Both the position numbers and the translations under genes were made by a program. A stretch of 63,194 bases of DNA, from contig QKHS01000009.1 of NCBI GenBank assembly GCA_003249955.1, forward strand, positions 1-63,194, given 5' to 3'. Source of the DNA: Bacteroidales bacterium (GTDB lineage Bacteria; Bacteroidota; Bacteroidia; Bacteroidales; ML635J-15). The notes beneath the pieces are model-generated. The model was not told the origin of the DNA. It saw only the letters and a list, made by a program, of their open reading frames with translations, and did not search any database. This document shows, piece by piece, positions 1-63,194 of the stretch. Position 1 is the stretch's first letter. Each line of letters starts with the position of its first letter.

Positions 1-329
1 GCTTTTTTATTGTAATATGTGGTAATTGTTTTTGTTGCATTTTGTTTTTTATCAAAAAGGCTCAAAATTTCATGATTTGGCATTATATTCCGGGTACTGT
101 CTCCGGAAGTCAGAGTCGTGTCCTGCCTGAAAGATATCGCTTTTCTATCTTTAAAGACCATAATATGATGATATCCTTTTTTGATCTGATAATCTGAATG
201 TGGTTTTTTTACAGAATCATTATAAAATGAAACCGAGAAAACTTCTCCAATATAAGTAATATGTTTGTTCTGAGCAAAAGTGTGTAAACTAAACAGAACT
301 ACAATTGCAAAAACTAATAGTTTATTCAT
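1..329 (-). CDS. exported protein of unknown function (3' end outside window)
   Basis: An open frame reads leftward from an ATG at 327-329 to the window edge without a stop, so only the N-terminal ~109 residues are visible. It starts with a typical Sec signal peptide (MNKLLVFAIVVLFSLHTFAQ, cleavage likely after TFAQ). The rest is a polar, lysine-rich stretch with no motif I recognise. The next gene upstream is also a small exported protein on the same strand, about 95 bp away. Function unknown; that it is a real gene rests on the signal peptide and the unbroken frame. Confidence 0.6.
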   Translation of the reverse strand, partial: MNKLLVFAIVVLFSLHTFAQNKHITYIGEVFSVSFYNDSVKKPHSDYQIKKGYHHIMVFKDRKAISFRQDTTLTSGDSTRNIMPNHEILSLFDKKQNATKTITTYYNKK

Positions 330-423
330 AAGGCTTTAATTAAAGATGCTCAATAAACAGAAACATAAAAAACCTGGAAATATTGTTTTTACTGTATAAA
401 ATCTGCCTTTTGTACTGTAAATT

Positions 424-909
424 CTAGTCTGTTTGATAAACGGTTTTACGTTTTACGTCAACTTTTAAATTTTCACTGAAAACACCCATATATTGCCACT
501 TAACGGTAAAAATATCTCCGTATGAATCTTTTGTAAAAACCCACCAGGTATAACTGTCCGATTCATTTTTGTAAAGTAAGTGCTCGCCGTTTACCTCTAT
601 CCCGTTATACATGCTGATAGGATTTTGTATGCTGTCATTTACATAGAAATTCAAAAATTCTGATCTGTTTGTAACGCATAAATCAGGAACAGGATGGTCT
701 CCCGTATTTGTAATCTTCAAAATAAAATTAATTACAGGTTCTTTAATGTGATTTTCTTCTCCATAAGGGTCTTCGTAATAAGAAAACGTAACCACAGACT
801 CAATTTTAAAGGATTCTTCCCCGGTTGTCTGATAATTGCTTTGAGAAAAGGCTGTGTTTGTTGAAGCTAAAATCACTAATGCTGCGAGATAAATAAAATA
901 CTGTTTCAT
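424..909 (-). CDS. exported protein of unknown function
   Basis: The start is placed at the ATG at 907-909 because the protein then opens with a clean signal peptide (MKQYFIYLAALVILAS..AFSQ). The longer frame beginning at 957 would bury this signal behind 16 extra residues. The mature part (~140 aa) holds alternating beta-strand-like segments such as 'INFILKITNTGDHPVPDLCV', which resembles small extracellular Ig-like domains (DUF4352 type), but the match is weak. It lies 69 bp downstream of the lipase gene on the same strand and may be cotranscribed with it. No function assigned. Confidence 0.6.
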   Translation of the reverse strand: MKQYFIYLAALVILASTNTAFSQSNYQTTGEESFKIESVVTFSYYEDPYGEENHIKEPVINFILKITNTGDHPVPDLCVTNRSEFLNFYVNDSIQNPISMYNGIEVNGEHLLYKNESDSYTWWVFTKDSYGDIFTVKWQYMGVFSENLKVDVKRKTVYQTD

Positions 910-978
910 AGTTATAATTTTCAGGTCACTCAGATGCAAACCACACAGTAATTTCATACAACAATAAATTTTAATTGA

Positions 979-2082
979 TTATTCATGACTTTGCTTTTCG
1001 GCTAAATAAAGATATGGCTTTAATCTGTGGTGGGTAAATATTTTGTCAGGCTTGTCAGGATAAAGCTGATAATATGCAGAGTCAGGATATAACACAATTA
1101 TATTGCCTGTTCTTACATAATAATTTGATTTTGCATATTCAGGGTTTTGAAATTCAGGCAGAGAGTTTTTTACAAATTTATAAGCTTTTTTACCAAGATA
1201 TTTCTGAAACTGCTTTACTGTCTTATTATTCGGGCGTACTATTTTATTAAAAGCATGTCTCATTGCAATACGCGCAAAAAAACTCTGGTTTTTTAAGGCA
1301 GATTTTATATTTGTGAAAGGATTTGTTTTATTGTAATCATTAATAGTTTGAACAGAAAAAGGCACTTCAGGAACCCAATCGGCTGCATTTACAACATTAT
1401 ATGCCCAACCAGCCTGAGTAAGATATTCATATTCCCGGGCAAAATTTATATTTCCCGGTTTAGGAGCAGCAGAGCAATATGTTTTTAAATTGAAAGCATT
1501 TTTAAAACTTCCGGCATTTTTCTTTAGCCATAAATCAGCCGTTAGTAAATAAGCTATGGCTCCGCCTTGTGAGTGTCCTGTAATAATAAAATCCCTGTAC
1601 CCGTTATTAAGACAAGAATCAATTCTGGATTCAATTTCTGTTTGCATATAGGCCAATGCAATAACCCAGCCGGCATGAACTGCAGATTTAGGGTCAGATG
1701 ATAAATTGTAATTAAAAAAATCAGTTTCGGACAATTGCAGTTTCCCGCTTGCAGGAATCATTGCTGCATAAAAGTTTTCAACCCAGCTTGTGAAATCACC
1801 GACTGTAGCGCGAATACTTACAACCACAAGAGAATCTTCCGAGATCCACAAATCCCATCTGTTTAGCAAACCAACTTCAGGGGAACGAAAATCCAGCTTG
1901 AAACCTTCGGGAAATTCAATTTGCATATCCGTCCAGGGAGTATCAACCTGATAAGCAAGTATGTTAAGCATTTTGATATATTCCGGATATGAAAATCCCG
2001 GTTTAATGTTTTGGGCAATTGCCGGGGTTAAAAGAAATATCCATATGTTTATAACCAAAAGGGATTTTAATTTTTTTCTCAT
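979..2082 (-). CDS. secreted class 3 (alpha/beta-hydrolase) lipase
   Basis: A 367-aa protein with an N-terminal signal peptide (MRKKLKSLLVINIWIFLLTP..AIAQ) and the nucleophile elbow GHSQGG, Ser at about residue 171, typical of the Lipase_3 (fungal lipase-like) family. A candidate catalytic Asp lies in 'VVNAADWVPEVPF' and a candidate His in the C-terminal 'THHRLKPYLYL'; the order Ser-Asp-His is correct for the fold. It probably hydrolyses acylglycerols or related esters outside the cytoplasm. It has no T9SS tail, so periplasmic or outer-membrane-associated location is an inference. The substrate cannot be read from the sequence. Confidence 0.82.
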   Translation of the reverse strand: MRKKLKSLLVINIWIFLLTPAIAQNIKPGFSYPEYIKMLNILAYQVDTPWTDMQIEFPEGFKLDFRSPEVGLLNRWDLWISEDSLVVVSIRATVGDFTSWVENFYAAMIPASGKLQLSETDFFNYNLSSDPKSAVHAGWVIALAYMQTEIESRIDSCLNNGYRDFIITGHSQGGAIAYLLTADLWLKKNAGSFKNAFNLKTYCSAAPKPGNINFAREYEYLTQAGWAYNVVNAADWVPEVPFSVQTINDYNKTNPFTNIKSALKNQSFFARIAMRHAFNKIVRPNNKTVKQFQKYLGKKAYKFVKNSLPEFQNPEYAKSNYYVRTGNIIVLYPDSAYYQLYPDKPDKIFTHHRLKPYLYLAEKQSHE

Positions 2083-2356
2083 TTTAATATTCTTGTTTTA
2101 AATTTTATTTTGAACAAAAGCATTCAATGAAAATAATACACGATGTACAAATTTAATTCTTTTTGTATAAATGATTATTACTTTATTTTTCAAAAAAAGA
2201 AAAAATCTCAGATTATAAAAAAGCAATTATTTGGATTAATAGGTACGGACGTACACAGAGAACAGCCAGATTCTCAGGATTATGCCTGTTCCTGGTTTCA
2301 TGTTTCACGAAAAAACAATCTGCATAAGCACCTAATCAATTACAAAAAACAATTTT

Positions 2357-4495
2357 TTACTCTTTGGTAAAAATTTTACCAATGCCTTTACCCAAAGACT
2401 CAATAGCCTCAATCCCTTTTGCAATAGGTCCGTTTGCCAGATCTTCGAATCTGTCTTTGTAGTAATCCAACTGTTTGGGATAAATTATTATCCTGTTGTT
2501 TTTTGAGAAATACTTCTCGGTTTTTGAGAATATATTGTCCAGATAACTGATATAAGACACTGAATTTTTTCTGGCGGAAACAATTATCAGCAAGTCATCT
2601 TCTGTAATCCTGCGTGAAGGGATAAGAAAGTCTTCCCATTCTTCGAATTGATGAAATTCTGTTTTTACATTGAATTTTTTTTCTTTTACAATGCTCTTTA
2701 AGGCTGTTTCGACTTCTGCTTCGCCAAAATGAATAACAGGCAGGCTTAATTCTGATGCCAGCCTGAAAATTTTATTTGCCCACAGGCTAAAACCTCTTTC
2801 CTTTTCTGCTATAGGAGGTGTTATTAATACAATACGTTTTTGAGAAACCGGATTTCTGTCAAGAGAACATACGAAAATATTTCTGTCCACATTAGTAATA
2901 ATTGAGTCAATTTTCTCTCCTGCAATTTTATTAATGATCCCGGTTTTAGCCGGCCAGCCAATAATAAGGATATCAGCCAGAATCTCTTTTGAAATCCGCG
3001 AAATTCCGCCCACTACATTGTAATCAATTGTTGCAATAACATTAACAGGAGTTTCGGATGCTGCTCCTTGCTGAATATACTCTTCAAGTTTTTCACGTGT
3101 TGATAAAATGTTTATTTCAGCCATCTCATTATTGGGAACTACAGAAAGAACAGTTACCGGATTTGCAGATTTTTTGTTTTTTATCAGAAAAGCAAAATCC
3201 AATAGTTTTGACAGTCCGCTCAGATTTGCAATAGGCAAAAGGATATGTTCACTTCCCATGGCTGTTCTCTGTGGAATAGCATTATCGGTGTCGGAGGTTA
3301 AAAGGATTTTTCTGGAGGCCCGCTCTGTTGCAAATGAAGCCACTATGCATGTGAACAGGATTAATATGATCGTGCCGTTTAAAATATTTTCATCCAGAAT
3401 CCCGGTTTTAAAACCAACGAGAATTACCGCCAGAGTTGCTGCAGCATGTGAAGACGATAATCCGAATATGAGTTGTCGTTGTGCTGCTGAATATTTAAAC
3501 ATTTTTTGTGTAAAAAAGGCTGCCAGCCATTTGCCGAACAGGGCTCCGGATGTTAATACTACTGCAACTATTACAGCATTCCAACCTTTTAATATTACGC
3601 TAACGTCAACAATCATTCCGACTGATATAAGGAAAAAAGGTATAAACAAAGCATTTCCGTTAAATTCTATTCTGTTCATTAATGCAGATGATCTGGGTAT
3701 CAAAGGATTTAGTGCAAGGCCTGCAATAAATGCTCCTATAATCGGTTCAAGACCTGATGTTTCAGCTAAAAAGGCCGCAAAAAACATTACTGCGAGAACA
3801 AAAATATAATGTGCATGTTTTTCACTTTCAAGTTTACGAAAAAACCATCTTGCCACCTTTGGAATCAGAAAAAACATTATAAATAAAAACAAGCAGAAAG
3901 AAATACCAAGTCTTATAAAAAATTCAGTGCTTAAATTGCCGTTGCTATTGCCTATAATTATTGCAAGTATCATCAGAACGGCAGTGTCTGTTAATATTGT
4001 TCCACCAACTGTAATAGCAACAGCCTCGTTTTTTGTTATCCCCATTTTACTTACAATCGGATAAGCAACAAGAGTGTGCGTCGCAAACATACTGGCTGTT
4101 AGCAGACTGGCATTAAAGTTATACCCGAGAAGGTAGTAACATAGAGTAAACCCTATAAGTAAAGGAAGAGAGAATGTAAAAACCCCGAACACAAAACTTT
4201 TGTTGCGGTTTAATCTGAATTGTCCTATGTTCAGATCAAGGCCGGCAATAAACATAATGTATAACATCCCTATTGTTGAGAATAGCTCTACTGCACTGTT
4301 TTTTTCAAGTATGTTAAACCCATGTGGCCCAATAACTACTCCTGAAATTATTAATCCGATTATTCCCGGAATCTTTAATTTTTTAAGCAAAATGGGAGAT
4401 AATAAAATTATCAGCAGTATTAACGAAAACACAAGTACAGGATTCCCTAATGGCAAGGTGAAATCGCTCAGCAAATCTTGAAAAAAACTTTTCAT
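2357..4495 (-). CDS. CPA2-family cation:proton antiporter with C-terminal universal-stress-like domain
   Basis: A 712-aa membrane protein. The first ~390 residues are a Kef/NapA-type Na+/H+ exchanger domain with about 12 hydrophobic segments, including the family-typical 'PGIIGLIISGVVIGPHGFNI' start and 'FIAGLDLNIGQFR'. The last ~300 residues are soluble and look like one or two UspA-like folds ('HILLPIANLSGLSKLLDFAF'), a fusion common in Bacteroidota. It likely exchanges Na+ or K+ for H+ at the inner membrane, with the soluble part sensing or regulating. A second, unrelated antiporter is transcribed divergently from the other side of a 347-bp gap. The ion is not predictable from sequence. 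Confidence 0.85.
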   Translation of the reverse strand: MKSFFQDLLSDFTLPLGNPVLVFSLILLIILLSPILLKKLKIPGIIGLIISGVVIGPHGFNILEKNSAVELFSTIGMLYIMFIAGLDLNIGQFRLNRNKSFVFGVFTFSLPLLIGFTLCYYLLGYNFNASLLTASMFATHTLVAYPIVSKMGITKNEAVAITVGGTILTDTAVLMILAIIIGNSNGNLSTEFFIRLGISFCLFLFIMFFLIPKVARWFFRKLESEKHAHYIFVLAVMFFAAFLAETSGLEPIIGAFIAGLALNPLIPRSSALMNRIEFNGNALFIPFFLISVGMIVDVSVILKGWNAVIVAVVLTSGALFGKWLAAFFTQKMFKYSAAQRQLIFGLSSSHAAATLAVILVGFKTGILDENILNGTIILILFTCIVASFATERASRKILLTSDTDNAIPQRTAMGSEHILLPIANLSGLSKLLDFAFLIKNKKSANPVTVLSVVPNNEMAEINILSTREKLEEYIQQGAASETPVNVIATIDYNVVGGISRISKEILADILIIGWPAKTGIINKIAGEKIDSIITNVDRNIFVCSLDRNPVSQKRIVLITPPIAEKERGFSLWANKIFRLASELSLPVIHFGEAEVETALKSIVKEKKFNVKTEFHQFEEWEDFLIPSRRITEDDLLIIVSARKNSVSYISYLDNIFSKTEKYFSKNNRIIIYPKQLDYYKDRFEDLANGPIAKGIEAIESLGKGIGKIFTKE

Positions 4496-4842
4496 TAAAA
4501 TATAATTATAATATCATAGAAGTTGGTTTGTAAGGTTTTTCATCAAGAGCGTTGTCCTCATGATTTTGTGAAAATTACAAACTTTTTATTTTATCAAAAG
4601 TAAATATTTATTTCTTATTACAGATTGTTTATTTAAATAAAGTAAAGTGGTAAAATTTTTTTTATGATTAAAACATAATACAAAATTTTTTCCTTAAACG
4701 CTGAATTAAAGTTGAATTTTTATTTAACATAAATATTTATTATACCGTTAATTTTATTTCGTGTCATAATTGAAGATATTCTTTACCTTAAAATGTACTT
4801 AAAATATTATCTTTGTCTTCTGTTAAATCAAAATATGTTGAA
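4496..4842. other. divergent intergenic region between two antiporter genes
   Basis: A 347-bp, very AT-rich region with no convincing ORF. It must hold promoters for both divergent antiporter genes. The only element I can point to is the TATCTTTG -7 motif at 4808-4815 for the plus-strand gene. No clear hairpin or riboswitch was seen. Confidence 0.5.
4808..4815 (+). promoter_or_regulatory. Bacteroidota -7 promoter element (TATCTTTG)
   Basis: Exact match to the Bacteroidota consensus TAnnTTTG, 27 bp before the ATG of the antiporter gene. No good -33 TTTG is present at the expected 19-21 bp. The element overlaps the TTG at 4813, which argues that the TTG is not the start codon. Confidence 0.5.
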
Positions 4843-6150
4843 ATGACTCTTACAATAATAATAATAGTTTGCACACTTTTGCTTATTGCTTATGTGTTCG
4901 ACCTGACTGCTTCAAAAACAAAAATTCCTTCTGTAATTTTATTGCTTATTTTAGGATATGGCTCTCGTCAGATTGCAAATATTATTGGTGTTAATGTGCC
5001 GGATTTATCATCGTTTTTAACAATCTTCGGAACTGTAGGACTTATCCTTATCGTTTTGGAAGGAGCCATCGATCTGGAATTAAACAGATCAAAGCTTCCT
5101 GTTATAGGGAAATCGGTTTTGATAGCTTTTGTTCCTATTGTTATAATGGGTTTATTACTCGCACTTATTTTCAGCCTTTTTAATGATGCTTCGTACAGGG
5201 TAAACCTTCTTAATCTTATTCCCCTATGTGTTATAAGCAGTGCTATAGCAATTCCAAGTGTAAAACATCTCTGCAAAAGGAATAAGGAGTTCATTATTTA
5301 CGAAAGCAGTATGTCAGATATACTGGGAGTTTTGTTTTTTACATTTTTAATGACTCAGGAGACCATTACAATTGCTTCTTTCGCACATTTTGGCGGACAG
5401 ATTCTGATTATGTTTCTTATTTCATTTATAGCAACAATAGTATTGGTAATCCTGCTCAGCAAGGTTAGGAATCATATAAAATTTGCCCCCATAATAATTC
5501 TTATAATTCTGATTTATGCTGTTGCAGAGGTGTACGAATTACCTGCGCTTATTTTTATTTTTATTTTCGGATTATTTTTGGGAAATATTAAAAAGGTTGA
5601 AAGGCTAAAACCAATACAAAGATTACACCCTGTTACTCTCTATCAGGAGGTACATAAATTCAGGGAACTCGTTAACGAAGGGGCTTTTCTTATACGGTCA
5701 ATGTTTTTCCTTATTTTCGGATTTTTAATTGAAACATCGGAATTAATTAATGGTGAAACATTTTTATATGCACTTATGGTTGTTGCTGTAATTTTCGGAC
5801 TTAGATTTTTGATTCTCAAAGTAATGAAAATGCCGGTGGACCCTCTTTTGTATATAGCTCCGAGAGGACTGATAACGATATTACTCTTTCTTTCAATACC
5901 TGCTGCCCAGGCAATCCCGCAGATAAGCAGGTCTTTGATTATTCAGGTGATTGTTTTAACTGCCATAATTCTTATGGTTGGACTTGTTACAAGCAAATCC
6001 GGAGACAATAATGCTGTTCAGGATACTGATGATTCTGACGATAATACAGACATTGAGCCGGATCATGATGCTGTGGAGAATGACGGACTTGTAGAAATTG
6101 TCAACAATTCCGGGTCATTATCAGATGATGAAAAAGATTATTTGGATTAA
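4843..6150 (+). CDS. CPA1-like sodium/proton antiporter
   Basis: A 435-aa polytopic protein with about 11-12 hydrophobic segments. Segments such as 'KIPSVILLLILGYGSRQIAN', 'LEGAIDLELNRSKL' and 'APRGLITILLFLSIP' fit the monovalent cation:proton antiporter superfamily. The tail is strongly acidic (QDTDDSDDNTDIEPDHD), which may be a cytoplasmic regulatory region. I start it at the ATG at 4843; an earlier in-frame TTG at 4813 lies inside a promoter-like TATCTTTG. It is followed after 13 bp by the transglutaminase-like gene, probably in one transcript. Transported ion unknown. Confidence 0.82.
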   Translation: MTLTIIIIVCTLLLIAYVFDLTASKTKIPSVILLLILGYGSRQIANIIGVNVPDLSSFLTIFGTVGLILIVLEGAIDLELNRSKLPVIGKSVLIAFVPIVIMGLLLALIFSLFNDASYRVNLLNLIPLCVISSAIAIPSVKHLCKRNKEFIIYESSMSDILGVLFFTFLMTQETITIASFAHFGGQILIMFLISFIATIVLVILLSKVRNHIKFAPIIILIILIYAVAEVYELPALIFIFIFGLFLGNIKKVERLKPIQRLHPVTLYQEVHKFRELVNEGAFLIRSMFFLIFGFLIETSELINGETFLYALMVVAVIFGLRFLILKVMKMPVDPLLYIAPRGLITILLFLSIPAAQAIPQISRSLIIQVIVLTAIILMVGLVTSKSGDNNAVQDTDDSDDNTDIEPDHDAVENDGLVEIVNNSGSLSDDEKDYLD

Positions 6151-6163
6151 TTTGTCATAATAC

Positions 6164-8812
6164 ATGAAAAAGGTAGCATGTTTTTTGGGTTTGTGTGTGG
6201 TTTTTGTTTCGTGTTTTAAACCTGCTCCGGTACGTGATAAAGCGTCATTGGAGAATGATTATTTAAGCAAAAAAGCAATATTAATTAACCAGAATGAATC
6301 GTTTTTTGCAAAGCTTGATGATGTTAAGTCTGATTCTGTAAAAACAAAATATCTGAAGTTTATCCTGGCATATATGCCGCTCTGCGATTTTGCAGACAAT
6401 GAATTTGAATTTTTTGAACGTGAAGTTGATTTTGCAATTCTGACTAAAACAACTTTCCCGTGGACAAAAGATGTTCCTGAAGATATTTTTATGCATTATG
6501 TTTTACCACCCCGTGTAAATAATGAAAATCTGGATACAGCCAGAATGGTGTTTTACCGGGAACTCAGAGACAGGTTGTTGCCTATGAATCTGAGCATGGC
6601 AGAAGCGGCGCTGGAAGTTAATCACTGGTGTCACGAAAAAGTTGTTTACCGCGGAACGGACGAAAGGACGATTTCGCCCCTTGCTGCAGTAAGTTCCGGA
6701 TTCGGAAGGTGCGGGGAGGAGTCAACTTTTGTAGTAACAGCTTTGCGGGCAGCCGGAATCCCGGCACGTCAGGTTTATACCCCGCGCTGGGCTCATACCG
6801 ACGATAATCATGCATGGGTAGAAGTGTGGATTGACGGAGAATGGAAGTTCCTGGGAGCCTGTGAACCGGCGCCGGTTCTTAACACAGGCTGGTTTGCCGT
6901 GCCTGCTACCAGAACAATGCTTATTCATACAAAGCAATTCGGACAGCCTGACTATAAGAATAAGAATTTCTTGTCATCCACAAATAACTATACATGGATA
7001 AATGCAATAAAAACTTACGCCCCTGCTAAAAAACTGATTGTTGTTGTTCTTAACGAAAATAACATTCCTGTATGGCAGGCCGATGTGCAGTTTCAATTGT
7101 ATAATTATGCCGAATTGTATCCGCTTTATGTCACGAAGACCGGTTTTGCAGGCACTGCCGGATTTGAGACAGGCTATGGAAGCCTGGAGGTGTATGTGTC
7201 ATATAACGGTAAATTTACAAGTCGTACAATTGATCCTGAGCAGAAAGGGATTGTGAAAATTATTCTTAAAGATGAAAACACTTATCCTGCAGAAGAAAGT
7301 TTTTATATGCCGCCTGTTGCAGGTAAAGTAATGCAGATTGATCCGGAAGCTGAAAGACGAAATGCAGAAAGGCTTAAGGAAGAAGATAAGATAAGAGCAG
7401 AGTCTGAATCTGATTTTTATGATGAGTTTAAAGCAAAAGAATTTGTAAAAACCTTTGATTATCCTGATGAAGTAAAAGATTTCCTTATTAATAGCAGAGG
7501 GAATTGGTTTGAGATTGAAAGTTTTCTTATCGAATATTCTTACAAGGACATGAGACGCGAAGCTGTGAGTATGTTGTCATTACTTCCCGAAAAAGACCTG
7601 CGTGATACCAAAGCAGATATTTTAACAGAACATCTCGATTTTGCTTTGAAATTTAAAAATCCTGAACTTCCTGATTCAATTTTTAAGCAATTTGTTATGT
7701 ATCCGCGTGTAGCTTTCGAGATGTTAAAACCTTACCGTCAATTACTTCTTTCAGATCTCGATAGTGTGCAAATAATTGATTTCAGGAATGACCCGGAAAA
7801 AGTTATAGCTTTTATACAGTCTGTTATTTCTACAGAAGCCGGAACTTTTAATAAAAAGATATCCTGTGACGATCTGAATGCTTACAAGGTGCCATTAACT
7901 CCTGCAGGGGTTCATAAGCTTAAGCTTGCAGATTCAAACTCACTGATGATTTATTATGTGGCCTTTTTCAGGACTCTCGGCATTCCGGCAAGAATAGACT
8001 TTGCTTCAAACACTGCTCAATATTATCGTAACGGTGTATGGAATGATGTTATGTCAGGAAGCAACAATGGAGCTGAAACTGTGAAACGTTCAAAATTATA
8101 TTTTGAAGCAGGAGATTCTTCCCGTGAGTTAAAATACCGTATTCATTTTTCGCTTGCAAGACTTGATAATGCTGTTTTTAAAACAGTGGATCTTGGTTGG
8201 GAAATTCCGATATCAGAATTTGCAAACGGAATCGATTTGCCTGTAGGAGAGTATATGCTGCTCACATCGATAAGAAATGAGGATGGCAGTGTTAATGTGA
8301 AACGAAAATATTTTGAACTTAATGAGAATACAAGTCTGAGTATAAAAGTCAGTCTTCCGGACAGTAATACATCGGGTTATGAGGTGAAACCCTTTAATCA
8401 TTCAGGAATTCTGGACCGGAATCAAAGCCCTGTAAATTCTTCAACACTTATTGCAAAAGATAAATTTGTTGTTTTTTGTTGGCTTGATCCGGAGAAAGAA
8501 CCTTCAAAACACATTGTGCGGGATCTGAATCCTATGCTTAGTGAACTTGAGTTAAACAATATCTCGGTTATTTATCTTGTAAATACTCAGAACTTTAACC
8601 CTGTCGATTTTGGCTATCCTGCCGGTATTAAGTTTTATTACGATAAAGATTTTGCACTCCTGAACATGAATACTCCGTGTAAAATATCGGGTGAAGGACG
8701 TGTGCTGCCCCGGATAATGCTTGTTGATTCCGGCTCAAAATCGGTTTTTTCTTCCGAAGGATATACAATTGCGGTTGGGGAGATGTTGATAAATGCTGTG
8801 AGTGCAAAATAA
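6164..8812 (+). CDS. lipoprotein with transglutaminase-like domain, a second degenerate copy, and a thioredoxin-like C-terminus
   Basis: An 882-aa protein with a lipobox (VFVSC, Cys17), so probably a lipoprotein. Residues ~145-240 form a transglutaminase/papain-like core: Cys183 in GFGRCGEES and His216 in DNHAWVEVW, followed by 'EWKFLGACEP'. Residues ~575-640 repeat the same pattern ('SLMIYYVAFFRTLGIPARI' then 'YRNGVWNDV'), but the Cys position holds Ser/Asn, so the second copy looks inactive. Residues ~340-370 resemble a carboxypeptidase-regulatory-like Ig segment. The last ~115 residues ('FVVFCWLDPEKEPSKH') look like a thioredoxin fold. It may act as a protease or amidase on the cell surface or in the periplasm; the substrate is unknown. 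Downstream of an antiporter gene by 13 bp. Confidence 0.8.
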   Translation: MKKVACFLGLCVVFVSCFKPAPVRDKASLENDYLSKKAILINQNESFFAKLDDVKSDSVKTKYLKFILAYMPLCDFADNEFEFFEREVDFAILTKTTFPWTKDVPEDIFMHYVLPPRVNNENLDTARMVFYRELRDRLLPMNLSMAEAALEVNHWCHEKVVYRGTDERTISPLAAVSSGFGRCGEESTFVVTALRAAGIPARQVYTPRWAHTDDNHAWVEVWIDGEWKFLGACEPAPVLNTGWFAVPATRTMLIHTKQFGQPDYKNKNFLSSTNNYTWINAIKTYAPAKKLIVVVLNENNIPVWQADVQFQLYNYAELYPLYVTKTGFAGTAGFETGYGSLEVYVSYNGKFTSRTIDPEQKGIVKIILKDENTYPAEESFYMPPVAGKVMQIDPEAERRNAERLKEEDKIRAESESDFYDEFKAKEFVKTFDYPDEVKDFLINSRGNWFEIESFLIEYSYKDMRREAVSMLSLLPEKDLRDTKADILTEHLDFALKFKNPELPDSIFKQFVMYPRVAFEMLKPYRQLLLSDLDSVQIIDFRNDPEKVIAFIQSVISTEAGTFNKKISCDDLNAYKVPLTPAGVHKLKLADSNSLMIYYVAFFRTLGIPARIDFASNTAQYYRNGVWNDVMSGSNNGAETVKRSKLYFEAGDSSRELKYRIHFSLARLDNAVFKTVDLGWEIPISEFANGIDLPVGEYMLLTSIRNEDGSVNVKRKYFELNENTSLSIKVSLPDSNTSGYEVKPFNHSGILDRNQSPVNSSTLIAKDKFVVFCWLDPEKEPSKHIVRDLNPMLSELELNNISVIYLVNTQNFNPVDFGYPAGIKFYYDKDFALLNMNTPCKISGEGRVLPRIMLVDSGSKSVFSSEGYTIAVGEMLINAVSAK

Positions 8813-8818
8813 CAGTGT

Positions 8819-9334
8819 TTATGTTTTCTTTACTCTTTTCATCAGCTCTTTGAACCAGTAAGTATATTCTTCAGGATTTTCTTCCAGATCTTTTCTAAGT
8901 ACATCAGGGTGTATCCACCTGAAATTATCAACTTCTTCAGGATTTGGCTCAGGGGTTCCGTTCCATTTTCCGAAAAACACATGATCAATTTCGTTTTCAC
9001 ATAAACCGTTGTTAAATTCTATCCGGTAATGAAAAGAAAACTGAAATTTCAGATCACAGTCAAAACCCATTTCATCTTTTAGTCTTTCATGTATATATGT
9101 TTCAAAGTCGCAGTCTTCAACCAGATGAGAACAACATGTGTTTGTCCATAAGCCAGGAGAATGGTATTTTTTAAGAGCCCTTCTCTGTAGAAGAATTTCA
9201 TGTTTATCATTAAACACCAAAACAGAAAATGCACGATGCAAAAGTCCCATTTCGTGAACTTCCTGCTTATTTGCAAAACCGGTGATTTCATCGGCTTCGC
9301 TTACTAACGCTATTTCCCTGTTTTCGTTGCTCAT
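8819..9334 (-). CDS. idi: isopentenyl-diphosphate delta-isomerase, type I
   Basis: A 171-aa Nudix-fold protein matching type I IPP isomerase along its whole length. It converts isopentenyl diphosphate to dimethylallyl diphosphate in the cytoplasm, the step that supplies the primer for isoprenoid chains. The family's catalytic Cys is Cys68 in NTCCSH, and the second active-site acid is the Glu in ENEIDHVFFG. The Nudix-type helix reads 'HERLKDEMGFDCD'. Length is normal (~175 aa). It is convergent with the transglutaminase gene, 6 bp apart, and lies downstream of pgi on the same strand. Confidence 0.95.
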   Translation of the reverse strand: MSNENREIALVSEADEITGFANKQEVHEMGLLHRAFSVLVFNDKHEILLQRRALKKYHSPGLWTNTCCSHLVEDCDFETYIHERLKDEMGFDCDLKFQFSFHYRIEFNNGLCENEIDHVFFGKWNGTPEPNPEEVDNFRWIHPDVLRKDLEENPEEYTYWFKELMKRVKKT

Positions 9335-9365
9335 TTTATAAATGCCAGAAGTGTCTAAAATATTT

Positions 9366-9471
9366 AGAGTACTTAGAATATTTAGAGTTATTGAATAGTA
9401 TGGTTTTTAATTAAACTTTTCCGTTTCTAACTTTAGCTCAATTTAAGTACTTTAAATACTCTAAGTACTTT
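9366..9471. repeat. imperfect inverted repeat in the pgi-idi gap
   Basis: Two 23-bp arms, 9366-9388 and 9449-9471, are complementary except at three positions, with a 60-bp spacer. Each arm is itself built from repeated TTTAGAGT/AAGTACTT words. All three differences are A/G changes, so an RNA could still pair through G-U. It sits between the pgi stop and the idi start. Confidence 0.65.
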
Positions 9472-9478
9472 ACTTTCC

Positions 9479-10747
9479 TTACTTCCCCAAAAGCTTAAAC
9501 ATATTCCTTTTGTAATCTTCAACTCCCGGCTGGTCGAAAGGGTTAACTCCAAGCATGTAACCGCTTATCCCGCAGGCAAGTTCAAAGAAATACATCATAA
9601 ATCCCAGATTATACTCGTCGAGACTGTCAATTTCGAAAAGAATGTTCGGAACTTTACCGTCAAAATGGGCCATCAGAGTCCCTTCGGCTGCTTTGCGGTT
9701 AACAAATTCCATGTCTTTGCCTGCAATATAATTTAACTTGTCAAGGTCTTCTTTGTCTTCGGGGATTATCGGAGCGTCGCTGTTGTCGTTAACCAAAATT
9801 TCGGTTTCAAATATTTGTCTTTCTCCCTGCTGGATATACTGGCCCAATGAGTGCAAATCGGTTGTAAATGATACCGAAGCGGGAAAAATTCCTTTGCTTT
9901 CTTTTCCTTCGCTTTCACCATATAATTGTTTCCACCATTCTGCAAAGTAATTCAGGCGAAGATTGTAGTTTACCATTAATTCAACTTTGTGACCCGAGGC
10001 ATAAAGTAAGTTCCTCATTGCAGCATATTTAACTGCCGGATTTTCATTAGTCGCTTCAAGACATATATCCTGAGCAATTGAAGCTCCGCGTAAAAATTCT
10101 TCTATGTCAAAACCGGCAACGGAAATTGGCAGCAGGCCTACAGGTGATAATACGGAAAATCTTCCGCCAACATTATCTGCAATTATAAAATCTGTAAATC
10201 CTTCTTTATCTGCAAGCTGGCGCAATGCCCCTTTTTCAGCATCTGTAATCGCAACAATTCTCTTTTTTATTGTTTCTTTATCAAAGCGCTGTTTCATTTC
10301 GTTGTATAGCAGGCGGAATGCTATTGCAGGTTCTGTTGTAGTTCCCGATTTTGAAATTACGATAAGTCCGAATTCTTTGTTTTTAAGATATTCGATTAAT
10401 TCAGCGTGGTAATTTCCGCTTAAGTTATGCCCCGCAAAAATAATTTCGGGATCTGTTTTTTCAAAATGTGGTTTCAAAGCTTCAATCACAGCTTTTGCAC
10501 CCAGATATGAGCCACCTATTCCTATTATCACAACAGCATCAAGCTCACGCAAAGAATCAGCAACTTCTATAATGTCTGCAATTTCATCTTCGTCATATGA
10601 CTGAGGGAGATTTATCCAACCCAGAAAATCGTTTCCTTTACCTTTGCCTGAATTCAGAATCTCTAACTGTTTTAATGCATAATCAACAGAACGGTTAAAT
10701 GCATTTTCTCCGGTAAACTGTATGGCTTTCGAATAATCAGATTTCAT
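9479..10747 (-). CDS. pgi: glucose-6-phosphate isomerase
   Basis: A 422-aa cytoplasmic enzyme interconverting glucose 6-phosphate and fructose 6-phosphate. Family landmarks are present: the phosphate-binding '[12 protein letters not shown]', the SIS-fold '[16 protein letters not shown]', '[17 protein letters not shown]', and the C-terminal '[20 protein letters not shown]'. The length fits the short bacterial form (~420-450 aa). It is the first gene of the pgi-idi pair on the minus strand; the 144-bp gap between them holds an inverted repeat. A 53-bp gap separates it from the lipoprotein gene upstream. Confidence 0.95.
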
Positions 10748-10800
10748 AACTTATTTTTTTGTAAAGTTATAAAATTCTGAATTTACAGCAATATTATGTT

Positions 10801-11226
10801 TTAAAGATTCAAAAATTGTCTGCCTTCAATATCCTGAAGCTGGCGTGTAAGGAAAATGTATTCAGAAATAATTTTATTTGATCCGGGGTCACTCATTAAA
10901 ACTGAATATGCGGTTTGATTAATTTCTTTTTCGAAAAATTTCTGACTGTAGATTACTTCAAAATATCTTAATCCGGCAATTATTCTGTTTAGCTCGTTAA
11001 CTTCTGCCGGAGAAGCTTTTTTGTTTTCCACAACCTTATATGCAATCTGATTGAATTTTGTGTATAATTTTTTTATTCTGGATATGTCGTGACTGATATC
11101 AATCCCGGCAGGAGGATTCTCCGGTATTTGATAAACCGGGCCGGATATTTTGGCAACAGACTCTTTGTTGCATGAGATATATAATGTTGCAGATAGTATT
11201 AATGTTATGTAAAAAATACCTTTCAT
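10801..11226 (-). CDS. small lipoprotein of unknown function
   Basis: A 141-aa protein with a lipoprotein signal (MKGIFYITLILSATLYISC, lipobox YISC). The mature part is mostly helical and charged, with no motif I know. It lies just upstream of pgi on the same strand, so cotranscription is possible, but nothing links it to glycolysis. Real because of the signal, the full-length open frame and position; function unknown. Confidence 0.6.
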   Translation of the reverse strand: MKGIFYITLILSATLYISCNKESVAKISGPVYQIPENPPAGIDISHDISRIKKLYTKFNQIAYKVVENKKASPAEVNELNRIIAGLRYFEVIYSQKFFEKEINQTAYSVLMSDPGSNKIISEYIFLTRQLQDIEGRQFLNL

Positions 11227-11268
11227 TTTTAATTATTATGGGCATAGCAAAAATACTTGCAATAATTA

Positions 11269-11291
11269 TCAGCCGGAAGTTATCCGGCTGA
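11269..11291 (-). terminator. hairpin, possible terminator of the TPR gene
   Basis: An 8-bp perfect stem (TCAGCCGG / CCGGCTGA) with a 7-nt loop. It lies about 215 bp downstream of the TPR gene (minus strand). The following tract is AT-rich but not a clean U-run, so termination is only likely. Confidence 0.4.
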
Positions 11292-11505
11292 AATTATACT
11301 ATGTATAGTTCTGTTATTTCTGACTAATCATCAGATACTTTACCGGAGTATTCTGAGAGAAAATAGTTGTTTTGTATTAAAAGGGTGCTGATGTGATTAA
11401 AATGGTCTCTTTGTGTTGTAAATGTGTGCCGATTTAAATATTAACGTTGTGGCGTGGTGCTTATTGGTGTCGAATTATTAAGTCTCAGGCGGGTTAATAT
11501 GGTTA

Positions 11506-13290
11506 TTACCTGCATTCGGCACCCAACTCTTTCATGGCATTAAATATTCCGTATTCCTTGGCTTTTATTGCAGTGTCGCAATAATTGGGATCATTTAACA
11601 ATTGTAATATTTTTGCTTTTAAGAGGTAAACATAAGCGTTTTCGGGTTCTCTTGTGATTATGCTTTCACAGGTTTTTAAAGCCTCGTTAAGAGAATCGGG
11701 ATTGTATGTTTTTGCCAACTTCATGGATGGCAGAATAAGTCGTGGTGACAACAGTTCCGGCACATATTCAAAGTGCAGATTCTTTGCGTTGTATTTTGTG
11801 GATTGTAATACTCTGATTAAGGCAAGGTTCAGTTTTGAAATGCTGTTGTAAGGGTTTTTCCCGTCTGCAGTGTTAAAACTTTTTATTGCATTGTCAAGAT
11901 CATTTTGGGCCAGATAAATCATCCCTTTTGTATTATACAGAAATTCCAGTCCGTCAAAGTCTTTAATAAATTCAGCCATGTCAATAGCTTTGATAATATT
12001 TTCAAGAGCCTCGTCATAATCATGCATTATCAGGTTAACTACAGAAATACCGAAATTGGATTTTACAATATATGACCTGGCAACTCTGGCAACATCTTCA
12101 TCATTTAACGGGTGACTGTAAAAATCCGGCACTTCTTTAGCCAGCATATCTTTTGTTGCCAGACAGTTGTTAAACTCTGTTTTGGCCTGTTCATATTCAA
12201 GTCTGGCCAGATGAGCAGAAGCTTTCATATTATATAATACGGAGCTGGCTCCTGTCGTGGCAATCCCTTTTTCTGCAACAACAATGCAATCGCCGAAATT
12301 GGAATTGTTGTAATGTCCCAGAGATCTTACGAAATAATATGGCATTTTATTTTCGCTGCAGTATCTGTCATGGTAATTTATTAAATTTGTTTTCTCTTCA
12401 GATTCTTCATCAGGATACAGTTCAATAGCTTTTTGATAACATTCACAGTACCGGTCCATATTATTCATTTGCATATAAAGATCCCCCAGACTTACATATG
12501 CATAATAGTCCCCTGGTTTTATGTCTATGGACTTTAGTACTGCCTGTTCGGCAAGATCATATTCCTTACGGTTCATATGAATTGTAAACTTAAGATTATA
12601 ATAATCCGCGACATTGTTTTTTAGCTTTATTGCCTTGTCTATATCAATCAAAGCTTCGTCCTGAATGTTTAAATTTGTAAGAATATAGGCTCTGTAATAG
12701 TAGTATTCAGAATTTTCAGTGTCAATTTTTATTGCTGATGAGATATCGCTGTAAGCATTATATGGTTCAGATACAGTAAGGTAGTAATTTGCTCTGAGAA
12801 TGTAAAAATCATCGTCGTCGGGAGCTAAAGAAATAGCTTTTGTGAAATCAGCAAGAGCAAGGGAACCTCTTTCTGTTTGTTGATAAATAAGCCCGCGTGT
12901 CATATAAAGATGAGCAGTAGTATCGCTTATTGTAAAGCCTTTTGCAACTGTTTCTTCTGCTGTTGCATATTCGCCTTTTTCGTAATAAGCTCTTGCCATG
13001 TGGGAATAACATCTGTAACAATCAGGATTTAATACTGTTGCAGTAGTATAGTTTCTTATTGCCGCATCAAAGTCAAGCATGTTTAGATATGCATATCCCA
13101 AATCCTGAAAATACAGGTAATTGCCTGAGTCTTCAAGGCATAATTCTTCCAGAATTGCAGCAGCGTCGGAATACATACCAAGTTCTGTCAGTTCTTCCGA
13201 TCGGGTATATTTTTCTGATTTTTGTTGTGCGAATAAAGACTGTGTTGCTAATAATGCAAATAGCGATAATAAAAGCGTATATTTTCTCAT
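11506..13290 (-). CDS. secreted tetratricopeptide-repeat protein
   Basis: Start chosen at the ATG at 13288-13290, giving a signal peptide (MRKYTLLLSLFALLATQSLF..AQ); the frame is open a further 39 bp. The 594-aa product is made almost wholly of TPR helices, e.g. 'YLYFQDLGYAYLNMLDFDAA' and 'CYRCYSHMARAYYEKGEYAT', at least ten repeats over residues ~30-570. TPR arrays serve as protein-protein docking platforms. Probably periplasmic or outer-membrane-associated. A TACTTTTG-like -7 motif on the minus strand lies at 13308-13315, just upstream of the start. Partner unknown. Confidence 0.75.
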   Translation of the reverse strand: MRKYTLLLSLFALLATQSLFAQQKSEKYTRSEELTELGMYSDAAAILEELCLEDSGNYLYFQDLGYAYLNMLDFDAAIRNYTTATVLNPDCYRCYSHMARAYYEKGEYATAEETVAKGFTISDTTAHLYMTRGLIYQQTERGSLALADFTKAISLAPDDDDFYILRANYYLTVSEPYNAYSDISSAIKIDTENSEYYYYRAYILTNLNIQDEALIDIDKAIKLKNNVADYYNLKFTIHMNRKEYDLAEQAVLKSIDIKPGDYYAYVSLGDLYMQMNNMDRYCECYQKAIELYPDEESEEKTNLINYHDRYCSENKMPYYFVRSLGHYNNSNFGDCIVVAEKGIATTGASSVLYNMKASAHLARLEYEQAKTEFNNCLATKDMLAKEVPDFYSHPLNDEDVARVARSYIVKSNFGISVVNLIMHDYDEALENIIKAIDMAEFIKDFDGLEFLYNTKGMIYLAQNDLDNAIKSFNTADGKNPYNSISKLNLALIRVLQSTKYNAKNLHFEYVPELLSPRLILPSMKLAKTYNPDSLNEALKTCESIITREPENAYVYLLKAKILQLLNDPNYCDTAIKAKEYGIFNAMKELGAECR

Positions 13291-13423
13291 TTCTTTTCTC
13301 TTTTTAACAAAAGTAAAGAAAATAATCAAATGATATTGTATTTATAAAGAATTTTAAATGTGTAAATTCCTTAAATTTCAATAAATTAATAAACAGAAAA
13401 CAGATTAACTATGAACGAATAGT

Positions 13424-14725
13424 TTAGTTGTTTTTGACATAATTCTCATGTACTCTTTTAACTCTGTTTCTGAGAATAAGTTTATATTCGTCCCAGTCTT
13501 TAATTTCTTTTCTTGCGACACCGCTTTCTATAGCAGCTTTTGCAACAGCAGTAGCAACATGTTCAATTACACGAAGATCCAGAGGCTTCGGAATGATGTA
13601 TTCGGGGCCGAACTCGATGATTTCCTTGTTATATGCCTTACAAACATATTCAGGTACAGGCAAATGTGCCAGTTCTGCCAATGCATGGGCCGCCGCGATT
13701 TTCATTTCCTCATTTATTTTTGTTGCATACACGTCAAGTGCTCCGCGGAAAATAAACGGAAATCCCAATACGTTATTCACCTGATTAGGATAATCGCTTC
13801 GTCCTGTTGCCATAATTACATCAGGTCTTGCTCCTACAGCATCTTCATAAGATATCTCAGGTGTGGGGTTAGCCATTGCAAAAACAACAGGATTTGGAGC
13901 CATAGACTTAACCATATCGGGACTTACTACATTGCCGACAGAAACACCTGCAAAAACATCTGCATTTTTAAGTGCGTCTGAAAGACTTTGTAAATCTCTT
14001 GAGGTAGCAAATTCCTGTTTGTAAATATTATTGCCGGCATTGTCTTTTCTTACAACTCCTTTTGAATCGCATAAAACAATGTTTTCTTTTTTTGCTCCCA
14101 GAGAAACAAACAGTCTTGCACAGCTAATTCCGGCTGCTCCAGCACCGTTGAAAACAATTTTTACTTCTTCTATATTTTTTTTAGCAATTTTTAATGCATT
14201 TATCAAAGCTCCTCCCGAAATGATAGCTGTCCCGTGCTGATCGTCATGAAAAACCGGAATATTCATCAGTTTCTTTAATTCCTCTTCAATTACGAAGCAT
14301 TCAGGGGATTTTATGTCTTCAAGATTTATTCCTCCGAATGTAGGCTCAAGTGATTTGACAATTTCGATAAGTTTCTGAGGGTCTTTTTCATTTATTTCAA
14401 GATCAAATACATCAACGTCGGCAAAAACTTTAAAAAGTAATCCTTTGCCTTCCATTACCGGTTTTGATGCTTCCGGTCCTATATTACCCAAGCCAAGAAC
14501 AGCAGTTCCGTTAGAAATTACTGCCACCAGATTTCCTTTTGCAGTATATTCATAAACAGTCTCAGTATTTTCTTTTATTTCAAGACATGGTTCTGCTACT
14601 CCGGGAGTGTATGCCAGAGATAAATCCTTTTGTGTGCTGAATCCTTTGCTTGAAATAACTTCTATTTTTCCTTTTCTACCCTGACTATGGTAATCAAGTG
14701 CCTCCTGTTTTGTGTAAATTGCCAT
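13424..14725 (-). CDS. malic enzyme (NAD(P)-dependent, oxaloacetate-decarboxylating), without the phosphotransacetylase domain
   Basis: A 433-aa enzyme converting malate to pyruvate and CO2 with reduction of NAD(P)+. Seen: '[11 protein letters not shown]' with the N-terminal catalytic region, '[20 protein letters not shown]', the metal-binding '[13 protein letters not shown]', and the Rossmann '[16 protein letters not shown]'. MaeB-type proteins of many bacteria are ~750 aa with a C-terminal phosphotransacetylase-like domain; here the protein stops after the malic-enzyme part. The ATG overlaps the pdxA stop by one base (TAATG), so the two genes are translationally coupled. Cofactor preference cannot be told. 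Confidence 0.92.
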
Positions 14726-15792
14726 TATTCTCCGTTTTTGTTAATTTCACTTAAATCTCCCAATTCCGCAATGTTAAGTTTGTTTTTTTCGAGATTGTAC
14801 TGAAAGTTTCTGTTGTTGTAAATATTTATAGCTGTATTTAGTGCGCTGCGGAACGATTGCTCGCTGGCATTACCCTGTCCTGCCAGATCGTAAGCGGTGC
14901 CGTGAGCAGGAGATGTTCTTACTATCGGTAAGCCGGCGGTGAAGTTAACACCATCATCAAAAGCAATAACTTTAAACGGAGCCAGTCCCTGATCATGGTA
15001 CATTGCTAATACTGCGTCGAATTTTTTGAATTCGGTTGCTCCGAAAAATCCGTCGGCAGGGTAGGGGCCAAATGCCATAATGTTATTGTCTTTGGCTTCC
15101 ATAATGGCAGGAATTATTTTTTCAGTTTCATCATTGCCGATTACGCCTTCATCTCCGCAATGAGGGTTAAGGCTTAAAACTGCAATTCTGGGTTTGCGGA
15201 TCAGAAAATCGTTAATCAGACTATCATTTAAAACTTTGAGTTTTTTTAGAATCAGGTCTTTGGATATTTCACCAGATACTTGTGAAATAGGTATGTGGCC
15301 GGTAACCACACCGATTTTTATTACATCATTCATCAAAATCATTAAATGTTCTCCGTTCCCGAATTCTTTTGCAAGATATTCGGTGTGTCCGGGGAAATTA
15401 AAGCCTGCAGCCTGAATATTTTTTTTGTTTATCGGAGCAGTAACAATAATATCTATTTTCCCGTTTTTCAGATCGTCAGATGCTTTTTCCAATGATTGAT
15501 ACGATGCTAATCCACCTGCTTCTGTCGATTTGCCGATTTCTACTCTTATGTCTTCACTATTGCAGTTGATGATATTTATAGTGCGTGGCTTTGCTTCTTC
15601 AACAGTACCTATTGTTACAGTCTGAATATTGTTGCCGAACGTTTTTTTGTAATATGCCAGAACTTTTGGTGATCCGTAAATTATAGGAGTTATGTTGCTG
15701 ATTACTCTCGGATCTGATAATGTTTTGAGGATTACTTCGTAACCGATTCCGTTGATATCGCCTTGTGTTATTCCTATTTTCAGTTTTGTCAT
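14725..15792 (-). CDS. pdxA: 4-hydroxythreonine-4-phosphate dehydrogenase
   Basis: A 355-aa enzyme of the DXP-dependent pyridoxal 5'-phosphate pathway. It oxidises 4-phosphohydroxy-L-threonine; the product decarboxylates to 3-amino-2-oxopropyl phosphate. Metal-binding and active-site motifs are visible: His136 in FPGHTEYLA, '[12 protein letters not shown]', and '[12 protein letters not shown]', plus the N-terminal '[14 protein letters not shown]'. Length is slightly above the usual ~330 aa. It is upstream of and overlaps the malic enzyme gene by one base, an arrangement that couples their translation although their pathways are distinct. Confidence 0.93.
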
Positions 15793-15840
15793 GTTCTTAT
15801 ATTTTATTTTTCGTTTGTTTTTTTATTGTTGCTTTCGATT

Positions 15841-15912
15841 CACTTCGATAATGCTCAGTACAAGTCGTTTAGTCAAAACATACTTAGGTGACTGAGCGTA
15901 GCCGAAGTCACC
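15841..15912. repeat. REP-like inverted motif pair
   Basis: The second motif, 15887-15912, begins GGTGACT and ends AGTCACC around GAGCGTAGCCGA, forming a 7-bp stem. The first, from 15841, reads CACTTCGATAATGCTCAGT, an inverted diverged copy of the same core (ACTTCG-nnnn-yGCTCAGT). The pair lies in the pepA-pdxA gap. Confidence 0.6.
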
Positions 15913-15925
15913 TTTATTGTTTATT

Positions 15926-17353
15926 TTAAGCTATCCTTTTATTTTTTTTCAAAAAATCGAACAATAATCTTACTCCGACACCTGTTCCGCCTTGTCCGCG
16001 ATAACTGTCTTTCTTCTCTGTAAAAGCAGGTCCTGCAATATCAAGGTGTACCCATTTGTAATCTGTAAAATGTTCCAGAAATTTTCCGGCAGTTATTGCA
16101 CCTCCCCATCTGCTGCCAATGTTTTTAATGTCGGCAACTGAGGATTTAAGCTGTTCCGCATAATCTTCCCATAAAGGAAGCTCAACCAGTCTTTCCCAGA
16201 CTTCAAATCCTGATTCTTTAAGTCCTGCGATATGGGAAGGGGTATTACCCATAACTGCGGTAGCGCTTTCTCCTATTGCAACTACTGCAGCACCGGTTAG
16301 AGTTGCCAGATCAATTACAAGTTGAGGGTTATATTTTTTTGCATAAGCCAGAGCGTCAGCAAGGATCATTCTCCCTTCAGCATCAGTATTAAGAACTTCT
16401 ACTGTAGTTCCGTCAAACATAGTGATAATATCCTGAGGAACATAAGCATTATTGCCGGGCCTGTTATCTGTTGCAGGAATAAGTCCTGTGACTTTTAAAG
16501 GAATGTTTGCTTGGGCAAGAGCGCAAATTACACCTACTACTGTTGCAGCTCCTGATTTGTCACATTTCATTGTTTCAAGAGATCCGCTTGGTTTCAGATT
16601 TATTCCACCTGTATCGAAAACGAGACCTTTTCCTACCAATACTATTGGTTCTGTATTAACTGCATTTTCAGGTTCCCATTGTAAAATTGAGAATGTAGGA
16701 GGCTCAACACTGCCACGGTTAACAGCCAGCAAACCTCCCATTTTAAGGCTTTCTATTTTACCTTTATCCAGAATTTCGGTTTTAAAGCCATATTTTTTGC
16801 CAAGTTCTTCTATTTCTTCTGACAATTTTTTTGCAGTCATGTGCGAAACAGGCTCGTTAACAATATCTCTTGCATGACATACACCTGCAACAACAGCTTC
16901 GGTTTCTTTTATGTCTTTATCAGAAAGGTTACTGCTTACAATTTTTATTTCTTTCAGGGTAGATTCTTTTTCGGCTTTGTCTTTGAAATATTTGTTGAAT
17001 GAATATTTACTAAGCATAACAGCCTCGGCAAATGCCAGTGAGTATAAATCATTACTCAGATCAATAATGTTGAGTATTTCCTGTTTTTGCTCAGACATAA
17101 TTGCTGCTGCCTTGAAGGCAGAATTCCTGATTTCTTCGGTTCTGCTGTTTTTTTCTTTTTCAGCTTTAGCCAATACAATGAAAGACGATTTATAAAATGA
17201 ATTAATATGAACAAAATCTGATTTGTTTTCAATCATTTTGTTTGCATAATCAATTTCAGTTTTTGACAACTGAAGGTCGTTTACCTGTGCTTTGTCTGTA
17301 ATGATATAAGCTATGCTTTCTTCAATTACATATTTATCGGTTATTTTTATCAT
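15926..17353 (-). CDS. pepA: leucyl aminopeptidase (M17 family)
   Basis: A 475-aa cytosolic aminopeptidase that removes N-terminal residues from peptides using two metal ions. The M17 signature NTDAEGRMILADAL is intact, as are 'GKGLVFDTGGINLKPSG' and 'MKCDKSGAATVVG', which carry the metal and substrate ligands (Lys, Asp, Asp, Glu). 'NNAYVPQDIITMFDGTTVEV' precedes the signature as expected. The N-terminal ~150 residues form the variable macrodomain-like part. Length is normal. It is 133 bp upstream of pdxA on the same strand, with a REP-like pair between, so it is probably a separate unit. Confidence 0.93.
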   Translation of the reverse strand: MIKITDKYVIEESIAYIITDKAQVNDLQLSKTEIDYANKMIENKSDFVHINSFYKSSFIVLAKAEKEKNSRTEEIRNSAFKAAAIMSEQKQEILNIIDLSNDLYSLAFAEAVMLSKYSFNKYFKDKAEKESTLKEIKIVSSNLSDKDIKETEAVVAGVCHARDIVNEPVSHMTAKKLSEEIEELGKKYGFKTEILDKGKIESLKMGGLLAVNRGSVEPPTFSILQWEPENAVNTEPIVLVGKGLVFDTGGINLKPSGSLETMKCDKSGAATVVGVICALAQANIPLKVTGLIPATDNRPGNNAYVPQDIITMFDGTTVEVLNTDAEGRMILADALAYAKKYNPQLVIDLATLTGAAVVAIGESATAVMGNTPSHIAGLKESGFEVWERLVELPLWEDYAEQLKSSVADIKNIGSRWGGAITAGKFLEHFTDYKWVHLDIAGPAFTEKKDSYRGQGGTGVGVRLLFDFLKKNKRIA

Positions 17354-17478
17354 GATTTTATAAAATTAAATTACAAATTAATTAAGTCCCAAATTACAAG
17401 TTCCAAACTTCAGGTTGTAAATCACAAAACCCATGCAGAGCCCATTGGATACTGAAATCTGTTTATTGTTTTCTGACT

Positions 17479-17838
17479 TTAGTCAACATATTCCTTTTTC
17501 TCTACAACAGTACAATTTCCGTCATCGTGAATCAGGTAACCAAAATCGTAGCAAAAGTAATAAACTTTACCGGTTTTTGTTCTGAAAATATTTGTCATAT
17601 AGTCAAAGTTAAAACCGGCAGCAATAAGTTTGTCCCTATTAACTTTGTGGCTGCTCTTTTCAAAAAAATCGTTTAATATTCTGCGGTTTGTTTTCAGTAT
17701 CCTGTTAATGTTACGGCTGTAATTAACTGTATCCTGATTTTGTCTGTTATTAAAAGTGTTTCGGCACTGATCGCAGCAAAATTTTTTGTCAATTCTGCCA
17801 TCAAATTCACATTCGCAAACCGGGCATATTCTTTTCAT
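17479..17838 (-). CDS. small zinc-ribbon protein of unknown function
   Basis: A 119-aa protein with an N-terminal CPVCECEF and a second FCCDQCRNTF pair, i.e. a CxxC...CxxC zinc-ribbon fold in the first 30 residues. The C-terminal half (~60-119) contains 'AGFNFDYMTNIFRTKTGKVY' and is compact and aromatic-rich. No signal peptide, so cytoplasmic. I recognise it only as the kind of small conserved protein found in Bacteroidota genomes; nucleic-acid binding is possible but not shown. A 125-bp gap separates it from pepA on the same strand. Confidence 0.7.
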   Translation of the reverse strand: MKRICPVCECEFDGRIDKKFCCDQCRNTFNNRQNQDTVNYSRNINRILKTNRRILNDFFEKSSHKVNRDKLIAAGFNFDYMTNIFRTKTGKVYYFCYDFGYLIHDDGNCTVVEKKEYVD

Positions 17839-17894
17839 AGTGTCAGAAATTTTTAAACAAATATAATTAAAATAAACGACAACAAACGAATAAA

Positions 17895-17924
17895 AAAGGC
17901 TGTGAATTTTTGTTCACAGCCTTT
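17895..17924 (-). terminator. strong rho-independent terminator (minus strand)
   Basis: A perfect 12-bp stem (17895-17906 with 17913-17924, core AAAGGCTGTGAA) with a 6-nt loop. Read on the minus strand it is followed by a T-run, so it ends transcripts arriving from above 17925, such as the decayed frame at 17947-18200 or the lipoprotein gene. Confidence 0.8.
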
Positions 17925-17946
17925 GATTACGAAAACTATCCGTTTT

Positions 17947-18200
17947 TTATTTTTTTAATTCATTAATTTGTCTTTGTAATTCTTCAATTTTAACAGAGTT
18001 GACAGATCTGTTTTTCCATCCTCCTCTCTAATCGTGCGGAAGGTTTGTTGTATCTGTCCTAAATAAACACAGTCATATATGCTATTATCTTGACAATTTA
18101 TGCTGTTCGCAAAAGTTCTGTGTAGTATCTGGATCTGCGATTTATCGTTTGTGAATACCCGATAATGTTTATTAAAATCAGGTTTGTGATTAGGATGATA
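17947..18200 (-). pseudogene. possible gene remnant, two overlapping minus-strand frames
   Basis: One minus-strand frame is open from about 18200 to a stop at 17955-17957 and contains protein-like text ('HYRVFTNDKSQIQILHRTF', 'IQQTFRTIREEDGKTDL'), but it has no start codon after the stop near 18200 that would suit a gene. A second frame ends at 17947-17949 with a coiled-coil-like tail (VKIEELQRQINELKK). A strong terminator follows at once. This looks like the 3' end of a gene broken by frameshift, but it is short and could be chance. Confidence 0.3.
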
Positions 18201-18217
18201 TTTTTATAGGTTTTTAA

Positions 18218-18739
18218 TTAAGGACAAATATTTATGTGTATCGTTTGAGAATCAATTCGGCCAATAATCGTTTTATTTTTACTCTGTTTTTTGGGAATTA
18301 AGCCACAATATCCGATAGATAATGAATATTCTTCACACTCTTTAAAATAAAAATCTCTTAAAATATATGAAGTGTGATGTATTTTAACACTGTCTTTGGG
18401 CGAAAGCAAAATAAAATAGGGTAGCGGATCATTTAGGTAGTCATCATTTCCCATGCATATACGATTAGGCATGTTATGGTTAGAATCTTGGATGCTAATA
18501 TACGTTAATAATCCTTGTGTGTTAATCCAATAAGCAATGCTATCTGTGTTTTTGAATGTATATAATATTAACAGGGAATCACTGGATGATACTGAATTAT
18601 CGGGTGAAATATTAAGGATCTCAATATTAAGAAAAACATTATTATTAAATTCAGGATTTGATCGGTTGAGACTTTTGTTGGTAGGAGCACAGCTTATTAT
18701 TGATAAGGAAAATGTTAATGTGTATATAATGTGTTTCAT
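18218..18739 (-). CDS. lipoprotein of unknown function
   Basis: A 173-aa protein with a lipoprotein signal (MKHIIYTLTFSLSIISC, lipobox IISC). The mature part has beta-rich segments ('NVFLNIEILNISPDNSVSSS', 'LLILYTFKNTDSIAYWINT') that resemble extracellular Ig-like domains, and several Cys (RICM, KECEEYS, YCGLI, INICP). No family recognised. It stands alone, with a terminator of the C25 protease gene about 140 bp upstream. Codon use is slightly more AT-rich than that of its neighbours. Confidence 0.6.
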   Translation of the reverse strand: MKHIIYTLTFSLSIISCAPTNKSLNRSNPEFNNNVFLNIEILNISPDNSVSSSDSLLILYTFKNTDSIAYWINTQGLLTYISIQDSNHNMPNRICMGNDDYLNDPLPYFILLSPKDSVKIHHTSYILRDFYFKECEEYSLSIGYCGLIPKKQSKNKTIIGRIDSQTIHINICP

Positions 18740-18877
18740 GTAATTTAAGGCTTAATGGAAAAAAATAATTGTCATAATACAGAACAACAATGCATAAACA
18801 TTTTTCGAATATACATGTTGTTTTTTCATTGTTCAAACAATAGTAAAAAGATTTTTTTAATAAATTAATCTAATAGA

Positions 18878-18903
18878 AAAAGCCGGCAATAAAACCGGCT
18901 TTT
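18878..18903 (-). terminator. rho-independent terminator of the C25 protease gene
   Basis: Stem AAAGCCGG / CCGGCTTT with an 8-nt loop, about 25 bp past the stop of the C25 protease. On the minus strand it is followed by TTTTTC, as expected for a terminator. Confidence 0.75.
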
Positions 18904-18927
18904 AAATATTAATAATATTGTGAATTG

Positions 18928-21900
18928 TTATTTCTCCAAAACAAATCTTTTTACTATTGTTTCGTTCCCGGTAGTAACTTTTATCATATAAATACCATTA
19001 GGTAGATCATTTAAATTTACACTTGCATTTTTATCTGACACATCAGAATGAATAAGCATTTGACCCAGGTTATTGTATATTTCAATTTTTGAAATGATAT
19101 CGGAGAATTCTAAATTAATAATCCCGGTTGTAGGATTAGGATAAATTTCATTGGTATTGTTTTCGGCACTCTCAATATTGCTTACTGCTATGCAGAATTG
19201 TGTTGAATGCTCACTCCAGTCCGATCCTGCCGGGAAATTCATGTAAACTTCAGAAGTGCTTGTGTTTGTTATTGTAACCAGACCATCAGCAGGATTACTC
19301 CAGCTTGATCCGCTCATCCCGTCACCCCAGCTATCAAATATAGTAAAGGTATAACAGCCGTCTGCCAAACACATCTCTTTTATATTATGTGAATTTTCTC
19401 CATCAAAAGGTCCTTCTGAATATATAATTTCTGATGTAGCATCATTTACAAGTTGCCATGTTGTCTCCTCAGGATAACAGTCGGTTAAAACATCAACAAC
19501 AACCATTTGTCCGTTTGTTATTATTGTAAAGTCAACAGCAAGGCTGGTTCCAGTTGTTGCAATATTACTTCCGCCATTAACACTTTCGATGTTGTAAGTC
19601 AGAATATGTTCTCCTTCAGAGAACCACCACAAAGGGAATGTAATCTGGGTCGTTTCATTTTGTCCCAGATTTCCTGTCCATGTATATTCGTGGTGAAATC
19701 CCGGCAGGTTGAAAGAAAGAACTGCAGATGTAAGCGGATATAAATCAAGATTTTTAATTGTAACCTGAGGTGTAAAAGTGCTTGTGTTACAGTAGATTGC
19801 TTCAGGAGTTTCTGCTGAAATTATTTTTACATTGCCGGCATAAACCAAAACATTCTTTGTTGCCTGATCATTTGCCGTGTATTCGTCTGTCTGTCCGTTA
19901 GGATTGTTAACATATGCAACAATCGTGTTATTCCCGGACGGAAGTGTTATTTCCGGGAAAATTACAACATCGGATGCAAGAGTTGCGAGATTCCCCGTCC
20001 ATGGAATTTCTACAGCAGTTCCTCCGTTGAGAGTATATCCTACTGTCAGAGAGGTCATGGTTATCTGGCCGAGATTTAATATTGAAACTGACGGGGATAA
20101 GGTTGCTTCTGATATATGAACCTGACTTCCGGGGGTATTAATTATCTGCAACATTGCGTCGTAGTCATTATCATTCGGAATAATCATTACTTCACCGATA
20201 TGAGGAGCTCTGAACTGTTTGGTGACTACCACAGTTGCTGTAGCAACAGTATTCAGAGGATCAAATTCCAGAATTGCCTGTCCTGAGCCGTCAGCTAGTT
20301 TTGCATCGAGAAGAACACCGTCGATACTTATTGCAGCATAAGCTTCCGGTTCTGTTGTAACAGTAAGAGAAGACATCCCTAATGTTAATGATGGTAAATA
20401 ATTTGCTTCGATTTCATCGGGAACTCCTATGTATGGCATTAATGAAGGGTCTCCCATAACATGGTAAATTTCCCAGTAGTATTTTTTTGAAGAAGAAGTA
20501 CTGGCCGTTACAGCCATGTTTCCGGCATATGTGATTTCGTAGGCTGATGCATAGCGTGTTTCTCCGTTTTCGTGAAATAAGTGATCGTATGCAGCCTGAG
20601 TTGTTTGTTCGTAACTTGTTGTTGCAGAAACAGAACTTGTTACTCCGCAACTCCAGTAAAAATCTTCGTCCCACAAGGTGCTGTTTGAACCGCCTATGTG
20701 AACTACTGCTCCTTTCTTTTCAGCTCTCAATAAAGCTTCTCCAAAACATTCACTTTCATAGAAGGTGTTAGATTGACAGCAGTTACCTATACTGAAAAAA
20801 TATTCGTCGTTATTTTGAAGTGCCGGAATATCTGAGTTGGTAAAGCTTGGACCTGCCCATCCTGTAACACCGCAATGTGCCGTGTAGTTTACAAAACCAA
20901 CTCCGTCACTGATATCAGCTTTAATTTCAGTTGCAGAAGATCCGGCTGACGGGTATAGAAACGTATAATCAGTTAAACCATGTTCTGAATTAAAATAGTA
21001 ATTGTGAGCATAATTTATCTGCCCGTTTGCATGTGTAGGTCCATAAGTGCCATCATCGCCGGCAACCAATACAACTTCGTTCAGATAAGACGGATCCGGG
21101 AAAGTGTATTCTTCAAACATCAGTGTTTTTTCGATTTGAGGTAATAACTGTGTAACATTGGTTGCCGAAAATCTACCGAAGTAAATTTCAGGTATATAAT
21201 CAGTCCCGCCGTCAAATTCACAATAATACATGTCGGAATAGTGTTGAGACATGTTGAAGGATGGTACCTGGGCAACATCCCCAACCAACAAAACAAACGT
21301 AGGAGCCGGGTCTTCCGCGGTTCCGGCATCGTAAAGCCCCTGAATAAATGATTTAATTTCAGTAGTTGTGGAACCGATCTCATCTGTGTAACCTACAGTT
21401 ACGTAGAAACCCTTCATCGTTTTCCATTCGATAAAAGACTGTAGTGCGCTTTCAAACATTCTGTCGGCGATAATTACGTATTTTATAGGGTATTGAGATA
21501 TTGCATCTTTGGTTGCCGGCGTTTTGTAATTCCACAGGTCGTTATATGCGTTTGTAAATGCGGGAGAATATTTATCAGCTTTAAGCTGAACCGATTTTGT
21601 AATATCTGTATTCTTAAAAACTATTTCAGCTTTAATATTGTTTTTAATTGTCAAAGTATTTGTCTCAATGTCATAAGAAAAAGGACTTACTGTAATCTGG
21701 GCAACCTGAATGCCTCTCATTTTACTTATTAATTCTGCTTTTACAGGTTCTGTTGAATAGAATTCTTTGTCTCTGTAAACAGAATTGTTTTTTTCGAAAG
21801 CTACGGTTCCGGGGTCCTGATTTTTAAACAGTGAAACCTGATTTGGAACCAATGGCAGACTAACGTTATAGTCATTCATGTTTATGACTTGCTCATCGTA

Positions 21901-22209
21901 GCTTATTACATTGATTTCGAATTCAGCGTCCAACGGAACTTCGATCAGTTTTGTCATAACGGGTAATTCAGGAAAGCCTGTTTTTTTATCAGGGAAATAT
22001 TCAGGAACAATAATTCTTGAATAAGTACCGTCAGTAGTTTTTACTGAAGTCATGTAAAATCCTTCCAGAGAATTCGTAAAAATAAGATTTTGGTTTGTGT
22101 TGGTTAAGATTTCAGCTTTGGTTTTCCCAGACTGAAGCGATGCGAAATTTTGTGCATAAATGCTTCCTGCCAACAAAACCACAAATGATAGGGCGAATAA
22201 TTTTTTCAT
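18928..22209 (-). CDS. gingipain-like C25 cysteine peptidase with T9SS sorting domain
   Basis: A 1093-aa secreted protease. Order: signal peptide (MKKLFALSFVVLLAGSIYAQ); propeptide (~25-235); C25 catalytic domain (~240-600) beginning 'YPIKYVIIADRMFESALQSF'. The catalytic His445 lies in YTAHCGVTG and Cys478 in IGNCCQSNTF, a spacing of 33 as in gingipains. Ig-like/CARDB-type repeats follow ('NLDLYPLTSAVLSFNLPGF'), then a cyclic beta segment with WGDGMSG. The end is a type IX sorting domain (IYPNPTTGIINLEF...GIYMIKV..VKRFVLEK). It would cross the outer membrane by T9SS and be surface-anchored or released. The specificity-determining residues cannot be assigned here. Confidence 0.92.
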   Translation of the reverse strand: MKKLFALSFVVLLAGSIYAQNFASLQSGKTKAEILTNTNQNLIFTNSLEGFYMTSVKTTDGTYSRIIVPEYFPDKKTGFPELPVMTKLIEVPLDAEFEINVISYDEQVINMNDYNVSLPLVPNQVSLFKNQDPGTVAFEKNNSVYRDKEFYSTEPVKAELISKMRGIQVAQITVSPFSYDIETNTLTIKNNIKAEIVFKNTDITKSVQLKADKYSPAFTNAYNDLWNYKTPATKDAISQYPIKYVIIADRMFESALQSFIEWKTMKGFYVTVGYTDEIGSTTTEIKSFIQGLYDAGTAEDPAPTFVLLVGDVAQVPSFNMSQHYSDMYYCEFDGGTDYIPEIYFGRFSATNVTQLLPQIEKTLMFEEYTFPDPSYLNEVVLVAGDDGTYGPTHANGQINYAHNYYFNSEHGLTDYTFLYPSAGSSATEIKADISDGVGFVNYTAHCGVTGWAGPSFTNSDIPALQNNDEYFFSIGNCCQSNTFYESECFGEALLRAEKKGAVVHIGGSNSTLWDEDFYWSCGVTSSVSATTSYEQTTQAAYDHLFHENGETRYASAYEITYAGNMAVTASTSSSKKYYWEIYHVMGDPSLMPYIGVPDEIEANYLPSLTLGMSSLTVTTEPEAYAAISIDGVLLDAKLADGSGQAILEFDPLNTVATATVVVTKQFRAPHIGEVMIIPNDNDYDAMLQIINTPGSQVHISEATLSPSVSILNLGQITMTSLTVGYTLNGGTAVEIPWTGNLATLASDVVIFPEITLPSGNNTIVAYVNNPNGQTDEYTANDQATKNVLVYAGNVKIISAETPEAIYCNTSTFTPQVTIKNLDLYPLTSAVLSFNLPGFHHEYTWTGNLGQNETTQITFPLWWFSEGEHILTYNIESVNGGSNIATTGTSLAVDFTIITNGQMVVVDVLTDCYPEETTWQLVNDATSEIIYSEGPFDGENSHNIKEMCLADGCYTFTIFDSWGDGMSGSSWSNPADGLVTITNTSTSEVYMNFPAGSDWSEHSTQFCIAVSNIESAENNTNEIYPNPTTGIINLEFSDIISKIEIYNNLGQMLIHSDVSDKNASVNLNDLPNGIYMIKVTTGNETIVKRFVLEK

Positions 22210-22516
22210 AAAATCAACATTATTATTTTTAGTAAAAATATGTAAAATAATTGTAAGTATGAAAGTGTGATGATTAAATTTATACTAAAGACATTTAATG
22301 TGTGTAAATGGTTGCAGATTGTAGAATCTGTGCGTTTTATCTGCGATTATTTAAGTGTTTAAGATTCGATATTTAATGATAAATGTTGCCTTGTATTAAA
22401 AATAATGCTGTTTTTTTAAGGCATAAGATTTGTGAAATGTATTCCTGTCAAACAAAATAATAATATCTTTGTTTTACGAAAAGTGAACAGATTATTAATT
22501 AAAAACCTGATCAATT
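22210..22516. other. divergent intergenic region (C25 protease / exported protein)
   Basis: A 307-bp AT-rich gap with no ORF of note. It should contain the promoter of the C25 protease (not identified) and that of the plus-strand gene, for which a -7 motif is seen at 22464-22471. Confidence 0.45.
22464..22471 (+). promoter_or_regulatory. Bacteroidota -7 promoter element (TATCTTTG)
   Basis: TATCTTTG matches TAnnTTTG exactly and lies 45 bp before the ATG at 22517. No matching -33 TTTG at proper spacing was found. Confidence 0.45.
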
Positions 22517-23053
22517 ATGAAAAAGCTATTATTGATTTCTGCATTATTTATGTTGATTTCATCTGTTGGGTTTGCGCAGAAGGTATTCGGCATTCCTGCT
22601 TCAGGAAAATCAATTGTAAATATTAGTGTGCCAACTTCGGACTGGACAGTATCTACCGAAGACGGATTGTTTAGTATTGTTCCTAAAGATGAAGGAGAAT
22701 CATCAAGATTAATTACCATGATTTGGGCATCTTCGGATCCCACATCAGAAACTGCGATTGATGATCTTGTAAATGAATCTTTTGATGTCGTTGAGTCATT
22801 GCTTGAAGATATTGTTTGGGCAGAAGATCTTTCTGAATTTGAGAATAACGGTATCAGTTTTATTGCCAATGACGGCTATGGCTATTATAAAAACGAGGAT
22901 GGATCAAAAGATCAGATGTCAACTACAGTTATGATTTTTATGCCTGACGATGTTAATGTAATGACTCTTGTATTTTTTGGGACAAGCGAAGCTTATGACA
23001 AATGGGAATCGAGTTTGTTGGATATAATACTTTCTATGACTCCTGCTAACTAA
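22517..23053 (+). CDS. exported protein of unknown function
   Basis: A 178-aa protein with a signal peptide (MKKLLLISALFMLISSVGFAQ). The mature part has a PsbP/DUF1795-like look: short strands followed by 'SETAIDDLVNESFDVVESLL' and then 'TTVMIFMPDDVNVMTLVFFG'. It contains no Cys. It probably folds in the periplasm; no function can be named. It is transcribed divergently from the C25 protease and ends at a terminator shared with rarA. Confidence 0.65.
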   Translation: MKKLLLISALFMLISSVGFAQKVFGIPASGKSIVNISVPTSDWTVSTEDGLFSIVPKDEGESSRLITMIWASSDPTSETAIDDLVNESFDVVESLLEDIVWAEDLSEFENNGISFIANDGYGYYKNEDGSKDQMSTTVMIFMPDDVNVMTLVFFGTSEAYDKWESSLLDIILSMTPAN

Positions 23054-23070
23054 TTGAAAGATATAAAATA

Positions 23071-23107
23071 GAAAAAGCTGCTCTGCAATTACGGGTAGCT
23101 TTTTTTA
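23071..23107. terminator. bidirectional terminator between convergent genes
   Basis: Stem AAAAAGCTGC / GTAGCTTTTT (one G-T pair) with a ~12-nt loop, flanked by A- and T-tracts. It sits between the exported-protein gene (plus) and rarA (minus) and overlaps the rarA stop codon. Confidence 0.7.
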
Positions 23108-24376
23108 TTTTTCGTTTTTATTTTTACGAATTGATTCCATGAATTTTTTTATGCTTTCTTCTTTTTGATTCCGTCCGGGTTCGTAAAATGTTTTTTTATC
23201 TATTTTATCTGGCAGGTATTGTTGCTCTACATAATTATTTTCAAAAGAATGAGCATATTTGTAGTTTTTACCGTAGTCAAGATTCTTCATTAGTTTGGTA
23301 GGAGCATTACGTAAGTGCAAAGGTACCGGTAAGTCTCCGGTTTCGCGTACTAATGCCAAAGCATTATCAATTGCCATGTAAGCTGAATTGCTTTTAGGGC
23401 TTGTAGCCAGATATATTACAGTCTCAGAAAGGATAATCCTTGCTTCTGGCATGCCGATTTTGCTTACAGCATCAAAACATGCGTTGGCAATTAACAGGGC
23501 GTTTGGGTTTGCAAGACCAACGTCTTCGGAGGCCAGAATAATCATGCGCCGTGCGATAAATTTTATGTCTTCGCCTCCTTCAAGCATTCTGGCAAGCCAG
23601 TATATTGCGGCATCAGCATCAGATCCGCGTACAGATTTAATAAATGCCGAAATAATGTCGTAATGTTGTTCACCTGTCTTATCATAAATTGCCAGATTCT
23701 CCTGAAGTTTTTCAACCACAGATTTATTTGTAATAGTTATTTTTCCATTTGCTGCTGTGTTGCAAATAAGTTCGAGAAGATTGTAAAGTTTTCTTGCATC
23801 TCCGCCAGAGAAACGATAAAGAGCGTCTCTTTCTTTGATTTCTATTTTTAATTTTTTTAATTCTTCATCTTCTGTAATTGCCCGGTCAATAAGAGTGTCA
23901 AGGTCTTTTTCGCCGAGGTGTTTGAGAATGTAAACCTGGCAGCGTGAAAGCAACGGGGAAATGACTTCAAATGAAGGGTTTTCTGTTGTGGCTCCAATTA
24001 AGGTTATTGTGCCGTCTTCAACAGCCCCAAGTAATGAGTCTTGCTGCGATTTGCTGAAACGGTGAATTTCGTCAATAAATAATATCGGATTTGATTTTGA
24101 AAACAGATTGTTTTTCTTCGCTTTTTCAATTACGTCTCTGACATCTTTTACTCCTGAATTAACAGCACTTAGCGTGTGAAAACTTCTGTTTGTAATTCCG
24201 GAGATTACATTAACCAATGTCGTCTTTCCAACTCCGGGAGGCCCCCAAAGAATCATAGAGGGGATATTCCCTGATTCTATTATTTTACGTAACGGAGCGT
24301 CTTTGCCGGCAAGGTGCTGTTGGCCGGCATACTCATCAAATGTCTTTGGTCGTAATCTTTCTGCTAATGGTTTCAA
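23105..24376 (-). CDS. rarA: replication-associated recombination protein A (AAA+ ATPase)
   Basis: A ~423-aa AAA+ protein of the RarA/MgsA/WRNIP1 family, acting at stalled replication forks. Seen: Walker A GPPGVGKTTLV, Walker B 'ILFIDEIHRFSKSQQD', sensor 1 'LIGATTENPSFEV', arginine-finger region 'LLSRCQVYIL', and the C-terminal 'EDVGLANPNALLIAN' typical of the family. Start: the product naturally begins KPLAERLRPKTF, and a TTG at 24374-24376 gives MKPLAERLRP. An ATG 54 bp further up (24430) would add an atypical hydrophobic leader and is less likely. Between a terminator and the caspase-like gene; no operon partner evident. Confidence 0.93.
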   Translation of the reverse strand: MKPLAERLRPKTFDEYAGQQHLAGKDAPLRKIIESGNIPSMILWGPPGVGKTTLVNVISGITNRSFHTLSAVNSGVKDVRDVIEKAKKNNLFSKSNPILFIDEIHRFSKSQQDSLLGAVEDGTITLIGATTENPSFEVISPLLSRCQVYILKHLGEKDLDTLIDRAITEDEELKKLKIEIKERDALYRFSGGDARKLYNLLELICNTAANGKITITNKSVVEKLQENLAIYDKTGEQHYDIISAFIKSVRGSDADAAIYWLARMLEGGEDIKFIARRMIILASEDVGLANPNALLIANACFDAVSKIGMPEARIILSETVIYLATSPKSNSAYMAIDNALALVRETGDLPVPLHLRNAPTKLMKNLDYGKNYKYAHSFENNYVEQQYLPDKIDKKTFYEPGRNQKEESIKKFMESIRKNKNEK

Positions 24377-24524
24377 AACCTGATATTTAATAATAAAATG
24401 TAAAAATACACAATTGACAGGACATTTCAATAAATCAGTTGAATGTAAACAACAATTAATATTGTACGGCAGATTTTTGTAAAACCAAAGAGTTGAAAAA
24501 CTTCTTTATTACTTTGGAGTTTTT

Positions 24525-26549
24525 TTATTCTTCTATTTTGAACGTATATTCAAAAGTGCAGATTCTGTCGTCGTTGTTTTTAGCACTTACAGTTGATGCA
24601 CCTCTGGTGTTTGTCCCTGTTTTCCCGACCTGTAATGCAGATTCGAAAATATTGGATGCGTCTCCGCGGGTTGAATTGCCATGTTGTAAAATAGTGGCCG
24701 AAAGATTAAAAGCCTTATCAGAAGCAATTAGTTTGAAGATTTCGTTGCCATATGGAGGCCCGAACATTACTAAAGTATTTTTAAGGACAGCAGATTCTCC
24801 GGGTTCTAATACATATTCACGGCCATCAACATCATTAATGGTAGGAATTACAGGGTTGATAAAACCATCTGGTTGTATGTCGATAATGTTGAAAAAAGAT
24901 TTTTTTGTGCCGTAATTGGTTACTTTAATCAGCGCCATAACATTCGGGCTGAACACAGGAATATCATTTATCAACACCGACGAAGGATCGGGATAACCAA
25001 GAATGTCAAAACTTCCGTCGTCATTTATTTGTGCTTCTACAGGAATAAGTTCCATTACTACGTCAAATCTTTCGTTGTAGTAATCAAGATCTTTAATTAT
25101 TTTGCCCTGAGCATAATTATTAAGTGTGGAAATAACGTCAGAGTTAAGAATTTGGGTATCTGCATTTGAGATTTTGTGCAATTCTTTATTGTAAATTGAA
25201 TTGTTTACAGTAATTGTTTTTGCCCCTCTTGTTTTTGCATAGCTAAGTGTGATTTCAGGATTTTCATTGTCAATTACGGCAAAGCTTGAATTTGAGATTC
25301 CTGTTTGAAGTGATTCTTTTACATCGGCATCCATTTTAGGATCAATTGCAACTTTTACTTTTTGATCAGAAAATGTTCTGGCTTTAACAAAAGCCCAGGC
25401 ACTCTGATTGTTTTTAAATTTCATTTTGGTGTCAAGAGCAACAACAGATGTGAAATTGGTTGAACTGACAACTTTGCCTGAGTTCATAAGTTGTGTTGCA
25501 TTTGTTATGTTTGCAGTTCCAGGTTCTGCAAATACGATTAATGTACCCGGATTAATTCCGGCAAGACGGCCTGCATTTATTTCAACAACTGAGTCTGTCT
25601 TTATTGAGCTAAGGTTGAAATATTCAGTTTGAATTTCGTAATCGCCTCCAAAAACTGCGTAATCGATATCGCCTTCAATTGCTGGATTCTGGAAAGGGGC
25701 TTTTGTTGCCATTTCTGCCATGATTCGAGCAAAAACCTGACGGTAAGTGTCTCCTTCTTTCATTTGAGAAAAAGCTTTGTAGATGCAATAAGAAAGAGAC
25801 CCTACAGCATTGTTCTCATCATCGTAGGTTTCATAGTTTAGTTCATTTGCACTTGCTCCTGAAAATACAACAAACTTTGCCATCTGATCTGTTTTTACAC
25901 CGCGACTTGCAGGGGAGTCTGATGTTCCCATTCCAAAGCCTATTTTATTATCTTTAACAGTTTTTGGTGTCCAGTTTTCGGGCACAAGAGGCGGAGCACC
26001 ACCTCTTACTTTTGCCGATCCTCTTGTTCCTGTACCGGAATGACATGAGTCCAGAAATAGTAATATATGTCCGTTTGCTCCAAGTTTTATTCTTAGTTTA
26101 TTAATCCAATCTCCAAGTTCATCGTCCCTGAAATGGTTTCTTCCGTCGTAACCGTCTTTCATACTCATAGGAGCATCAAAGCTAACCAGAGCTTCATCAA
26201 GACCATCAATTTCATCACCATTGTCATCAAAAATCTGATGCCCGTGACCACTGTAATGAATAACAACATCGTCTCCGGCATTTATTTCAGAGTATAACGC
26301 TGTTAATGCATTTTCTATTCCTTCCTTAGTTGCATCGGCATCTCTTAAATACATTATATTTTGTTGCGGGAATCCGAGTCCTGTTAATGTTTTTTCAATT
26401 AACGGGACGTCATTGCCTGCACTTATAGGGTACCAGCCTGTAAGACTTTGATTGTATTCTCCAATGGCAATTATCAGAGCATATTTCTCAGCTTTTGCAA
26501 AAATTCCCGAGAAAATAGCAATAACAAAAATTATTACTGATTTTTTCAT
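24525..26549 (-). CDS. exported caspase-like (C14/metacaspase) peptidase
   Basis: A 674-aa protein with a signal peptide (MKKSVIIFVIAIFSGIFAKA) and a caspase-fold domain over residues ~22-290. The catalytic dyad is visible: His102 in HYSGHGHQIF and Cys169 in LDSCHSGTGT. Metacaspases typically cleave after Arg/Lys; here specificity is not shown. Residues ~320-530 are a beta-rich region, and 'IDIQPDGFINPVIPTINDVD' with 'ALQVGKTGTNTRG' follow, resembling the DUF4384-like C-termini of bacterial caspase-like proteins. No T9SS tail, so periplasmic is likely. A terminator separates it from the small exported protein encoded 60 bp upstream. Confidence 0.88.
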   Translation of the reverse strand: MKKSVIIFVIAIFSGIFAKAEKYALIIAIGEYNQSLTGWYPISAGNDVPLIEKTLTGLGFPQQNIMYLRDADATKEGIENALTALYSEINAGDDVVIHYSGHGHQIFDDNGDEIDGLDEALVSFDAPMSMKDGYDGRNHFRDDELGDWINKLRIKLGANGHILLFLDSCHSGTGTRGSAKVRGGAPPLVPENWTPKTVKDNKIGFGMGTSDSPASRGVKTDQMAKFVVFSGASANELNYETYDDENNAVGSLSYCIYKAFSQMKEGDTYRQVFARIMAEMATKAPFQNPAIEGDIDYAVFGGDYEIQTEYFNLSSIKTDSVVEINAGRLAGINPGTLIVFAEPGTANITNATQLMNSGKVVSSTNFTSVVALDTKMKFKNNQSAWAFVKARTFSDQKVKVAIDPKMDADVKESLQTGISNSSFAVIDNENPEITLSYAKTRGAKTITVNNSIYNKELHKISNADTQILNSDVISTLNNYAQGKIIKDLDYYNERFDVVMELIPVEAQINDDGSFDILGYPDPSSVLINDIPVFSPNVMALIKVTNYGTKKSFFNIIDIQPDGFINPVIPTINDVDGREYVLEPGESAVLKNTLVMFGPPYGNEIFKLIASDKAFNLSATILQHGNSTRGDASNIFESALQVGKTGTNTRGASTVSAKNNDDRICTFEYTFKIEE

Positions 26550-26566
26550 GATTTACTGATTAAAAA

Positions 26567-26594
26567 AAATGAGCACACTAAAGTGTACTCATTT
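26567..26594 (-). terminator. terminator of the small exported-protein gene
   Basis: Stem AAATGAG-ACACT / AGTGT-CTCATTT with one internal mismatch. On the minus strand a run of T follows. It sits between the small exported-protein gene and the caspase-like gene, so it could attenuate read-through between them. Confidence 0.65.
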
Positions 26595-26609
26595 CTAATG
26601 TCTTTTTTA

Positions 26610-27035
26610 TTAAAAGTCTCCGCCTTCGGTTGAAGAAGCTCCTGATTCTTCAGTTTCCAGTTTTAAAAGAAATTCCTCGTTACATTCTCCTGAAGATTGC
26701 CATTGATATGTTTCTCCTAATGTGCGGCAAAAAACTTCGGCATATCCTTCCGGTAGGACTAATTGAGAATTTTCCCATGGGTTTAATCTGCCTTTGTAAA
26801 CTTTATCAACCCATAAATCAATATAGTATCCGGTCCAGTTGTCAAATTTAACTACGCAACCACCTCTTGATAATACCGGCTTTTCAATTGCAACATCTCC
26901 TGTCGGGATAACATACTCGGAAACGCCTCTTGATTTAACGACTTTTGTTCCGTTAAGAACTTGCTGTGCATTTACCACATTGGAAATGAAGAATAATGCA
27001 CCAACAACTAATAACATTGTAATTTTTGTTTTCAT
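26610..27035 (-). CDS. small exported protein next to the caspase-like peptidase
   Basis: A 141-aa protein with a signal peptide (MKTKITMLLVVGALFFISNVVNA). The mature protein contains 'CVVKFDNWTGYYIDLWVDKV', 'GRLNPWENSQLVLPEGYAEV' and two more Cys, which looks like a small beta-sandwich with a disulfide. The end is Ser/Glu/Gly rich. It is 60 bp upstream of the caspase-like gene on the same strand, separated by a terminator. It could be a substrate, inhibitor or unrelated; nothing in the sequence decides this. Confidence 0.6.
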   Translation of the reverse strand: MKTKITMLLVVGALFFISNVVNAQQVLNGTKVVKSRGVSEYVIPTGDVAIEKPVLSRGGCVVKFDNWTGYYIDLWVDKVYKGRLNPWENSQLVLPEGYAEVFCRTLGETYQWQSSGECNEEFLLKLETEESGASSTEGGDF

Positions 27036-27395
27036 GGCTAACTTTTTTTAATTTTTTTTAATTTTAACGAGCTCAAAATTATCAAATTATGTGCCAATAA
27101 AATTATTGGTTTTTAATTATGTAAAGATATTTAAAATATTATCAGGATAGGATAAAAATTAAAAATTTCTACTGTGAAATGCATTTTTAAATAAATTAAC
27201 ATGGGCTTGTTCTCCTGTTTACGTTACTGTAAGCCAATAAGCATGTTTGTAACTAAGTTGCAGTCACAAGTAAGCTTTTAATGTTTTGTTAAAAATGGTT
27301 AATTATTTAAAATGAATAAAAACTTATATCTTAAAAATTTCTATATTTGATGCATGATGTTATTGATTGTTAAATAACATTCTAAATTTAATATT
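27036..27395. other. divergent intergenic region
   Basis: A 360-bp AT-rich gap with no supported ORF. A -7 promoter motif for the plus-strand lipoprotein lies at 27342-27349. I see no stable hairpin. Confidence 0.4.
27342..27349 (+). promoter_or_regulatory. Bacteroidota -7 promoter element (TATATTTG)
   Basis: Exact TAnnTTTG match, 46 bp before the ATG of the lipoprotein gene. No clear -33 partner. Confidence 0.45.
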
Positions 27396-27827
27396 ATGAG
27401 ATCTGTTAAGCTTTTTTTGTTTTTATTAATAATTGTTTTTGTTTCCGGATGCGGAAGTTGCTTTAAGTTTGTAAATAACACATTTACCGGGGAGTATCAC
27501 GCAGAAGTTAAATGTTATAATGATGATTCTGGCATAACATCAGTTTATAAATTGAATGTTGAAGCGAAAAAAAATGTATTAATTAAAATATGTTGGATTA
27601 ATGACGGGTATAAGGATGATAGTAATTTTAATTCCCCGGCTATCAATAAAAGCGGATATTGTGAGTTTACAAGTGAAAACGGGAATAAATATGAAGTGCA
27701 GATAACCGGACGTGCCAGCACCTCTAAACGCTTTTTTCATTCTGATGATGATCAGGAAGACGAAAAGTGGGATTATTATTATGATGAGGATGATATATAT
27801 TGGGATGAATATCCTTTTATTGAATAA
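27396..27827 (+). CDS. small lipoprotein of unknown function
   Basis: A 143-aa protein with a lipobox (VFVSGC). The mature part contains 'FTGEYHAEVKCYNDDSG' and beta-rich text. Its C-terminus is very acidic and aromatic (DDDQEDEKWDYYYDEDDIYWDEY), so the protein could bind cations or basic surfaces; that is inference. It lies upstream of the tRNA-Val repeat array, on the opposite strand from it. Confidence 0.6.
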   Translation: MRSVKLFLFLLIIVFVSGCGSCFKFVNNTFTGEYHAEVKCYNDDSGITSVYKLNVEAKKNVLIKICWINDGYKDDSNFNSPAINKSGYCEFTSENGNKYEVQITGRASTSKRFFHSDDDQEDEKWDYYYDEDDIYWDEYPFIE

Positions 27828-27984
27828 TATTATTTGGAGGAATTTATGAAACAACCATTGTAGAGTTAAATAGGTGATAAATTTTGATTAACTCCTTATT
27901 CCCGTTTATATTTGGTGTTGTAATTTTTCCATATATGAAAAATGTGCAAAAAAAGACTCCACTTTAAAATAAGTGATGTCTTTG

Positions 27985-28078
27985 TGGGAACTGCCGGATT
28001 ACTCCCTATGGTCGTGAAATAAATGTTCGAACCAGCGACCCTCCCGACTATGTCGGGATGCTCCGACCCAACAGAATT
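27985..28078 (-). pseudogene. degenerate tRNA-Val copy, unit A
   Basis: Keeps the D-arm end, the variable loop and 5' T-arm (GGGTCGCTGGTTCGAA) and the 3' acceptor strand of the neighbouring tRNA-Val. The 5' acceptor strand is lost, the anticodon arm is replaced by TCCCGAC-ATA-GTCGGGA, and ~26 bp are inserted in the T-loop. It cannot fold as a normal tRNA. Confidence 0.75.
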
Positions 28079-28173
28079 GATTTTTCTTTTTATTTACATT
28101 AGTTGTTTTGCACTTATAGTCAATGGAGAATATGCAAAAAAAAGACACCACTTGAAAATAAGTGATGTCTTTG

Positions 28174-28267
28174 TGGGAACTGCTGGATTACTCCCTATGG
28201 TCGTGAAATAAATGTTCGAACCAGCGACCCTCCCGACTATGTCGGTATGCTCCGACCCAACAGAATT
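28174..28267 (-). pseudogene. degenerate tRNA-Val copy, unit B
   Basis: Same structure as unit A, with one change in the replaced anticodon-arm palindrome (GTCGGTA in place of GTCGGGA on the plus strand). The same T-loop insertion is present at the same site. Confidence 0.75.
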
Positions 28268-28363
28268 GATTTTTCTTTTCGTTTACATTAGTTGTTTTTT
28301 ACTTATAGTCAATGAAGAATATGAAAAAAAAAAGACACCACTTTAAAATAAGTGATGTCTTTG

Positions 28364-28457
28364 TGGGAACTGCTGGATTACTCCCTATGGTCGTGAAATA
28401 AATGTTCGAACCAGCGACCCTCCCGACTATGTCGGGATGCTCCGAACCAACAGAATT
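28364..28457 (-). pseudogene. degenerate tRNA-Val copy, unit C
   Basis: Same structure as units A and B. It retains GTTGGTTCGGAGCA, closest to the intact tRNA's GTTGGTTCAGAGCA, so this copy, nearest to the real tRNA, has diverged least in the D-arm. Confidence 0.75.
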
Positions 28458-28513
28458 GATTTTTCTTTTCGTTTACATTAGTTGTTTTGCACTTATAGTC
28501 AATGAAGAATATG

Positions 28514-28550
28514 CAAAAAAAAACACCACTTTAAAATAAGTGATGTCTTT
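28514..28550 (-). terminator. terminator directly after tRNA-Val
   Basis: On the minus strand the sequence right after the tRNA 3' end folds as AAGACATCACTT / AAGTGGTGTCTT, with G-U pairing, followed by a long T-run. The same hairpin is repeated after each degenerate copy. Confidence 0.8.
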
Positions 28551-28551
28551 G

Positions 28552-28626
28552 TGGGAACTGCTGGATTCGAACCAGCGACCCCCTGCTTGTAAGGCAGGTG
28601 CTCTGAACCAACTGAGCTAAGCTCCC
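28552..28626 (-). tRNA. tRNA-Val (anticodon TAC)
   Basis: A full cloverleaf on the minus strand. The acceptor arms GGGAGCT / AGTTCCC pair with one G-U; the D-arm holds AGTTGGTTCAGA. The anticodon arm is CCTGC-CTTACAA-GCAGG, giving TAC and thus valine. The T-arm is GCTGG-TTCGAAT-CCAGC. The discriminator base is A and CCA is not encoded. A promoter lies upstream and a terminator immediately downstream. Confidence 0.96.
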
Positions 28627-28659
28627 TTTTTTGTAGAACGTATTCCCGTTTTGGGACTG

Positions 28660-28691
28660 CAAATATATAGCACATTTATTTATTTGCCAAA
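28660..28691 (-). promoter_or_regulatory. promoter of tRNA-Val
   Basis: On the minus strand, TTTG (28688-28691), a 20-bp spacer, then TATATTTG (28660-28667). This fits the Bacteroidota -33/-7 consensus well. It predicts a start about 25-30 bp before the tRNA 5' end. Confidence 0.75.
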
Positions 28692-28734
28692 TATTTTTTT
28701 AAGAATTTTAAATAAATTTGTAATGTATTGATTA

Positions 28735-30024
28735 TCAGATGTATTTAATCAGATCTCCAACAACAAAAGTACTTCCTCCAACAAAAATCATATCATTTTT
28801 ATCTGCATTTCTGCGTGCATTTTGATATGCAGAAATCACATTTTCGAAAATATCTCCGGTTAATCCGTGTTTTGCAGCTTCCTCTTTAAGTTGTCCTGCG
28901 GGCATTGCTCTTGGAATAGATGCCTGAGTAAAATAATATTTTGCTTCTTTGGGGAACATCGGCAATACTCCGGAAACATTTTTATCATTTACAAAACCAA
29001 GAACTATGTGAAGATTTTTATATTGCAGAGTTGATATTTGTTTCATGACATAGCTTAATCCTTCTTTGTTATGACCGGTATCGCATATGCAAAGAGGATT
29101 TTGGGCAATTACTTCCCATCTGCCGTGCAGTCCGGTATTTTCCTGAACATTTTTAAGTCCGCGGCTAATGTCATTGTTGTTTATTTTTATTCCTTTTTGC
29201 CTTAGCTTTTCCAAAGCATTCAATATCGTTCCCAGATTCTTTTTCTGATATTCTCCGGTTAATCCGAATTCAATACTGAATTCAGAGTCTTTGTTTGTCA
29301 CAGAATAAGTAGCTGTCCTTAACCCGGTTTCAAGAATCTGAATTTCATACTCTTCATCAGCAAAAGATATTTCAGAGTTTAATTCTGAGGCTTTCAACGA
29401 AAATACATTTTTGGTTTCAGGCTGAGATTCTCCTATGACAACAGGAATTCCTGATTTTATAATTCCTGCTTTTTCTGCAGCAATTTTTTCAAGGCTGTCG
29501 CCAAGAAACTGAGTGTGGTCAAGGCCGATGTTGGTTATTACTGAGATTTCGGGAGTGATAATATTTGTAGAATCCAAACGCCCTCCCATACCAACTTCAA
29601 CTACGGCAATGTCAACTTTGCAAAATCTGAAATAATCGAATGCCATGGCAACTGACATTTCAAAGAAAGAAGGTTTTAATTCTTCCAGCAATTCAGCATT
29701 TGAGTTTATAAATCCGGTAATAAATTCTTTTGAAATCATTTTTCCGTTTACACGAATTCTTTCTCTGTAATCAACCAGATGAGGGGAGGTGTAAAGTCCT
29801 GTTTTGTAACCTGCTTCCTGCAGAACGGATGCCAGACTGTGAGAGACTGATCCTTTCCCGTTGGTTCCGGCTACATGAATTGTTTTAAACTCTCTGTGCG
29901 GGAACCCGAATTGTTTATCCAATGCAAGTGTGTTGTCAAGATTTGCCTTGTATGCCGCTTGTCCTACCCGCTGATACATTGGCAGCGAGTTAAACATAAA
30001 TTCTAAAACCTGATCGTAGTTCAT
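28735..30024 (-). CDS. folC: bifunctional folylpolyglutamate synthase / dihydrofolate synthase
   Basis: A 429-aa Mur-ligase-fold enzyme adding glutamate to dihydropteroate and to folates, in the cytoplasm. Seen: the ATP-binding P-loop GTNGKGSVSHSL, 'GLYTSPHLVDYRERIRVNG', the Mur-like 'VEVGMGGRLDSTNI' and 'SVITNIGLDHTQFLG', and the C-terminal-domain 'CDTGHNKEGLSYV'. Full length for the family. Its start overlaps the stop of the exported-protein gene upstream by 4 bp (ATGA), so the two are probably cotranscribed, which is odd given their different compartments. Confidence 0.93.
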   Translation of the reverse strand: MNYDQVLEFMFNSLPMYQRVGQAAYKANLDNTLALDKQFGFPHREFKTIHVAGTNGKGSVSHSLASVLQEAGYKTGLYTSPHLVDYRERIRVNGKMISKEFITGFINSNAELLEELKPSFFEMSVAMAFDYFRFCKVDIAVVEVGMGGRLDSTNIITPEISVITNIGLDHTQFLGDSLEKIAAEKAGIIKSGIPVVIGESQPETKNVFSLKASELNSEISFADEEYEIQILETGLRTATYSVTNKDSEFSIEFGLTGEYQKKNLGTILNALEKLRQKGIKINNNDISRGLKNVQENTGLHGRWEVIAQNPLCICDTGHNKEGLSYVMKQISTLQYKNLHIVLGFVNDKNVSGVLPMFPKEAKYYFTQASIPRAMPAGQLKEEAAKHGLTGDIFENVISAYQNARRNADKNDMIFVGGSTFVVGDLIKYI

Positions 30025-30878
30025 TCTTTGTTTGCAAGTTTTTTTAGATCGCTTTTTAAAAGATAGTCAGAGTTTTTATCGCTGACTTTATGCATATCAT
30101 AATAATATATTAGTCCATTCTCAGTATCAATAATTATTTTTACACAATAAGACAGAGTACTGCTTAACTGAGGGCCTAAAACATGTAATACCAATGCATT
30201 TTTGTCATTATTTTCAATAAGTGAGGAGATATTCTCTTTTGTTGTATAGTCAAAATTGAAAGGGTATGATCCGGCAAATGAATTTTTTGTTCTTATTTCC
30301 GGGTCAACTTCTTCTTTAAGTAAATAAAGAGTTTTCTTTTTAGGACTCCCGGATTTGTCCATATAATATTCTGCAATATTATCTTCTGTTAATGCAGGGT
30401 TTTGCTGGCATGTTGTAATATGGTTCTGAACAAATTTTACCATTAAGCCGATTTTATAATCATAATCTGTCTCCAGAGCTCCTTTGTAGCATAATGGAAC
30501 TGCACACAGAGTAGGCATGTCGTCTGCGGTTTTATAATTGCCACCCATTGTAAGAATTATAAAATCGAAAAGGGTTTGCGATTTGTCTTTTTCAAAATAC
30601 ACCTGATTAATCATTAAAAATGATTTGTCAGGATCGTTTTTAATGTTTTTAAAATCTGATTCATAAACAAACTTATATGGTGTTATTGTCCAGTGTTTTT
30701 CTATAGCCTCCTGCATGGCTGTATTATAGTCGGACATTCTGTCGTTTTTTAATACAACATATGTGGTGGTTTTCATAAATTTATTTATGTCGGTTTTTGT
30801 CCCGACAGGAATTTTTATCTGGGAAATGCTATGAAATGCAATTGTTGCAAGTGTAAGGATAAGGATTATTTTTTTCAT
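30021..30878 (-). CDS. exported protein of unknown function, coupled to folC
   Basis: A 285-aa protein with a signal peptide (MKKIILILTLATIAFHSIS). The mature part begins 'IPVGTKTDINKFMKTTTYVV' and has mixed alpha/beta text. I see no known motif. Its stop overlaps the folC start by 4 bp, so the pair is likely one transcript. It resembles, in length and style only, the next upstream exported protein at 30954. Function unknown. Confidence 0.6.
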   Translation of the reverse strand: MKKIILILTLATIAFHSISQIKIPVGTKTDINKFMKTTTYVVLKNDRMSDYNTAMQEAIEKHWTITPYKFVYESDFKNIKNDPDKSFLMINQVYFEKDKSQTLFDFIILTMGGNYKTADDMPTLCAVPLCYKGALETDYDYKIGLMVKFVQNHITTCQQNPALTEDNIAEYYMDKSGSPKKKTLYLLKEEVDPEIRTKNSFAGSYPFNFDYTTKENISSLIENNDKNALVLHVLGPQLSSTLSYCVKIIIDTENGLIYYYDMHKVSDKNSDYLLKSDLKKLANKE

Positions 30879-30953
30879 ATATCTTGTATGTGTATAGTTT
30901 ATTTTTCTTTAAAATATTTTATCTGTCTGATTATTAAAATAATTTTTATTTCA

Positions 30954-31613
30954 TTATTCAGGAATCCACAATCCTCTTTTTTCGTTGTATAATCTTACGT
31001 AATAAAACATTTCCTTGTTTTTTTTACGTTTCCCGAGTGCTGAAAATTCTTTATAAATTTCTGGTTCTCTTTGCAAAATTGATTCCACGTTTTTAAGGTT
31101 ATATTCGAGAATCTTACCTGTTTCCATATCAATAATAAACTGTCGTATTTCTTCACTCTCATACATTCGTGAAGAAGGGTTGTAATAATACGGGTCATAA
31201 AAAGGGTCCTGATATGTTGAGTACAGAACTTTAACGGTTGTTATAAAATGACTCATAGAACCGACAAAAGGAATAAGGTTATATTTGTCTGCCCAAAAGA
31301 TAAACGGTTTCCCGTTTCTGCTGTATCCCCACATATCATTAGTGCTTACACCTGCAGTTACTCCGTATTTGTCGTTAAAGATTATTGTTTTGGCGGTATC
31401 AAGAATTTCAAAAAAATCAGGGTCTGAATATGATGGGTAAACCAAAGACTCGAAAGGAGAGGGTGAATTGTTCCTGAAAGAATTGAAATCGGTGTACAAT
31501 CCTTCTTTGAAATAGAAACTATAGTCATATTTTACAAGTTTTGTACTGTCGCTTTGGGCAATTAAAAGACAGACGTAAAAAAATGAGAATATTAAAAGCA
31601 GTGTTTTTTTCAC
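30954..31613 (-). CDS. exported protein of unknown function
   Basis: A 219-aa protein with a signal peptide (MKKTLLLIFSFFYVCLLIAQ). The mature part is rich in Tyr, Phe and Asp ('YSFYFKEGLYTDFNSFRNN', 'DPFYDPYYYNPSSR') and lacks Cys. Segments 'GVSTNDMWGYSRNGKPF' and 'FIIDMETGKILEYNL' recall small outer-membrane-associated Bacteroidota proteins, but no family can be named. It is 75 bp upstream of the 30021 gene on the same strand and may share its transcript. Confidence 0.6.
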   Translation of the reverse strand: MKKTLLLIFSFFYVCLLIAQSDSTKLVKYDYSFYFKEGLYTDFNSFRNNSPSPFESLVYPSYSDPDFFEILDTAKTIIFNDKYGVTAGVSTNDMWGYSRNGKPFIFWADKYNLIPFVGSMSHFITTVKVLYSTYQDPFYDPYYYNPSSRMYESEEIRQFIIDMETGKILEYNLKNVESILQREPEIYKEFSALGKRKKNKEMFYYVRLYNEKRGLWIPE

Positions 31614-31714
31614 TCTGGTTCAGATAGTTTTTAATTAACGAAGTAAAATAAAAAAATGATATCTGCCAAATTGTTTGTCAAAAGAATTTAATGTTTTAAG
31701 ACTACATTATTTAG

Positions 31715-32767
31715 TTAAAATCTGTAGAACCATGAGCACATTGGCATCGGGAATGAGAAATCGTCTCCGGAACCTATAATTGAAACTCCTGATAAAGAAA
31801 CCTGAAATGCCTGATTCTGATTTTTCTGGAATCGGAATCCCGGCATAAGCATTAATCCTAAATACTGACTTATTTTTTTTGTGACAGTTATTGTGTATTG
31901 TGCATTTACATATGTGCCAGATATTTCATCATAATAGGAAGGGCTGGTTTCAACGTAATTCTGATCAGATTCTTCAAAGCTGAAAACAAAGCCCATTGAA
32001 TCAAAAACAAAACTTGCTTTAGCTCCTACTTTTGCGACTCCTGCAAGAGAAAACATTACAGCCGGGGTAAGAGGAGATGGCATCTTGTCGGGGTCTCTGT
32101 TATAGTAAATGCCTTCTATAGGGGTTTCATTGCTTCCGGATTTTACATATGCATATCCGCCCGAAAGACTTATGTTATTCATTCTGTCGCCATAGGTAAT
32201 ACTTGCCCAATGAAGCCCTCCGTAACCTCTGAATGAATACAGGTACCCTGAGCTTCCCATTAATGTTCCTACGGAAAAATTTAATTTCGGATTACGGGTT
32301 TTTACAGAATATTTAAGTGCAAGTACCATTGGACTGGCTATCCATGTTGACATAACGCCTATGCTAAGGTTGTCAAGTACGGCAAAATGTACTTCAGGTC
32401 CGTACAGGTTAAGCATGGCATAGTTTTCTCCTTTTTTTACGGGATGGGAATTTGTTGTGAATGCATATCTTGTAGTAAAAGGCCCGGAAGATCTGTATTC
32501 TCCGAATACTATTTCCTTATCGTTTTCGATTTTAACTATACTGCTTATTTCAGACTTGGGAATATAAATCTTTCCAAGCTTGACTGTCTCAATCAAAACC
32601 TCGCGGCCATCATCCTGTAGAATGACTCCTATGTACTCGTTTCCGTTTTGTTTCGTTATGACATATCGTTCAGGCTCCTTTGACGGTACAGTATCCTGAT
32701 TTTGAGCAAATGCTGAAATTGAAGAAATTAACAGGGAAATAAATACAATAATTTTAATTGTTTTCAT
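31715..32767 (-). CDS. probable outer-membrane beta-barrel protein
   Basis: A 350-aa protein with a signal peptide (MKTIKIIVFISLLISSISAFA). Residues ~30-100 form a small domain ('YIGVILQDDGREVLIETVKL'), of the sort seen before barrels in Bacteroidota. From ~110 on the text alternates short amphipathic strands with Gly/Tyr/Ser turns ('SFRGYGGLHWASITYGDRMN'), and the protein ends in an aromatic (SWFYRF), as outer-membrane barrels do. A CAAAGATA (minus TATCTTTG) -7 motif lies upstream at 32810-32817. Transport or structural role unknown. Confidence 0.65.
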   Translation of the reverse strand: MKTIKIIVFISLLISSISAFAQNQDTVPSKEPERYVITKQNGNEYIGVILQDDGREVLIETVKLGKIYIPKSEISSIVKIENDKEIVFGEYRSSGPFTTRYAFTTNSHPVKKGENYAMLNLYGPEVHFAVLDNLSIGVMSTWIASPMVLALKYSVKTRNPKLNFSVGTLMGSSGYLYSFRGYGGLHWASITYGDRMNNISLSGGYAYVKSGSNETPIEGIYYNRDPDKMPSPLTPAVMFSLAGVAKVGAKASFVFDSMGFVFSFEESDQNYVETSPSYYDEISGTYVNAQYTITVTKKISQYLGLMLMPGFRFQKNQNQAFQVSLSGVSIIGSGDDFSFPMPMCSWFYRF

Positions 32768-32913
32768 AATTTCTATGTGTTAATTTGTATTTGTTAGTAC
32801 ATGTTTTAACAAAGATACGAACAAATCTTTAAAAGTCGTATCTGTAAATTATGTATTATTTAAAGAAAACAGTTTTTAACATGTGTTTTTTTTTCATAAA
32901 AACCGGCTTATTT

Positions 32914-32943
32914 TTTGATTGTCACAGAATATTTGTAATTTTG
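32914..32943 (+). promoter_or_regulatory. Bacteroidota-type promoter overlapping the gene start
   Basis: TTTG (32914-32917), an 18-bp spacer, and TAATTTTG (32936-32943). It fits the consensus well, but the -7 ends only 4 bp before the GTG start at 32948. The transcript would then be leaderless, or the start lies elsewhere. Confidence 0.45.
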
Positions 32944-32947
32944 AAAA

Positions 32948-33415
32948 GTGAAAAAGGTATTTCTTCAGATATTATTTATGGCTTTGGCCTTTGGCGCATT
33001 TTCGCAGACACAGTCAGATTTTCCGGATTGGCTTAAAGGTGTTTGGGAGATTCGTTCTGAAACAGGTAGTTCTTATGAGGAATGGCGTGGGGCTACAGAT
33101 GGATCTCTTACAGGTAAAACATACAGAATGTTTAATCAGGATACTATAGTTTTCGATACAATGAGGATCAGATATTTTAACTCTGATATAGTTTATCAAA
33201 TGTCTGCTAATGTTAAAAATACCAGAACCTATGCCCGTTTTAATCTGCAAAGGCCCGATCCTGTTTTGTGGAAATTCGAAAATTCTTTGACCGATTACCC
33301 GAGAAATATCAATTATATGCGCATGGGCAACGACTCTGTTTATGTATGGACAGAAGCGAGTAATGCAAATAATGCATGTATGGATTATATAATGATAAGG
33401 TTTAAAGATGAATAA
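32948..33415 (+). CDS. exported DUF6265-like protein
   Basis: A 155-aa protein starting at a GTG, with a signal peptide (VKKVFLQILFMALAFGAFSQ). The mature part reads 'LKGVWEIRSETGSSYEEWRG' then 'DGSLTGKTYRM', and later 'YARFNLQRPDPVLWKFEN', a pattern like the DUF6265/lipocalin-type beta-barrel family. Such proteins are small exported beta-barrels of unknown role. It overlaps the next gene by 8 bp, suggesting a two-gene operon. Confidence 0.65.
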   Translation: MKKVFLQILFMALAFGAFSQTQSDFPDWLKGVWEIRSETGSSYEEWRGATDGSLTGKTYRMFNQDTIVFDTMRIRYFNSDIVYQMSANVKNTRTYARFNLQRPDPVLWKFENSLTDYPRNINYMRMGNDSVYVWTEASNANNACMDYIMIRFKDE

Positions 33416-33875
33416 TCCTTTCGCCGACCTTTGTTATAATACTTATGATTTTCGTTTGAAAAATGAAAACGGAAGAATTATAATTTTTGATGAATTAAGG
33501 AAAAAATGGCTGGTATGCACCCCTGAAGAGTGGGTAAGGCAAAATCTGATCAGGTTTCTTATTTCTGAATTCGCTTTCCCTGCAAATCTTATTGCTCTTG
33601 AAAAGTCACTTGTAGTTGCCGGACGTAATTATCGTTTTGATGCTTTGGTATATGATAAAGAAGTAACTCCTTTGATGATTATAGAGTGCAAAGCTCCTTC
33701 AGTTAAACTTGAACAGGCTGTTTTTGACCAGATATGGAATTATAATTATGAAATCGGAGCCCCTTATTTCTTGATTACCAACGGAATGAATTTTATTATG
33801 GGAGAGTGCAGGCGTGGCAAGGATATAATATTCTTCCCCGAGGTTAAAAGTTATTCTCAGCTAATTGAGAGCTAG
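33408..33875 (+). CDS. HsdR-N-like PD-(D/E)XK nuclease-fold protein
   Basis: A 155-aa cytoplasmic protein matching the N-terminal nuclease domain of type I restriction R subunits (HSDR_N_2). The core motif is visible: Asp in YRFDALVYD and the Glu-x-Lys in MIIECKAP, followed by 'QIWNYNYEIGAPYFLITNG'. In type I enzymes this domain cuts DNA, but here there is no helicase, no hsdM/hsdS nearby, and the protein is complete at this length. It overlaps the exported-protein gene by 8 bp. Stand-alone proteins of this kind are common in Bacteroidota; function not established. Confidence 0.8.
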   Translation: MNNPFADLCYNTYDFRLKNENGRIIIFDELRKKWLVCTPEEWVRQNLIRFLISEFAFPANLIALEKSLVVAGRNYRFDALVYDKEVTPLMIIECKAPSVKLEQAVFDQIWNYNYEIGAPYFLITNGMNFIMGECRRGKDIIFFPEVKSYSQLIES

Positions 33876-34091
33876 TTATTTGCCGGTTTTATCTTCGGTT
33901 TTTATTTCCATAATTTTTGCGATAGTGTCTTTTCCCTGCTGATTGTCTTTTGATGTCTTTTCCCGAACAGCAGGAACTCCGTATTCCGGTTGAACATCTT
34001 CTCCATCGCAGGCCGCAAACCCCATAAATGTAAGAAAGGATAAAATTAATGTAGCCTTTAAAGAGTAATATCTGATCCTTAGTTTTTTCAT
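33876..34091 (-). CDS. small lipoprotein-like protein
   Basis: A 71-aa product with a signal-like N-terminus (ATLILSFLTFMGFAAC) whose Cys fits a lipobox (GFAAC). The mature part is short and charged, starting CDGEDVQPEYGVPAVR. The 'EYGVP' after the Cys is reminiscent of lipoproteins that accompany radical SAM enzymes in Bacteroides, but no such enzyme is nearby, so this is weak. It converges directly with the HsdR-N-like gene with no gap. Small but plausible. Confidence 0.5.
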   Translation of the reverse strand: MKKLRIRYYSLKATLILSFLTFMGFAACDGEDVQPEYGVPAVREKTSKDNQQGKDTIAKIMEIKTEDKTGK

Positions 34092-34134
34092 ATTGCTATT
34101 ATTTTTTTCTTCTTGTTATTAATTAAGGAACGTT

Positions 34135-34674
34135 TTAACCTTTGTTTATAAGTTGATACATGTTTACATCAGAAAAGTTTTTTCCGTTTTTTTTCCAGCT
34201 TTTTAATTCTCCACATTTTACAAAACCTAATTTGGAGAATAGCTTGATGCTGACATAATTATCCGTGTCAATATTGCACCACAACTGATTCAGATTCAGA
34301 ATGTTGAATGAATAATTGATTAAAATTTCCATAGCCTGTGTTGCGTATCCTGACTTTTGAAATTTTTCATTAATAACTATTCCTATTCCGGCTCTCTCGT
34401 GAATAGGGTCAAATTCGAACAAGTCAGTTACACCTACAGGAATTCCGCTGTTTTTCTCCTGAATAATCAGTCGTAGTTCTTTGTTGGTGTAAATATCATA
34501 AATGCTATGTTCGATATGAAGTTTAATCTGCCATTTTGAAAACGGGGTTTTTGTATCACTTACAAACCAATAGTCGTAGTTGTTCTCAAGACTAAACAAA
34601 AATTCAATGTCTTCAGGCTCCGGCTTTCTAAGAATTATATTATTGTTTTCTAGTTTTGCCCCAGTTCTTTCCAT
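34135..34674 (-). CDS. GNAT-family N-acetyltransferase (RimJ/RimL type)
   Basis: A 179-aa cytoplasmic protein. It fits the GNAT fold: 'IILRKPEPEDIEFLFSLENN' at the N-terminus, the acetyl-CoA-binding region 'RAGIGIVINEKFQKSGYATQ', and 'SIKLFSKLGFVKCGELKSW' near the end. RimJ/L-like enzymes acetylate protein N-termini, amino sugars or small amines; the substrate here is unknown. The 5' end overlaps the 3' end of the GT2 gene by 25 bp, so it is cotranscribed, and modification of a surface sugar would fit. Confidence 0.85.
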   Translation of the reverse strand: MERTGAKLENNNIILRKPEPEDIEFLFSLENNYDYWFVSDTKTPFSKWQIKLHIEHSIYDIYTNKELRLIIQEKNSGIPVGVTDLFEFDPIHERAGIGIVINEKFQKSGYATQAMEILINYSFNILNLNQLWCNIDTDNYVSIKLFSKLGFVKCGELKSWKKNGKNFSDVNMYQLINKG

Positions 34675-36611
34675 GATTTCAATATGATGTTAATATCCTG
34701 CATCAATCTGTAATCTTTGGCATACATAACATTTAATCTCTCGGCAAGTGCAGGAGTAAATTCAGATTTTTTCAATAAACTTACAGGTGAGAATATTCCT
34801 TTTCTTATTTTAGGCAGCAGGCTTGTGTCAATTCCGTCTGATCCGCAATACGATACAAAAGATAGCGAGCCTGTTAATATCATAAACAAATTTTTAATCA
34901 TCTTACCCGGTTTTTTTACAAAAAGAACCAATAACGGGATAAGGCATATTAAAAATACGGCGAAAATAAAATCGAGCATGCGTTTGTTCCTTTGGTTCTC
35001 AGGTTTTGCAATACTATTTATGTCAATATTATATAATTCTCCTGTCGTGTTTATCGAGTTGCTCCCGATTACAGAAATTCCGTCAGGACTTGCAATTTTA
35101 TAATCAAGTCTGGCATTGTTAAGTTGCAGCATTGTCCTTATAATCTGTTGGGATTGCAGGTTTTTTGCACAAAAGATTATTTCATCAATTTTGTTAATTT
35201 TTACAACCTCGTCTAATTGGCTAAGATCTCCGGCAAAAAAATCATCAGAGGTTTCTTTTCCGGGATTAACAAAAGCACTTATTTTTATTTTGGGGTTGTT
35301 GTTGTTAAGCAATTTTACCAGTTCAGAACTTTCTTTTTTTGACCCTACAATTGCAACCCGCTTTTTACCGGGAAGGTTTATTTTAAAGATGCTGCGTCCT
35401 GTATAATGTAATCCAAGTCTGAAAACCGGGATTATAAGTGTTGACCAGGCAGCACCAAGAATAATTATTGCTCTTGAGAACCTTAAATTTACAGGTAAAA
35501 GGGAGTATAAAACCAATATAAGTATTGTTCCGGCAAGTAATCCTTTATAAACGTTCTTTAGCTTAACCGGCTTATCGTAACCGCCGAGAAACATTAATGA
35601 AATAATCCATATTAAAATATATCCGGCTAGCGAATAAATAAAAACATCCTGAGGGTAGGCGTTTTGTGAACCGAATTTGAAGTTTGACCAGATCGGAGAA
35701 ATCAGAATAAATCCCGATAAAATTATTAAAGCATCTATAATAGGAGTAATAATACTGCGTCCGAAACGATAAATAATTGCAAGCAATGCTCTTAAATAAA
35801 TTGCAATTTTTATTAACGCGATAAAAGTCCCGGCGTTTCGTTTTGAGAAATGCTTTTTTGCAAAGATTATCATGGCATTGTAAAACACCAAAACATAATT
35901 TATGCTTCCTTTTTTCGTGCTTTCTCCTTTATAATGAATTATTGTGGTTTCAGGGAAATAATAGTTTTTGTATCCTGCCAGTGTTATGCGGTAAGACATG
36001 TCAATATCTTCGCCGTACATAAAAAATGTTTCGTCGAGCAAACCGGTTTTGTTAAGAGTTTCTTTACGGAGAAGCATGAAAGCTCCGGAAAGAACATCCA
36101 CCTCATGCACCTTTTCTTTGTCAAGATATGTTAAATGGTATTGTCCGAATCTGGCAGATTTTGGAAAAATCTTTGATAATCCGAAAATTTTATAGAATGA
36201 TACTTCCGGGGTTGGCAATCCGCGTTTGGATTCCGGTAGAAATCTGGCTTTGCCGTCAATCATTTTTACACCTAATCCGCCGGCATCTGCATGGCTGTCC
36301 ATAAAATCACAGGTGGCTTTAAGTGTTTTTTCCTCTATTACAGTATCAGGATTCAGCAATAAAACATATTCTCCTTCCGATAATCTGATTGCCTGGTTAT
36401 TGGCATAAGAGAATCCGTAATTGATTTTATTTTCGATAAGCTTTACCTGCGGAAACCGGGATTTAACCATTGCACATGATCCGTCCACAGAATTGTTGTC
36501 AACTACAAATACTTCTGTTTCGCAATGTTTAGCCGATTCAAATACAGAATTTAAACACTGTTCCAGAAAGTGCTTTACATTGTAGTTTACTATAACAACC
36601 GAAAGTTTCAT
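34650..36611 (-). CDS. GT2 glycosyltransferase fused to membrane and CoA-binding (sugar-transferase-like) domains
   Basis: A 653-aa protein. Residues 1-~230 are a GT-A fold family 2 glycosyltransferase (SVVIVNYNVKHFLEQC, VVDNNSVDGS, LLLNPDTVIE, the acid-rich 'MYGEDIDMSYRITLAGY'). Residues ~270-410 carry about five membrane segments. Residues ~420-510 form a Rossmann-like CoA-binding domain (VAIVGSKKESSELVKLLNN). At ~545-590 'NKRMLDFIFAVFLICLIPLL' resembles the start of a polyprenyl-phosphate sugar transferase, but its catalytic part is missing. It probably adds a sugar to a lipid-linked surface glycan at the inner membrane. Overlaps the acetyltransferase gene. Confidence 0.85.
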   Translation of the reverse strand: MKLSVVIVNYNVKHFLEQCLNSVFESAKHCETEVFVVDNNSVDGSCAMVKSRFPQVKLIENKINYGFSYANNQAIRLSEGEYVLLLNPDTVIEEKTLKATCDFMDSHADAGGLGVKMIDGKARFLPESKRGLPTPEVSFYKIFGLSKIFPKSARFGQYHLTYLDKEKVHEVDVLSGAFMLLRKETLNKTGLLDETFFMYGEDIDMSYRITLAGYKNYYFPETTIIHYKGESTKKGSINYVLVFYNAMIIFAKKHFSKRNAGTFIALIKIAIYLRALLAIIYRFGRSIITPIIDALIILSGFILISPIWSNFKFGSQNAYPQDVFIYSLAGYILIWIISLMFLGGYDKPVKLKNVYKGLLAGTILILVLYSLLPVNLRFSRAIIILGAAWSTLIIPVFRLGLHYTGRSIFKINLPGKKRVAIVGSKKESSELVKLLNNNNPKIKISAFVNPGKETSDDFFAGDLSQLDEVVKINKIDEIIFCAKNLQSQQIIRTMLQLNNARLDYKIASPDGISVIGSNSINTTGELYNIDINSIAKPENQRNKRMLDFIFAVFLICLIPLLVLFVKKPGKMIKNLFMILTGSLSFVSYCGSDGIDTSLLPKIRKGIFSPVSLLKKSEFTPALAERLNVMYAKDYRLMQDINIILKSWKELGQN

Positions 36612-36739
36612 TAATTCATATAAACGGCAAAAGTAAAAAAAAAGTACCTTAATTTGGAAAAAGGCTTAAAATATTAAAAGGCTCAAAATGTAAAAAACAG
36701 GAATGATGCAAAAATGTAAATGTGTTTTTGTTACGCAGG

Positions 36740-37180
36740 CTATTCTCCGAATACCTTACCCCAGAAACCTTTTTTGTTCTTATCAGGAATTTCTTTGTCT
36801 GTTTTTTTTACTGTTGCAGATGTCTCGGGAAGAAGAATTTCACGAATTTTATCCCAGCCCGGGAATCCGCCTACATTTCTGTCGTCAATGAAAAGATCCG
36901 CATCTATTTTCCTGCTGATATATTTATTAAATTCTTCGTTTGGGTAACTTTCATTAACAGCATAGAAAATTATTCCGTGATCAAGACAAAAGTCCACAGC
37001 ATTTTTAAGGTCAATACCATCACGCACTGTCCATAAAATCAGCCGGTGACCGTTTGCCTGCAGATCGCGCAAGACTTCAAATGCTCCTGGAATAATTTCT
37101 CCGATATCAGGATATCTGTGTTCTACTATGGTGCCGTCAAAATCAACGGCTATTGTTAATTTGTTGCCGGTTCTGTCCAT
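36740..37180 (-). CDS. HAD-superfamily phosphatase (BT0820-like)
   Basis: A 146-aa cytoplasmic protein with HAD motif I VDFDGTIVEH (both Asp present), motif II-like 'LILWTVRDG', and 'ADLFIDDRNVGGFPGWDKI' for motif IV. It lacks a large cap domain, as in the small BT0820-type Bacteroides hydrolases. The C-terminus has a Lys-rich tail. A phosphatase acting on a small substrate is likely; which one is unknown. Its ATG overlaps the stop of the upstream exported-protein gene by one base (TAATG). Confidence 0.85.
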   Translation of the reverse strand: MDRTGNKLTIAVDFDGTIVEHRYPDIGEIIPGAFEVLRDLQANGHRLILWTVRDGIDLKNAVDFCLDHGIIFYAVNESYPNEEFNKYISRKIDADLFIDDRNVGGFPGWDKIREILLPETSATVKKTDKEIPDKNKKGFWGKVFGE

Positions 37181-37608
37181 TACTTGACTTTATATAAATA
37201 TGCTTTTGAATTTACCGCATTTTCGTCATCCGGAGCCATAACCATTTTGTCTTCGGTAAGCATTACTATTTTGGTACGTGTAACTTTAGATTCTCCGTTT
37301 AGCTTTACAAGTATGTAAGAACCGTCTTTTGAAATGTCCCAGGTTCCTTCGGTTTCGCCTTCGAAACCTTGTTTGTGATATTTCTTGCCGGAAGTAAATT
37401 TTACTTCTGTCATTGCAATTATTTCGGGCATTTTATCACGCAAAAGGGCTTCATATTGCGGACTCAGGTTAAAACTTCCGATATCAAGCGAATCAACTTT
37501 CCATGTTCCCACAATGTTTTTTGTATGTTGTGATTTGAGATTTTGTGAAAAGGCACTCCCTGTAATCACCAGCATAACAACCGTTACTAATAATATTCTC
37601 CTGTTCAT
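37180..37608 (-). CDS. exported lipocalin-like protein
   Basis: A 142-aa protein with a signal peptide (MNRRILLVTVVMLVITGSAFS). The mature part starts 'IVGTWKVDSLDIGSFNLSPQ' and continues with 'EVKFTSGKKYHKQGFEGETE' and 'GTWDISKDGSYILVKLNG', the look of the lipocalin-like families of Bacteroidota (GxW near the N-terminus). Ligand unknown. It is 44 bp downstream of recF and translationally coupled to the HAD gene by a one-base overlap. Confidence 0.75.
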   Translation of the reverse strand: MNRRILLVTVVMLVITGSAFSQNLKSQHTKNIVGTWKVDSLDIGSFNLSPQYEALLRDKMPEIIAMTEVKFTSGKKYHKQGFEGETEGTWDISKDGSYILVKLNGESKVTRTKIVMLTEDKMVMAPDDENAVNSKAYLYKVK

Positions 37609-37652
37609 GTTATTGAATAATTAATGTTTGTTTCTTTGTTTACTTTATCTTT

Positions 37653-38768
37653 TTATTGCTGTAATTTGTTTGCGGTTATTTCTCCGCTCGACAAATTTAA
37701 TATTTTGTAATCAATTTCCAATTCTTTTAAAATATCAGGCATTCTGGTGTAGCTTGTGTCGGTTATAAAAATCTGTCCGAAATCAGGTTCGGACACAAGT
37801 TTGGTTATAACTTTGACCCGCTTTTTATCCAGTTTGTCAAAGATGTCATCCAGAAGCAATATAGGTGCCAGATTTATTTTTTGTTTAATGTACTCAAACC
37901 ATGCAAATTTAAGACTTATTACAAATGTTTTTTGTTGTCCCTGAGAACCGTAGCGTTTTATCGGCTGATCGTCAATTCTGAAGTCGAAATCGTCTTTATG
38001 TATTCCGGCAGATGTGTATCCCAGTATTTTGTCTTTTTCAAAATTTTTATGCAGCAAATCATAAAGGTTTTCTGATTTTAACTGAGACTGGTAAATTAAT
38101 TGTACTTTTTCCCGGTCGTCCGAAATACGGCTGTAGTATTTTTGAAATATGCTTATTACTTCGTTGGCAAAAGAATCTCTGGATTCAAAAATCTTTTTCC
38201 CTGTATCGGCAAGCTGCATATCCCAGATGTCAATTTCATCATGTTCTACCCGTACTCCCTTCTGTGCATTTTTCAATATGCTGTTACGCTGGTCTAAAAT
38301 GCGGTTATACGAAATAAGGTTGTTAAGATAATTATGGTCGAACTGAGAAATTACAGAGTCGGCAAATTTCCTTCTTAATTCGCTTCCTTCATGAATAAGA
38401 TTCGAATCATACGGGGTTGTAAAAACAACGGGCAAAAAGCCAATGTGTTCAGAAAGTTTTTGGTATTCGGCTCCGTTTCTTCTGAAAGATTTGCGTTTGT
38501 CTTTCTGTAACCCGCAATAAATATTTTCAGATTCTCCGTTAAGCTCAAATTCTCCCTGCAATACAAAAAAATCTTCACCGGTTTTAATGTTCTGGCGATC
38601 GCTTAGATTTATGAAACTTTTGCAAAACGATAAATAATGAATACTATCCAACAGGTTTGTTTTTCCGGTACCGTTGTCTCCTATAAAACAATTAATTTTA
38701 GGGCACAATTCTGTGTCAAAATTTTCGAAATTTTTAAAGTTTATAAGTGATAAAGTCTTAAGGTACAT
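37653..38768 (-). CDS. recF: DNA replication and repair protein RecF
   Basis: A ~371-aa SMC-like ATPase that helps load RecA at single-stranded gaps. Seen: N-terminal 'LKTLSLINFKNFENFDTELC', Walker A GDNGTGKTNLLDSIHYL, signature 'KRYGSQGQQKTFVISLKFA', and Walker B 'LLLDDIFDKLDKKR'. I use the ATG at 38766-38768 because the product then begins MYLKTLSLINFKNF, as RecF proteins do; the frame extends 21 bp further. A -7-like CAAAACTA (minus strand) lies at 38789-38796. It is divergent from the TPR gene, an order typical of Bacteroidota. Confidence 0.95.
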   Translation of the reverse strand: MYLKTLSLINFKNFENFDTELCPKINCFIGDNGTGKTNLLDSIHYLSFCKSFINLSDRQNIKTGEDFFVLQGEFELNGESENIYCGLQKDKRKSFRRNGAEYQKLSEHIGFLPVVFTTPYDSNLIHEGSELRRKFADSVISQFDHNYLNNLISYNRILDQRNSILKNAQKGVRVEHDEIDIWDMQLADTGKKIFESRDSFANEVISIFQKYYSRISDDREKVQLIYQSQLKSENLYDLLHKNFEKDKILGYTSAGIHKDDFDFRIDDQPIKRYGSQGQQKTFVISLKFAWFEYIKQKINLAPILLLDDIFDKLDKKRVKVITKLVSEPDFGQIFITDTSYTRMPDILKELEIDYKILNLSSGEITANKLQQ

Positions 38769-38937
38769 CAAAATCCGTATTAACTTCACAAAACTACAAA
38801 ATTTTAGCTAAATAGGGCAGTGCAGAATTAACAGTTTTTGCTGTTATAAAAATAAAAATTTATAACGCTTTGATTATGAGCATAAAACATCATTTAAAAA
38901 AAACTGATTATATTATTAATTATTCGAATAAATAATT

Positions 38938-38945
38938 TAAATTTG
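38938..38945 (+). promoter_or_regulatory. Bacteroidota -7 promoter element (TAAATTTG)
   Basis: Exact TAnnTTTG, 30 bp before the ATG at 38976. It is followed by CAG, as at the tRNA promoters. No TTTG was found at the -33 position. Confidence 0.5.
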
Positions 38946-38975
38946 CAGCCTTAATTTTGAAATCTTAAAGGTATT

Positions 38976-39665
38976 ATGGCAAAAAATAAGAAGACATCTC
39001 AGGCGAATGAAAGTTTTAAATCTGTTGAATCAGCATTGAGTCGTGCGGAAAATTTTATTGAGACACACCAAAAAGCATTTATGTATGGGCTTGGTGGGGT
39101 TCTGGTTGTTGTTCTGGGAGTTATAGCTTACTTTAAACTGGTCAGAGAACCACGTATTGAAGAAGCTTGGTCTGAATCTTACAAAGCTGAGTTCTATTTT
39201 GAAAAGGATTCTTTCAATCTTGCATTGAACGGAGACGGTGCTTTCCCGGGATTTTTGGATATTATTGATGATTATGGAAGTACCCCTATGGGAAATGCAG
39301 CAAAATATTATGCAGGAGTTTGTTATATGCGTCTTGGTGATTTTGAATCTGCTATATCTGAACTTGAAGATTTTGACAGTGATGATCGTATGGTTGGGCC
39401 TATGGCAACAAACCTGATTGGTGATGCAAACATGGAACTTGGCAACATGGATGAAGCTCTTAAGCTTTACCTCGAAGCAGCAGAAAATGCAGGAAACGAT
39501 TTTCTGTCACCTGTTTTTCTTATGAAAGCAGGCCGTACCTGTGAATTACTTGGTGATTTTAATCAGGCTCTTGAAATTTATAAGAGAATAGAATCTGAAT
39601 ATTACAACACTCCTCAGCAGAGAGAAATTGAGAAGTATATCAAAAGAGTTGAAATGAAACTTTAG
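38976..39665 (+). CDS. membrane-anchored tetratricopeptide-repeat protein
   Basis: A 229-aa protein. Residues 1-35 are cytoplasmic and charged, followed by one membrane span at ~38-60 (YGLGGVLVVVLGVIAYFKL) and a TPR-rich domain (~90-229: 'AAKYYAGVCYMRLGDFESAI', 'ATNLIGDANMELGNMDEALK'). This resembles YfgM-like/TPR_21 proteins that help folding at the membrane. The gene is divergent from recF and ends at a terminator just before ribH, so ribH may be a separate unit with its own start. Confidence 0.85.
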   Translation: MAKNKKTSQANESFKSVESALSRAENFIETHQKAFMYGLGGVLVVVLGVIAYFKLVREPRIEEAWSESYKAEFYFEKDSFNLALNGDGAFPGFLDIIDDYGSTPMGNAAKYYAGVCYMRLGDFESAISELEDFDSDDRMVGPMATNLIGDANMELGNMDEALKLYLEAAENAGNDFLSPVFLMKAGRTCELLGDFNQALEIYKRIESEYYNTPQQREIEKYIKRVEMKL

Positions 39666-39690
39666 AGTTTAACAAATTATTTTACACATC

Positions 39691-39714
39691 AGGGGCTTTA
39701 TGCCCCGTTTTTTT
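39691..39714 (+). terminator. terminator between the TPR gene and ribH
   Basis: A GGGGC / GCCCC stem with a 5-nt loop, followed by GTTTTTTT. It ends just 7 bp before the ribH ATG, so ribH must depend on read-through or on a promoter not seen. Confidence 0.85.
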
Positions 39715-39720
39715 AATATT

Positions 39721-40266
39721 ATGGCCAGTTCAAAAAAAAATCTTTCGTTATATTCCGAATCAGAAATAGCAAGTCGTCAGGAGTTTGGTTATTTACGAAT
39801 CGGGATCGCAGTATCGGAGTGGAATGAAGAAGTGACATCAGCTTTGCTTAAGGGGGCTGTAGAGACACTTAAAAAATACGGGTTCTCAGATGAAGATATG
39901 ATTATTAAGTCGGTACCCGGTAGTTTTGAATTACCCCTGGCAGCCCAATATCTGATAAATTATGCCGAAGCAGATGCTGTTATTTGTCTGGGGTGCGTTA
40001 TTCAGGGAGAAACCAGACATTTTGATTTTGTTTGCGCCGGAGTAACTCAGGGAATTATGAGGTTAAACATGGATACCGAAGCTCCTGTTTCTTTCGGTTT
40101 GTTAACAACAGAAAATCAGGAACAGGCTTTGGCCAGAGCTGGCGGTAAACATGGGAATAAAGGAGTGGAAGCTGCTGTTGCCGTGTTGAAAATGCTAAAG
40201 CTAAAATTTAATCTGATTGATGAATTTGATCTCGAATCATTCGGCGTTGAAGATATTGACGATTAG
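39721..40266 (+). CDS. ribH: 6,7-dimethyl-8-ribityllumazine synthase
   Basis: A 181-aa enzyme joining 5-amino-6-ribitylaminouracil and 3,4-dihydroxybutanone 4-phosphate, the penultimate step of riboflavin synthesis. Motifs: 'SVPGSFELPLAAQYL', 'ICLGCVIQGETRHFDFVC' with the catalytic His, and 'FGLLTTENQEQALARAGGK'. I start at the ATG at 39721; the ATG at 39700 lies inside a terminator loop. N-terminal ~25 residues are longer than in E. coli. Its 3' end overlaps the next lipoprotein gene. The rest of the riboflavin pathway is not in the window. Confidence 0.95.
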   Translation: MASSKKNLSLYSESEIASRQEFGYLRIGIAVSEWNEEVTSALLKGAVETLKKYGFSDEDMIIKSVPGSFELPLAAQYLINYAEADAVICLGCVIQGETRHFDFVCAGVTQGIMRLNMDTEAPVSFGLLTTENQEQALARAGGKHGNKGVEAAVAVLKMLKLKFNLIDEFDLESFGVEDIDD

Positions 40267-40813
40267 TAAAATTGTCATTGTTTTGTTTTTAAGTTATTCC
40301 TGTTCTGTGAAAAAGGAATGGCAACCGGCAAATTTAGTATATGCCGATGGTTTTGAGAAATCTGCTGATATCCTCGCCAAAAACAGCACATATTATACAT
40401 TTATACGGGCAAAATCAAATGAACAGGATTCGAAAACCGAAATTTTAATCCCTGAAGAAGTTAGATTTGTTGACGGAAAAGATTCCCGTTATGTAAGTAT
40501 GTTTTTTGATGAGGAAAACTATGGAATGGAGTCATGGAGTTTCGGAAGAGTGCTTGCAGGTGATGGTATAATGCTTGCAGAAACAAGGTTTCAGTTTAAA
40601 ACATGTGCATGTAAAACTGAGGGAAAATATTTTTACGGATATTTTCTGGTACACGGGAACAATCATTTGAAAATTAAGACAGATTCAAAAAATAATGTGT
40701 ACAACAGATCAGCGATTTATGATTTTGTGGAAAGGTTTTCTGAGTTTCCGTTGCCGAAAGAGATTAATACTATTGATGATTTAATTCTTTTTCTGGAAAA
40801 TATTAACAATTAA
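40217..40813 (+). CDS. lipoprotein of unknown function overlapping ribH
   Basis: A ~198-aa protein with a hydrophobic stretch and lipobox-like site (IVIVLFLSYSC). The start is uncertain: ATG at 40217 and 40220 lie 47-50 bp inside ribH, while a TTG at 40247 gives a tighter signal (LKILTISKIVIVLFLSYSC). The mature part has 'YTFIRAKSNEQDSKTEILIP' and a Cys pair (CACK), with acidic and aromatic text but no known motif. Probably cotranscribed with ribH. Function unknown. Confidence 0.6.
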   Translation: MMNLISNHSALKILTISKIVIVLFLSYSCSVKKEWQPANLVYADGFEKSADILAKNSTYYTFIRAKSNEQDSKTEILIPEEVRFVDGKDSRYVSMFFDEENYGMESWSFGRVLAGDGIMLAETRFQFKTCACKTEGKYFYGYFLVHGNNHLKIKTDSKNNVYNRSAIYDFVERFSEFPLPKEINTIDDLILFLENINN

Positions 40814-40921
40814 CATTTGTAAATATCTGGTTATCAGTGGTATGAGTCTGATTTTTGTAAAAATTGTTAATAATGTTGAAAAAACAGCAATATCCTGATA
40901 AAATTATTGGTTTAATAATAG

Positions 40922-40929
40922 TAATTTTG
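40922..40929 (+). promoter_or_regulatory. Bacteroidota -7 promoter element (TAATTTTG) before parA
   Basis: Exact TAnnTTTG, 26 bp before the parA ATG at 40956. The only TTG upstream is at 40907, too close to be a good -33. Confidence 0.4.
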
Positions 40930-40955
40930 GAACTCAAATAATAAAACAGTCTCAG

Positions 40956-41756
40956 ATGGGAAAGATAATAACCTTAGCTAATCAGAAGGGTGGAGTAGGA
41001 AAAACAACAACAGCAATAAACCTTGCTGCAAGTCTGGCAGTACTCGAATATAAAGTCCTTATAGTTGATGCCGATCCACAGGCAAATGCTACTTCGGGTT
41101 TAGGTTTTGATGTGAGAAATATCAGAACCGGACTTTACGAAACTCTTATTCGTGATGAAGATCCACGTAACGTGATTTTATCAGGAACAATACCCGGATT
41201 GTATTTGCTGCCGAGTCATATCGATCTGGTTGGTGCAGAGATTGAAATGCTGGAGCTTCCGAATCGTGAGAAGGTTATGAAACTTGTTCTTGAAAAAGTA
41301 AAAGACGATTATGACTTTATTCTGATAGATTGTTCTCCTTCTCTTGGGCTTATAGTTGTAAATGCTCTTACTGCTTCAGATTCAGTCCTTATTCCGGTGC
41401 AATGTGAATATTTTGCACTTGAAGGATTGGGTAAGCTTTTGAATACTATTCGTATTGTTCAGGGACACCTTAACCCGGATCTTGATATTGAAGGATTTCT
41501 GATGACCATGTACGATTCCAGACTCAGATTGTCAGACCAGATATTGGAAGAAGTTAAGAAACATTTTGATAAAATGGTATTTGAAACTGTAGTTCACAGA
41601 AATGTAAAACTTGGCGAAGCACCAAGTTTCGGACAGACTATTTTTGATTATGATGTAGCATCCAAAGGGGCTACTAATTATTTGAATGTTGCGAGGGAAT
41701 TATTGCAGAGAAACAGTATGACAAAAATTAACGAAGAAGAAAAAATAATTAACTAA
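40956..41756 (+). CDS. parA: chromosome-partitioning ATPase ParA
   Basis: A 266-aa deviant-Walker ATPase that moves ParB-bound origins to the cell poles. Visible: 'ITLANQKGGVGKTTTAINLA' with the signature Lys11 and Lys16 of the deviant Walker A box, 'VLIVDADPQANATSGLG', 'DYDFILIDCSPSLGLIVVNA', and C-terminal 'VHRNVKLGEAPSFGQTIFDY'. It lacks the N-terminal HTH of plasmid ParA, as expected for a chromosomal copy. It is followed by parB after 1 bp; the parAB-DUF5683-LT-ddl order is a known Bacteroidota cluster. I saw no parS site in the window. Confidence 0.96.
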   Translation: MGKIITLANQKGGVGKTTTAINLAASLAVLEYKVLIVDADPQANATSGLGFDVRNIRTGLYETLIRDEDPRNVILSGTIPGLYLLPSHIDLVGAEIEMLELPNREKVMKLVLEKVKDDYDFILIDCSPSLGLIVVNALTASDSVLIPVQCEYFALEGLGKLLNTIRIVQGHLNPDLDIEGFLMTMYDSRLRLSDQILEEVKKHFDKMVFETVVHRNVKLGEAPSFGQTIFDYDVASKGATNYLNVARELLQRNSMTKINEEEKIIN

Positions 41757-41757
41757 T

Positions 41758-42642
41758 ATGGCAAAAAAGAACGCTTTGGGCCGTGGCCTTGATGCATTGA
41801 TTGATACTTCGTCGGCGGTTAGTAATCACGACAATCAGAGAGAGCCCAATGAAATTGATATAAATCTTATAGAAGCAAATCCTTATCAGCCACGTTCAAC
41901 ATTTGATGAGGAGGCACTGGCAGAACTGGCAGACTCTATAAAAGAACTTGGCGTAATTCAACCTATTACCGTACGTGTTCTTGAGAGCGGAAAATACCAG
42001 CTTATTTCCGGTGAAAGAAGGTTAAGAGCGTCCAAACTTGCCGGTTTGACACAAATACCTGCTTATACCCGTATTGCTGACGATCAGGGAATGCTCGAAA
42101 TGGCTCTGGTTGAGAATATTCAACGCGAAGACCTGAATGCCATTGAAGTTGCAATAAGTTACCAGAGACTGATGGATGAATGTAATCTTACTCAGGATTT
42201 GTTAAGCCAGAGAGTAGGTAAAAAAAGATCAACAGTTGCTAACTATACCCGGTTACTTAATTTGCCTGCTAAAATACAGTTGGGAATACGCGACGAGAAA
42301 ATATCTATGGGACACGCACGAGCATTGCTTGCGCTTAAAGATGACGATACACAGTTGATGATTTTCGACCAGATTCTTAAATATGATTTCTCTGTAAGAC
42401 GTGTGGAGGATATTATCCGAGAACTGAACAATGAGGATAAAGCGGAGGTTAAAAAAGTAAAGAAAAAAGTTCCTGCAACCGCTGAAGATTATTTGCAGCT
42501 TCAAAAGCATTTGTCGGCTTGTTTTGCGACAAATGTAGATTTTAAAAGGGCTGCACGTGGAAACGGTAAAATCGTAATTCCTTTTAAAGATGATAACGAG
42601 CTGGAAAGAATTATTGCAATACTAGATAAATTAAACGCGTAA
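41758..42642 (+). CDS. parB: chromosome-partitioning protein ParB (Spo0J)
   Basis: A 294-aa CTP-dependent DNA clamp that binds parS and recruits ParA and SMC. Seen: N-terminal 'GRGLDALIDT', 'IEANPYQPRSTFDEEALAEL' (ParB-box 1), 'LISGERRLRASKLAG' (arginine-rich CTP/DNA contact patch), 'MALVENIQREDLNAIE', the helix-turn-helix 'LSQRVGKKRSTVANYTRLL', and a C-terminal dimer domain. It directly follows parA with 1 bp spacing, so the two are one operon. Confidence 0.96.
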   Translation: MAKKNALGRGLDALIDTSSAVSNHDNQREPNEIDINLIEANPYQPRSTFDEEALAELADSIKELGVIQPITVRVLESGKYQLISGERRLRASKLAGLTQIPAYTRIADDQGMLEMALVENIQREDLNAIEVAISYQRLMDECNLTQDLLSQRVGKKRSTVANYTRLLNLPAKIQLGIRDEKISMGHARALLALKDDDTQLMIFDQILKYDFSVRRVEDIIRELNNEDKAEVKKVKKKVPATAEDYLQLQKHLSACFATNVDFKRAARGNGKIVIPFKDDNELERIIAILDKLNA

Positions 42643-42645
42643 ATT

Positions 42646-43185
42646 TTGAGAATTTGTAAAAAAATATCTTTGATATTTATTTTGACAGCGATTTCGCTTG
42701 TCTGTTTTTCACAAAAAGCAGATAATGCCGGAGTTGCAGAGCATTCTCCGCGTAGAGCAACAATCTATTCCGCCGTATTACCGGGCTTAGGTCAGGGGTA
42801 CAATCATAAATACTGGAAGATACCTGTCATTTATGCAGGAATAGGATCGTTTTCATATCTTGCATATGCTAATCAGGTTGAATTTAACAGGTATAGAAAT
42901 GCTTATATTATCCGTAAGGATGGTGGAACCGACGAGTTTTACGATTACATTACCAGTGAACAAGGATTGATTAATAATATGGACAGGTACAGGAAGCAAC
43001 GGGATCTTTGTCTGATAGGTAGTATTGTTTTCTATGCCATTCAGATTGTGGATGCAAATGTTGATGCCAATCTTTTTGATTTTGATATAAGTGATGATCT
43101 GTCATTGAAGTTAAGCCCGGGTTCAATTAATCAGGCATATAACGGCACTCCTGTATTGGGTGTCGGGTGTGTCATTAAGTTTTAA
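42646..43185 (+). CDS. DUF5683 family membrane protein
   Basis: A 179-aa protein starting at a TTG (42646), 3 bp after parB. It opens with a signal-like segment (ICKKISLIFILTAISLVCFS), then 'ATIYSAVLPGLGQGYNHKYW', the mark of DUF5683, then a hydrophobic span ('IPVIYAGIGSFSYLAYANQV') and another at 'LCLIGSIVFYAIQIVDANVD'. The family is found next to parAB in Bacteroidota. Role unknown; a cell-envelope protein is likely from the context. Confidence 0.85.
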   Translation: MRICKKISLIFILTAISLVCFSQKADNAGVAEHSPRRATIYSAVLPGLGQGYNHKYWKIPVIYAGIGSFSYLAYANQVEFNRYRNAYIIRKDGGTDEFYDYITSEQGLINNMDRYRKQRDLCLIGSIVFYAIQIVDANVDANLFDFDISDDLSLKLSPGSINQAYNGTPVLGVGCVIKF

Positions 43186-43188
43186 GCT

Positions 43189-44730
43189 ATGAAAAAATCT
43201 TTTATACTGATAATCGCTTTTTTTTCGGTATTCCCTTATTTGTTTGCAGATAACGACTCTGTAGTTATAAAAAGAAATGATGGCTATACTATGGCTGACA
43301 ATCTTGACAGTCTTCTGCTTTCCTGGTATTACTATACAGGCAGAGATACACTTACATTTTTAAACCCTTCCGATAGATATACTTTTAATACAGAAGTGTC
43401 AGACTCTGTTTATGCTGAGAGAATAAAAAAAATTGAAACTCCGCTTGATCTTACATACAATAAAAATGTACAGAAATATCTCGACCGTTATGTGAAAAAC
43501 GGAAGGTGGATTGCTCCTAAATTCTTAGGATTATCACATCAGTATTTCCCTATGTTTGAAGAGAAACTTGACTCTTACAACATGCCTTTGGAACTCAAAT
43601 ATCTGCCTGTCATTGAATCAGCTTTAAATCCTCGTGCAAAATCACCTGCAGGGGCAACAGGACTCTGGCAGTTTATGTTCAAAACGGGGCAAGGTATGGG
43701 ACTGGAAATAAATTCTTATGTTGACGAAAGAATGGACCCTGAAAAATCGACTGATGCAGCCTGCCGGTACCTGAAGAGCCTGTATGAAACTTATGGGGAC
43801 TGGACATTGGCATTGGCAGCATATAATGCCGGCCCGGGAGTAATAAATAATGCAATACGCAGATCGGGTGGGGCAACTAACTATTGGGATTTATATCCTT
43901 ATCTTCCGAACGAAACAAGAAATTATGTTCCGGGTTTTATTGCAATTGTATATTTATTTACTTACGCCGATCAACATGGATATAAACCTGAAAAAATTGA
44001 GTTTTATGATGATGTGGACACTGTAATGATAACTCAGGAATTGCATTTTGCGCAACTTGACTCGGTTTTGGGAATTGATATAGGCCAGACAAGAGATTTA
44101 AACCCTCAATATAAAATGGATATTATTCCTGCAAAAAGTCAGGCATATCCTTTAAGAATGAGAAGACAGTATATCAGTAAATTTATTGAGCTGGAAGATT
44201 CTGTTTATAACTTTAAAGACACAATATTTTTTAACCCTCAGAAATATACTTATAAACCTGATGAGAAATTTGTTGATTATGCACCTGTTGCAGAACAACC
44301 GGAAGGAACAATTGCTCTTACATATACCGTTAAATCCGGAGATGCAGTAGGTCTTATTTCATCATGGTACGGTGTTGATATCGCCAGACTTAAGGCATGG
44401 AACGGATTGTCTGGCAATAATATAAGGGTCGGGCAGGTGCTTAAAGTATATGTCCCTCAGGCTCTTGAATCAAAATACAAGATTGTGAACAATCTTACTT
44501 TTGAAGAAAAGCAGAGGATGATCGGAATAAATCCGGCTACCAATACTCCAAAAGAAGAACCTATGGATCCTGATTATGAATATTATACCGTTAAATCCGG
44601 AGATACTCCTTATGGAATTTCATTAAAATATCCCGGAACTACATCTGACGAAATATTAAAACTTAACGGAATCACAAATGCGTCAAGTTTAAGAATAGGC
44701 CAAAAATTAAAAATCAGAAAGAAATCCTAA
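43189..44730 (+). CDS. MltD-like lytic transglycosylase with two LysM domains
   Basis: A 513-aa exported enzyme that cleaves peptidoglycan between MurNAc and GlcNAc. Signal peptide MKKSFILIIAFFSVFPYLFA; SLT/goose-lysozyme-like catalytic domain at ~130-290 with catalytic Glu in 'YLPVIESALNPRAKSPAGA', then 'TGLWQFMFKTG' and 'ALAAYNAGPGVINNA'. Two LysM repeats follow (~375-420 'YTVKSGDAVGLISSWYGVD' and ~465-510 'YTVKSGDTPYGISLKYPG'), which bind peptidoglycan. It is part of the parAB cluster; ddl follows after 1 bp. Length and layout match MltD. Confidence 0.92.
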   Translation: MKKSFILIIAFFSVFPYLFADNDSVVIKRNDGYTMADNLDSLLLSWYYYTGRDTLTFLNPSDRYTFNTEVSDSVYAERIKKIETPLDLTYNKNVQKYLDRYVKNGRWIAPKFLGLSHQYFPMFEEKLDSYNMPLELKYLPVIESALNPRAKSPAGATGLWQFMFKTGQGMGLEINSYVDERMDPEKSTDAACRYLKSLYETYGDWTLALAAYNAGPGVINNAIRRSGGATNYWDLYPYLPNETRNYVPGFIAIVYLFTYADQHGYKPEKIEFYDDVDTVMITQELHFAQLDSVLGIDIGQTRDLNPQYKMDIIPAKSQAYPLRMRRQYISKFIELEDSVYNFKDTIFFNPQKYTYKPDEKFVDYAPVAEQPEGTIALTYTVKSGDAVGLISSWYGVDIARLKAWNGLSGNNIRVGQVLKVYVPQALESKYKIVNNLTFEEKQRMIGINPATNTPKEEPMDPDYEYYTVKSGDTPYGISLKYPGTTSDEILKLNGITNASSLRIGQKLKIRKKS

Positions 44731-44731
44731 T

Positions 44732-45700
44732 ATGAGAAACATTGCAGTTTTAGCAGGAGGTTATACCTCGGAAAGACAAATAAGCCTGAACTCAGGAATG
44801 CAGATATTAAACAGTCTGGATGCGAAGCTATACAATTCATATCTTGTCGAGGTTAACACGGACGGGCTTTTCTGCATTTTGCAGGGAGAGAAGTGCCGGG
44901 TTAATCTTACTGATTTTTCAGTAGTTATCGAAGGTAAAACTACAAAATTTGATTATGCATACATTGCGTTACACGGCTCTCCGGGTGAAGATGGTAAAAT
45001 TCAGGGATTACTTGACATTCTGGGAATACCATATTCTGCATGTGATGTGTTTTCATCAGCATTGACGTTTAATAAAGTTGCGTGTAAAAAAATGCTGTTA
45101 AATTCGGATGTTAATTTAGCAAAATCGGTTGTTTTAATAAACGGTGAAGATTTTTCGGTAGATGAAGTTTTAGCTGTTACAGGCCTTCCGTGTTTTGTAA
45201 AACCAAATACCTCAGGGTCAAGCTTCGGAGTAACCAAAGTTTATGAAAAAGATAAGTTTATAGACGCAGTAAACCTTGCCTGCCAGGAAGATAATGTGAT
45301 AATAGTTGAAGAATTTATCAAAGGTACGGAAGTGTCATGCGGGGTGCTGAAAACCAAAGATACAGAACTTGTTTTCCCTGTTACAGAAATAGCAACACAG
45401 AATGATTATTTTGATACCGAAGCAAAATATAATCCAGCGCTTACTCAGGAAATAACTCCTGCACGTATTACCGGCGAAGAAACAAAACTTGTTCAACAGT
45501 TTAGTTCCAGGATATATGATGAATTACATTGCAAAGGAATTGTTCGTATAGATTATATAATTAAAAACGGAATTCCTTTCTTTCTGGAACTAAATTCAAT
45601 ACCCGGTATGAGTGCCGAGAGTATTGTTCCTAAGCAAATAAGAACAATCGGGAAAACAATGTGCGAGGTTCTTACTGCAGTAATTGAGGATTCATTTTAA
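44732..45700 (+). CDS. ddl: D-alanine--D-alanine ligase
   Basis: A 322-aa ATP-grasp enzyme making D-Ala-D-Ala for peptidoglycan precursors. Motifs: N-terminal 'AVLAGGYTSERQISLNSG', 'HGSPGEDGKIQGLLDILGIP', the ATP-grasp loop 'CFVKPNTSGSSFGVTK', and the metal-binding 'FFLELNSIPGMSAESIVP'. Length is normal for Ddl. The start lies 1 bp after the lytic transglycosylase gene, so it is translated from the same transcript. It is convergent with the DUF4294 gene. Confidence 0.95.
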   Translation: MRNIAVLAGGYTSERQISLNSGMQILNSLDAKLYNSYLVEVNTDGLFCILQGEKCRVNLTDFSVVIEGKTTKFDYAYIALHGSPGEDGKIQGLLDILGIPYSACDVFSSALTFNKVACKKMLLNSDVNLAKSVVLINGEDFSVDEVLAVTGLPCFVKPNTSGSSFGVTKVYEKDKFIDAVNLACQEDNVIIVEEFIKGTEVSCGVLKTKDTELVFPVTEIATQNDYFDTEAKYNPALTQEITPARITGEETKLVQQFSSRIYDELHCKGIVRIDYIIKNGIPFFLELNSIPGMSAESIVPKQIRTIGKTMCEVLTAVIEDSF

Positions 45701-45724
45701 CACATATTGCCGGATATTTAGAAA

Positions 45725-46333
45725 TTAAAGAGTCTTATCCTTGTATCTTTTTACCAGATATTCTATTTCTTTATCATCTCCGTTTGAATCGTATTCTGCT
45801 TTAAGGCTGTTCCCGAACATTAATGCAAAACTTTGCCAGAAAAATGCAGTTACAGAGCCTTTGAGATCATCAACTATTTCATAAGCAGTACTGCCGCTCT
45901 CTCTGTCCATCAGTTTTACCATTAATACACCTTGCGATAAAGTAAAGTCGGACAATATAGGTTTATAATGATCCATGATCTGAGCTTCACGCACTTTCAG
46001 GTATTTCTCTCTGCTTTTATCATTTGAAAACATCGCCAGAGTGTCATCAATATTTTTGTATGTTTTTGAAATTTCAAGTGCGTATGGATATACTTTTATA
46101 AAGTTACGAACAAGTTTCTCATATTTTCTTTTCTCACGTTTGTTTTTAGGATTGTTGTGAGGATAAACAGTTACCTCCGGGAAGAGAATAAGTCCGTCCG
46201 GAGTGTTCGCAACCAAGCTGTCAACGTTTAAACTATGGCGATAGTATTTCGGTAATTTAAATATTTGTGCAGATGCTTCTTCTGCCATCAGAGCAAAGAA
46301 TGCAATTGTTAATATTATTGCTAACTTTTTCAT
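45725..46333 (-). CDS. DUF4294 family exported protein
   Basis: A 202-aa protein from the ATG at 46331-46333, which gives a good signal peptide (MKKLAIILTIAFFALMAEEA); the frame extends 21 bp further. The mature part contains 'LILFPEVTVYPHNNPKNKRE', 'YEKLVRNFIKVYPYALEIS' and 'GVLMVKLMDRESGSTAYEIV', which I recognise as the DUF4294 family of Bacteroidota. No enzymatic motif; role unknown. It is transcribed toward ddl. Confidence 0.75.
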   Translation of the reverse strand: MKKLAIILTIAFFALMAEEASAQIFKLPKYYRHSLNVDSLVANTPDGLILFPEVTVYPHNNPKNKREKRKYEKLVRNFIKVYPYALEISKTYKNIDDTLAMFSNDKSREKYLKVREAQIMDHYKPILSDFTLSQGVLMVKLMDRESGSTAYEIVDDLKGSVTAFFWQSFALMFGNSLKAEYDSNGDDKEIEYLVKRYKDKTL

Positions 46334-46685
46334 AATCTTAAAACCTTTAGTCATAAATGAGTTTTAAATTTAAAATCTAAAACAGGTTACTGAATATTTT
46401 TTTAGCTTTGACATTCAATTTTTATACCACAATATTTAATGAAGAGCGAAAATATAAAATCATGGATTTATTTAATAATTATATCTATACATGCGAAGGT
46501 CCGTATGTTCTAATGAAACAGAAATTGTATAGTCCTGCCTTTTTGCAGAAACATGTCGGGGATACTTATGTCTTTACAATTTTGTATGATATGACTTGTG
46601 GTGGAGGATTAAATTCCGTTGTAAATTGTTGCAGTTTTTGTAGATATGCTTAATCTTATGAATAAAAAAAACAAATATCAGATAA
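46334..46685. other. divergent intergenic region before lnt
   Basis: A 352-bp AT-rich gap. It has a TAGCTTTG -7 motif (TAnnTTTG) at 46403-46410 and a 63-aa Cys-rich reading frame at 46462-46653, listed separately. Nothing else is evident. Confidence 0.4.
46462..46653 (+). CDS. possible small Cys-rich ORF
   Basis: A 63-aa frame from an ATG at 46462, 52 bp downstream of a TAGCTTTG promoter-like motif. It begins MDLFNNYIYTCEGPYV and ends with a Cys-rich tail (TCGGG...NCCSFCRYA). No signal peptide and no known family; it may be chance. I list it because of the promoter spacing and the unusual Cys and Gly tail. Real status doubtful. Confidence 0.25.
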   Translation: MDLFNNYIYTCEGPYVLMKQKLYSPAFLQKHVGDTYVFTILYDMTCGGGLNSVVNCCSFCRYA

Positions 46686-48299
46686 ATGAAGAAATCCTTT
46701 TTTGTAAAGCTTATTCTTAGTATTATATCAGGCTTATTGCTTAGTGTGAGCTGGATTCTGCCCGGTACAGGCTGGATTGCTTTTATTGCTTTTGTTCCGA
46801 TTCTGATTATAACAGATAAGCTGATGAATTCAGGGAAAAAGAATTCTGCTACAGAATTTGCAGGTTTTTCTTTTATTACCTTTATTATCTGGAATTCAGT
46901 CACAACATGGTGGATCTTCTATTCAACAACAGCAGGAGCAATTGTCGCAATTATGATGACATCTGTTTTTATGTCTGTTGTAATGTTTTTTAGTTTTCGT
47001 TGTTTCGAGATGTCAGGGCGCAGGTTAGGTTATCTGGTATTTGTAACAAACTGGATAGCTTTTGAGTATTTGTTTATGCATTCTCAGGTTTCGTGGCCAT
47101 GGTTGATTCTTGGTAATGCTTTTGCAAACAATATAAGTCTTATTCAGTGGTATGAATTTACCGGTCAGTTCGGAGGATCATTGTGGATATTGATTGTGAA
47201 TGTTCTGATCTATGAAACTTATCGTCGTGGAATTACAAATACAGATAAACATTTGATTATAAGGTATTCGGTTTTTCTTGCTATAATTCTGATTGTTCCT
47301 GTTACATATTCGGTTTTAAGATATGTTACTTATGAAGAGACAGAGTATCCGGTTAATATAGTGGTAATTCAACCCAATATTGACCCTTATGAAGAAAAGT
47401 TTACGGTTCCGGTAAAGCAGCAGTTAAATATATTTACAGGCATTGCCTCTGATTATGCAGACAATGAAACAGATTATTTTGTTTGCCCTGAAACTGCTTT
47501 GCCAAACGGTATGTGGGAGAATGAAATATCCGGAAACTATGCAATTACAATGATAAGAGATTTTCTTTCCGGTTTTCCGGAGGCAAAGTTCATAATAGGA
47601 GCAACTACAAGATTAAAATATCCAGGCGGGAAGGATAAATCTGATACGGCAGACAAATTTGAGAATACAGATGATTATTACGATTTGTTTAATTCATCAT
47701 TACAGGTTGATACTTCCGTTAATGTATTAATATATCATAAGAGCAGATTGGTTCCCGGAGTGGAGGTTATGCCATATCCTCATATGTTTGGGTTCCTGAA
47801 AAATATAATGCTTGATCTTGGAGGTATGACCGGTAGCCATGGGGTTCAGAAGGAAAGAGAGGTATTCGGTAATAAAAAACCTGATATAAATATAGGAGTT
47901 CCTATATGCTATGAATCTGTATATGGGGAGTTTATAACAGAGTTTGTTTCAAAAGGCGCAACCCTTTTGTTTATTATTACTAACGATGGTTGGTGGGGAG
48001 ATACCCCAGGCTATAAACAACATATGAGTTATGCAAGATTGCGGGCTGTTGAAACACGAAGGAGTATTGCACGTAGTGCTAATACAGGAATAAGTTGTTT
48101 TATAAATCAGCGTGGGGATATTATTCAGTATCTTGGTTGGTGGCAACGCGGAGCAATAAAATCAAGTTTGAATGCCAACAATGAAATCACTTTTTATGTT
48201 TTGTACGGGGACTATATTGCAAGAATGTCAATAGTGGTTTCTTTTATAGTCTTATTACTTCAATCTGTGTTGTGGATTAAAAGAAGAATTATCCGGTAA
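46686..48299 (+). CDS. lnt: apolipoprotein N-acyltransferase
   Basis: A 537-aa inner-membrane enzyme that adds the third acyl chain to lipoproteins. Six N-terminal membrane spans (~10-225) precede a nitrilase-like domain. The catalytic triad is seen: Glu in FVCPETALP, Lys in YHKSRLVPGVE, Cys in GVPICYESVYGEF, followed by 'ITNDGWWGDTPGYKQHMSYA'. One last hydrophobic segment lies at the C-terminus. Length is normal. Many lipoproteins are encoded in this window. It ends at a strong bidirectional terminator. Confidence 0.94.
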   Translation: MKKSFFVKLILSIISGLLLSVSWILPGTGWIAFIAFVPILIITDKLMNSGKKNSATEFAGFSFITFIIWNSVTTWWIFYSTTAGAIVAIMMTSVFMSVVMFFSFRCFEMSGRRLGYLVFVTNWIAFEYLFMHSQVSWPWLILGNAFANNISLIQWYEFTGQFGGSLWILIVNVLIYETYRRGITNTDKHLIIRYSVFLAIILIVPVTYSVLRYVTYEETEYPVNIVVIQPNIDPYEEKFTVPVKQQLNIFTGIASDYADNETDYFVCPETALPNGMWENEISGNYAITMIRDFLSGFPEAKFIIGATTRLKYPGGKDKSDTADKFENTDDYYDLFNSSLQVDTSVNVLIYHKSRLVPGVEVMPYPHMFGFLKNIMLDLGGMTGSHGVQKEREVFGNKKPDINIGVPICYESVYGEFITEFVSKGATLLFIITNDGWWGDTPGYKQHMSYARLRAVETRRSIARSANTGISCFINQRGDIIQYLGWWQRGAIKSSLNANNEITFYVLYGDYIARMSIVVSFIVLLLQSVLWIKRRIIR

Positions 48300-48323
48300 A
48301 ACAGTTAAAATATTTTTATAAAA

Positions 48324-48351
48324 AAAGGTGTGCCGTTTAAGGCACACCTTT
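48324..48351. terminator. strong bidirectional terminator
   Basis: A perfect 11-bp stem (AAAGGTGTGCC / GGCACACCTTT) with a GTTTAA loop. It separates the convergent lnt and T9SS-protein genes and can serve both. Confidence 0.9.
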
Positions 48352-48371
48352 TCTCATATAATTAAAATCAA

Positions 48372-50255
48372 TTATTTTACAATGTTGATTTTTGTGGTAG
48401 AAACTTCGTTTCCTTTAACAACTCTTACAAAATAAGTTCCGTTTGCATTATTTGAAAGGTCAATATTGTTAATTGCTGAAGCATTTTCAATTGTTTTAAC
48501 AACCTGTCCCATTAAATTAAGAACTTCGATGGTTGCACCTTCTACATTATTGATATTAACAATGCCTGTAGTCGGGTTAGGATATATGCTGATATTTGCA
48601 GCAATTTCTTCATTAGCGCTAACACCAAGAACTGGTAAACATGCTCTTAACATTGGGCAAGCATCATAATAATTAGAGATATAAGTCCAGTCTTCACCTA
48701 CAAATTTCCAACTTGTACTGTAAATACTTGAAGGAACAGTGTTGTCTTCACCTATCCATAAATCAGCACCTCCATAATAAAACTCAAGGGCAACTTTAAA
48801 TTCAAAAGCTCCTTCTCCTGTTGGAGAACTAACGGTTGCAGGATCTGCAAAAGTGAAAGATACCCATGTTCCAAGGTGAGTTTCGTCTATTAAAAGAAGA
48901 GTTGAAGAAGCAACTGCAACCCAGTCAGAAGATCCTTCATCATACATCATAACATGTGCAATTACACTTGTTCCCGGATCAGAGCTTGATGTAATATAAG
49001 CCTGAACAGAGTCGATAGTTGTTGTTTCAAAAAGTAAATAGTTAACACCAAACATATCTCCGTCAGTTCCACCACTTAACCAGATCGCAGGACCGGTTAC
49101 TCCGTCAAGATTTCCGCCATCTTTACTATATACATTATCAGTAGCATTAAAATAAGTAGAATAGGAATTGTTTCCAGGTGCACCGTCTTCCTGTCCAACT
49201 ATACTTAATTCATAATCGATATCGAATTCTCCTAATTTCCAGATGTCAGTGGTAACATAGAACTCTTCACCTACAGTCCATGCAATATCAAGAGTGTCAA
49301 TTTCTTCAGGAGCTAATTCAACATCAGAAGTGAATGTGAAATTATAAACTTCTACATTTTCAGGATCTGTAATTGTTACGTTAACTACAGGAGTAGCATT
49401 AGCAGTACCGTTATTTTTTACAATAGCATTAAAAACGATATAAGCATCAGTGTTGGTTAACACACTATAAGGAACATTTCCATAATGTGAACTGTAGTGG
49501 TAACCGCTACCACTAGTTGCGTAGTCATAAGCCTGGAAGAAGTTAACAGCGGTTTCCAGCAATTGTAAATCATAAGGAGGCGCATCTACAACAGAAATGT
49601 CATCAATAAAAATTCCATAATCCCAGTCACCGGTAAAACGAAAACGTATTAATACACTTGATGCGTTTCCAACTTCAGGAACATTTACGAAATTAATCTG
49701 ATCAACAGCAGTTGCTCCACCTTGTGTAACTTCAGTGAATAATTCTTTGCTGCCCCATGTTGTTCCACCGTCTGTACTGTATTCGAAATAGACAACATCT
49801 GCCCATTTTTTATAGTAAGATGAGAAAATAAAACGAGGAGCATTTACCGCAGAAAGATCAATCGGGTTAACCAATTGAACCCATGAATCCTGGAAAGGAT
49901 CACCTTCTCCGCTTGCATAGTCAGAATTAAAAACTGCAAAACCATTATCAACAGTTGCAGAAGCAAATGTTCCGCTCATTCCAAAAATAGGAAGCCATCC
50001 TGAAGGAGCAGTAGAATAAGTACAAAGAGCCCAATCTTTTGCTTCTGCTCCTGAAGCATGACCAACGGTCCAGTCTGAAGCAGTTGAGAAATCATTTGTC
50101 CAAACAGCAGATTTAATTAAAGAAGAATAGTCAACACTTTGTTTTTTTTCGTAAGCTGGCAAGTCCTTACGCAATTGCATTTCTTTGGTTGCAGATTGTC
50201 CAAAAACAACAGAAGAAACCAATGCCATAGCTAATAAAATTGTAAATTTTCTCAT
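48372..50255 (-). CDS. secreted T9SS cargo protein with jelly-roll-like domains
   Basis: A 627-aa protein. Start at the ATG at 50253-50255 gives a good signal peptide (MRKFTILLAMALVSSVVFGQ). Residues ~50-225 resemble a MAM/choice-of-anchor-J-like jelly roll ('WTNDFSTASDWTVGHASGAE' ... 'GDWDYGIFIDDISVVDAPPY'); ~250-360 are Ig/CARDB-like. The end is a type IX sorting domain (ISIYPNPTTGIVNINNVEGA ... GTYFVRVVKGNEVSTTKINIV). No catalytic motif was seen. Likely a surface adhesin or binding protein. Gene ends at a strong terminator. Confidence 0.82.
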   Translation of the reverse strand: MRKFTILLAMALVSSVVFGQSATKEMQLRKDLPAYEKKQSVDYSSLIKSAVWTNDFSTASDWTVGHASGAEAKDWALCTYSTAPSGWLPIFGMSGTFASATVDNGFAVFNSDYASGEGDPFQDSWVQLVNPIDLSAVNAPRFIFSSYYKKWADVVYFEYSTDGGTTWGSKELFTEVTQGGATAVDQINFVNVPEVGNASSVLIRFRFTGDWDYGIFIDDISVVDAPPYDLQLLETAVNFFQAYDYATSGSGYHYSSHYGNVPYSVLTNTDAYIVFNAIVKNNGTANATPVVNVTITDPENVEVYNFTFTSDVELAPEEIDTLDIAWTVGEEFYVTTDIWKLGEFDIDYELSIVGQEDGAPGNNSYSTYFNATDNVYSKDGGNLDGVTGPAIWLSGGTDGDMFGVNYLLFETTTIDSVQAYITSSSDPGTSVIAHVMMYDEGSSDWVAVASSTLLLIDETHLGTWVSFTFADPATVSSPTGEGAFEFKVALEFYYGGADLWIGEDNTVPSSIYSTSWKFVGEDWTYISNYYDACPMLRACLPVLGVSANEEIAANISIYPNPTTGIVNINNVEGATIEVLNLMGQVVKTIENASAINNIDLSNNANGTYFVRVVKGNEVSTTKINIVK

Positions 50256-50404
50256 AAATTCCAAGTTTAAGTTAATAATTAGTTCTTAATTTTGGGGGCA
50301 AGATACGGAAAATAATAGTTATATTTTAAGATTTATTTAACTTTTTTTTAAGTTTTAAATGTTAATACTGCGTAAAAGTGTTAATTTTGCAAAAAATTGA
50401 CAAA

Positions 50405-51106
50405 ATGAAAACCGAAGCCAGCTCAAAAGAGTCTTTATTCAACTCTCAGGATTCCTTATTTTTTAAACTGTCAAAAGAAGACAAAGATTTGCTGTTAAGC
50501 AATACTGAATGCCGGACCTATAAAAAAAATGAACTGGTCTTTCTTGAAAATACAAAACCTTCCGGGCTGATATGCTTGTCGGAAGGGAAAGTTAAAATAT
50601 TTAAAGAAGGAGCAGGTGGTCGTGATCAGATTGTAAGACTGTCGCGTCCGGGTGGTTTTATCGGATACAGAGCACTTTTTGCAGGCCAGAATTATCATGC
50701 CTCAGCCGTTGCAATTGAAAACTCGATTGCCTGTACTGTCGAAAAAAATGCTTTGTTCTCTGTTATGAAAAATGATCCGAATTTTACTTTCTCAATTTTG
50801 AAATCTTTAGCAACAGAGCTCGGATTTTCAAATATGAGAACTGTAAGTCTTACACAAAAGCATATCAGAGGCAGACTTGCAGAATCTTTGTTGTTTTTAA
50901 TTGATACATATGGCTATTATGAGGATGGCACAACCATTAAGGCTCTTTTATCAAGGGAGGATATTGCCAGTCTTAGTAATATGACAACCAGTAATGCGAT
51001 AAGAACACTTTCTACATTTGCTGCCGAACGGGTTATTGCTCTTGAAGGGCGCAGAATAAAAGTTCTGGATATTAAAATGCTGGAAAAAATCTCGAATATA
51101 GGCTAA
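50405..51106 (+). CDS. Crp/Fnr-family transcriptional regulator
   Basis: A 233-aa regulator. Cyclic-nucleotide-binding fold at ~20-130 ('FLENTKPSGLICLSEGKVKI', 'RPGGFIGYRALFAGQNYHAS') and a winged helix at ~160-230 ('LLSREDIASLSNMTTSNAIRTLS'). No CxxC cluster at the N-terminus, so it is not an Fe-S FNR. I start at the ATG at 50405 rather than the upstream GTG at 50378. A TAATTTTG motif lies just upstream (50382-50389), leaving only a short leader. A second Crp/Fnr gene lies 3.3 kb further on. Confidence 0.85.
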   Translation: MKTEASSKESLFNSQDSLFFKLSKEDKDLLLSNTECRTYKKNELVFLENTKPSGLICLSEGKVKIFKEGAGGRDQIVRLSRPGGFIGYRALFAGQNYHASAVAIENSIACTVEKNALFSVMKNDPNFTFSILKSLATELGFSNMRTVSLTQKHIRGRLAESLLFLIDTYGYYEDGTTIKALLSREDIASLSNMTTSNAIRTLSTFAAERVIALEGRRIKVLDIKMLEKISNIG

Positions 51107-51180
51107 AAGACTTAATTCCTGAGGTATCTGGCAGACTGTTCTTAAGTGCTTGAAAGAAATCAGATTAAATTTAGATATGA

Positions 51181-51221
51181 ACACAAAAAAATCATTTGCA
51201 TAGCAAATGATTTTTTTGTGT
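51181..51221. terminator. 19-bp hairpin after the Crp/Fnr gene
   Basis: A perfect 19-bp stem (51181-51199 with 51203-51221), loop ATA; core AATCATTTGC. A- and T-tracts form part of the stem, so it can act both ways. It sits between the regulator and the nitroreductase. Confidence 0.75.
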
Positions 51222-51277
51222 CGGTCTTCTGCCTTCAGTCTTCGGTCTTTTTTTATCTTTGTAAAAATTTTACTGTT

Positions 51278-52021
51278 ATGATTAAAGAAATATTTGAACA
51301 CAGGTCAATAAGAAAGTATGAAAACAAGGAAATTCCGGTTGAAGTGATGAACAGCATTCTTGAAGCAGCAGCCAGGGCTTCGAATACCGGGAATATGCAG
51401 GTTTACAGTATTGTTGTTACAACTGATGAGGAAACAAAGGAAGCTCTCGCTCCTGCACATTTCAATCAACCCATGGTCAAACAGGCTCCTGCTGTTTTAA
51501 CTTTTTGTGCTGACTTTAATCGTTTTAACAAGTGGTGTCGCCAAAGAAAAGCAGAGCCCGGATATGATAATTTTCTGTCATTTTTAACAGCAGCAATTGA
51601 TGCAATAATCGCCGCACAAAATGCGTGTCTTGAAGCCGAAGCACAAGGTCTTGGAATTTGTTATCTGGGAACTGCAATCTATAATCCTGATAAAATAATA
51701 GAGACACTTAACCTTCCGAAAGGTGTTGTTCCGGTTACAGCAGTCACAATGGGTTATCCGTCAGAAACTCCTGAGTTAACAGACAGGCTACCTTTGTCTG
51801 CAATTGTGCATTACGGTAAATATCACGATTTTGACGAAGCTGCCATTGATGAAATTTATGCTGATAAGGAAGCTCGTGAAGATAATAAACAATTTGTTGA
51901 GGAAAATAATAAAGAGACTCTGGCACAGGTATTTGCAGACGTCAGATACCCAAAAGCAAATAATGAGCATTTCTCAAAAGTGCTTTTTGATGTTTTGAAG
52001 AAGCAGGGATTTCTTGATTAA
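51278..52021 (+). CDS. nitroreductase-family flavoprotein
   Basis: A 247-aa FMN-type protein. I start at the ATG at 51278: the product then begins MIKEIFEHRSIRKYENKEIP as nitroreductases do, while the longer frame from 51146 runs through a hairpin. Motifs: 'RSIRKY' for FMN phosphate, 'AAARASNTGNMQVYSIVVTT', 'ACLEAEAQGLGICYLGTAIY' and 'KGVVPVTAVTMGYPSE'. It probably reduces quinones, nitro compounds or flavin with NAD(P)H in the cytoplasm. It is the target of neither regulator by any evidence here beyond proximity. Confidence 0.85.
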   Translation: MIKEIFEHRSIRKYENKEIPVEVMNSILEAAARASNTGNMQVYSIVVTTDEETKEALAPAHFNQPMVKQAPAVLTFCADFNRFNKWCRQRKAEPGYDNFLSFLTAAIDAIIAAQNACLEAEAQGLGICYLGTAIYNPDKIIETLNLPKGVVPVTAVTMGYPSETPELTDRLPLSAIVHYGKYHDFDEAAIDEIYADKEAREDNKQFVEENNKETLAQVFADVRYPKANNEHFSKVLFDVLKKQGFLD

Positions 52022-52030
52022 ACGAATATT

Positions 52031-52076
52031 AACAACAAAAAAACGGTGTTTTATTAAACACCGTTTTTTTGTTGTT
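52031..52076. terminator. long bidirectional terminator
   Basis: A 21-bp stem (AACAACAAAAAAACGGTGTTT paired with its complement; 52031-52051 and 52056-52076), loop TATT, with A/T tracts. It lies between the convergent nitroreductase and exported-protein genes. Confidence 0.85.
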
Positions 52077-52092
52077 ATATAGTAGAGGTCTG

Positions 52093-53103
52093 TTATTTAT
52101 TTACATTCTCACAATTCATTTCTCCTTCGGTATAATATATATTCATATACAATCCGCCATAGTTGCCGCCGCCTTCGTAGGTTCTTCCGACAGATCCTTT
52201 TACACAGTAACATGATCCGTCAGCTTTTTTTGTGGCAATTTCAACTTTTACATATTTATATTCCGGGATATCAAAGCTGTTTTTCTCAACAATCCAGTTA
52301 GGACTTATTATGACAACTCTTAATGGCGAACCGTATTTTTCACTGTCAATATTTGTCTTTACATAATTTTCTACTTCACTGTCAGACATTTTAGCAGCAT
52401 TTAAGCGTCTGTTTTCAATAGTGGATTTTTCGAATTCGCGTTGATGGATGGCATATTCTCCGTTGTTAAGGTAATCTTCAATTTTTGCTTTTTCTGAAAT
52501 ACAGTTTTGTTTCAAAGTAGAAATGCGCTGATTTTCAACAGGAGACAATCTTTCGATGTTTTCAATATCTTTCAGGAGACTATTAAGTTTTGTTATTCCT
52601 TCCTGTGGTTGTCCGGCCCATTCATCTTTGACAAACCATCTGTTTCCTCTTCTTTCAAACGATTCGATGTTTTTGTTGATATGATCGTTAGGCATATAAA
52701 CGGTGTAAAAATCATTAAGTTCGCTTATATAATTGTCTGTGATTTCGTTATGAGCCATTTTGCTTTCGGAGTATTCCGTTTTTTTTGCAATAAAATCTTT
52801 ATAATCACAAGGTCCGTTGCTGTTGTTTATTTTATAACTTTCAGCAAGGCTGGCTTGCTGATAAAAAAAGTCCTTATACGTTTTTTCAGATGCAAAGCGT
52901 TGGTTTTCACTGATTCTGTTCTGTTCATAGATCTCTGTTGAAGAGGGGTTGCTGTCATTATTTTCATTTGTTACCTCATTTTTTGCTTTGGAAATCTTCG
53001 GGACCTTTATGTTTTCGGTTTTTGATTTGATTTCATTAAACTGGGCATAAGATGTTCCGGATAATATTAACATTCCGGCAATTAAAGAGAAAAGTTGTTT
53101 CAT
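52093..53103 (-). CDS. exported protein of unknown function
   Basis: A 336-aa protein with a signal peptide (MKQLFSLIAGMLILSGTSYA). Residues ~25-220 are mostly charged and helical ('NEIKSKTENIKVPKISKAKN', 'RISENQRFASEKTYKDFFYQ'). Residues ~240-330 look like a beta-rich domain ('YGSPLRVVIISPNWIVEKNS', 'YVKVEIATKKADGSCYCVKG') with a Cys pair. No known family recognised. Periplasmic or outer-membrane-associated location is likely. Confidence 0.6.
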   Translation of the reverse strand: MKQLFSLIAGMLILSGTSYAQFNEIKSKTENIKVPKISKAKNEVTNENNDSNPSSTEIYEQNRISENQRFASEKTYKDFFYQQASLAESYKINNSNGPCDYKDFIAKKTEYSESKMAHNEITDNYISELNDFYTVYMPNDHINKNIESFERRGNRWFVKDEWAGQPQEGITKLNSLLKDIENIERLSPVENQRISTLKQNCISEKAKIEDYLNNGEYAIHQREFEKSTIENRRLNAAKMSDSEVENYVKTNIDSEKYGSPLRVVIISPNWIVEKNSFDIPEYKYVKVEIATKKADGSCYCVKGSVGRTYEGGGNYGGLYMNIYYTEGEMNCENVNK

Positions 53104-53233
53104 GGCATTGCTGTTTTAAATTGTTAAAAAGAATGCTGCCGGATTATCAAAAAATATGCCATTGGTTATAGTTCAATACAAAAATATATTCTTAATAAAA
53201 AATTAAAATAATGTGATTTTTTGTTTTAAAATG

Positions 53234-53263
53234 TTTGCTGATAACTTTCTGCCGTTACTTTTG
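53234..53263 (+). promoter_or_regulatory. Bacteroidota promoter (TTTG - 18 bp - TACTTTTG)
   Basis: TTTG at 53234-53237, an 18-bp spacer, and TACTTTTG at 53256-53263. Both boxes match. The ATG of the MBL-fold gene follows after 67 bp, so the leader would be about 60 nt. Confidence 0.65.
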
Positions 53264-53330
53264 TAAAGTCAAAAACCAGAGAGTCATGAATTTGTTAATA
53301 CTTTCAATTAAATATTAAAGCAGTTTTTAT

Positions 53331-54410
53331 ATGAGATTATTTCTTATCGCAGTTATTGTAGTTGTAATTATCTTTATTATTGTCTTCAACCTTGTTTTTA
53401 AACTGGCCCAGTTCGGAAAAATTCCTGATTACAGAGATAATAAAAAAATACTTAACTCGCCTCAGTTTCTGCGTAATTCATTTCATAATTCCGGAATGGT
53501 TGAGATGAAAATGAACGGAGAAAAGTTTCGCAAAATGTTGAAAGCTTTTTTCTCATCTTCTTCAGAAAAACGTCCCCCTGAAGATGCGATTATTTCTGAT
53601 AAAAGCCTGATTGATTTTAGGAAAACGGAAGATGGCGTAACGCAGGTAACATGGTTGGGACACTCGGCCCTGATGGTTGATATTGACGGAAAACGACTGC
53701 TTCTGGACCCCATGCTTAGCGATCATGCTTCACCATTTCCTTTTGCAGTAAGCAGGTTTAAGAATGCTATTCATTTTTCTGATGAGGGACTGAAAAACCT
53801 GGGCATTATTGATGCTGTTATTATTTCACACGATCATTTTGACCATTTGGATTACAGAACAATTTTAAAAATAAAAGATCAGGTAAGGCATTTCTTCGTT
53901 CCTTTGGCAGTTGGTGAACATTTATTGAGATGGGGTATTAATCCCGGAAAAATAACTGAACTTGACTGGTGGGAAGAAACAAAATATGAAGGGTTACTTT
54001 TTGCCTGCACTCCGGCTCAACATTTCAGCGGGCGTGATCCGAGGCACAGAAATTCGTCATTATGGTCATCCTGGGTGATAAAAGGAAATAATGAAACTTT
54101 GTTTTTTAGCGGAGACTCAGGTTATTTTAATGAGTTTAAACAAATAGGAGAAAAGTATGGTCCTTTTAACCTTGCAATGATGGAATGCGGGCAGTACAAT
54201 GAGTTATGGCACGAAATACATATGATGCCAGAGGAAACTGTGCAGGCAGTTATTGATTTGAATGCAGATATGTTGTTACCGGTACATAATTCAGCTTTTA
54301 GTTTGTCTGTGCATTCGTGGGATGAGCCAATAAGCAGAGCAAAAGCAGAATCTGCAAAACTGGGAGTCAAAATTATTGATGTAATTCCCGGACAATCTTT
54401 TAGCCTTTAG
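53331..54410 (+). CDS. MBL-fold metal-dependent hydrolase (NAPE-PLD/UlaG-like)
   Basis: A 359-aa protein with an N-terminal hydrophobic anchor (LFLIAVIVVVIIFIIVFNL). The metallo-beta-lactamase core is intact: 'VTWLGHSALMVDIDGKRLLL', the zinc site 'VIISHDHFDHLDY', 'TPAQHFSGRDPRHRNSSLWS', 'FFSGDSGYFNEFKQIG' and 'LLPVHNSAFSLSVHSW'. The order matches proteins related to N-acyl-phosphatidylethanolamine phospholipase D, so phospholipid or lactone hydrolysis is possible. The last 11 bp overlap the 3' end of the convergent Crp/Fnr gene. Confidence 0.88.
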   Translation: MRLFLIAVIVVVIIFIIVFNLVFKLAQFGKIPDYRDNKKILNSPQFLRNSFHNSGMVEMKMNGEKFRKMLKAFFSSSSEKRPPEDAIISDKSLIDFRKTEDGVTQVTWLGHSALMVDIDGKRLLLDPMLSDHASPFPFAVSRFKNAIHFSDEGLKNLGIIDAVIISHDHFDHLDYRTILKIKDQVRHFFVPLAVGEHLLRWGINPGKITELDWWEETKYEGLLFACTPAQHFSGRDPRHRNSSLWSSWVIKGNNETLFFSGDSGYFNEFKQIGEKYGPFNLAMMECGQYNELWHEIHMMPEETVQAVIDLNADMLLPVHNSAFSLSVHSWDEPISRAKAESAKLGVKIIDVIPGQSFSL

Positions 54411-55083
54411 TGCTTATTTCTTCCAGTTTGTCGTGTTTAAGAATAATAATGTCTTTTCCTTTTAGCTCCAGAATTCCTTCCTGTTCAAACTCTTTAAGGA
54501 TTTTTATTGCGCTTTCGGTTGAAATTGATGCAAAATCGGCAAGTTCCTGACGGGTCAACAGCGTAAAAATACTTTCTCCTGCAAAGTCCGGGGATGATAA
54601 ATATATAATTGCAGATGCAAGTTTACCGCGCATTTGTTTGTAGGAAACATTTTTTATTATTTCAAACAAGCGGCTTTCGTTTTTGCAATTCTTTGAGGTT
54701 ATCCGCATTGCGAATTCGGCATTCTCATAGAGCAGATTTTTTAAAGCATCCTTGTCAATCATGCAAACAGTGGAGTTCCTTATTGCTGTAGCGGAATAAT
54801 TATAAGACTCATCCCCGAAAATTGAAGAAAAAGCCAGAAATTCTCCTGTTCTTGCCAGCCTGATATTCATTTGCTTATCAAAACCTGTTTGTAAAGACAC
54901 TTTTACCAATCCGTCAATAATATACATAACATATGGAGAAAAAGCACCTTGTTTAAAAATCTGTTCTCCGCGTGAATACTCCAGTTGTTTCTTTTTATCC
55001 CTGATAAATTCAAGTTCTTCAGGATACAATGTGGCGAAACAATTTGCCGAATCTTCAATATTTCTTGCCTTGTTCTTTTCCAT
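54400..55083 (-). CDS. Crp/Fnr-family transcriptional regulator
   Basis: A 227-aa regulator with a cyclic-nucleotide-binding-like fold (~30-140, 'RGEQIFKQGAFSPYVMYIID') and a winged-helix domain (~160-225, 'FTLLTRQELADFASISTESAI' start of HTH). Cys15 is alone and no N-terminal Cys cluster is seen, so an oxygen-sensing Fe-S FNR is unlikely. It is convergent with the MBL gene by an 11-bp overlap and divergent from the thioredoxin-like gene, separated by 166 bp. A redox-regulation role is inferred from context only. Confidence 0.85.
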   Translation of the reverse strand: MEKNKARNIEDSANCFATLYPEELEFIRDKKKQLEYSRGEQIFKQGAFSPYVMYIIDGLVKVSLQTGFDKQMNIRLARTGEFLAFSSIFGDESYNYSATAIRNSTVCMIDKDALKNLLYENAEFAMRITSKNCKNESRLFEIIKNVSYKQMRGKLASAIIYLSSPDFAGESIFTLLTRQELADFASISTESAIKILKEFEQEGILELKGKDIIILKHDKLEEISTKG

Positions 55084-55100
55084 TTATGAATATTTTGTTA

Positions 55101-55108
55101 CAAAGTTA
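55101..55108 (-). promoter_or_regulatory. Bacteroidota -7 element (TAACTTTG on minus strand)
   Basis: Plus-strand CAAAGTTA is TAACTTTG on the minus strand, 17 bp upstream of the Crp/Fnr ATG. No -33 partner was seen. It lies in the gap shared with the thioredoxin-like gene. Confidence 0.4.
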
Positions 55109-55249
55109 TAAAACTATTTAATGACATAAAAAAAACTGTTTGAATTCAGGTTTATATATGGGTTTGTTCATGAGGTTTTTCAAAAACAATTTAAGCAAAG
55201 GCTGTTTATTTGCAAAAGGAATTTATTAACAAATTTAAAATAAAAAATT

Positions 55250-55594
55250 ATGAAGTATTTACGCACAAATTTACATGAGATTGAAACCGCGGAAGAACTA
55301 AAGAAAATGCAGCAGGAATATCCGAACCTGATGGTATGTTGCGGAAGAATGGGGCCTATGTGTATTCCTGTTTACGATGTTATGGAAGAACTCGAAGAAG
55401 AATATCCTAATGTGAAATTTGCAGCAATGGCATTTGACAGTCCTGAGTCCGGAATTATCAGAAACGACCCGGCTTGCAGAGGATTTATGGGATTGCCTTT
55501 TACAATGTATTATAAAAACGGAAGTGTCGCTCATGCAACAACAAGCATTCAGAGCAGACAACAAATAACAGATGTCCTTAAAACTAAATTTTAA
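55250..55594 (+). CDS. thioredoxin-like protein with unusual CxxxxxxC site
   Basis: A 114-aa cytoplasmic protein with the thioredoxin fold ('YPNVKFAAMAFDSPESGI' and cis-Pro region 'FMGLPFTMYYKNGSVAHATT'). The active site reads Cys31-GRMGPM-Cys38 instead of CGPC, a six-residue spacing, with a third Cys at position 30 and another in DPACRG. It lies 79 bp before trxB on the same strand, with a hairpin between, so it may be the partner of that reductase. Ordinary thioredoxin activity is not certain with this site. Confidence 0.8.
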   Translation: MKYLRTNLHEIETAEELKKMQQEYPNLMVCCGRMGPMCIPVYDVMEELEEEYPNVKFAAMAFDSPESGIIRNDPACRGFMGLPFTMYYKNGSVAHATTSIQSRQQITDVLKTKF

Positions 55595-55615
55595 TCCTGA
55601 CTTTAGTATGTTTTT

Positions 55616-55647
55616 AAACTGCCGTGCTTATTATAGTGCGGCAGTTT
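55616..55647 (+). terminator. terminator between thioredoxin-like gene and trxB
   Basis: A perfect 9-bp stem (AAACTGCCG / CGGCAGTTT) with a ~14-nt loop and TTT after it. It could set different levels for the two genes. Confidence 0.6.
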
Positions 55648-55673
55648 GTTTAAAATCAGCAAAAAATAAAATT

Positions 55674-56600
55674 ATGAACGATATTTTTGATGTAGCAATA
55701 ATAGGAGGGGGGCCGGCAGGACTAACAGCCGGAATATACAGTTCAAGAGCTAAATTGTCAACTGTAATTATTAATGAAGGCAGTTTCGGCGGGCAGGTAG
55801 TTATGACAAATGAAGTAGCCAATTATCCCGGTGTGGAGCAAACAAACGGCTATATTTTGGCCAATACGATGAAAAAGCAGGCTAAAGAGTTTGGCTGTAA
55901 ACTAATGAGTAATGTCAAAATTGTGAAATACCAGATAACCGGTGATGTAAAGACATTTGAACTTGAAGACGGCAGAATTGTAAAATCAAAAACAGTTATT
56001 TTTTCAACCGGAGGAAAACCAAGATATCTGGGGGTCCCGGGAGAAGATATATATAAGGGAAGCGGGGTCTCTTATTGTGCAACATGTGACGGGGATTTCT
56101 TTACCGGTAAAGAAATTATTGTTGTAGGTGGTGGAAACTCTGCACTTGAAGAAGCCGGAACCTTGACAAATTTTGCAAGTAAAGTTACGGTTGTTCACCA
56201 GTTTGATAATTTTCAGGCTTTTCCGGCAGTTATTGACGAAGCAAAAGCAAATCCGAAAATTGAATTTATAATGGAATCGCGTATTGCTGAACTTTCAGGA
56301 GATGAGTCTTTGAGAAAAGCAATTATTGAGCATATTCCTTCAGGAAAGAAATCCGAAATGAAAATAGACGGAGTATTTGTCTTTATAGGCTATGTACCCA
56401 ATACTGAAGGACTGGAAAGTCTGCTGACTCTGAATCAAAATTCAGAAATAGTTGTCGATTCTGAAATGAATGCCGGAATACCGGGAGTTTTTGCTGCCGG
56501 AGATTGCATCGCGAAAAGATATCGCCAGATTACAACTGCCGTTTCAGATGGAACTATTGCTGCTTTAAGCGCAGCCGATTATCTGAGAAATCAGAAATAG
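55674..56600 (+). CDS. trxB: thioredoxin reductase
   Basis: A 308-aa NADPH-dependent flavoenzyme that reduces thioredoxin. Start at the ATG at 55674 gives MNDIFDVAIIGGGPAGLTAG, as in TrxB; the longer frame from 55572 runs through a terminator. Motifs: FAD-binding GGGPAGLTAG, redox site CATCDGDFF (CxxC), NAD(P)-binding 'VVGGGNSALEEAGTLTNF', and the C-terminal FAD motif 'GVFAAGDCIAKRYRQITTAV'. Length is normal. The upstream neighbour is a thioredoxin-like protein. Confidence 0.95.
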   Translation: MNDIFDVAIIGGGPAGLTAGIYSSRAKLSTVIINEGSFGGQVVMTNEVANYPGVEQTNGYILANTMKKQAKEFGCKLMSNVKIVKYQITGDVKTFELEDGRIVKSKTVIFSTGGKPRYLGVPGEDIYKGSGVSYCATCDGDFFTGKEIIVVGGGNSALEEAGTLTNFASKVTVVHQFDNFQAFPAVIDEAKANPKIEFIMESRIAELSGDESLRKAIIEHIPSGKKSEMKIDGVFVFIGYVPNTEGLESLLTLNQNSEIVVDSEMNAGIPGVFAAGDCIAKRYRQITTAVSDGTIAALSAADYLRNQK

Positions 56601-56658
56601 TTGACTTTCAGAGACAAATAGCTTCTCAATTGTGTCCGAAAATATTTTTCAGAAATTT

Positions 56659-56680
56659 AAGCCGGTCCTGAAACCGGCTT
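56659..56680 (+). terminator. terminator of trxB
   Basis: Stem AAGCCGGT / ACCGGCTT with a ~6-nt loop, 59 bp after the trxB stop, followed by an AT-rich run. Confidence 0.65.
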
Positions 56681-56895
56681 ATATATTTTCCAATGAAAAA
56701 TAATTCTAGTTATTGAGTCGAAGAACCACCACATGAGTAAGGTTTTGTTTAGCCAGGAATTTGTTTTGTGAAATTTTAATAATTATTTATTTTGCTATCA
56801 GTATTTATTTTATTTTTGATTTATGTACAGAGTATTTTTGTTAACTCTTAAAGCATAATAATTGCAATAAATTATAATTGTTAAAATTTAAAATT

Positions 56896-57450
56896 ATGAA
56901 ACAGATTTTTAAAATGTTGTTTGTTGCCCAGTTGGCATTTTTAGTGTCGTGTGGAGGAAATTCTGCAGTTAAAGATGAAGAAAATAAATCTGAAACTACA
57001 AAAAATACTGAAGAGCCGGAAAAAGATAAAACAGAAGAGCCTGCATCCTTTTTTGTTAAAGATATTAAGAACGGTGATGATATTTGTGGCCTGAAAATAA
57101 AGAACTTTAAATATGTCCATGAGCAGGAATTCAGTTTTGAAACAGAAGGAGAAGTCGTTTTAAGCGGTAGTTTATCGGTAAGTATGATGGATGGTGGAAT
57201 TGAGTTTACCCCGGATGTTAAAATGCAGGAAAAAGCGACAATGAAATTCAATAATATTGAAAAACCACTGTTTTTGTGGACAACTATTTCAAATATTGAT
57301 GATTTGATGGCATTGTTGTCTGATGAGCAGAAAGCAAGAATTACCGAAACAGAGAGTTTGCCCGTTAAGATCCGTGTAAAAAATTATTACATTGCTGCAG
57401 GGGGAAATAATATTTGGGCAGGAGCGGAGTTTGTTAAGATTGAAGACTAG
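56896..57450 (+). CDS. lipoprotein of unknown function
   Basis: A 184-aa protein from the ATG at 56896, giving a lipobox (MKQIFKMLFVAQLAFLVSC, Cys19). A Glu/Lys/Thr-rich linker (~20-50) precedes a beta-rich C-terminal domain ('CGLKIKNFKYVHEQEFSFE', 'KPLFLWTTISNIDDLMALLS'). Codon frame is open 18 bp further upstream. No known family. It ends at a bidirectional terminator shared with tRNA-Pro. Confidence 0.65.
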   Translation: MKQIFKMLFVAQLAFLVSCGGNSAVKDEENKSETTKNTEEPEKDKTEEPASFFVKDIKNGDDICGLKIKNFKYVHEQEFSFETEGEVVLSGSLSVSMMDGGIEFTPDVKMQEKATMKFNNIEKPLFLWTTISNIDDLMALLSDEQKARITETESLPVKIRVKNYYIAAGGNNIWAGAEFVKIED

Positions 57451-57484
57451 ATAGAATTTTTGTAAAATTAAATTGAAAATAAAC

Positions 57485-57512
57485 AAAAAAGCAGCTTTAA
57501 AGCTGCTTTTTT
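57485..57512. terminator. bidirectional terminator between lipoprotein gene and tRNA-Pro
   Basis: A perfect palindrome AAAAAAGCAGCTTT / AAAGCTGCTTTTTT. It can end transcripts from the lipoprotein gene and from tRNA-Pro on the other strand. Confidence 0.9.
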
Positions 57513-57518
57513 GTTTTG

Positions 57519-57591
57519 TCGGGGTGAGAAGACTCGAACTTCCGGCCTCTACGTCCCGAACGTAGCGCGCTACCAACTGCGCCACACCCCG
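57519..57591 (-). tRNA. tRNA-Pro (anticodon CGG)
   Basis: A full cloverleaf on the minus strand. Acceptor CGGGGTG / CACCCCG; D-arm GCGCAGTTGGTAGCGC; anticodon arm CTACG-TTCGGGA-CGTAG, so anticodon CGG and proline; T-arm GGAAG-TTCGAGT-CTTCT with a mismatch-tolerant end. Discriminator A; CCA not encoded. A promoter-like pair lies upstream and a terminator downstream. Confidence 0.95.
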
Positions 57592-57606
57592 CCATTTTTG
57601 AGACTG

Positions 57607-57639
57607 CAAAAATATAAAAAATATTTATCATGCAACAAA
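57607..57639 (-). promoter_or_regulatory. probable promoter of tRNA-Pro
   Basis: On the minus strand TTTG (57636-57639), a 21-bp spacer, then TATTTTTG (57607-57614). It shares TTTGCAGTC right after the -7 with the tRNA-Val promoter. Confidence 0.6.
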
Positions 57640-57736
57640 AAAATGCATAAGTTTTTGCCGTGTTTATTAATTGAACATTGCATGACAAAATTAAGAAACA
57701 AAAAAAGATAAAATATGTAAACCGGTAATTAATTAC

Positions 57737-57744
57737 TATATTTG
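57737..57744 (+). promoter_or_regulatory. Bacteroidota -7 promoter element (TATATTTG)
   Basis: Exact TAnnTTTG, 27 bp before the ATG of the metallopeptidase gene. No matching -33 TTTG was found at normal spacing. Confidence 0.5.
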
Positions 57745-57771
57745 TGGCAAAGGATTTAAAATACCCGGATT

Positions 57772-59409
57772 ATGAAAAAAAATTTACTTCTGATTATTTC
57801 AGCACTGTTTTTATTAATGTCATTTACTGTTCAGGCTCAGTTACAGGAACACACAGAAAATGCTAAAGATGCATATAATAAATATGCGGACAAAGAACAA
57901 CATAGTCAAATAAAGATGTCAAAGGAAAGTACAGCTTATAACATAGGCGATTCAAGGATGTTCTGGCGATATAATCTTAGTGTGATGCCGCCATCCTGGA
58001 TACAGCAATCTGCAACATGCCGGGCTGTAGGAGAAAAATCCTATGTGTTTGTTGCAGATGCCGATTGGGGAACTAAAATGACTCAGGAAGATGTGGATAT
58101 CGTTTTAAATTATCTCGAAAATGAAACAGCAGCATCAACTGATATGGGAATTGTGGAGATGGACGAGACATATTTCGGAACAATTCCTGACGAACTGGAT
58201 TCTGACCCGAAAGTAATTTTTTATTATTCTTCACTTGGATCTTATAACGGTTCTGTTTTCGACGGGTATTTTTCTGCATTTAATCAAATGACTGAGGCAG
58301 AAGCCCAAAGTTCGTCCTCGCACAGTAACGAATGCGAAATGCTTTATATGAGCTGCTATCCTGTTGATCCTACAAGTTTGGGAACTTTGACTGTTTTGTC
58401 GCACGAATTGGAACATCTTATTCATTTCGGACACGATTCTAATGAAGAGTCATGGCTTGATGAGGGATGTGCCGAATTTGCAATGGTTTTATTCGGACAA
58501 CCTGATCCTGTAACCAGCTTTAACACCAATTCGGATAATAATCTTACCGCATGGAATCAGGCCTATTCTGATTATGTTAAAACAATGCTTTTCTTTACTT
58601 ACCTCTCGGAGCATACAACAGGGCCGGATTTTATTACCAGTCTTGTTGCAAATCCGCTAAACGGGGTGGCAAGCATAGAAAATACACTGACTTCAATTGA
58701 ATTTCCTATCGGTTTCCAGCAAATACTTACAAACTGGACAATTGCAAATTACATAGATGATACTTCTGTGGAAAGCGGATTGTATGGCTATGAGATACTT
58801 GATTTGCCGGCATTTACAAATAAACAATATTTTACTTCTTACCCTGCTTCCAAAACAACAACTTTAAATGCCTGTGCTGCCAGCTACTATAAATTCATTA
58901 CAGATTTTACAAGCCTTGAAATTGTAGCTTCTTTCCCGCAGGGAGGCGAGTGGGAGCTTAACCTGCTTACATTTGAAGATGATGTCTTAAAAGAATTTAT
59001 TCCATTCAGCGAAAATTATTTGCTTTTTAATTATCCTGATACGTATGTGCTTTCTAACCTTGTTCTGGTTGTAACAAATAAAGAAATAGGGACAGGCTCC
59101 AAAACTTACACTCTTTCAATAAATAATATAAGTTATGTAAACAATATTGAGGCAAGCGGGCCGGTAAGTATTTATCCTAACCCGGCAGCCGGAACAGTAA
59201 GAATCAGTTTTGTTTCAGAAGATTTTTTTACCTCTTCGGTAAAATTATTTAATGTTAGTGGACAGGAAGTTTTTGTTAATACAGAAAAAGAACAAAACGG
59301 AGAAAATTGTGATGTCTTTTTTAATACAGCAAACCTTGACAGCGGAATTTATTTTGCAATAGTTGACACAGGTGGAAAACTGATAAAAGCAAAATTGATT
59401 GTTGAGTAA
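57772..59409 (+). CDS. secreted metallopeptidase (HExxH) with T9SS sorting domain
   Basis: A 545-aa protein with a signal peptide (MKKNLLLIISALFLLMSFTV..QAQ). The zinc motif HELEH lies at residues 211-215 and is followed by 'LIHFGHDSNEESWLDEGCAE', with a Glu ~16 residues on, as in gluzincin-type peptidases of the M30/peptidase_M6-like class. The C-terminus is a type IX sorting domain (VSIYPNPAAGTVRISFVSED ... SGIYFAIVDTGGKLIKAKL). It is probably exported by T9SS and degrades proteins outside the cell. Substrate unknown. A -7 promoter motif is at 57737. Confidence 0.85.
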   Translation: MKKNLLLIISALFLLMSFTVQAQLQEHTENAKDAYNKYADKEQHSQIKMSKESTAYNIGDSRMFWRYNLSVMPPSWIQQSATCRAVGEKSYVFVADADWGTKMTQEDVDIVLNYLENETAASTDMGIVEMDETYFGTIPDELDSDPKVIFYYSSLGSYNGSVFDGYFSAFNQMTEAEAQSSSSHSNECEMLYMSCYPVDPTSLGTLTVLSHELEHLIHFGHDSNEESWLDEGCAEFAMVLFGQPDPVTSFNTNSDNNLTAWNQAYSDYVKTMLFFTYLSEHTTGPDFITSLVANPLNGVASIENTLTSIEFPIGFQQILTNWTIANYIDDTSVESGLYGYEILDLPAFTNKQYFTSYPASKTTTLNACAASYYKFITDFTSLEIVASFPQGGEWELNLLTFEDDVLKEFIPFSENYLLFNYPDTYVLSNLVLVVTNKEIGTGSKTYTLSINNISYVNNIEASGPVSIYPNPAAGTVRISFVSEDFFTSSVKLFNVSGQEVFVNTEKEQNGENCDVFFNTANLDSGIYFAIVDTGGKLIKAKLIVE

Positions 59410-59610
59410 AAGCCTTCTGCTTTTTACAGACTTCTGCATAAAATATTCTGATTTGTACCATTGTGCAGACAGAAATTTCTATGACCGGGAATTCCTCACA
59501 CGGTAATTTCTTTGCTTCACCATTTTTTACAGGCAGTCCGCCATTAATTTTATTTGATAATTATATAAGTGCATAGTTTAGCATCTGATTAAGTATTAAA
59601 TAGAATAAAA

Positions 59611-62600
59611 ATGAAAAAGACCACAGGATTATTTTTTGCTATTGCCTTATTGTTGACAACAGTATGTGACTTTAGTTTATTAAATGCTCAGACTCATGGA
59701 AGTCTGGATGAGACTTTTAACTCAATTGACGGTGGATTTGGAATAGGGACACCCCCAAATGATATTGTATCTGATGTTGTTGAGCAGACAGACGGAAAAC
59801 TTATTGTTGTAGGACCTTTTCTTGATTTTGAAACAGCTTCGAACACCAATCGTATTGTCAGGTTATACCCGGACAGCAGAGTTGACGAAAACTTCAATGC
59901 AGGAGGAACACGTGCGGACAATCGTATAAACAGCGTTACTTTACAGAGTGATGGTAAAATATTAATCGGCGGATGGTTTACAACTTATGGCGGCGTTTCC
60001 AGAAATCGCATTGCCAGATTAAATACGGATGGTAGCCTTGATACAGGTTTTGACCCGGGAGCAGGAGCAAACAATATTGTTAGCTGTGTCAGAGTTCAAA
60101 CAGATGGAAAAATTCTTATAACCGGATATTTTACCGAATATAACGGAGTCGCAAGAAACCGTATTGCCAGATTAAACAGCGACGGTAGCCTTGATACAGG
60201 TTTCGATCCGGGAGCGGGAGCACAAAATACAGTATATGGAATGGCAATTCAACCCGACGGAAAGATACTTATTTGTGGTCCGTTTACTTCTTATGACGGA
60301 ACAGCAAGAAATTTTATTGCACGGGTTAATACAAACGGTAGCCTCGACACAAGTTTTGATCCGGGAACAGGAGCAAGTTCTACAGTAGAAAATATTGCTC
60401 TTACAAATGATGGTAAGATTGTTATTGCCGGGTGGTTTACATCATATAACGGAACTGTCAGGAACCGTATCGCCCGGTTAAATTCAAACGGAAGCCTGGA
60501 TACAGGATTCGCGCCTTCTACCGGAATAGGAAGCCAGTATGCTTACAGAATATCTGTTCAAAGTGACAATAAACTTATCGTAGTCGGTAATTTCACAACT
60601 GTAAATTCGCTTACAAGAAACCGCATTGTAAAATTTAATACTGATGGCAGTACAGATACAGGATATACTTATTCAACAGGAGCAAACGGAATTGTCAGAA
60701 GTGTACTTCTTTTAGCAAATGGCAAACTTGTAATTGGTGGTGAATTTGGAACATTCGATGCAGAGACAAGGTTTAAACTTGCAAAACTTAATGCAGACGG
60801 GACTTTAGATCCAACTTTTATGGCAAGAAATGGTGCGGGAGCAAATGTTTATGCCAGTGATATCCAAGCTGACGGCAGGATTATAATCGGAGGTGCATTT
60901 CAAACTTATAACAATATTGCCCGAAACAGGATTGTACGTATTAACACCGATGGTTCAGCGGACAATACATTTTCAGGAGTTCCCGGAGCAAATGCAGATG
61001 TAAATGCTGTAAAGATCCAACCTGACGGAAAAGTTATAATTGCCGGTTCTTTTACGACTGTTGACGGGAGTACCAGAAACAGAATTGCCAGACTAAATTC
61101 CAATGGAAATATAGATGCCGGATTTGATCCGGGAACAGGTGCAAACGATATTATATATGCAATTGCTTTGCAAAGTGATGGTAAGATTTTGGTCGGAGGC
61201 GCATTTACAACTTTCAATGGGGTAACTGCAAACCGGATAGTAAGACTGAATTCGGACGGGAGCATTGATGCAACATTTAATTCAGGTTCGGGAATGGATA
61301 ATACCGTTTACTGTCTTGTTTTACAATCTGATGGTAAAGTACTGGCAGGTGGCTCATTCACAACGTACAACGGAATAAGTGCAAATAAAATAGTGAGAAT
61401 AAGTACGACAGGTACAACCGACTCAGGTTTTACAACAGGTAGCGGTTTTAATAACGATGTCCGTTCAATTGCCGTTCAAACAAGCGGAGTTATTTTAGCC
61501 GGCGGAGACTTTACTACTTTTAACGGATCGGCACAAAACCGCCTGGCCGGATTAAATTCAGACGGGACATTAAATACAGTATTTAATACAGGCAGCGGAT
61601 TTGACGGAATTGTTTATTCAATTTTGTTACAAGCAGATCAAAGAGTTATTGTTGGCGGGAATTTTACAACATATGACGGTAATTCAAAAAATATGTTTGT
61701 AAGATTAAAAACAGATGGTGCAATTGATGAAGGTTTTGTTACCGGAACCGGGCCTTCCGCGATGATAAGAACCATCTCTTTGCAACCGGACAATAAACTT
61801 ATAGCCGGCGGAGCATTTACATCTTATAACGGAACAGGGAGAACAAGAGTTGCAAGAATAAATGCAGCTCCGTGTAATGGATTTGCTGCTACAGCAACAG
61901 TTTCTCAGCAGCCATGTCCGTCATTGAGTAATGGTATCATAACAATTTCGGCAAGCGGTGGAACAACACCTTATTCTTATGCATGGAGCAGTGGCCAGTC
62001 AACAGCTTCAGCAAGTAATTTGCCGGCAGCAAATTATACAATTACAGTTACGGATGCCAATTCTTGTATCGAGATTTTAAGTGCAGGTTTAAATAACGAT
62101 CCGCTGACAATACTAACTCAACCGGTAAGTCAATCGGCATGTGATGGAAATAATGATGATATTACCTTTACCGTATCAGCAAATAAAGCAAATGCCTGGC
62201 AGTGGAAGAAGAACGGTTCAAATATTTCCGGACAAACAACCAACACATTAACTCTGAATAATGTGACGACAGCAAATACAGGTAATTACACCTGTCAGGT
62301 TTCCAACACCTTATGCAGCGAGTCAATAACCAGCAGTACAGCATCTTTAACAGTGACCGGCAGCATATCAATCACAACCCAGCCTGTAACACAATCAGCT
62401 TGTGCAGGAACAAATGTAATATTGTCGGTTTTAGCAACAAATGCGACATCATATCAATGGAAGAAAAACGGAACAAATATAAGCGGAGCTACAAGTGCAA
62501 ATCTGGTGTTAAGTTCTGTTTCATCCTCAGATGCAGCAAATTATACGGTAAGCGTAAGCAATTCTTGTCAGTCCGTTGTAAGCAATACTGCTGTATTAAG

Positions 62601-63194
62601 TATTAATCCATTACCGGCAATCACAACCCAGCCCCTAACACAATCAGCATGTGCAGGAACGAATGTAACATTATCAGTTGCAGCAACAAATGCAACATCT
62701 TACCAATGGGAGAAAAACGGGACCAATATAAGCGGGGCAACAAGTTCAAGTCTGGTATTAAACGCTGTTTCATCCGTAGATGCAGCAAGTTATACTGTAA
62801 ACGTAATCAATACATGTCAGACACTTACCAGTAACGCTGCTGTATTAACAGTAAATCCATTACCGGCAATCACAACCCAGCCCGTAACACAATCAGCTTG
62901 TGAAGGAACAAATGTAACATTATCAGTTGCAGCAACAAATGCAACATCTTACCAATGGAAGAAAAACGGGACAAATATAAGCGGGGCAACAAGTGCAAAT
63001 CTGATGTTAAATTCTGTTTCATCCGTAGATGCAGCAAGTTATACTGTAAACGTAATCAATACATGTCAGACACTTACAAGTAACGCTGCAGTTTTAACAA
63101 TTAATCTTTTGCCGTCAATTGCAACTCAGCCGGTATCAGCTATGCAGTGTGAGGGTACAGATATTACGTTATCAGTTTTAGCAAACAATGCAAG
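59611..63194 (+). CDS. very large exported delta-60-repeat / Ig-repeat protein (3' end outside window)
   Basis: An uninterrupted frame from the ATG at 59611 to the window end (1194 codons). Signal peptide MKKTTGLFFAIALLLTTV..NAQ. Residues ~30-750 are about 13 delta-60 (DUF5122-type beta-propeller) repeats of ~54 aa, e.g. 'QSDGKILIGGWFTTYGGVSR', 'NRIARLNTDGSLDTGFDPGA'. Then a SprB-like 'ITISASGGTTPYSYAWSSGQ', then 83-aa Ig-like repeats ('VTQSACAGTNVTLSVAATNA', 'SYQWKKNGTNISGA'). A T9SS tail is expected beyond the window but not seen. Likely a long surface adhesin or gliding-type protein. Confidence 0.85.
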   Translation, partial: MKKTTGLFFAIALLLTTVCDFSLLNAQTHGSLDETFNSIDGGFGIGTPPNDIVSDVVEQTDGKLIVVGPFLDFETASNTNRIVRLYPDSRVDENFNAGGTRADNRINSVTLQSDGKILIGGWFTTYGGVSRNRIARLNTDGSLDTGFDPGAGANNIVSCVRVQTDGKILITGYFTEYNGVARNRIARLNSDGSLDTGFDPGAGAQNTVYGMAIQPDGKILICGPFTSYDGTARNFIARVNTNGSLDTSFDPGTGASSTVENIALTNDGKIVIAGWFTSYNGTVRNRIARLNSNGSLDTGFAPSTGIGSQYAYRISVQSDNKLIVVGNFTTVNSLTRNRIVKFNTDGSTDTGYTYSTGANGIVRSVLLLANGKLVIGGEFGTFDAETRFKLAKLNADGTLDPTFMARNGAGANVYASDIQADGRIIIGGAFQTYNNIARNRIVRINTDGSADNTFSGVPGANADVNAVKIQPDGKVIIAGSFTTVDGSTRNRIARLNSNGNIDAGFDPGTGANDIIYAIALQSDGKILVGGAFTTFNGVTANRIVRLNSDGSIDATFNSGSGMDNTVYCLVLQSDGKVLAGGSFTTYNGISANKIVRISTTGTTDSGFTTGSGFNNDVRSIAVQTSGVILAGGDFTTFNGSAQNRLAGLNSDGTLNTVFNTGSGFDGIVYSILLQADQRVIVGGNFTTYDGNSKNMFVRLKTDGAIDEGFVTGTGPSAMIRTISLQPDNKLIAGGAFTSYNGTGRTRVARINAAPCNGFAATATVSQQPCPSLSNGIITISASGGTTPYSYAWSSGQSTASASNLPAANYTITVTDANSCIEILSAGLNNDPLTILTQPVSQSACDGNNDDITFTVSANKANAWQWKKNGSNISGQTTNTLTLNNVTTANTGNYTCQVSNTLCSESITSSTASLTVTGSISITTQPVTQSACAGTNVILSVLATNATSYQWKKNGTNISGATSANLVLSSVSSSDAANYTVSVSNSCQSVVSNTAVLSINPLPAITTQPLTQSACAGTNVTLSVAATNATSYQWEKNGTNISGATSSSLVLNAVSSVDAASYTVNVINTCQTLTSNAAVLTVNPLPAITTQPVTQSACEGTNVTLSVAATNATSYQWKKNGTNISGATSANLMLNSVSSVDAASYTVNVINTCQTLTSNAAVLTINLLPSIATQPVSAMQCEGTDITLSVLANNA
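62371..63194 (+). repeat. tandem 249-bp Ig-domain-coding repeats
   Basis: Repeat units start at 62371, 62620, 62869 and 63118, with a period of exactly 249 bp (83 codons). The middle units are nearly identical in long stretches, while the first is more diverged. A preceding, weaker Ig-like unit lies at ~62112. The array continues past the window end. Confidence 0.9.

Follow-up and report, generated by a model that had tools for sequence, protein, structure and literature searches.

Damaged tRNA copies in tandem behind a tRNA-Val gene: one member of a family found across Bacteroidota

Introduction

Why should a working tRNA gene be trailed by three broken copies of itself? The question is raised by a tRNA-Val gene in the window (the whole stretch of 63,194 nucleotides that was analysed), for which the original prediction offered two readings: a tRNA-targeted repeat element, or a family of tRNA-like small RNAs. 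We find that dead tRNA halves of this kind are not a matter of local decay alone: the array belongs to a family spread over the phylum, which in its full form has a nuclease gene. The damaged copies constitute a widespread, apparently undescribed family in Bacteroidota.

The tRNA-Val array

What does the array consist of? The intact tRNA-Val(tac) lies on the minus strand at 28551–28626 (ARAGORN; Rfam tRNA, 73.9 bits), and its exact anticodon-arm pattern has 1 match in the window's genome. Its terminator hairpin and T run, read from the sequence, occupy 28515–28550 on the same strand. Then follow, also on the minus strand, three D-type (downstream) dead copies: unit 1, nearest the tRNA, at 28327–28512, unit 2 at 28137–28322 and unit 3 at 27945–28133, with spacings of 190 and 189 bp. 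ARAGORN, Rfam and TRF thus bear out the complete tRNA-Val(TAC) and the three tandem damaged copies of the original prediction. Two points of that prediction are corrected: the array runs on the minus strand, and 28627–28691 comprises only the leader and putative promoter. The other two units share 92% and 95% identity with a 205-nt reference copy (TRF score 1152), a tandem similarity far above chance.

Unit 1 reads, in order, spacer, partial D-arm, hairpin, 3′ half with a T-loop insert, terminator. The hairpin, TCCCGAC-ATA-GTCGGGA, sits exactly at tRNA positions 27–43 of the intact gene, the anticodon arm. It had been claimed for each unit, and is exact in the nearest (28421–28437, minus strand) and the farthest (28042–28058, minus strand); in the middle one (28231–28247, minus strand, read from the sequence) it carries one mismatch. 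The shared T-loop insertion of about 26 bp is there too, counted here as 27 nt: ACATTTATTTCACGACCATAGGGAGTA, read from the sequence on the minus strand at 28379–28405, 28189–28215 and 28000–28026 in units 1, 2 and 3. Every unit retains a partial D-arm, the T-arm and the acceptor 3′ strand and has lost the 5′ acceptor strand, and each is closed by the same hairpin that serves as tRNA-Val's own terminator; both features had been described correctly.

No unit has a complete acceptor stem or tRNA fold, and ARAGORN and Rfam call the intact gene alone in the array. The units match no Rfam family at threshold. Two units were folded, with results somewhat stabler than shuffles (z −2.1 and −3.3). The pairing GGTCG/CGACC, from which a new structure had been suggested, belongs to the best fold of one and to the other's centroid; in three relatives (G001, G003 and G014) it becomes GGTCA/CGACT with a mismatch. 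Profile search finds no nuclease remnant in the units or spacer. A nucleotide alignment to G003 was reached by 4 of 500 shuffles, is partly tRNA sequence itself and was not counted; alignments to G014 (72 of 500 shuffles) and G001 (332 of 500) were dismissed as chance level.

Two minus-strand genes occupy 24525–26549 (a caspase-like protein, by eye) and 26610–27035 (a small secreted-looking protein), and frames similar to this pair follow the G001 array in the same order (L002, from about 820). Elsewhere in the window, imperfect tandem repeats of 153 and 249 bp at 60001–60376 and 62369–63193 are probably repetitive coding sequence.

The same gene across the genus

If three damaged copies follow tRNA-Val here, what follows it in related genomes? 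A DNA search with one window unit, run on 61 genomes (26 of them in the window's genus), gave matches in 9, the window's own included. Five lie in the genus; a match outside it, in G060, has no tRNA nearby. We then inspected tRNA-Val, with about 400 nt downstream, in 16 genomes from the genus. Fifteen of these have one exact match to the anticodon-arm pattern; G012 has two, of which one reaches a contig edge and the other has no damaged copy.

Five genomes carry damaged copies at this gene. The window's genome (G000) has three. In G003 a single copy lies behind an open GIY-YIG gene and in G014 behind a broken one; G011 has one copy, with no ORF and without the tRNA's terminator. In G001 four matches form an ORF-less array at a contig start, whose junction with tRNA-Val we infer, since the array opens one contig and the tRNA-Val gene ends another. 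Ten other genomes show no damaged copy in about 400 nt 3′ of the gene.

All five carriers have the T-loop insert in common (diverged in G011), and their copies therefore share an ancestry. The original prediction had one damaged copy arising first and being amplified afterwards, and this order is supported by the insert common to five species together with the differing unit lengths and spacers of the G000 and G001 arrays. The T-stems of the dead copies match the local tRNA, GCTGG in G000 and AATGG elsewhere. Live and dead terminators agree at 0.85–1.0 within a genome (G000, G001, G003, G014); between genomes the figure is 0.50–0.59, or 0.72–0.85 for G003 against G014. Live and dead copies thus appear to have been homogenised within each genome.

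Is the intact tRNA protected by a changed sequence? A recoded rescue tRNA would be expected to have an altered anticodon arm in occupied genomes. This is not so in the window's genus: the tRNA-Val anticodon arm is identical in the occupied genomes and in 9 of the 10 empty ones, and immunity of the intact tRNA by recoding is therefore not seen.

Other tRNA genes and other genomes

Is tRNA-Val the only gene affected? The window's genome contains 8 exact TCCCGAY..RTCGGGA hairpins (reversed-pattern control, 1), and 7 of them sit in damaged copies beside five tRNA genes: Val(tac), Lys(ttt), Lys(ctt), Met(cat) and Pro(tgg), the last with two upstream copies. The eighth falls within a stretch taken by eye for RNase P RNA. 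This genome also has two GIY-YIG frames with one stop each, on contigs C14 and C92; both come after the Lys(ttt) terminator sequence and for that reason are probably one repeat broken by contig ends. In G003, 6 of 7 hairpins were judged by eye to adjoin tRNA genes (three at Asp, the others at Val, Asn and Pro), and in G089 all three are at tRNA-Val.

Two ORF-less arrays are twins of the window's at other tRNA genes. One, in G003 (contig C2, 9083–9481; L231), has three units 3′ of tRNA-Asp(gtc), 191–192 bp apart, with the hairpin in the T-arm. The other (L275) has three copies about 160 bp apart downstream of tRNA-Lys.

How far does the family extend? A strict pattern matched 10 of 395 genomes of the phylum, and a slightly shorter one, applied to two families, matched 9 of 108 genomes in one and 15 of 107 in the other; the reversed controls gave 0 in each case. 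A scan of 84,980 species returned at least 116 matching stretches. Bacteroidota is named in 72 of the 80 titles listed from it; the remaining 8 are assigned to Marinimicrobia, Kryptoniota, Ignavibacteria, Chlorobiota and a few further groups. The matches listed comprise 159 sites. At 114 of these the nearest tRNA is intact, on the same strand and within 1.5 kb; 3 have an opposite-strand tRNA, 1 a tRNA farther away and 41, often at the end of the fetched stretch, none called. The search pattern includes tRNA letters, so that this nearness is partly built in; the counts of retained halves and of nuclease positions are less exposed to that bias.

Which part of the tRNA survives in each copy? Halves were scored against the adjacent intact tRNA and taken as kept at 0.8 or more. 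Among the matches listed, U (upstream) copies keep the 5′ half in 42 of 49 cases and the 3′ half in 2 of 51; D copies keep the 3′ half in 32 of 51 and the 5′ half in 9 of 55, and the acceptor 5′ strand, at the same threshold, in 3 of 55. At 100 sites among these matches, 41 U copies have the 5′ half only, 1 the 3′ half only, 6 neither and 1 both; for D copies the numbers are 26 with the 3′ half only, 2 with the 5′ half only, 17 with neither and 6 with both. A Fisher test on the four single-half cells gives 9e-16, on rows that are not independent. Taking one per locus and type, still among the matches listed, leaves 33 U copies with the 5′ half only and 1 with the 3′ half only, against 25 D copies with the 3′ half only and 2 with the 5′ half only. 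A second set comprised 45 sites, of which 2 D sites at edges and 10 sites without a tRNA were set aside; the rest repeat the pattern (U: 9 with the 5′ half only, 1 both; D: 16 with the 3′ half only, 4 both, 1 with the 5′ half only, 2 neither). The two sets overlap in part, 6 of the 45 contexts being found word for word in the first as well.

Some tRNAs are flanked on both sides: 18 loci, 15 among the matches listed, some of them complex and one (L106) a mis-called tRNA, and 3 in the second set, one of which repeats L039. The span between hairpins is 407–489 bp in the nine loci with a nuclease domain between them and mostly 212–298 bp in those without one. In most of the two-side-flanked loci the outer halves hardly differ from the inner ones, as local duplication would lead one to expect. 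The sole clear exception is L112, whose outer halves are unlike the inner tRNA in T-stem, acceptor and terminator; its outer acceptor strands pair 7/7 by hand, and the cross-pairings 6/7. Reciprocal damaged halves thus flank intact tRNAs across Bacteroidota and neighbouring phyla; the downstream ones retain the terminator as well as the 3′ half, and in the set searched the anticodon arm is replaced by a hairpin. The search proposed in the original prediction, for the same arrangement at other tRNA genes of Bacteroidota, finds it at many such genes in many genomes, and the tRNA-targeted repeat element is supported. A local event of decay and duplication and nothing more, named there as the refuting case, is contradicted by these genomes and by the damaged copies at four further tRNA genes of the window's own.

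How constant is the hairpin? The first six pairs were fixed by the search pattern, and at the 159 sites among the matches listed the seventh is TA in 90, CG in 62, TG in 4 and CA in 3; the loops are of 98 distinct kinds. Other stems exist, and hairpins also occur nested within each other, in T-arms and in D-loops. Among 15 of the 26 loci of one genus, those that were viewed, three damaged copies retain the anticodon arm, and their hairpin sits in the T-arm. Our guesses at its origin are a product of repair at extruded tRNA arms or a structure that blocks re-cutting.

Several loci depart from the common design. In L172 (G032, 780–2650) tRNA-Val has an array of numerous damaged copies whose stem is a different one, TTCCGT-CTTAAAA-CGGAA; two GIY-YIG frames occur there too. 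L178, L179 and L192 have GIY-YIG genes downstream of tRNA-Ala(ggc); in the first two, the dead halves after the GIY-YIG gene bear long hairpins other than the TCCCGA stem. L248, a viral contig, has at 1–400 a tRNA-Lys with upstream dead copies whose hairpin loop itself contains nested hairpins. Transport by phages was considered and set aside: the viral contigs give this one matching stretch, at tRNA-Lys.

The GIY-YIG nuclease gene

What lies between the intact tRNA and the dead half? Often it is a GIY-YIG gene, ending just before or inside the tRNA-like DNA. Among the matches listed, 58 sites lie downstream of a tRNA, and at 35 of them a GIY-YIG domain stops within 100 nt ahead of the hairpin; none of the 56 upstream sites shows this. 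In the full set of 159 sites such a domain is present at 51, and at 45 of the 51 the gap is 11–31 nt. Pfam confirmed the family for all three proteins tested. The nearest solved relatives of these predicted nucleases are the UPF0213 proteins 1zg2 (1e-9) and 1ywl (2e-7), followed more weakly by SLX1 (6e-4). A profile search for the nuclease, made with no regard to hairpins, gave matches in 24 of 41 relatives. Of the 30 loci fetched from it, 14, with 9 of the best 10 among them, directly follow a tRNA gene or a damaged copy on the same strand. A point for annotation is that the ends of some such genes are read out of tRNA-like DNA, and that dead copies can be called as odd tRNAs.

Do the nucleases follow their hosts or their tRNAs? 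In a quick tree of 82 domains, 60 of them labelled by the upstream tRNA (77 columns, many forks open), isotype changes 11 times, against 18 to 23 in 500 shuffles. On 34 named loci isotype changes 4 times (shuffles, 7 or more) and host class 12 times (16 or more). From these 4 changes against 12, the nuclease lineages appear to follow tRNA isotype more closely than host class, with a host signal also present. A search of the openly licensed literature gave, among the papers listed, no account of GIY-YIG genes that lie between split copies of a tRNA on a bacterial chromosome, which does not establish their absence in print.

Origin of the damaged copies

How might a nuclease gene and a set of dead halves be connected? 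We think it probable that the window's units are what is left, amplified and without an ORF, of a homing-like element living at tRNA genes, an element whose mobility we infer. The nuclease would cut tRNA genes of the isotype it is associated with. When the cut is mended by homologous recombination, a unit of intact tRNA, terminator and nuclease gene would be inserted or duplicated in the target tRNA gene, and dead halves would be left around a working tRNA. Recombination among the repeated halves and terminators might then expand, homogenise or delete units. In the window's lineage the nuclease gene would have been lost and three downstream halves left. In favour of this reading are the reciprocal halves, the place of the nuclease gene ahead of downstream copies, the nuclease lineages that follow isotype, the open gene of G003 and the broken one of G014 at the same tRNA-Val, the five affected tRNA genes of the window's genome, the ORF-less triple arrays at tRNA-Asp and tRNA-Lys, and the tandem amplification driven by SegB in phage (PMC13096335). 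By analogy, the loci may well work like SegB of phage T6. Several observations count against a homing-like element: among the matches listed, 17 of 51 D copies keep neither half and 6 keep both; no nuclease remnant was found in the window's units; the G011 copy has no terminator; anticodon arms in the genus are not recoded; outer and inner halves mostly agree; some damaged copies keep the anticodon arm; and the nuclease tree, built on 77 columns, retains some host signal.

A more specific form, ‘home-and-rescue’, seems to us rather less probable than not. The loci would form a new class of minimal mobile elements, about 410–490 bp from hairpin to hairpin, that split a tRNA gene at the anticodon arm and bring a replacement tRNA and an isotype-specific GIY-YIG nuclease; the target tRNA gene would often be single-copy. 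Nested re-insertion into the element's own rescue tRNA would build up arrays of dead halves, with 5′ halves on the upstream side and 3′ halves on the other, and the window's array would be an ORF-less derivative. This splitting and rescue is weakened because anticodon arms are unchanged, outer and inner halves are usually identical and some copies keep the anticodon arm.

Could plain tandem duplication and decay suffice, with tRNA genes copied by slippage or recombination, palindromes (frequent in these genomes) falling into surplus dead copies and the nuclease gene a bystander? In its favour, one genus often has two intact tRNA-Val genes in tandem, most outer halves match the inner ones, no remnant of a nuclease gene was found in the window's array, and such hairpins also occur elsewhere in some genomes (31 in G140 and 26 in G171, a minority of them examined). 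Duplication and decay nevertheless fail to predict that the half lost depends on position, or that nuclease lineages track tRNA isotype, and we regard them as an improbable explanation.

Do the units instead yield tRNA-like small RNAs, decoys or regulators made through terminator read-through? Small RNAs made by read-through of a tRNA terminator have been proposed for rtT of E. coli. The stem of the hairpin is kept while its loops vary, each unit has a terminator, and the folds are somewhat stabler than shuffles. However, no tRNA fold is possible when, among the matches listed, the acceptor 5′ strand survives in so few D copies and the 3′ half in so few U copies; the proposed new pairing is unconserved in relatives, the live tRNA's own terminator precedes the units, and no Rfam family matches at threshold. 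The small-RNA family of the original prediction is unsupported, and a tRNA-like small RNA from the window's units is unlikely.

Scars of islands that use a tRNA 3′ end as attachment site for a tyrosine recombinase would account for D copies as 3′-end repeats at tRNA genes; they are very improbable, because attachment sites explain neither the replaced anticodon arm nor the upstream 5′ halves and the flanked stretches span only about 0.2–0.5 kb, many with a GIY-YIG gene. It is equally hard to credit an amplification useful to the host against tRNA-cleaving enzymes, by dose or decoy: in the available text of PMC13096335, amplification of tRNA-Tyr in phage T6 defeats the tRNA-cutting defence Septu, but the copies amplified here are dead and a single tRNA is intact in the window's array.

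If the homing-like element is the right reading, tRNA genes across the phylum would be targeted by tiny selfish nucleases that spare their hosts by leaving an intact tRNA copy in place or by supplying one. A testable origin would then exist for repeats of a tRNA tail in tandem, for example at E. coli tyrT, and the phage SegB–tRNA system would have chromosomal counterparts.

Comparison with known systems

What, then, is already known of such a design? The original prediction knew of no described element like it, which was too strong: 178-bp repeats lie at tyrT/tyrV of E. coli, and tandem amplification of segB with a tRNA is described in phage (in the available text of PMC13096335).

Bacterial group I introns occupy tRNA anticodon loops. 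Like them, the present copies have a sequence at the anticodon arm of a tRNA gene; unlike them, they leave the working tRNA-Val uninterrupted, and no intron family is found in the window at the Rfam gathering threshold.

In arrangement the closest system is the rtT repeats of E. coli. In E. coli K-12 the tRNA 3′ end recurs three times after tyrV, at 178-bp spacing, and once between tyrT and tyrV; the repeats carry large T-arm inserts, and the record annotates rttR and tpr. As in the window, tandem units of about 180 bp follow a tRNA, each with the tRNA 3′ end and a T-arm insert (189–190 bp, three times, in the window against 178 bp in E. coli). The 2.4 kb examined at tyrT/tyrV differs in having neither a GIY-YIG gene nor a TCCCGA hairpin. 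Rfam RtT has no match to the window up to E 10, and homology of the T-loop inserts with rtT was unconvincing (best of 14 comparisons, 10 of 1000 shuffles).

In mechanism the closest tested system would be SegB of phage T6. According to the available text of PMC13096335, SegB is a free-standing GIY-YIG homing endonuclease that cuts inside tRNA genes, and phage segB is enriched near tRNA genes. The unit amplified in T6, 718 bp long, comprises tRNA-Tyr and a C-terminally truncated segB; its amplification needs the nuclease activity of SegB and phage recombination genes, and there is microhomology between the 5′ end of the tRNA and the 3′ end of segB (PMC13096335). The present loci resemble this system, as far as that text describes it, in the GIY-YIG family, in their place by a tRNA gene, in the tandem tRNA units and in nuclease genes that end at or in tRNA-like DNA, which recalls the microhomology (PMC13096335). 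SegB differs in belonging to a phage and not a chromosome and in amplifying a full-length tRNA, and the available text of PMC13096335 describes no dead tRNA halves or hairpins. In the present nucleases, unlike SegB, the matched domain covers about 78 positions, and the lineages appear to follow tRNA isotype.

The SegB preferred motif was rejected as a universal target: 80 of 128 D copies adjoin intact tRNAs without it, 21 keep it and 27 have lost it, and of 84 U copies 47 stand by tRNAs without it, 1 keeps it and 36 have lost it, the loss in U copies following from that of the 3′ half. As for the traits of SegB, a GIY-YIG gene next to the tRNA is absent in the window, present in G003 and broken in G014, and tandem amplification of tRNA-containing units is found. 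We conclude that the window's array is best seen as a variant on kinds already known, tRNA-tail repeats and SegB-like tRNA-associated nucleases.
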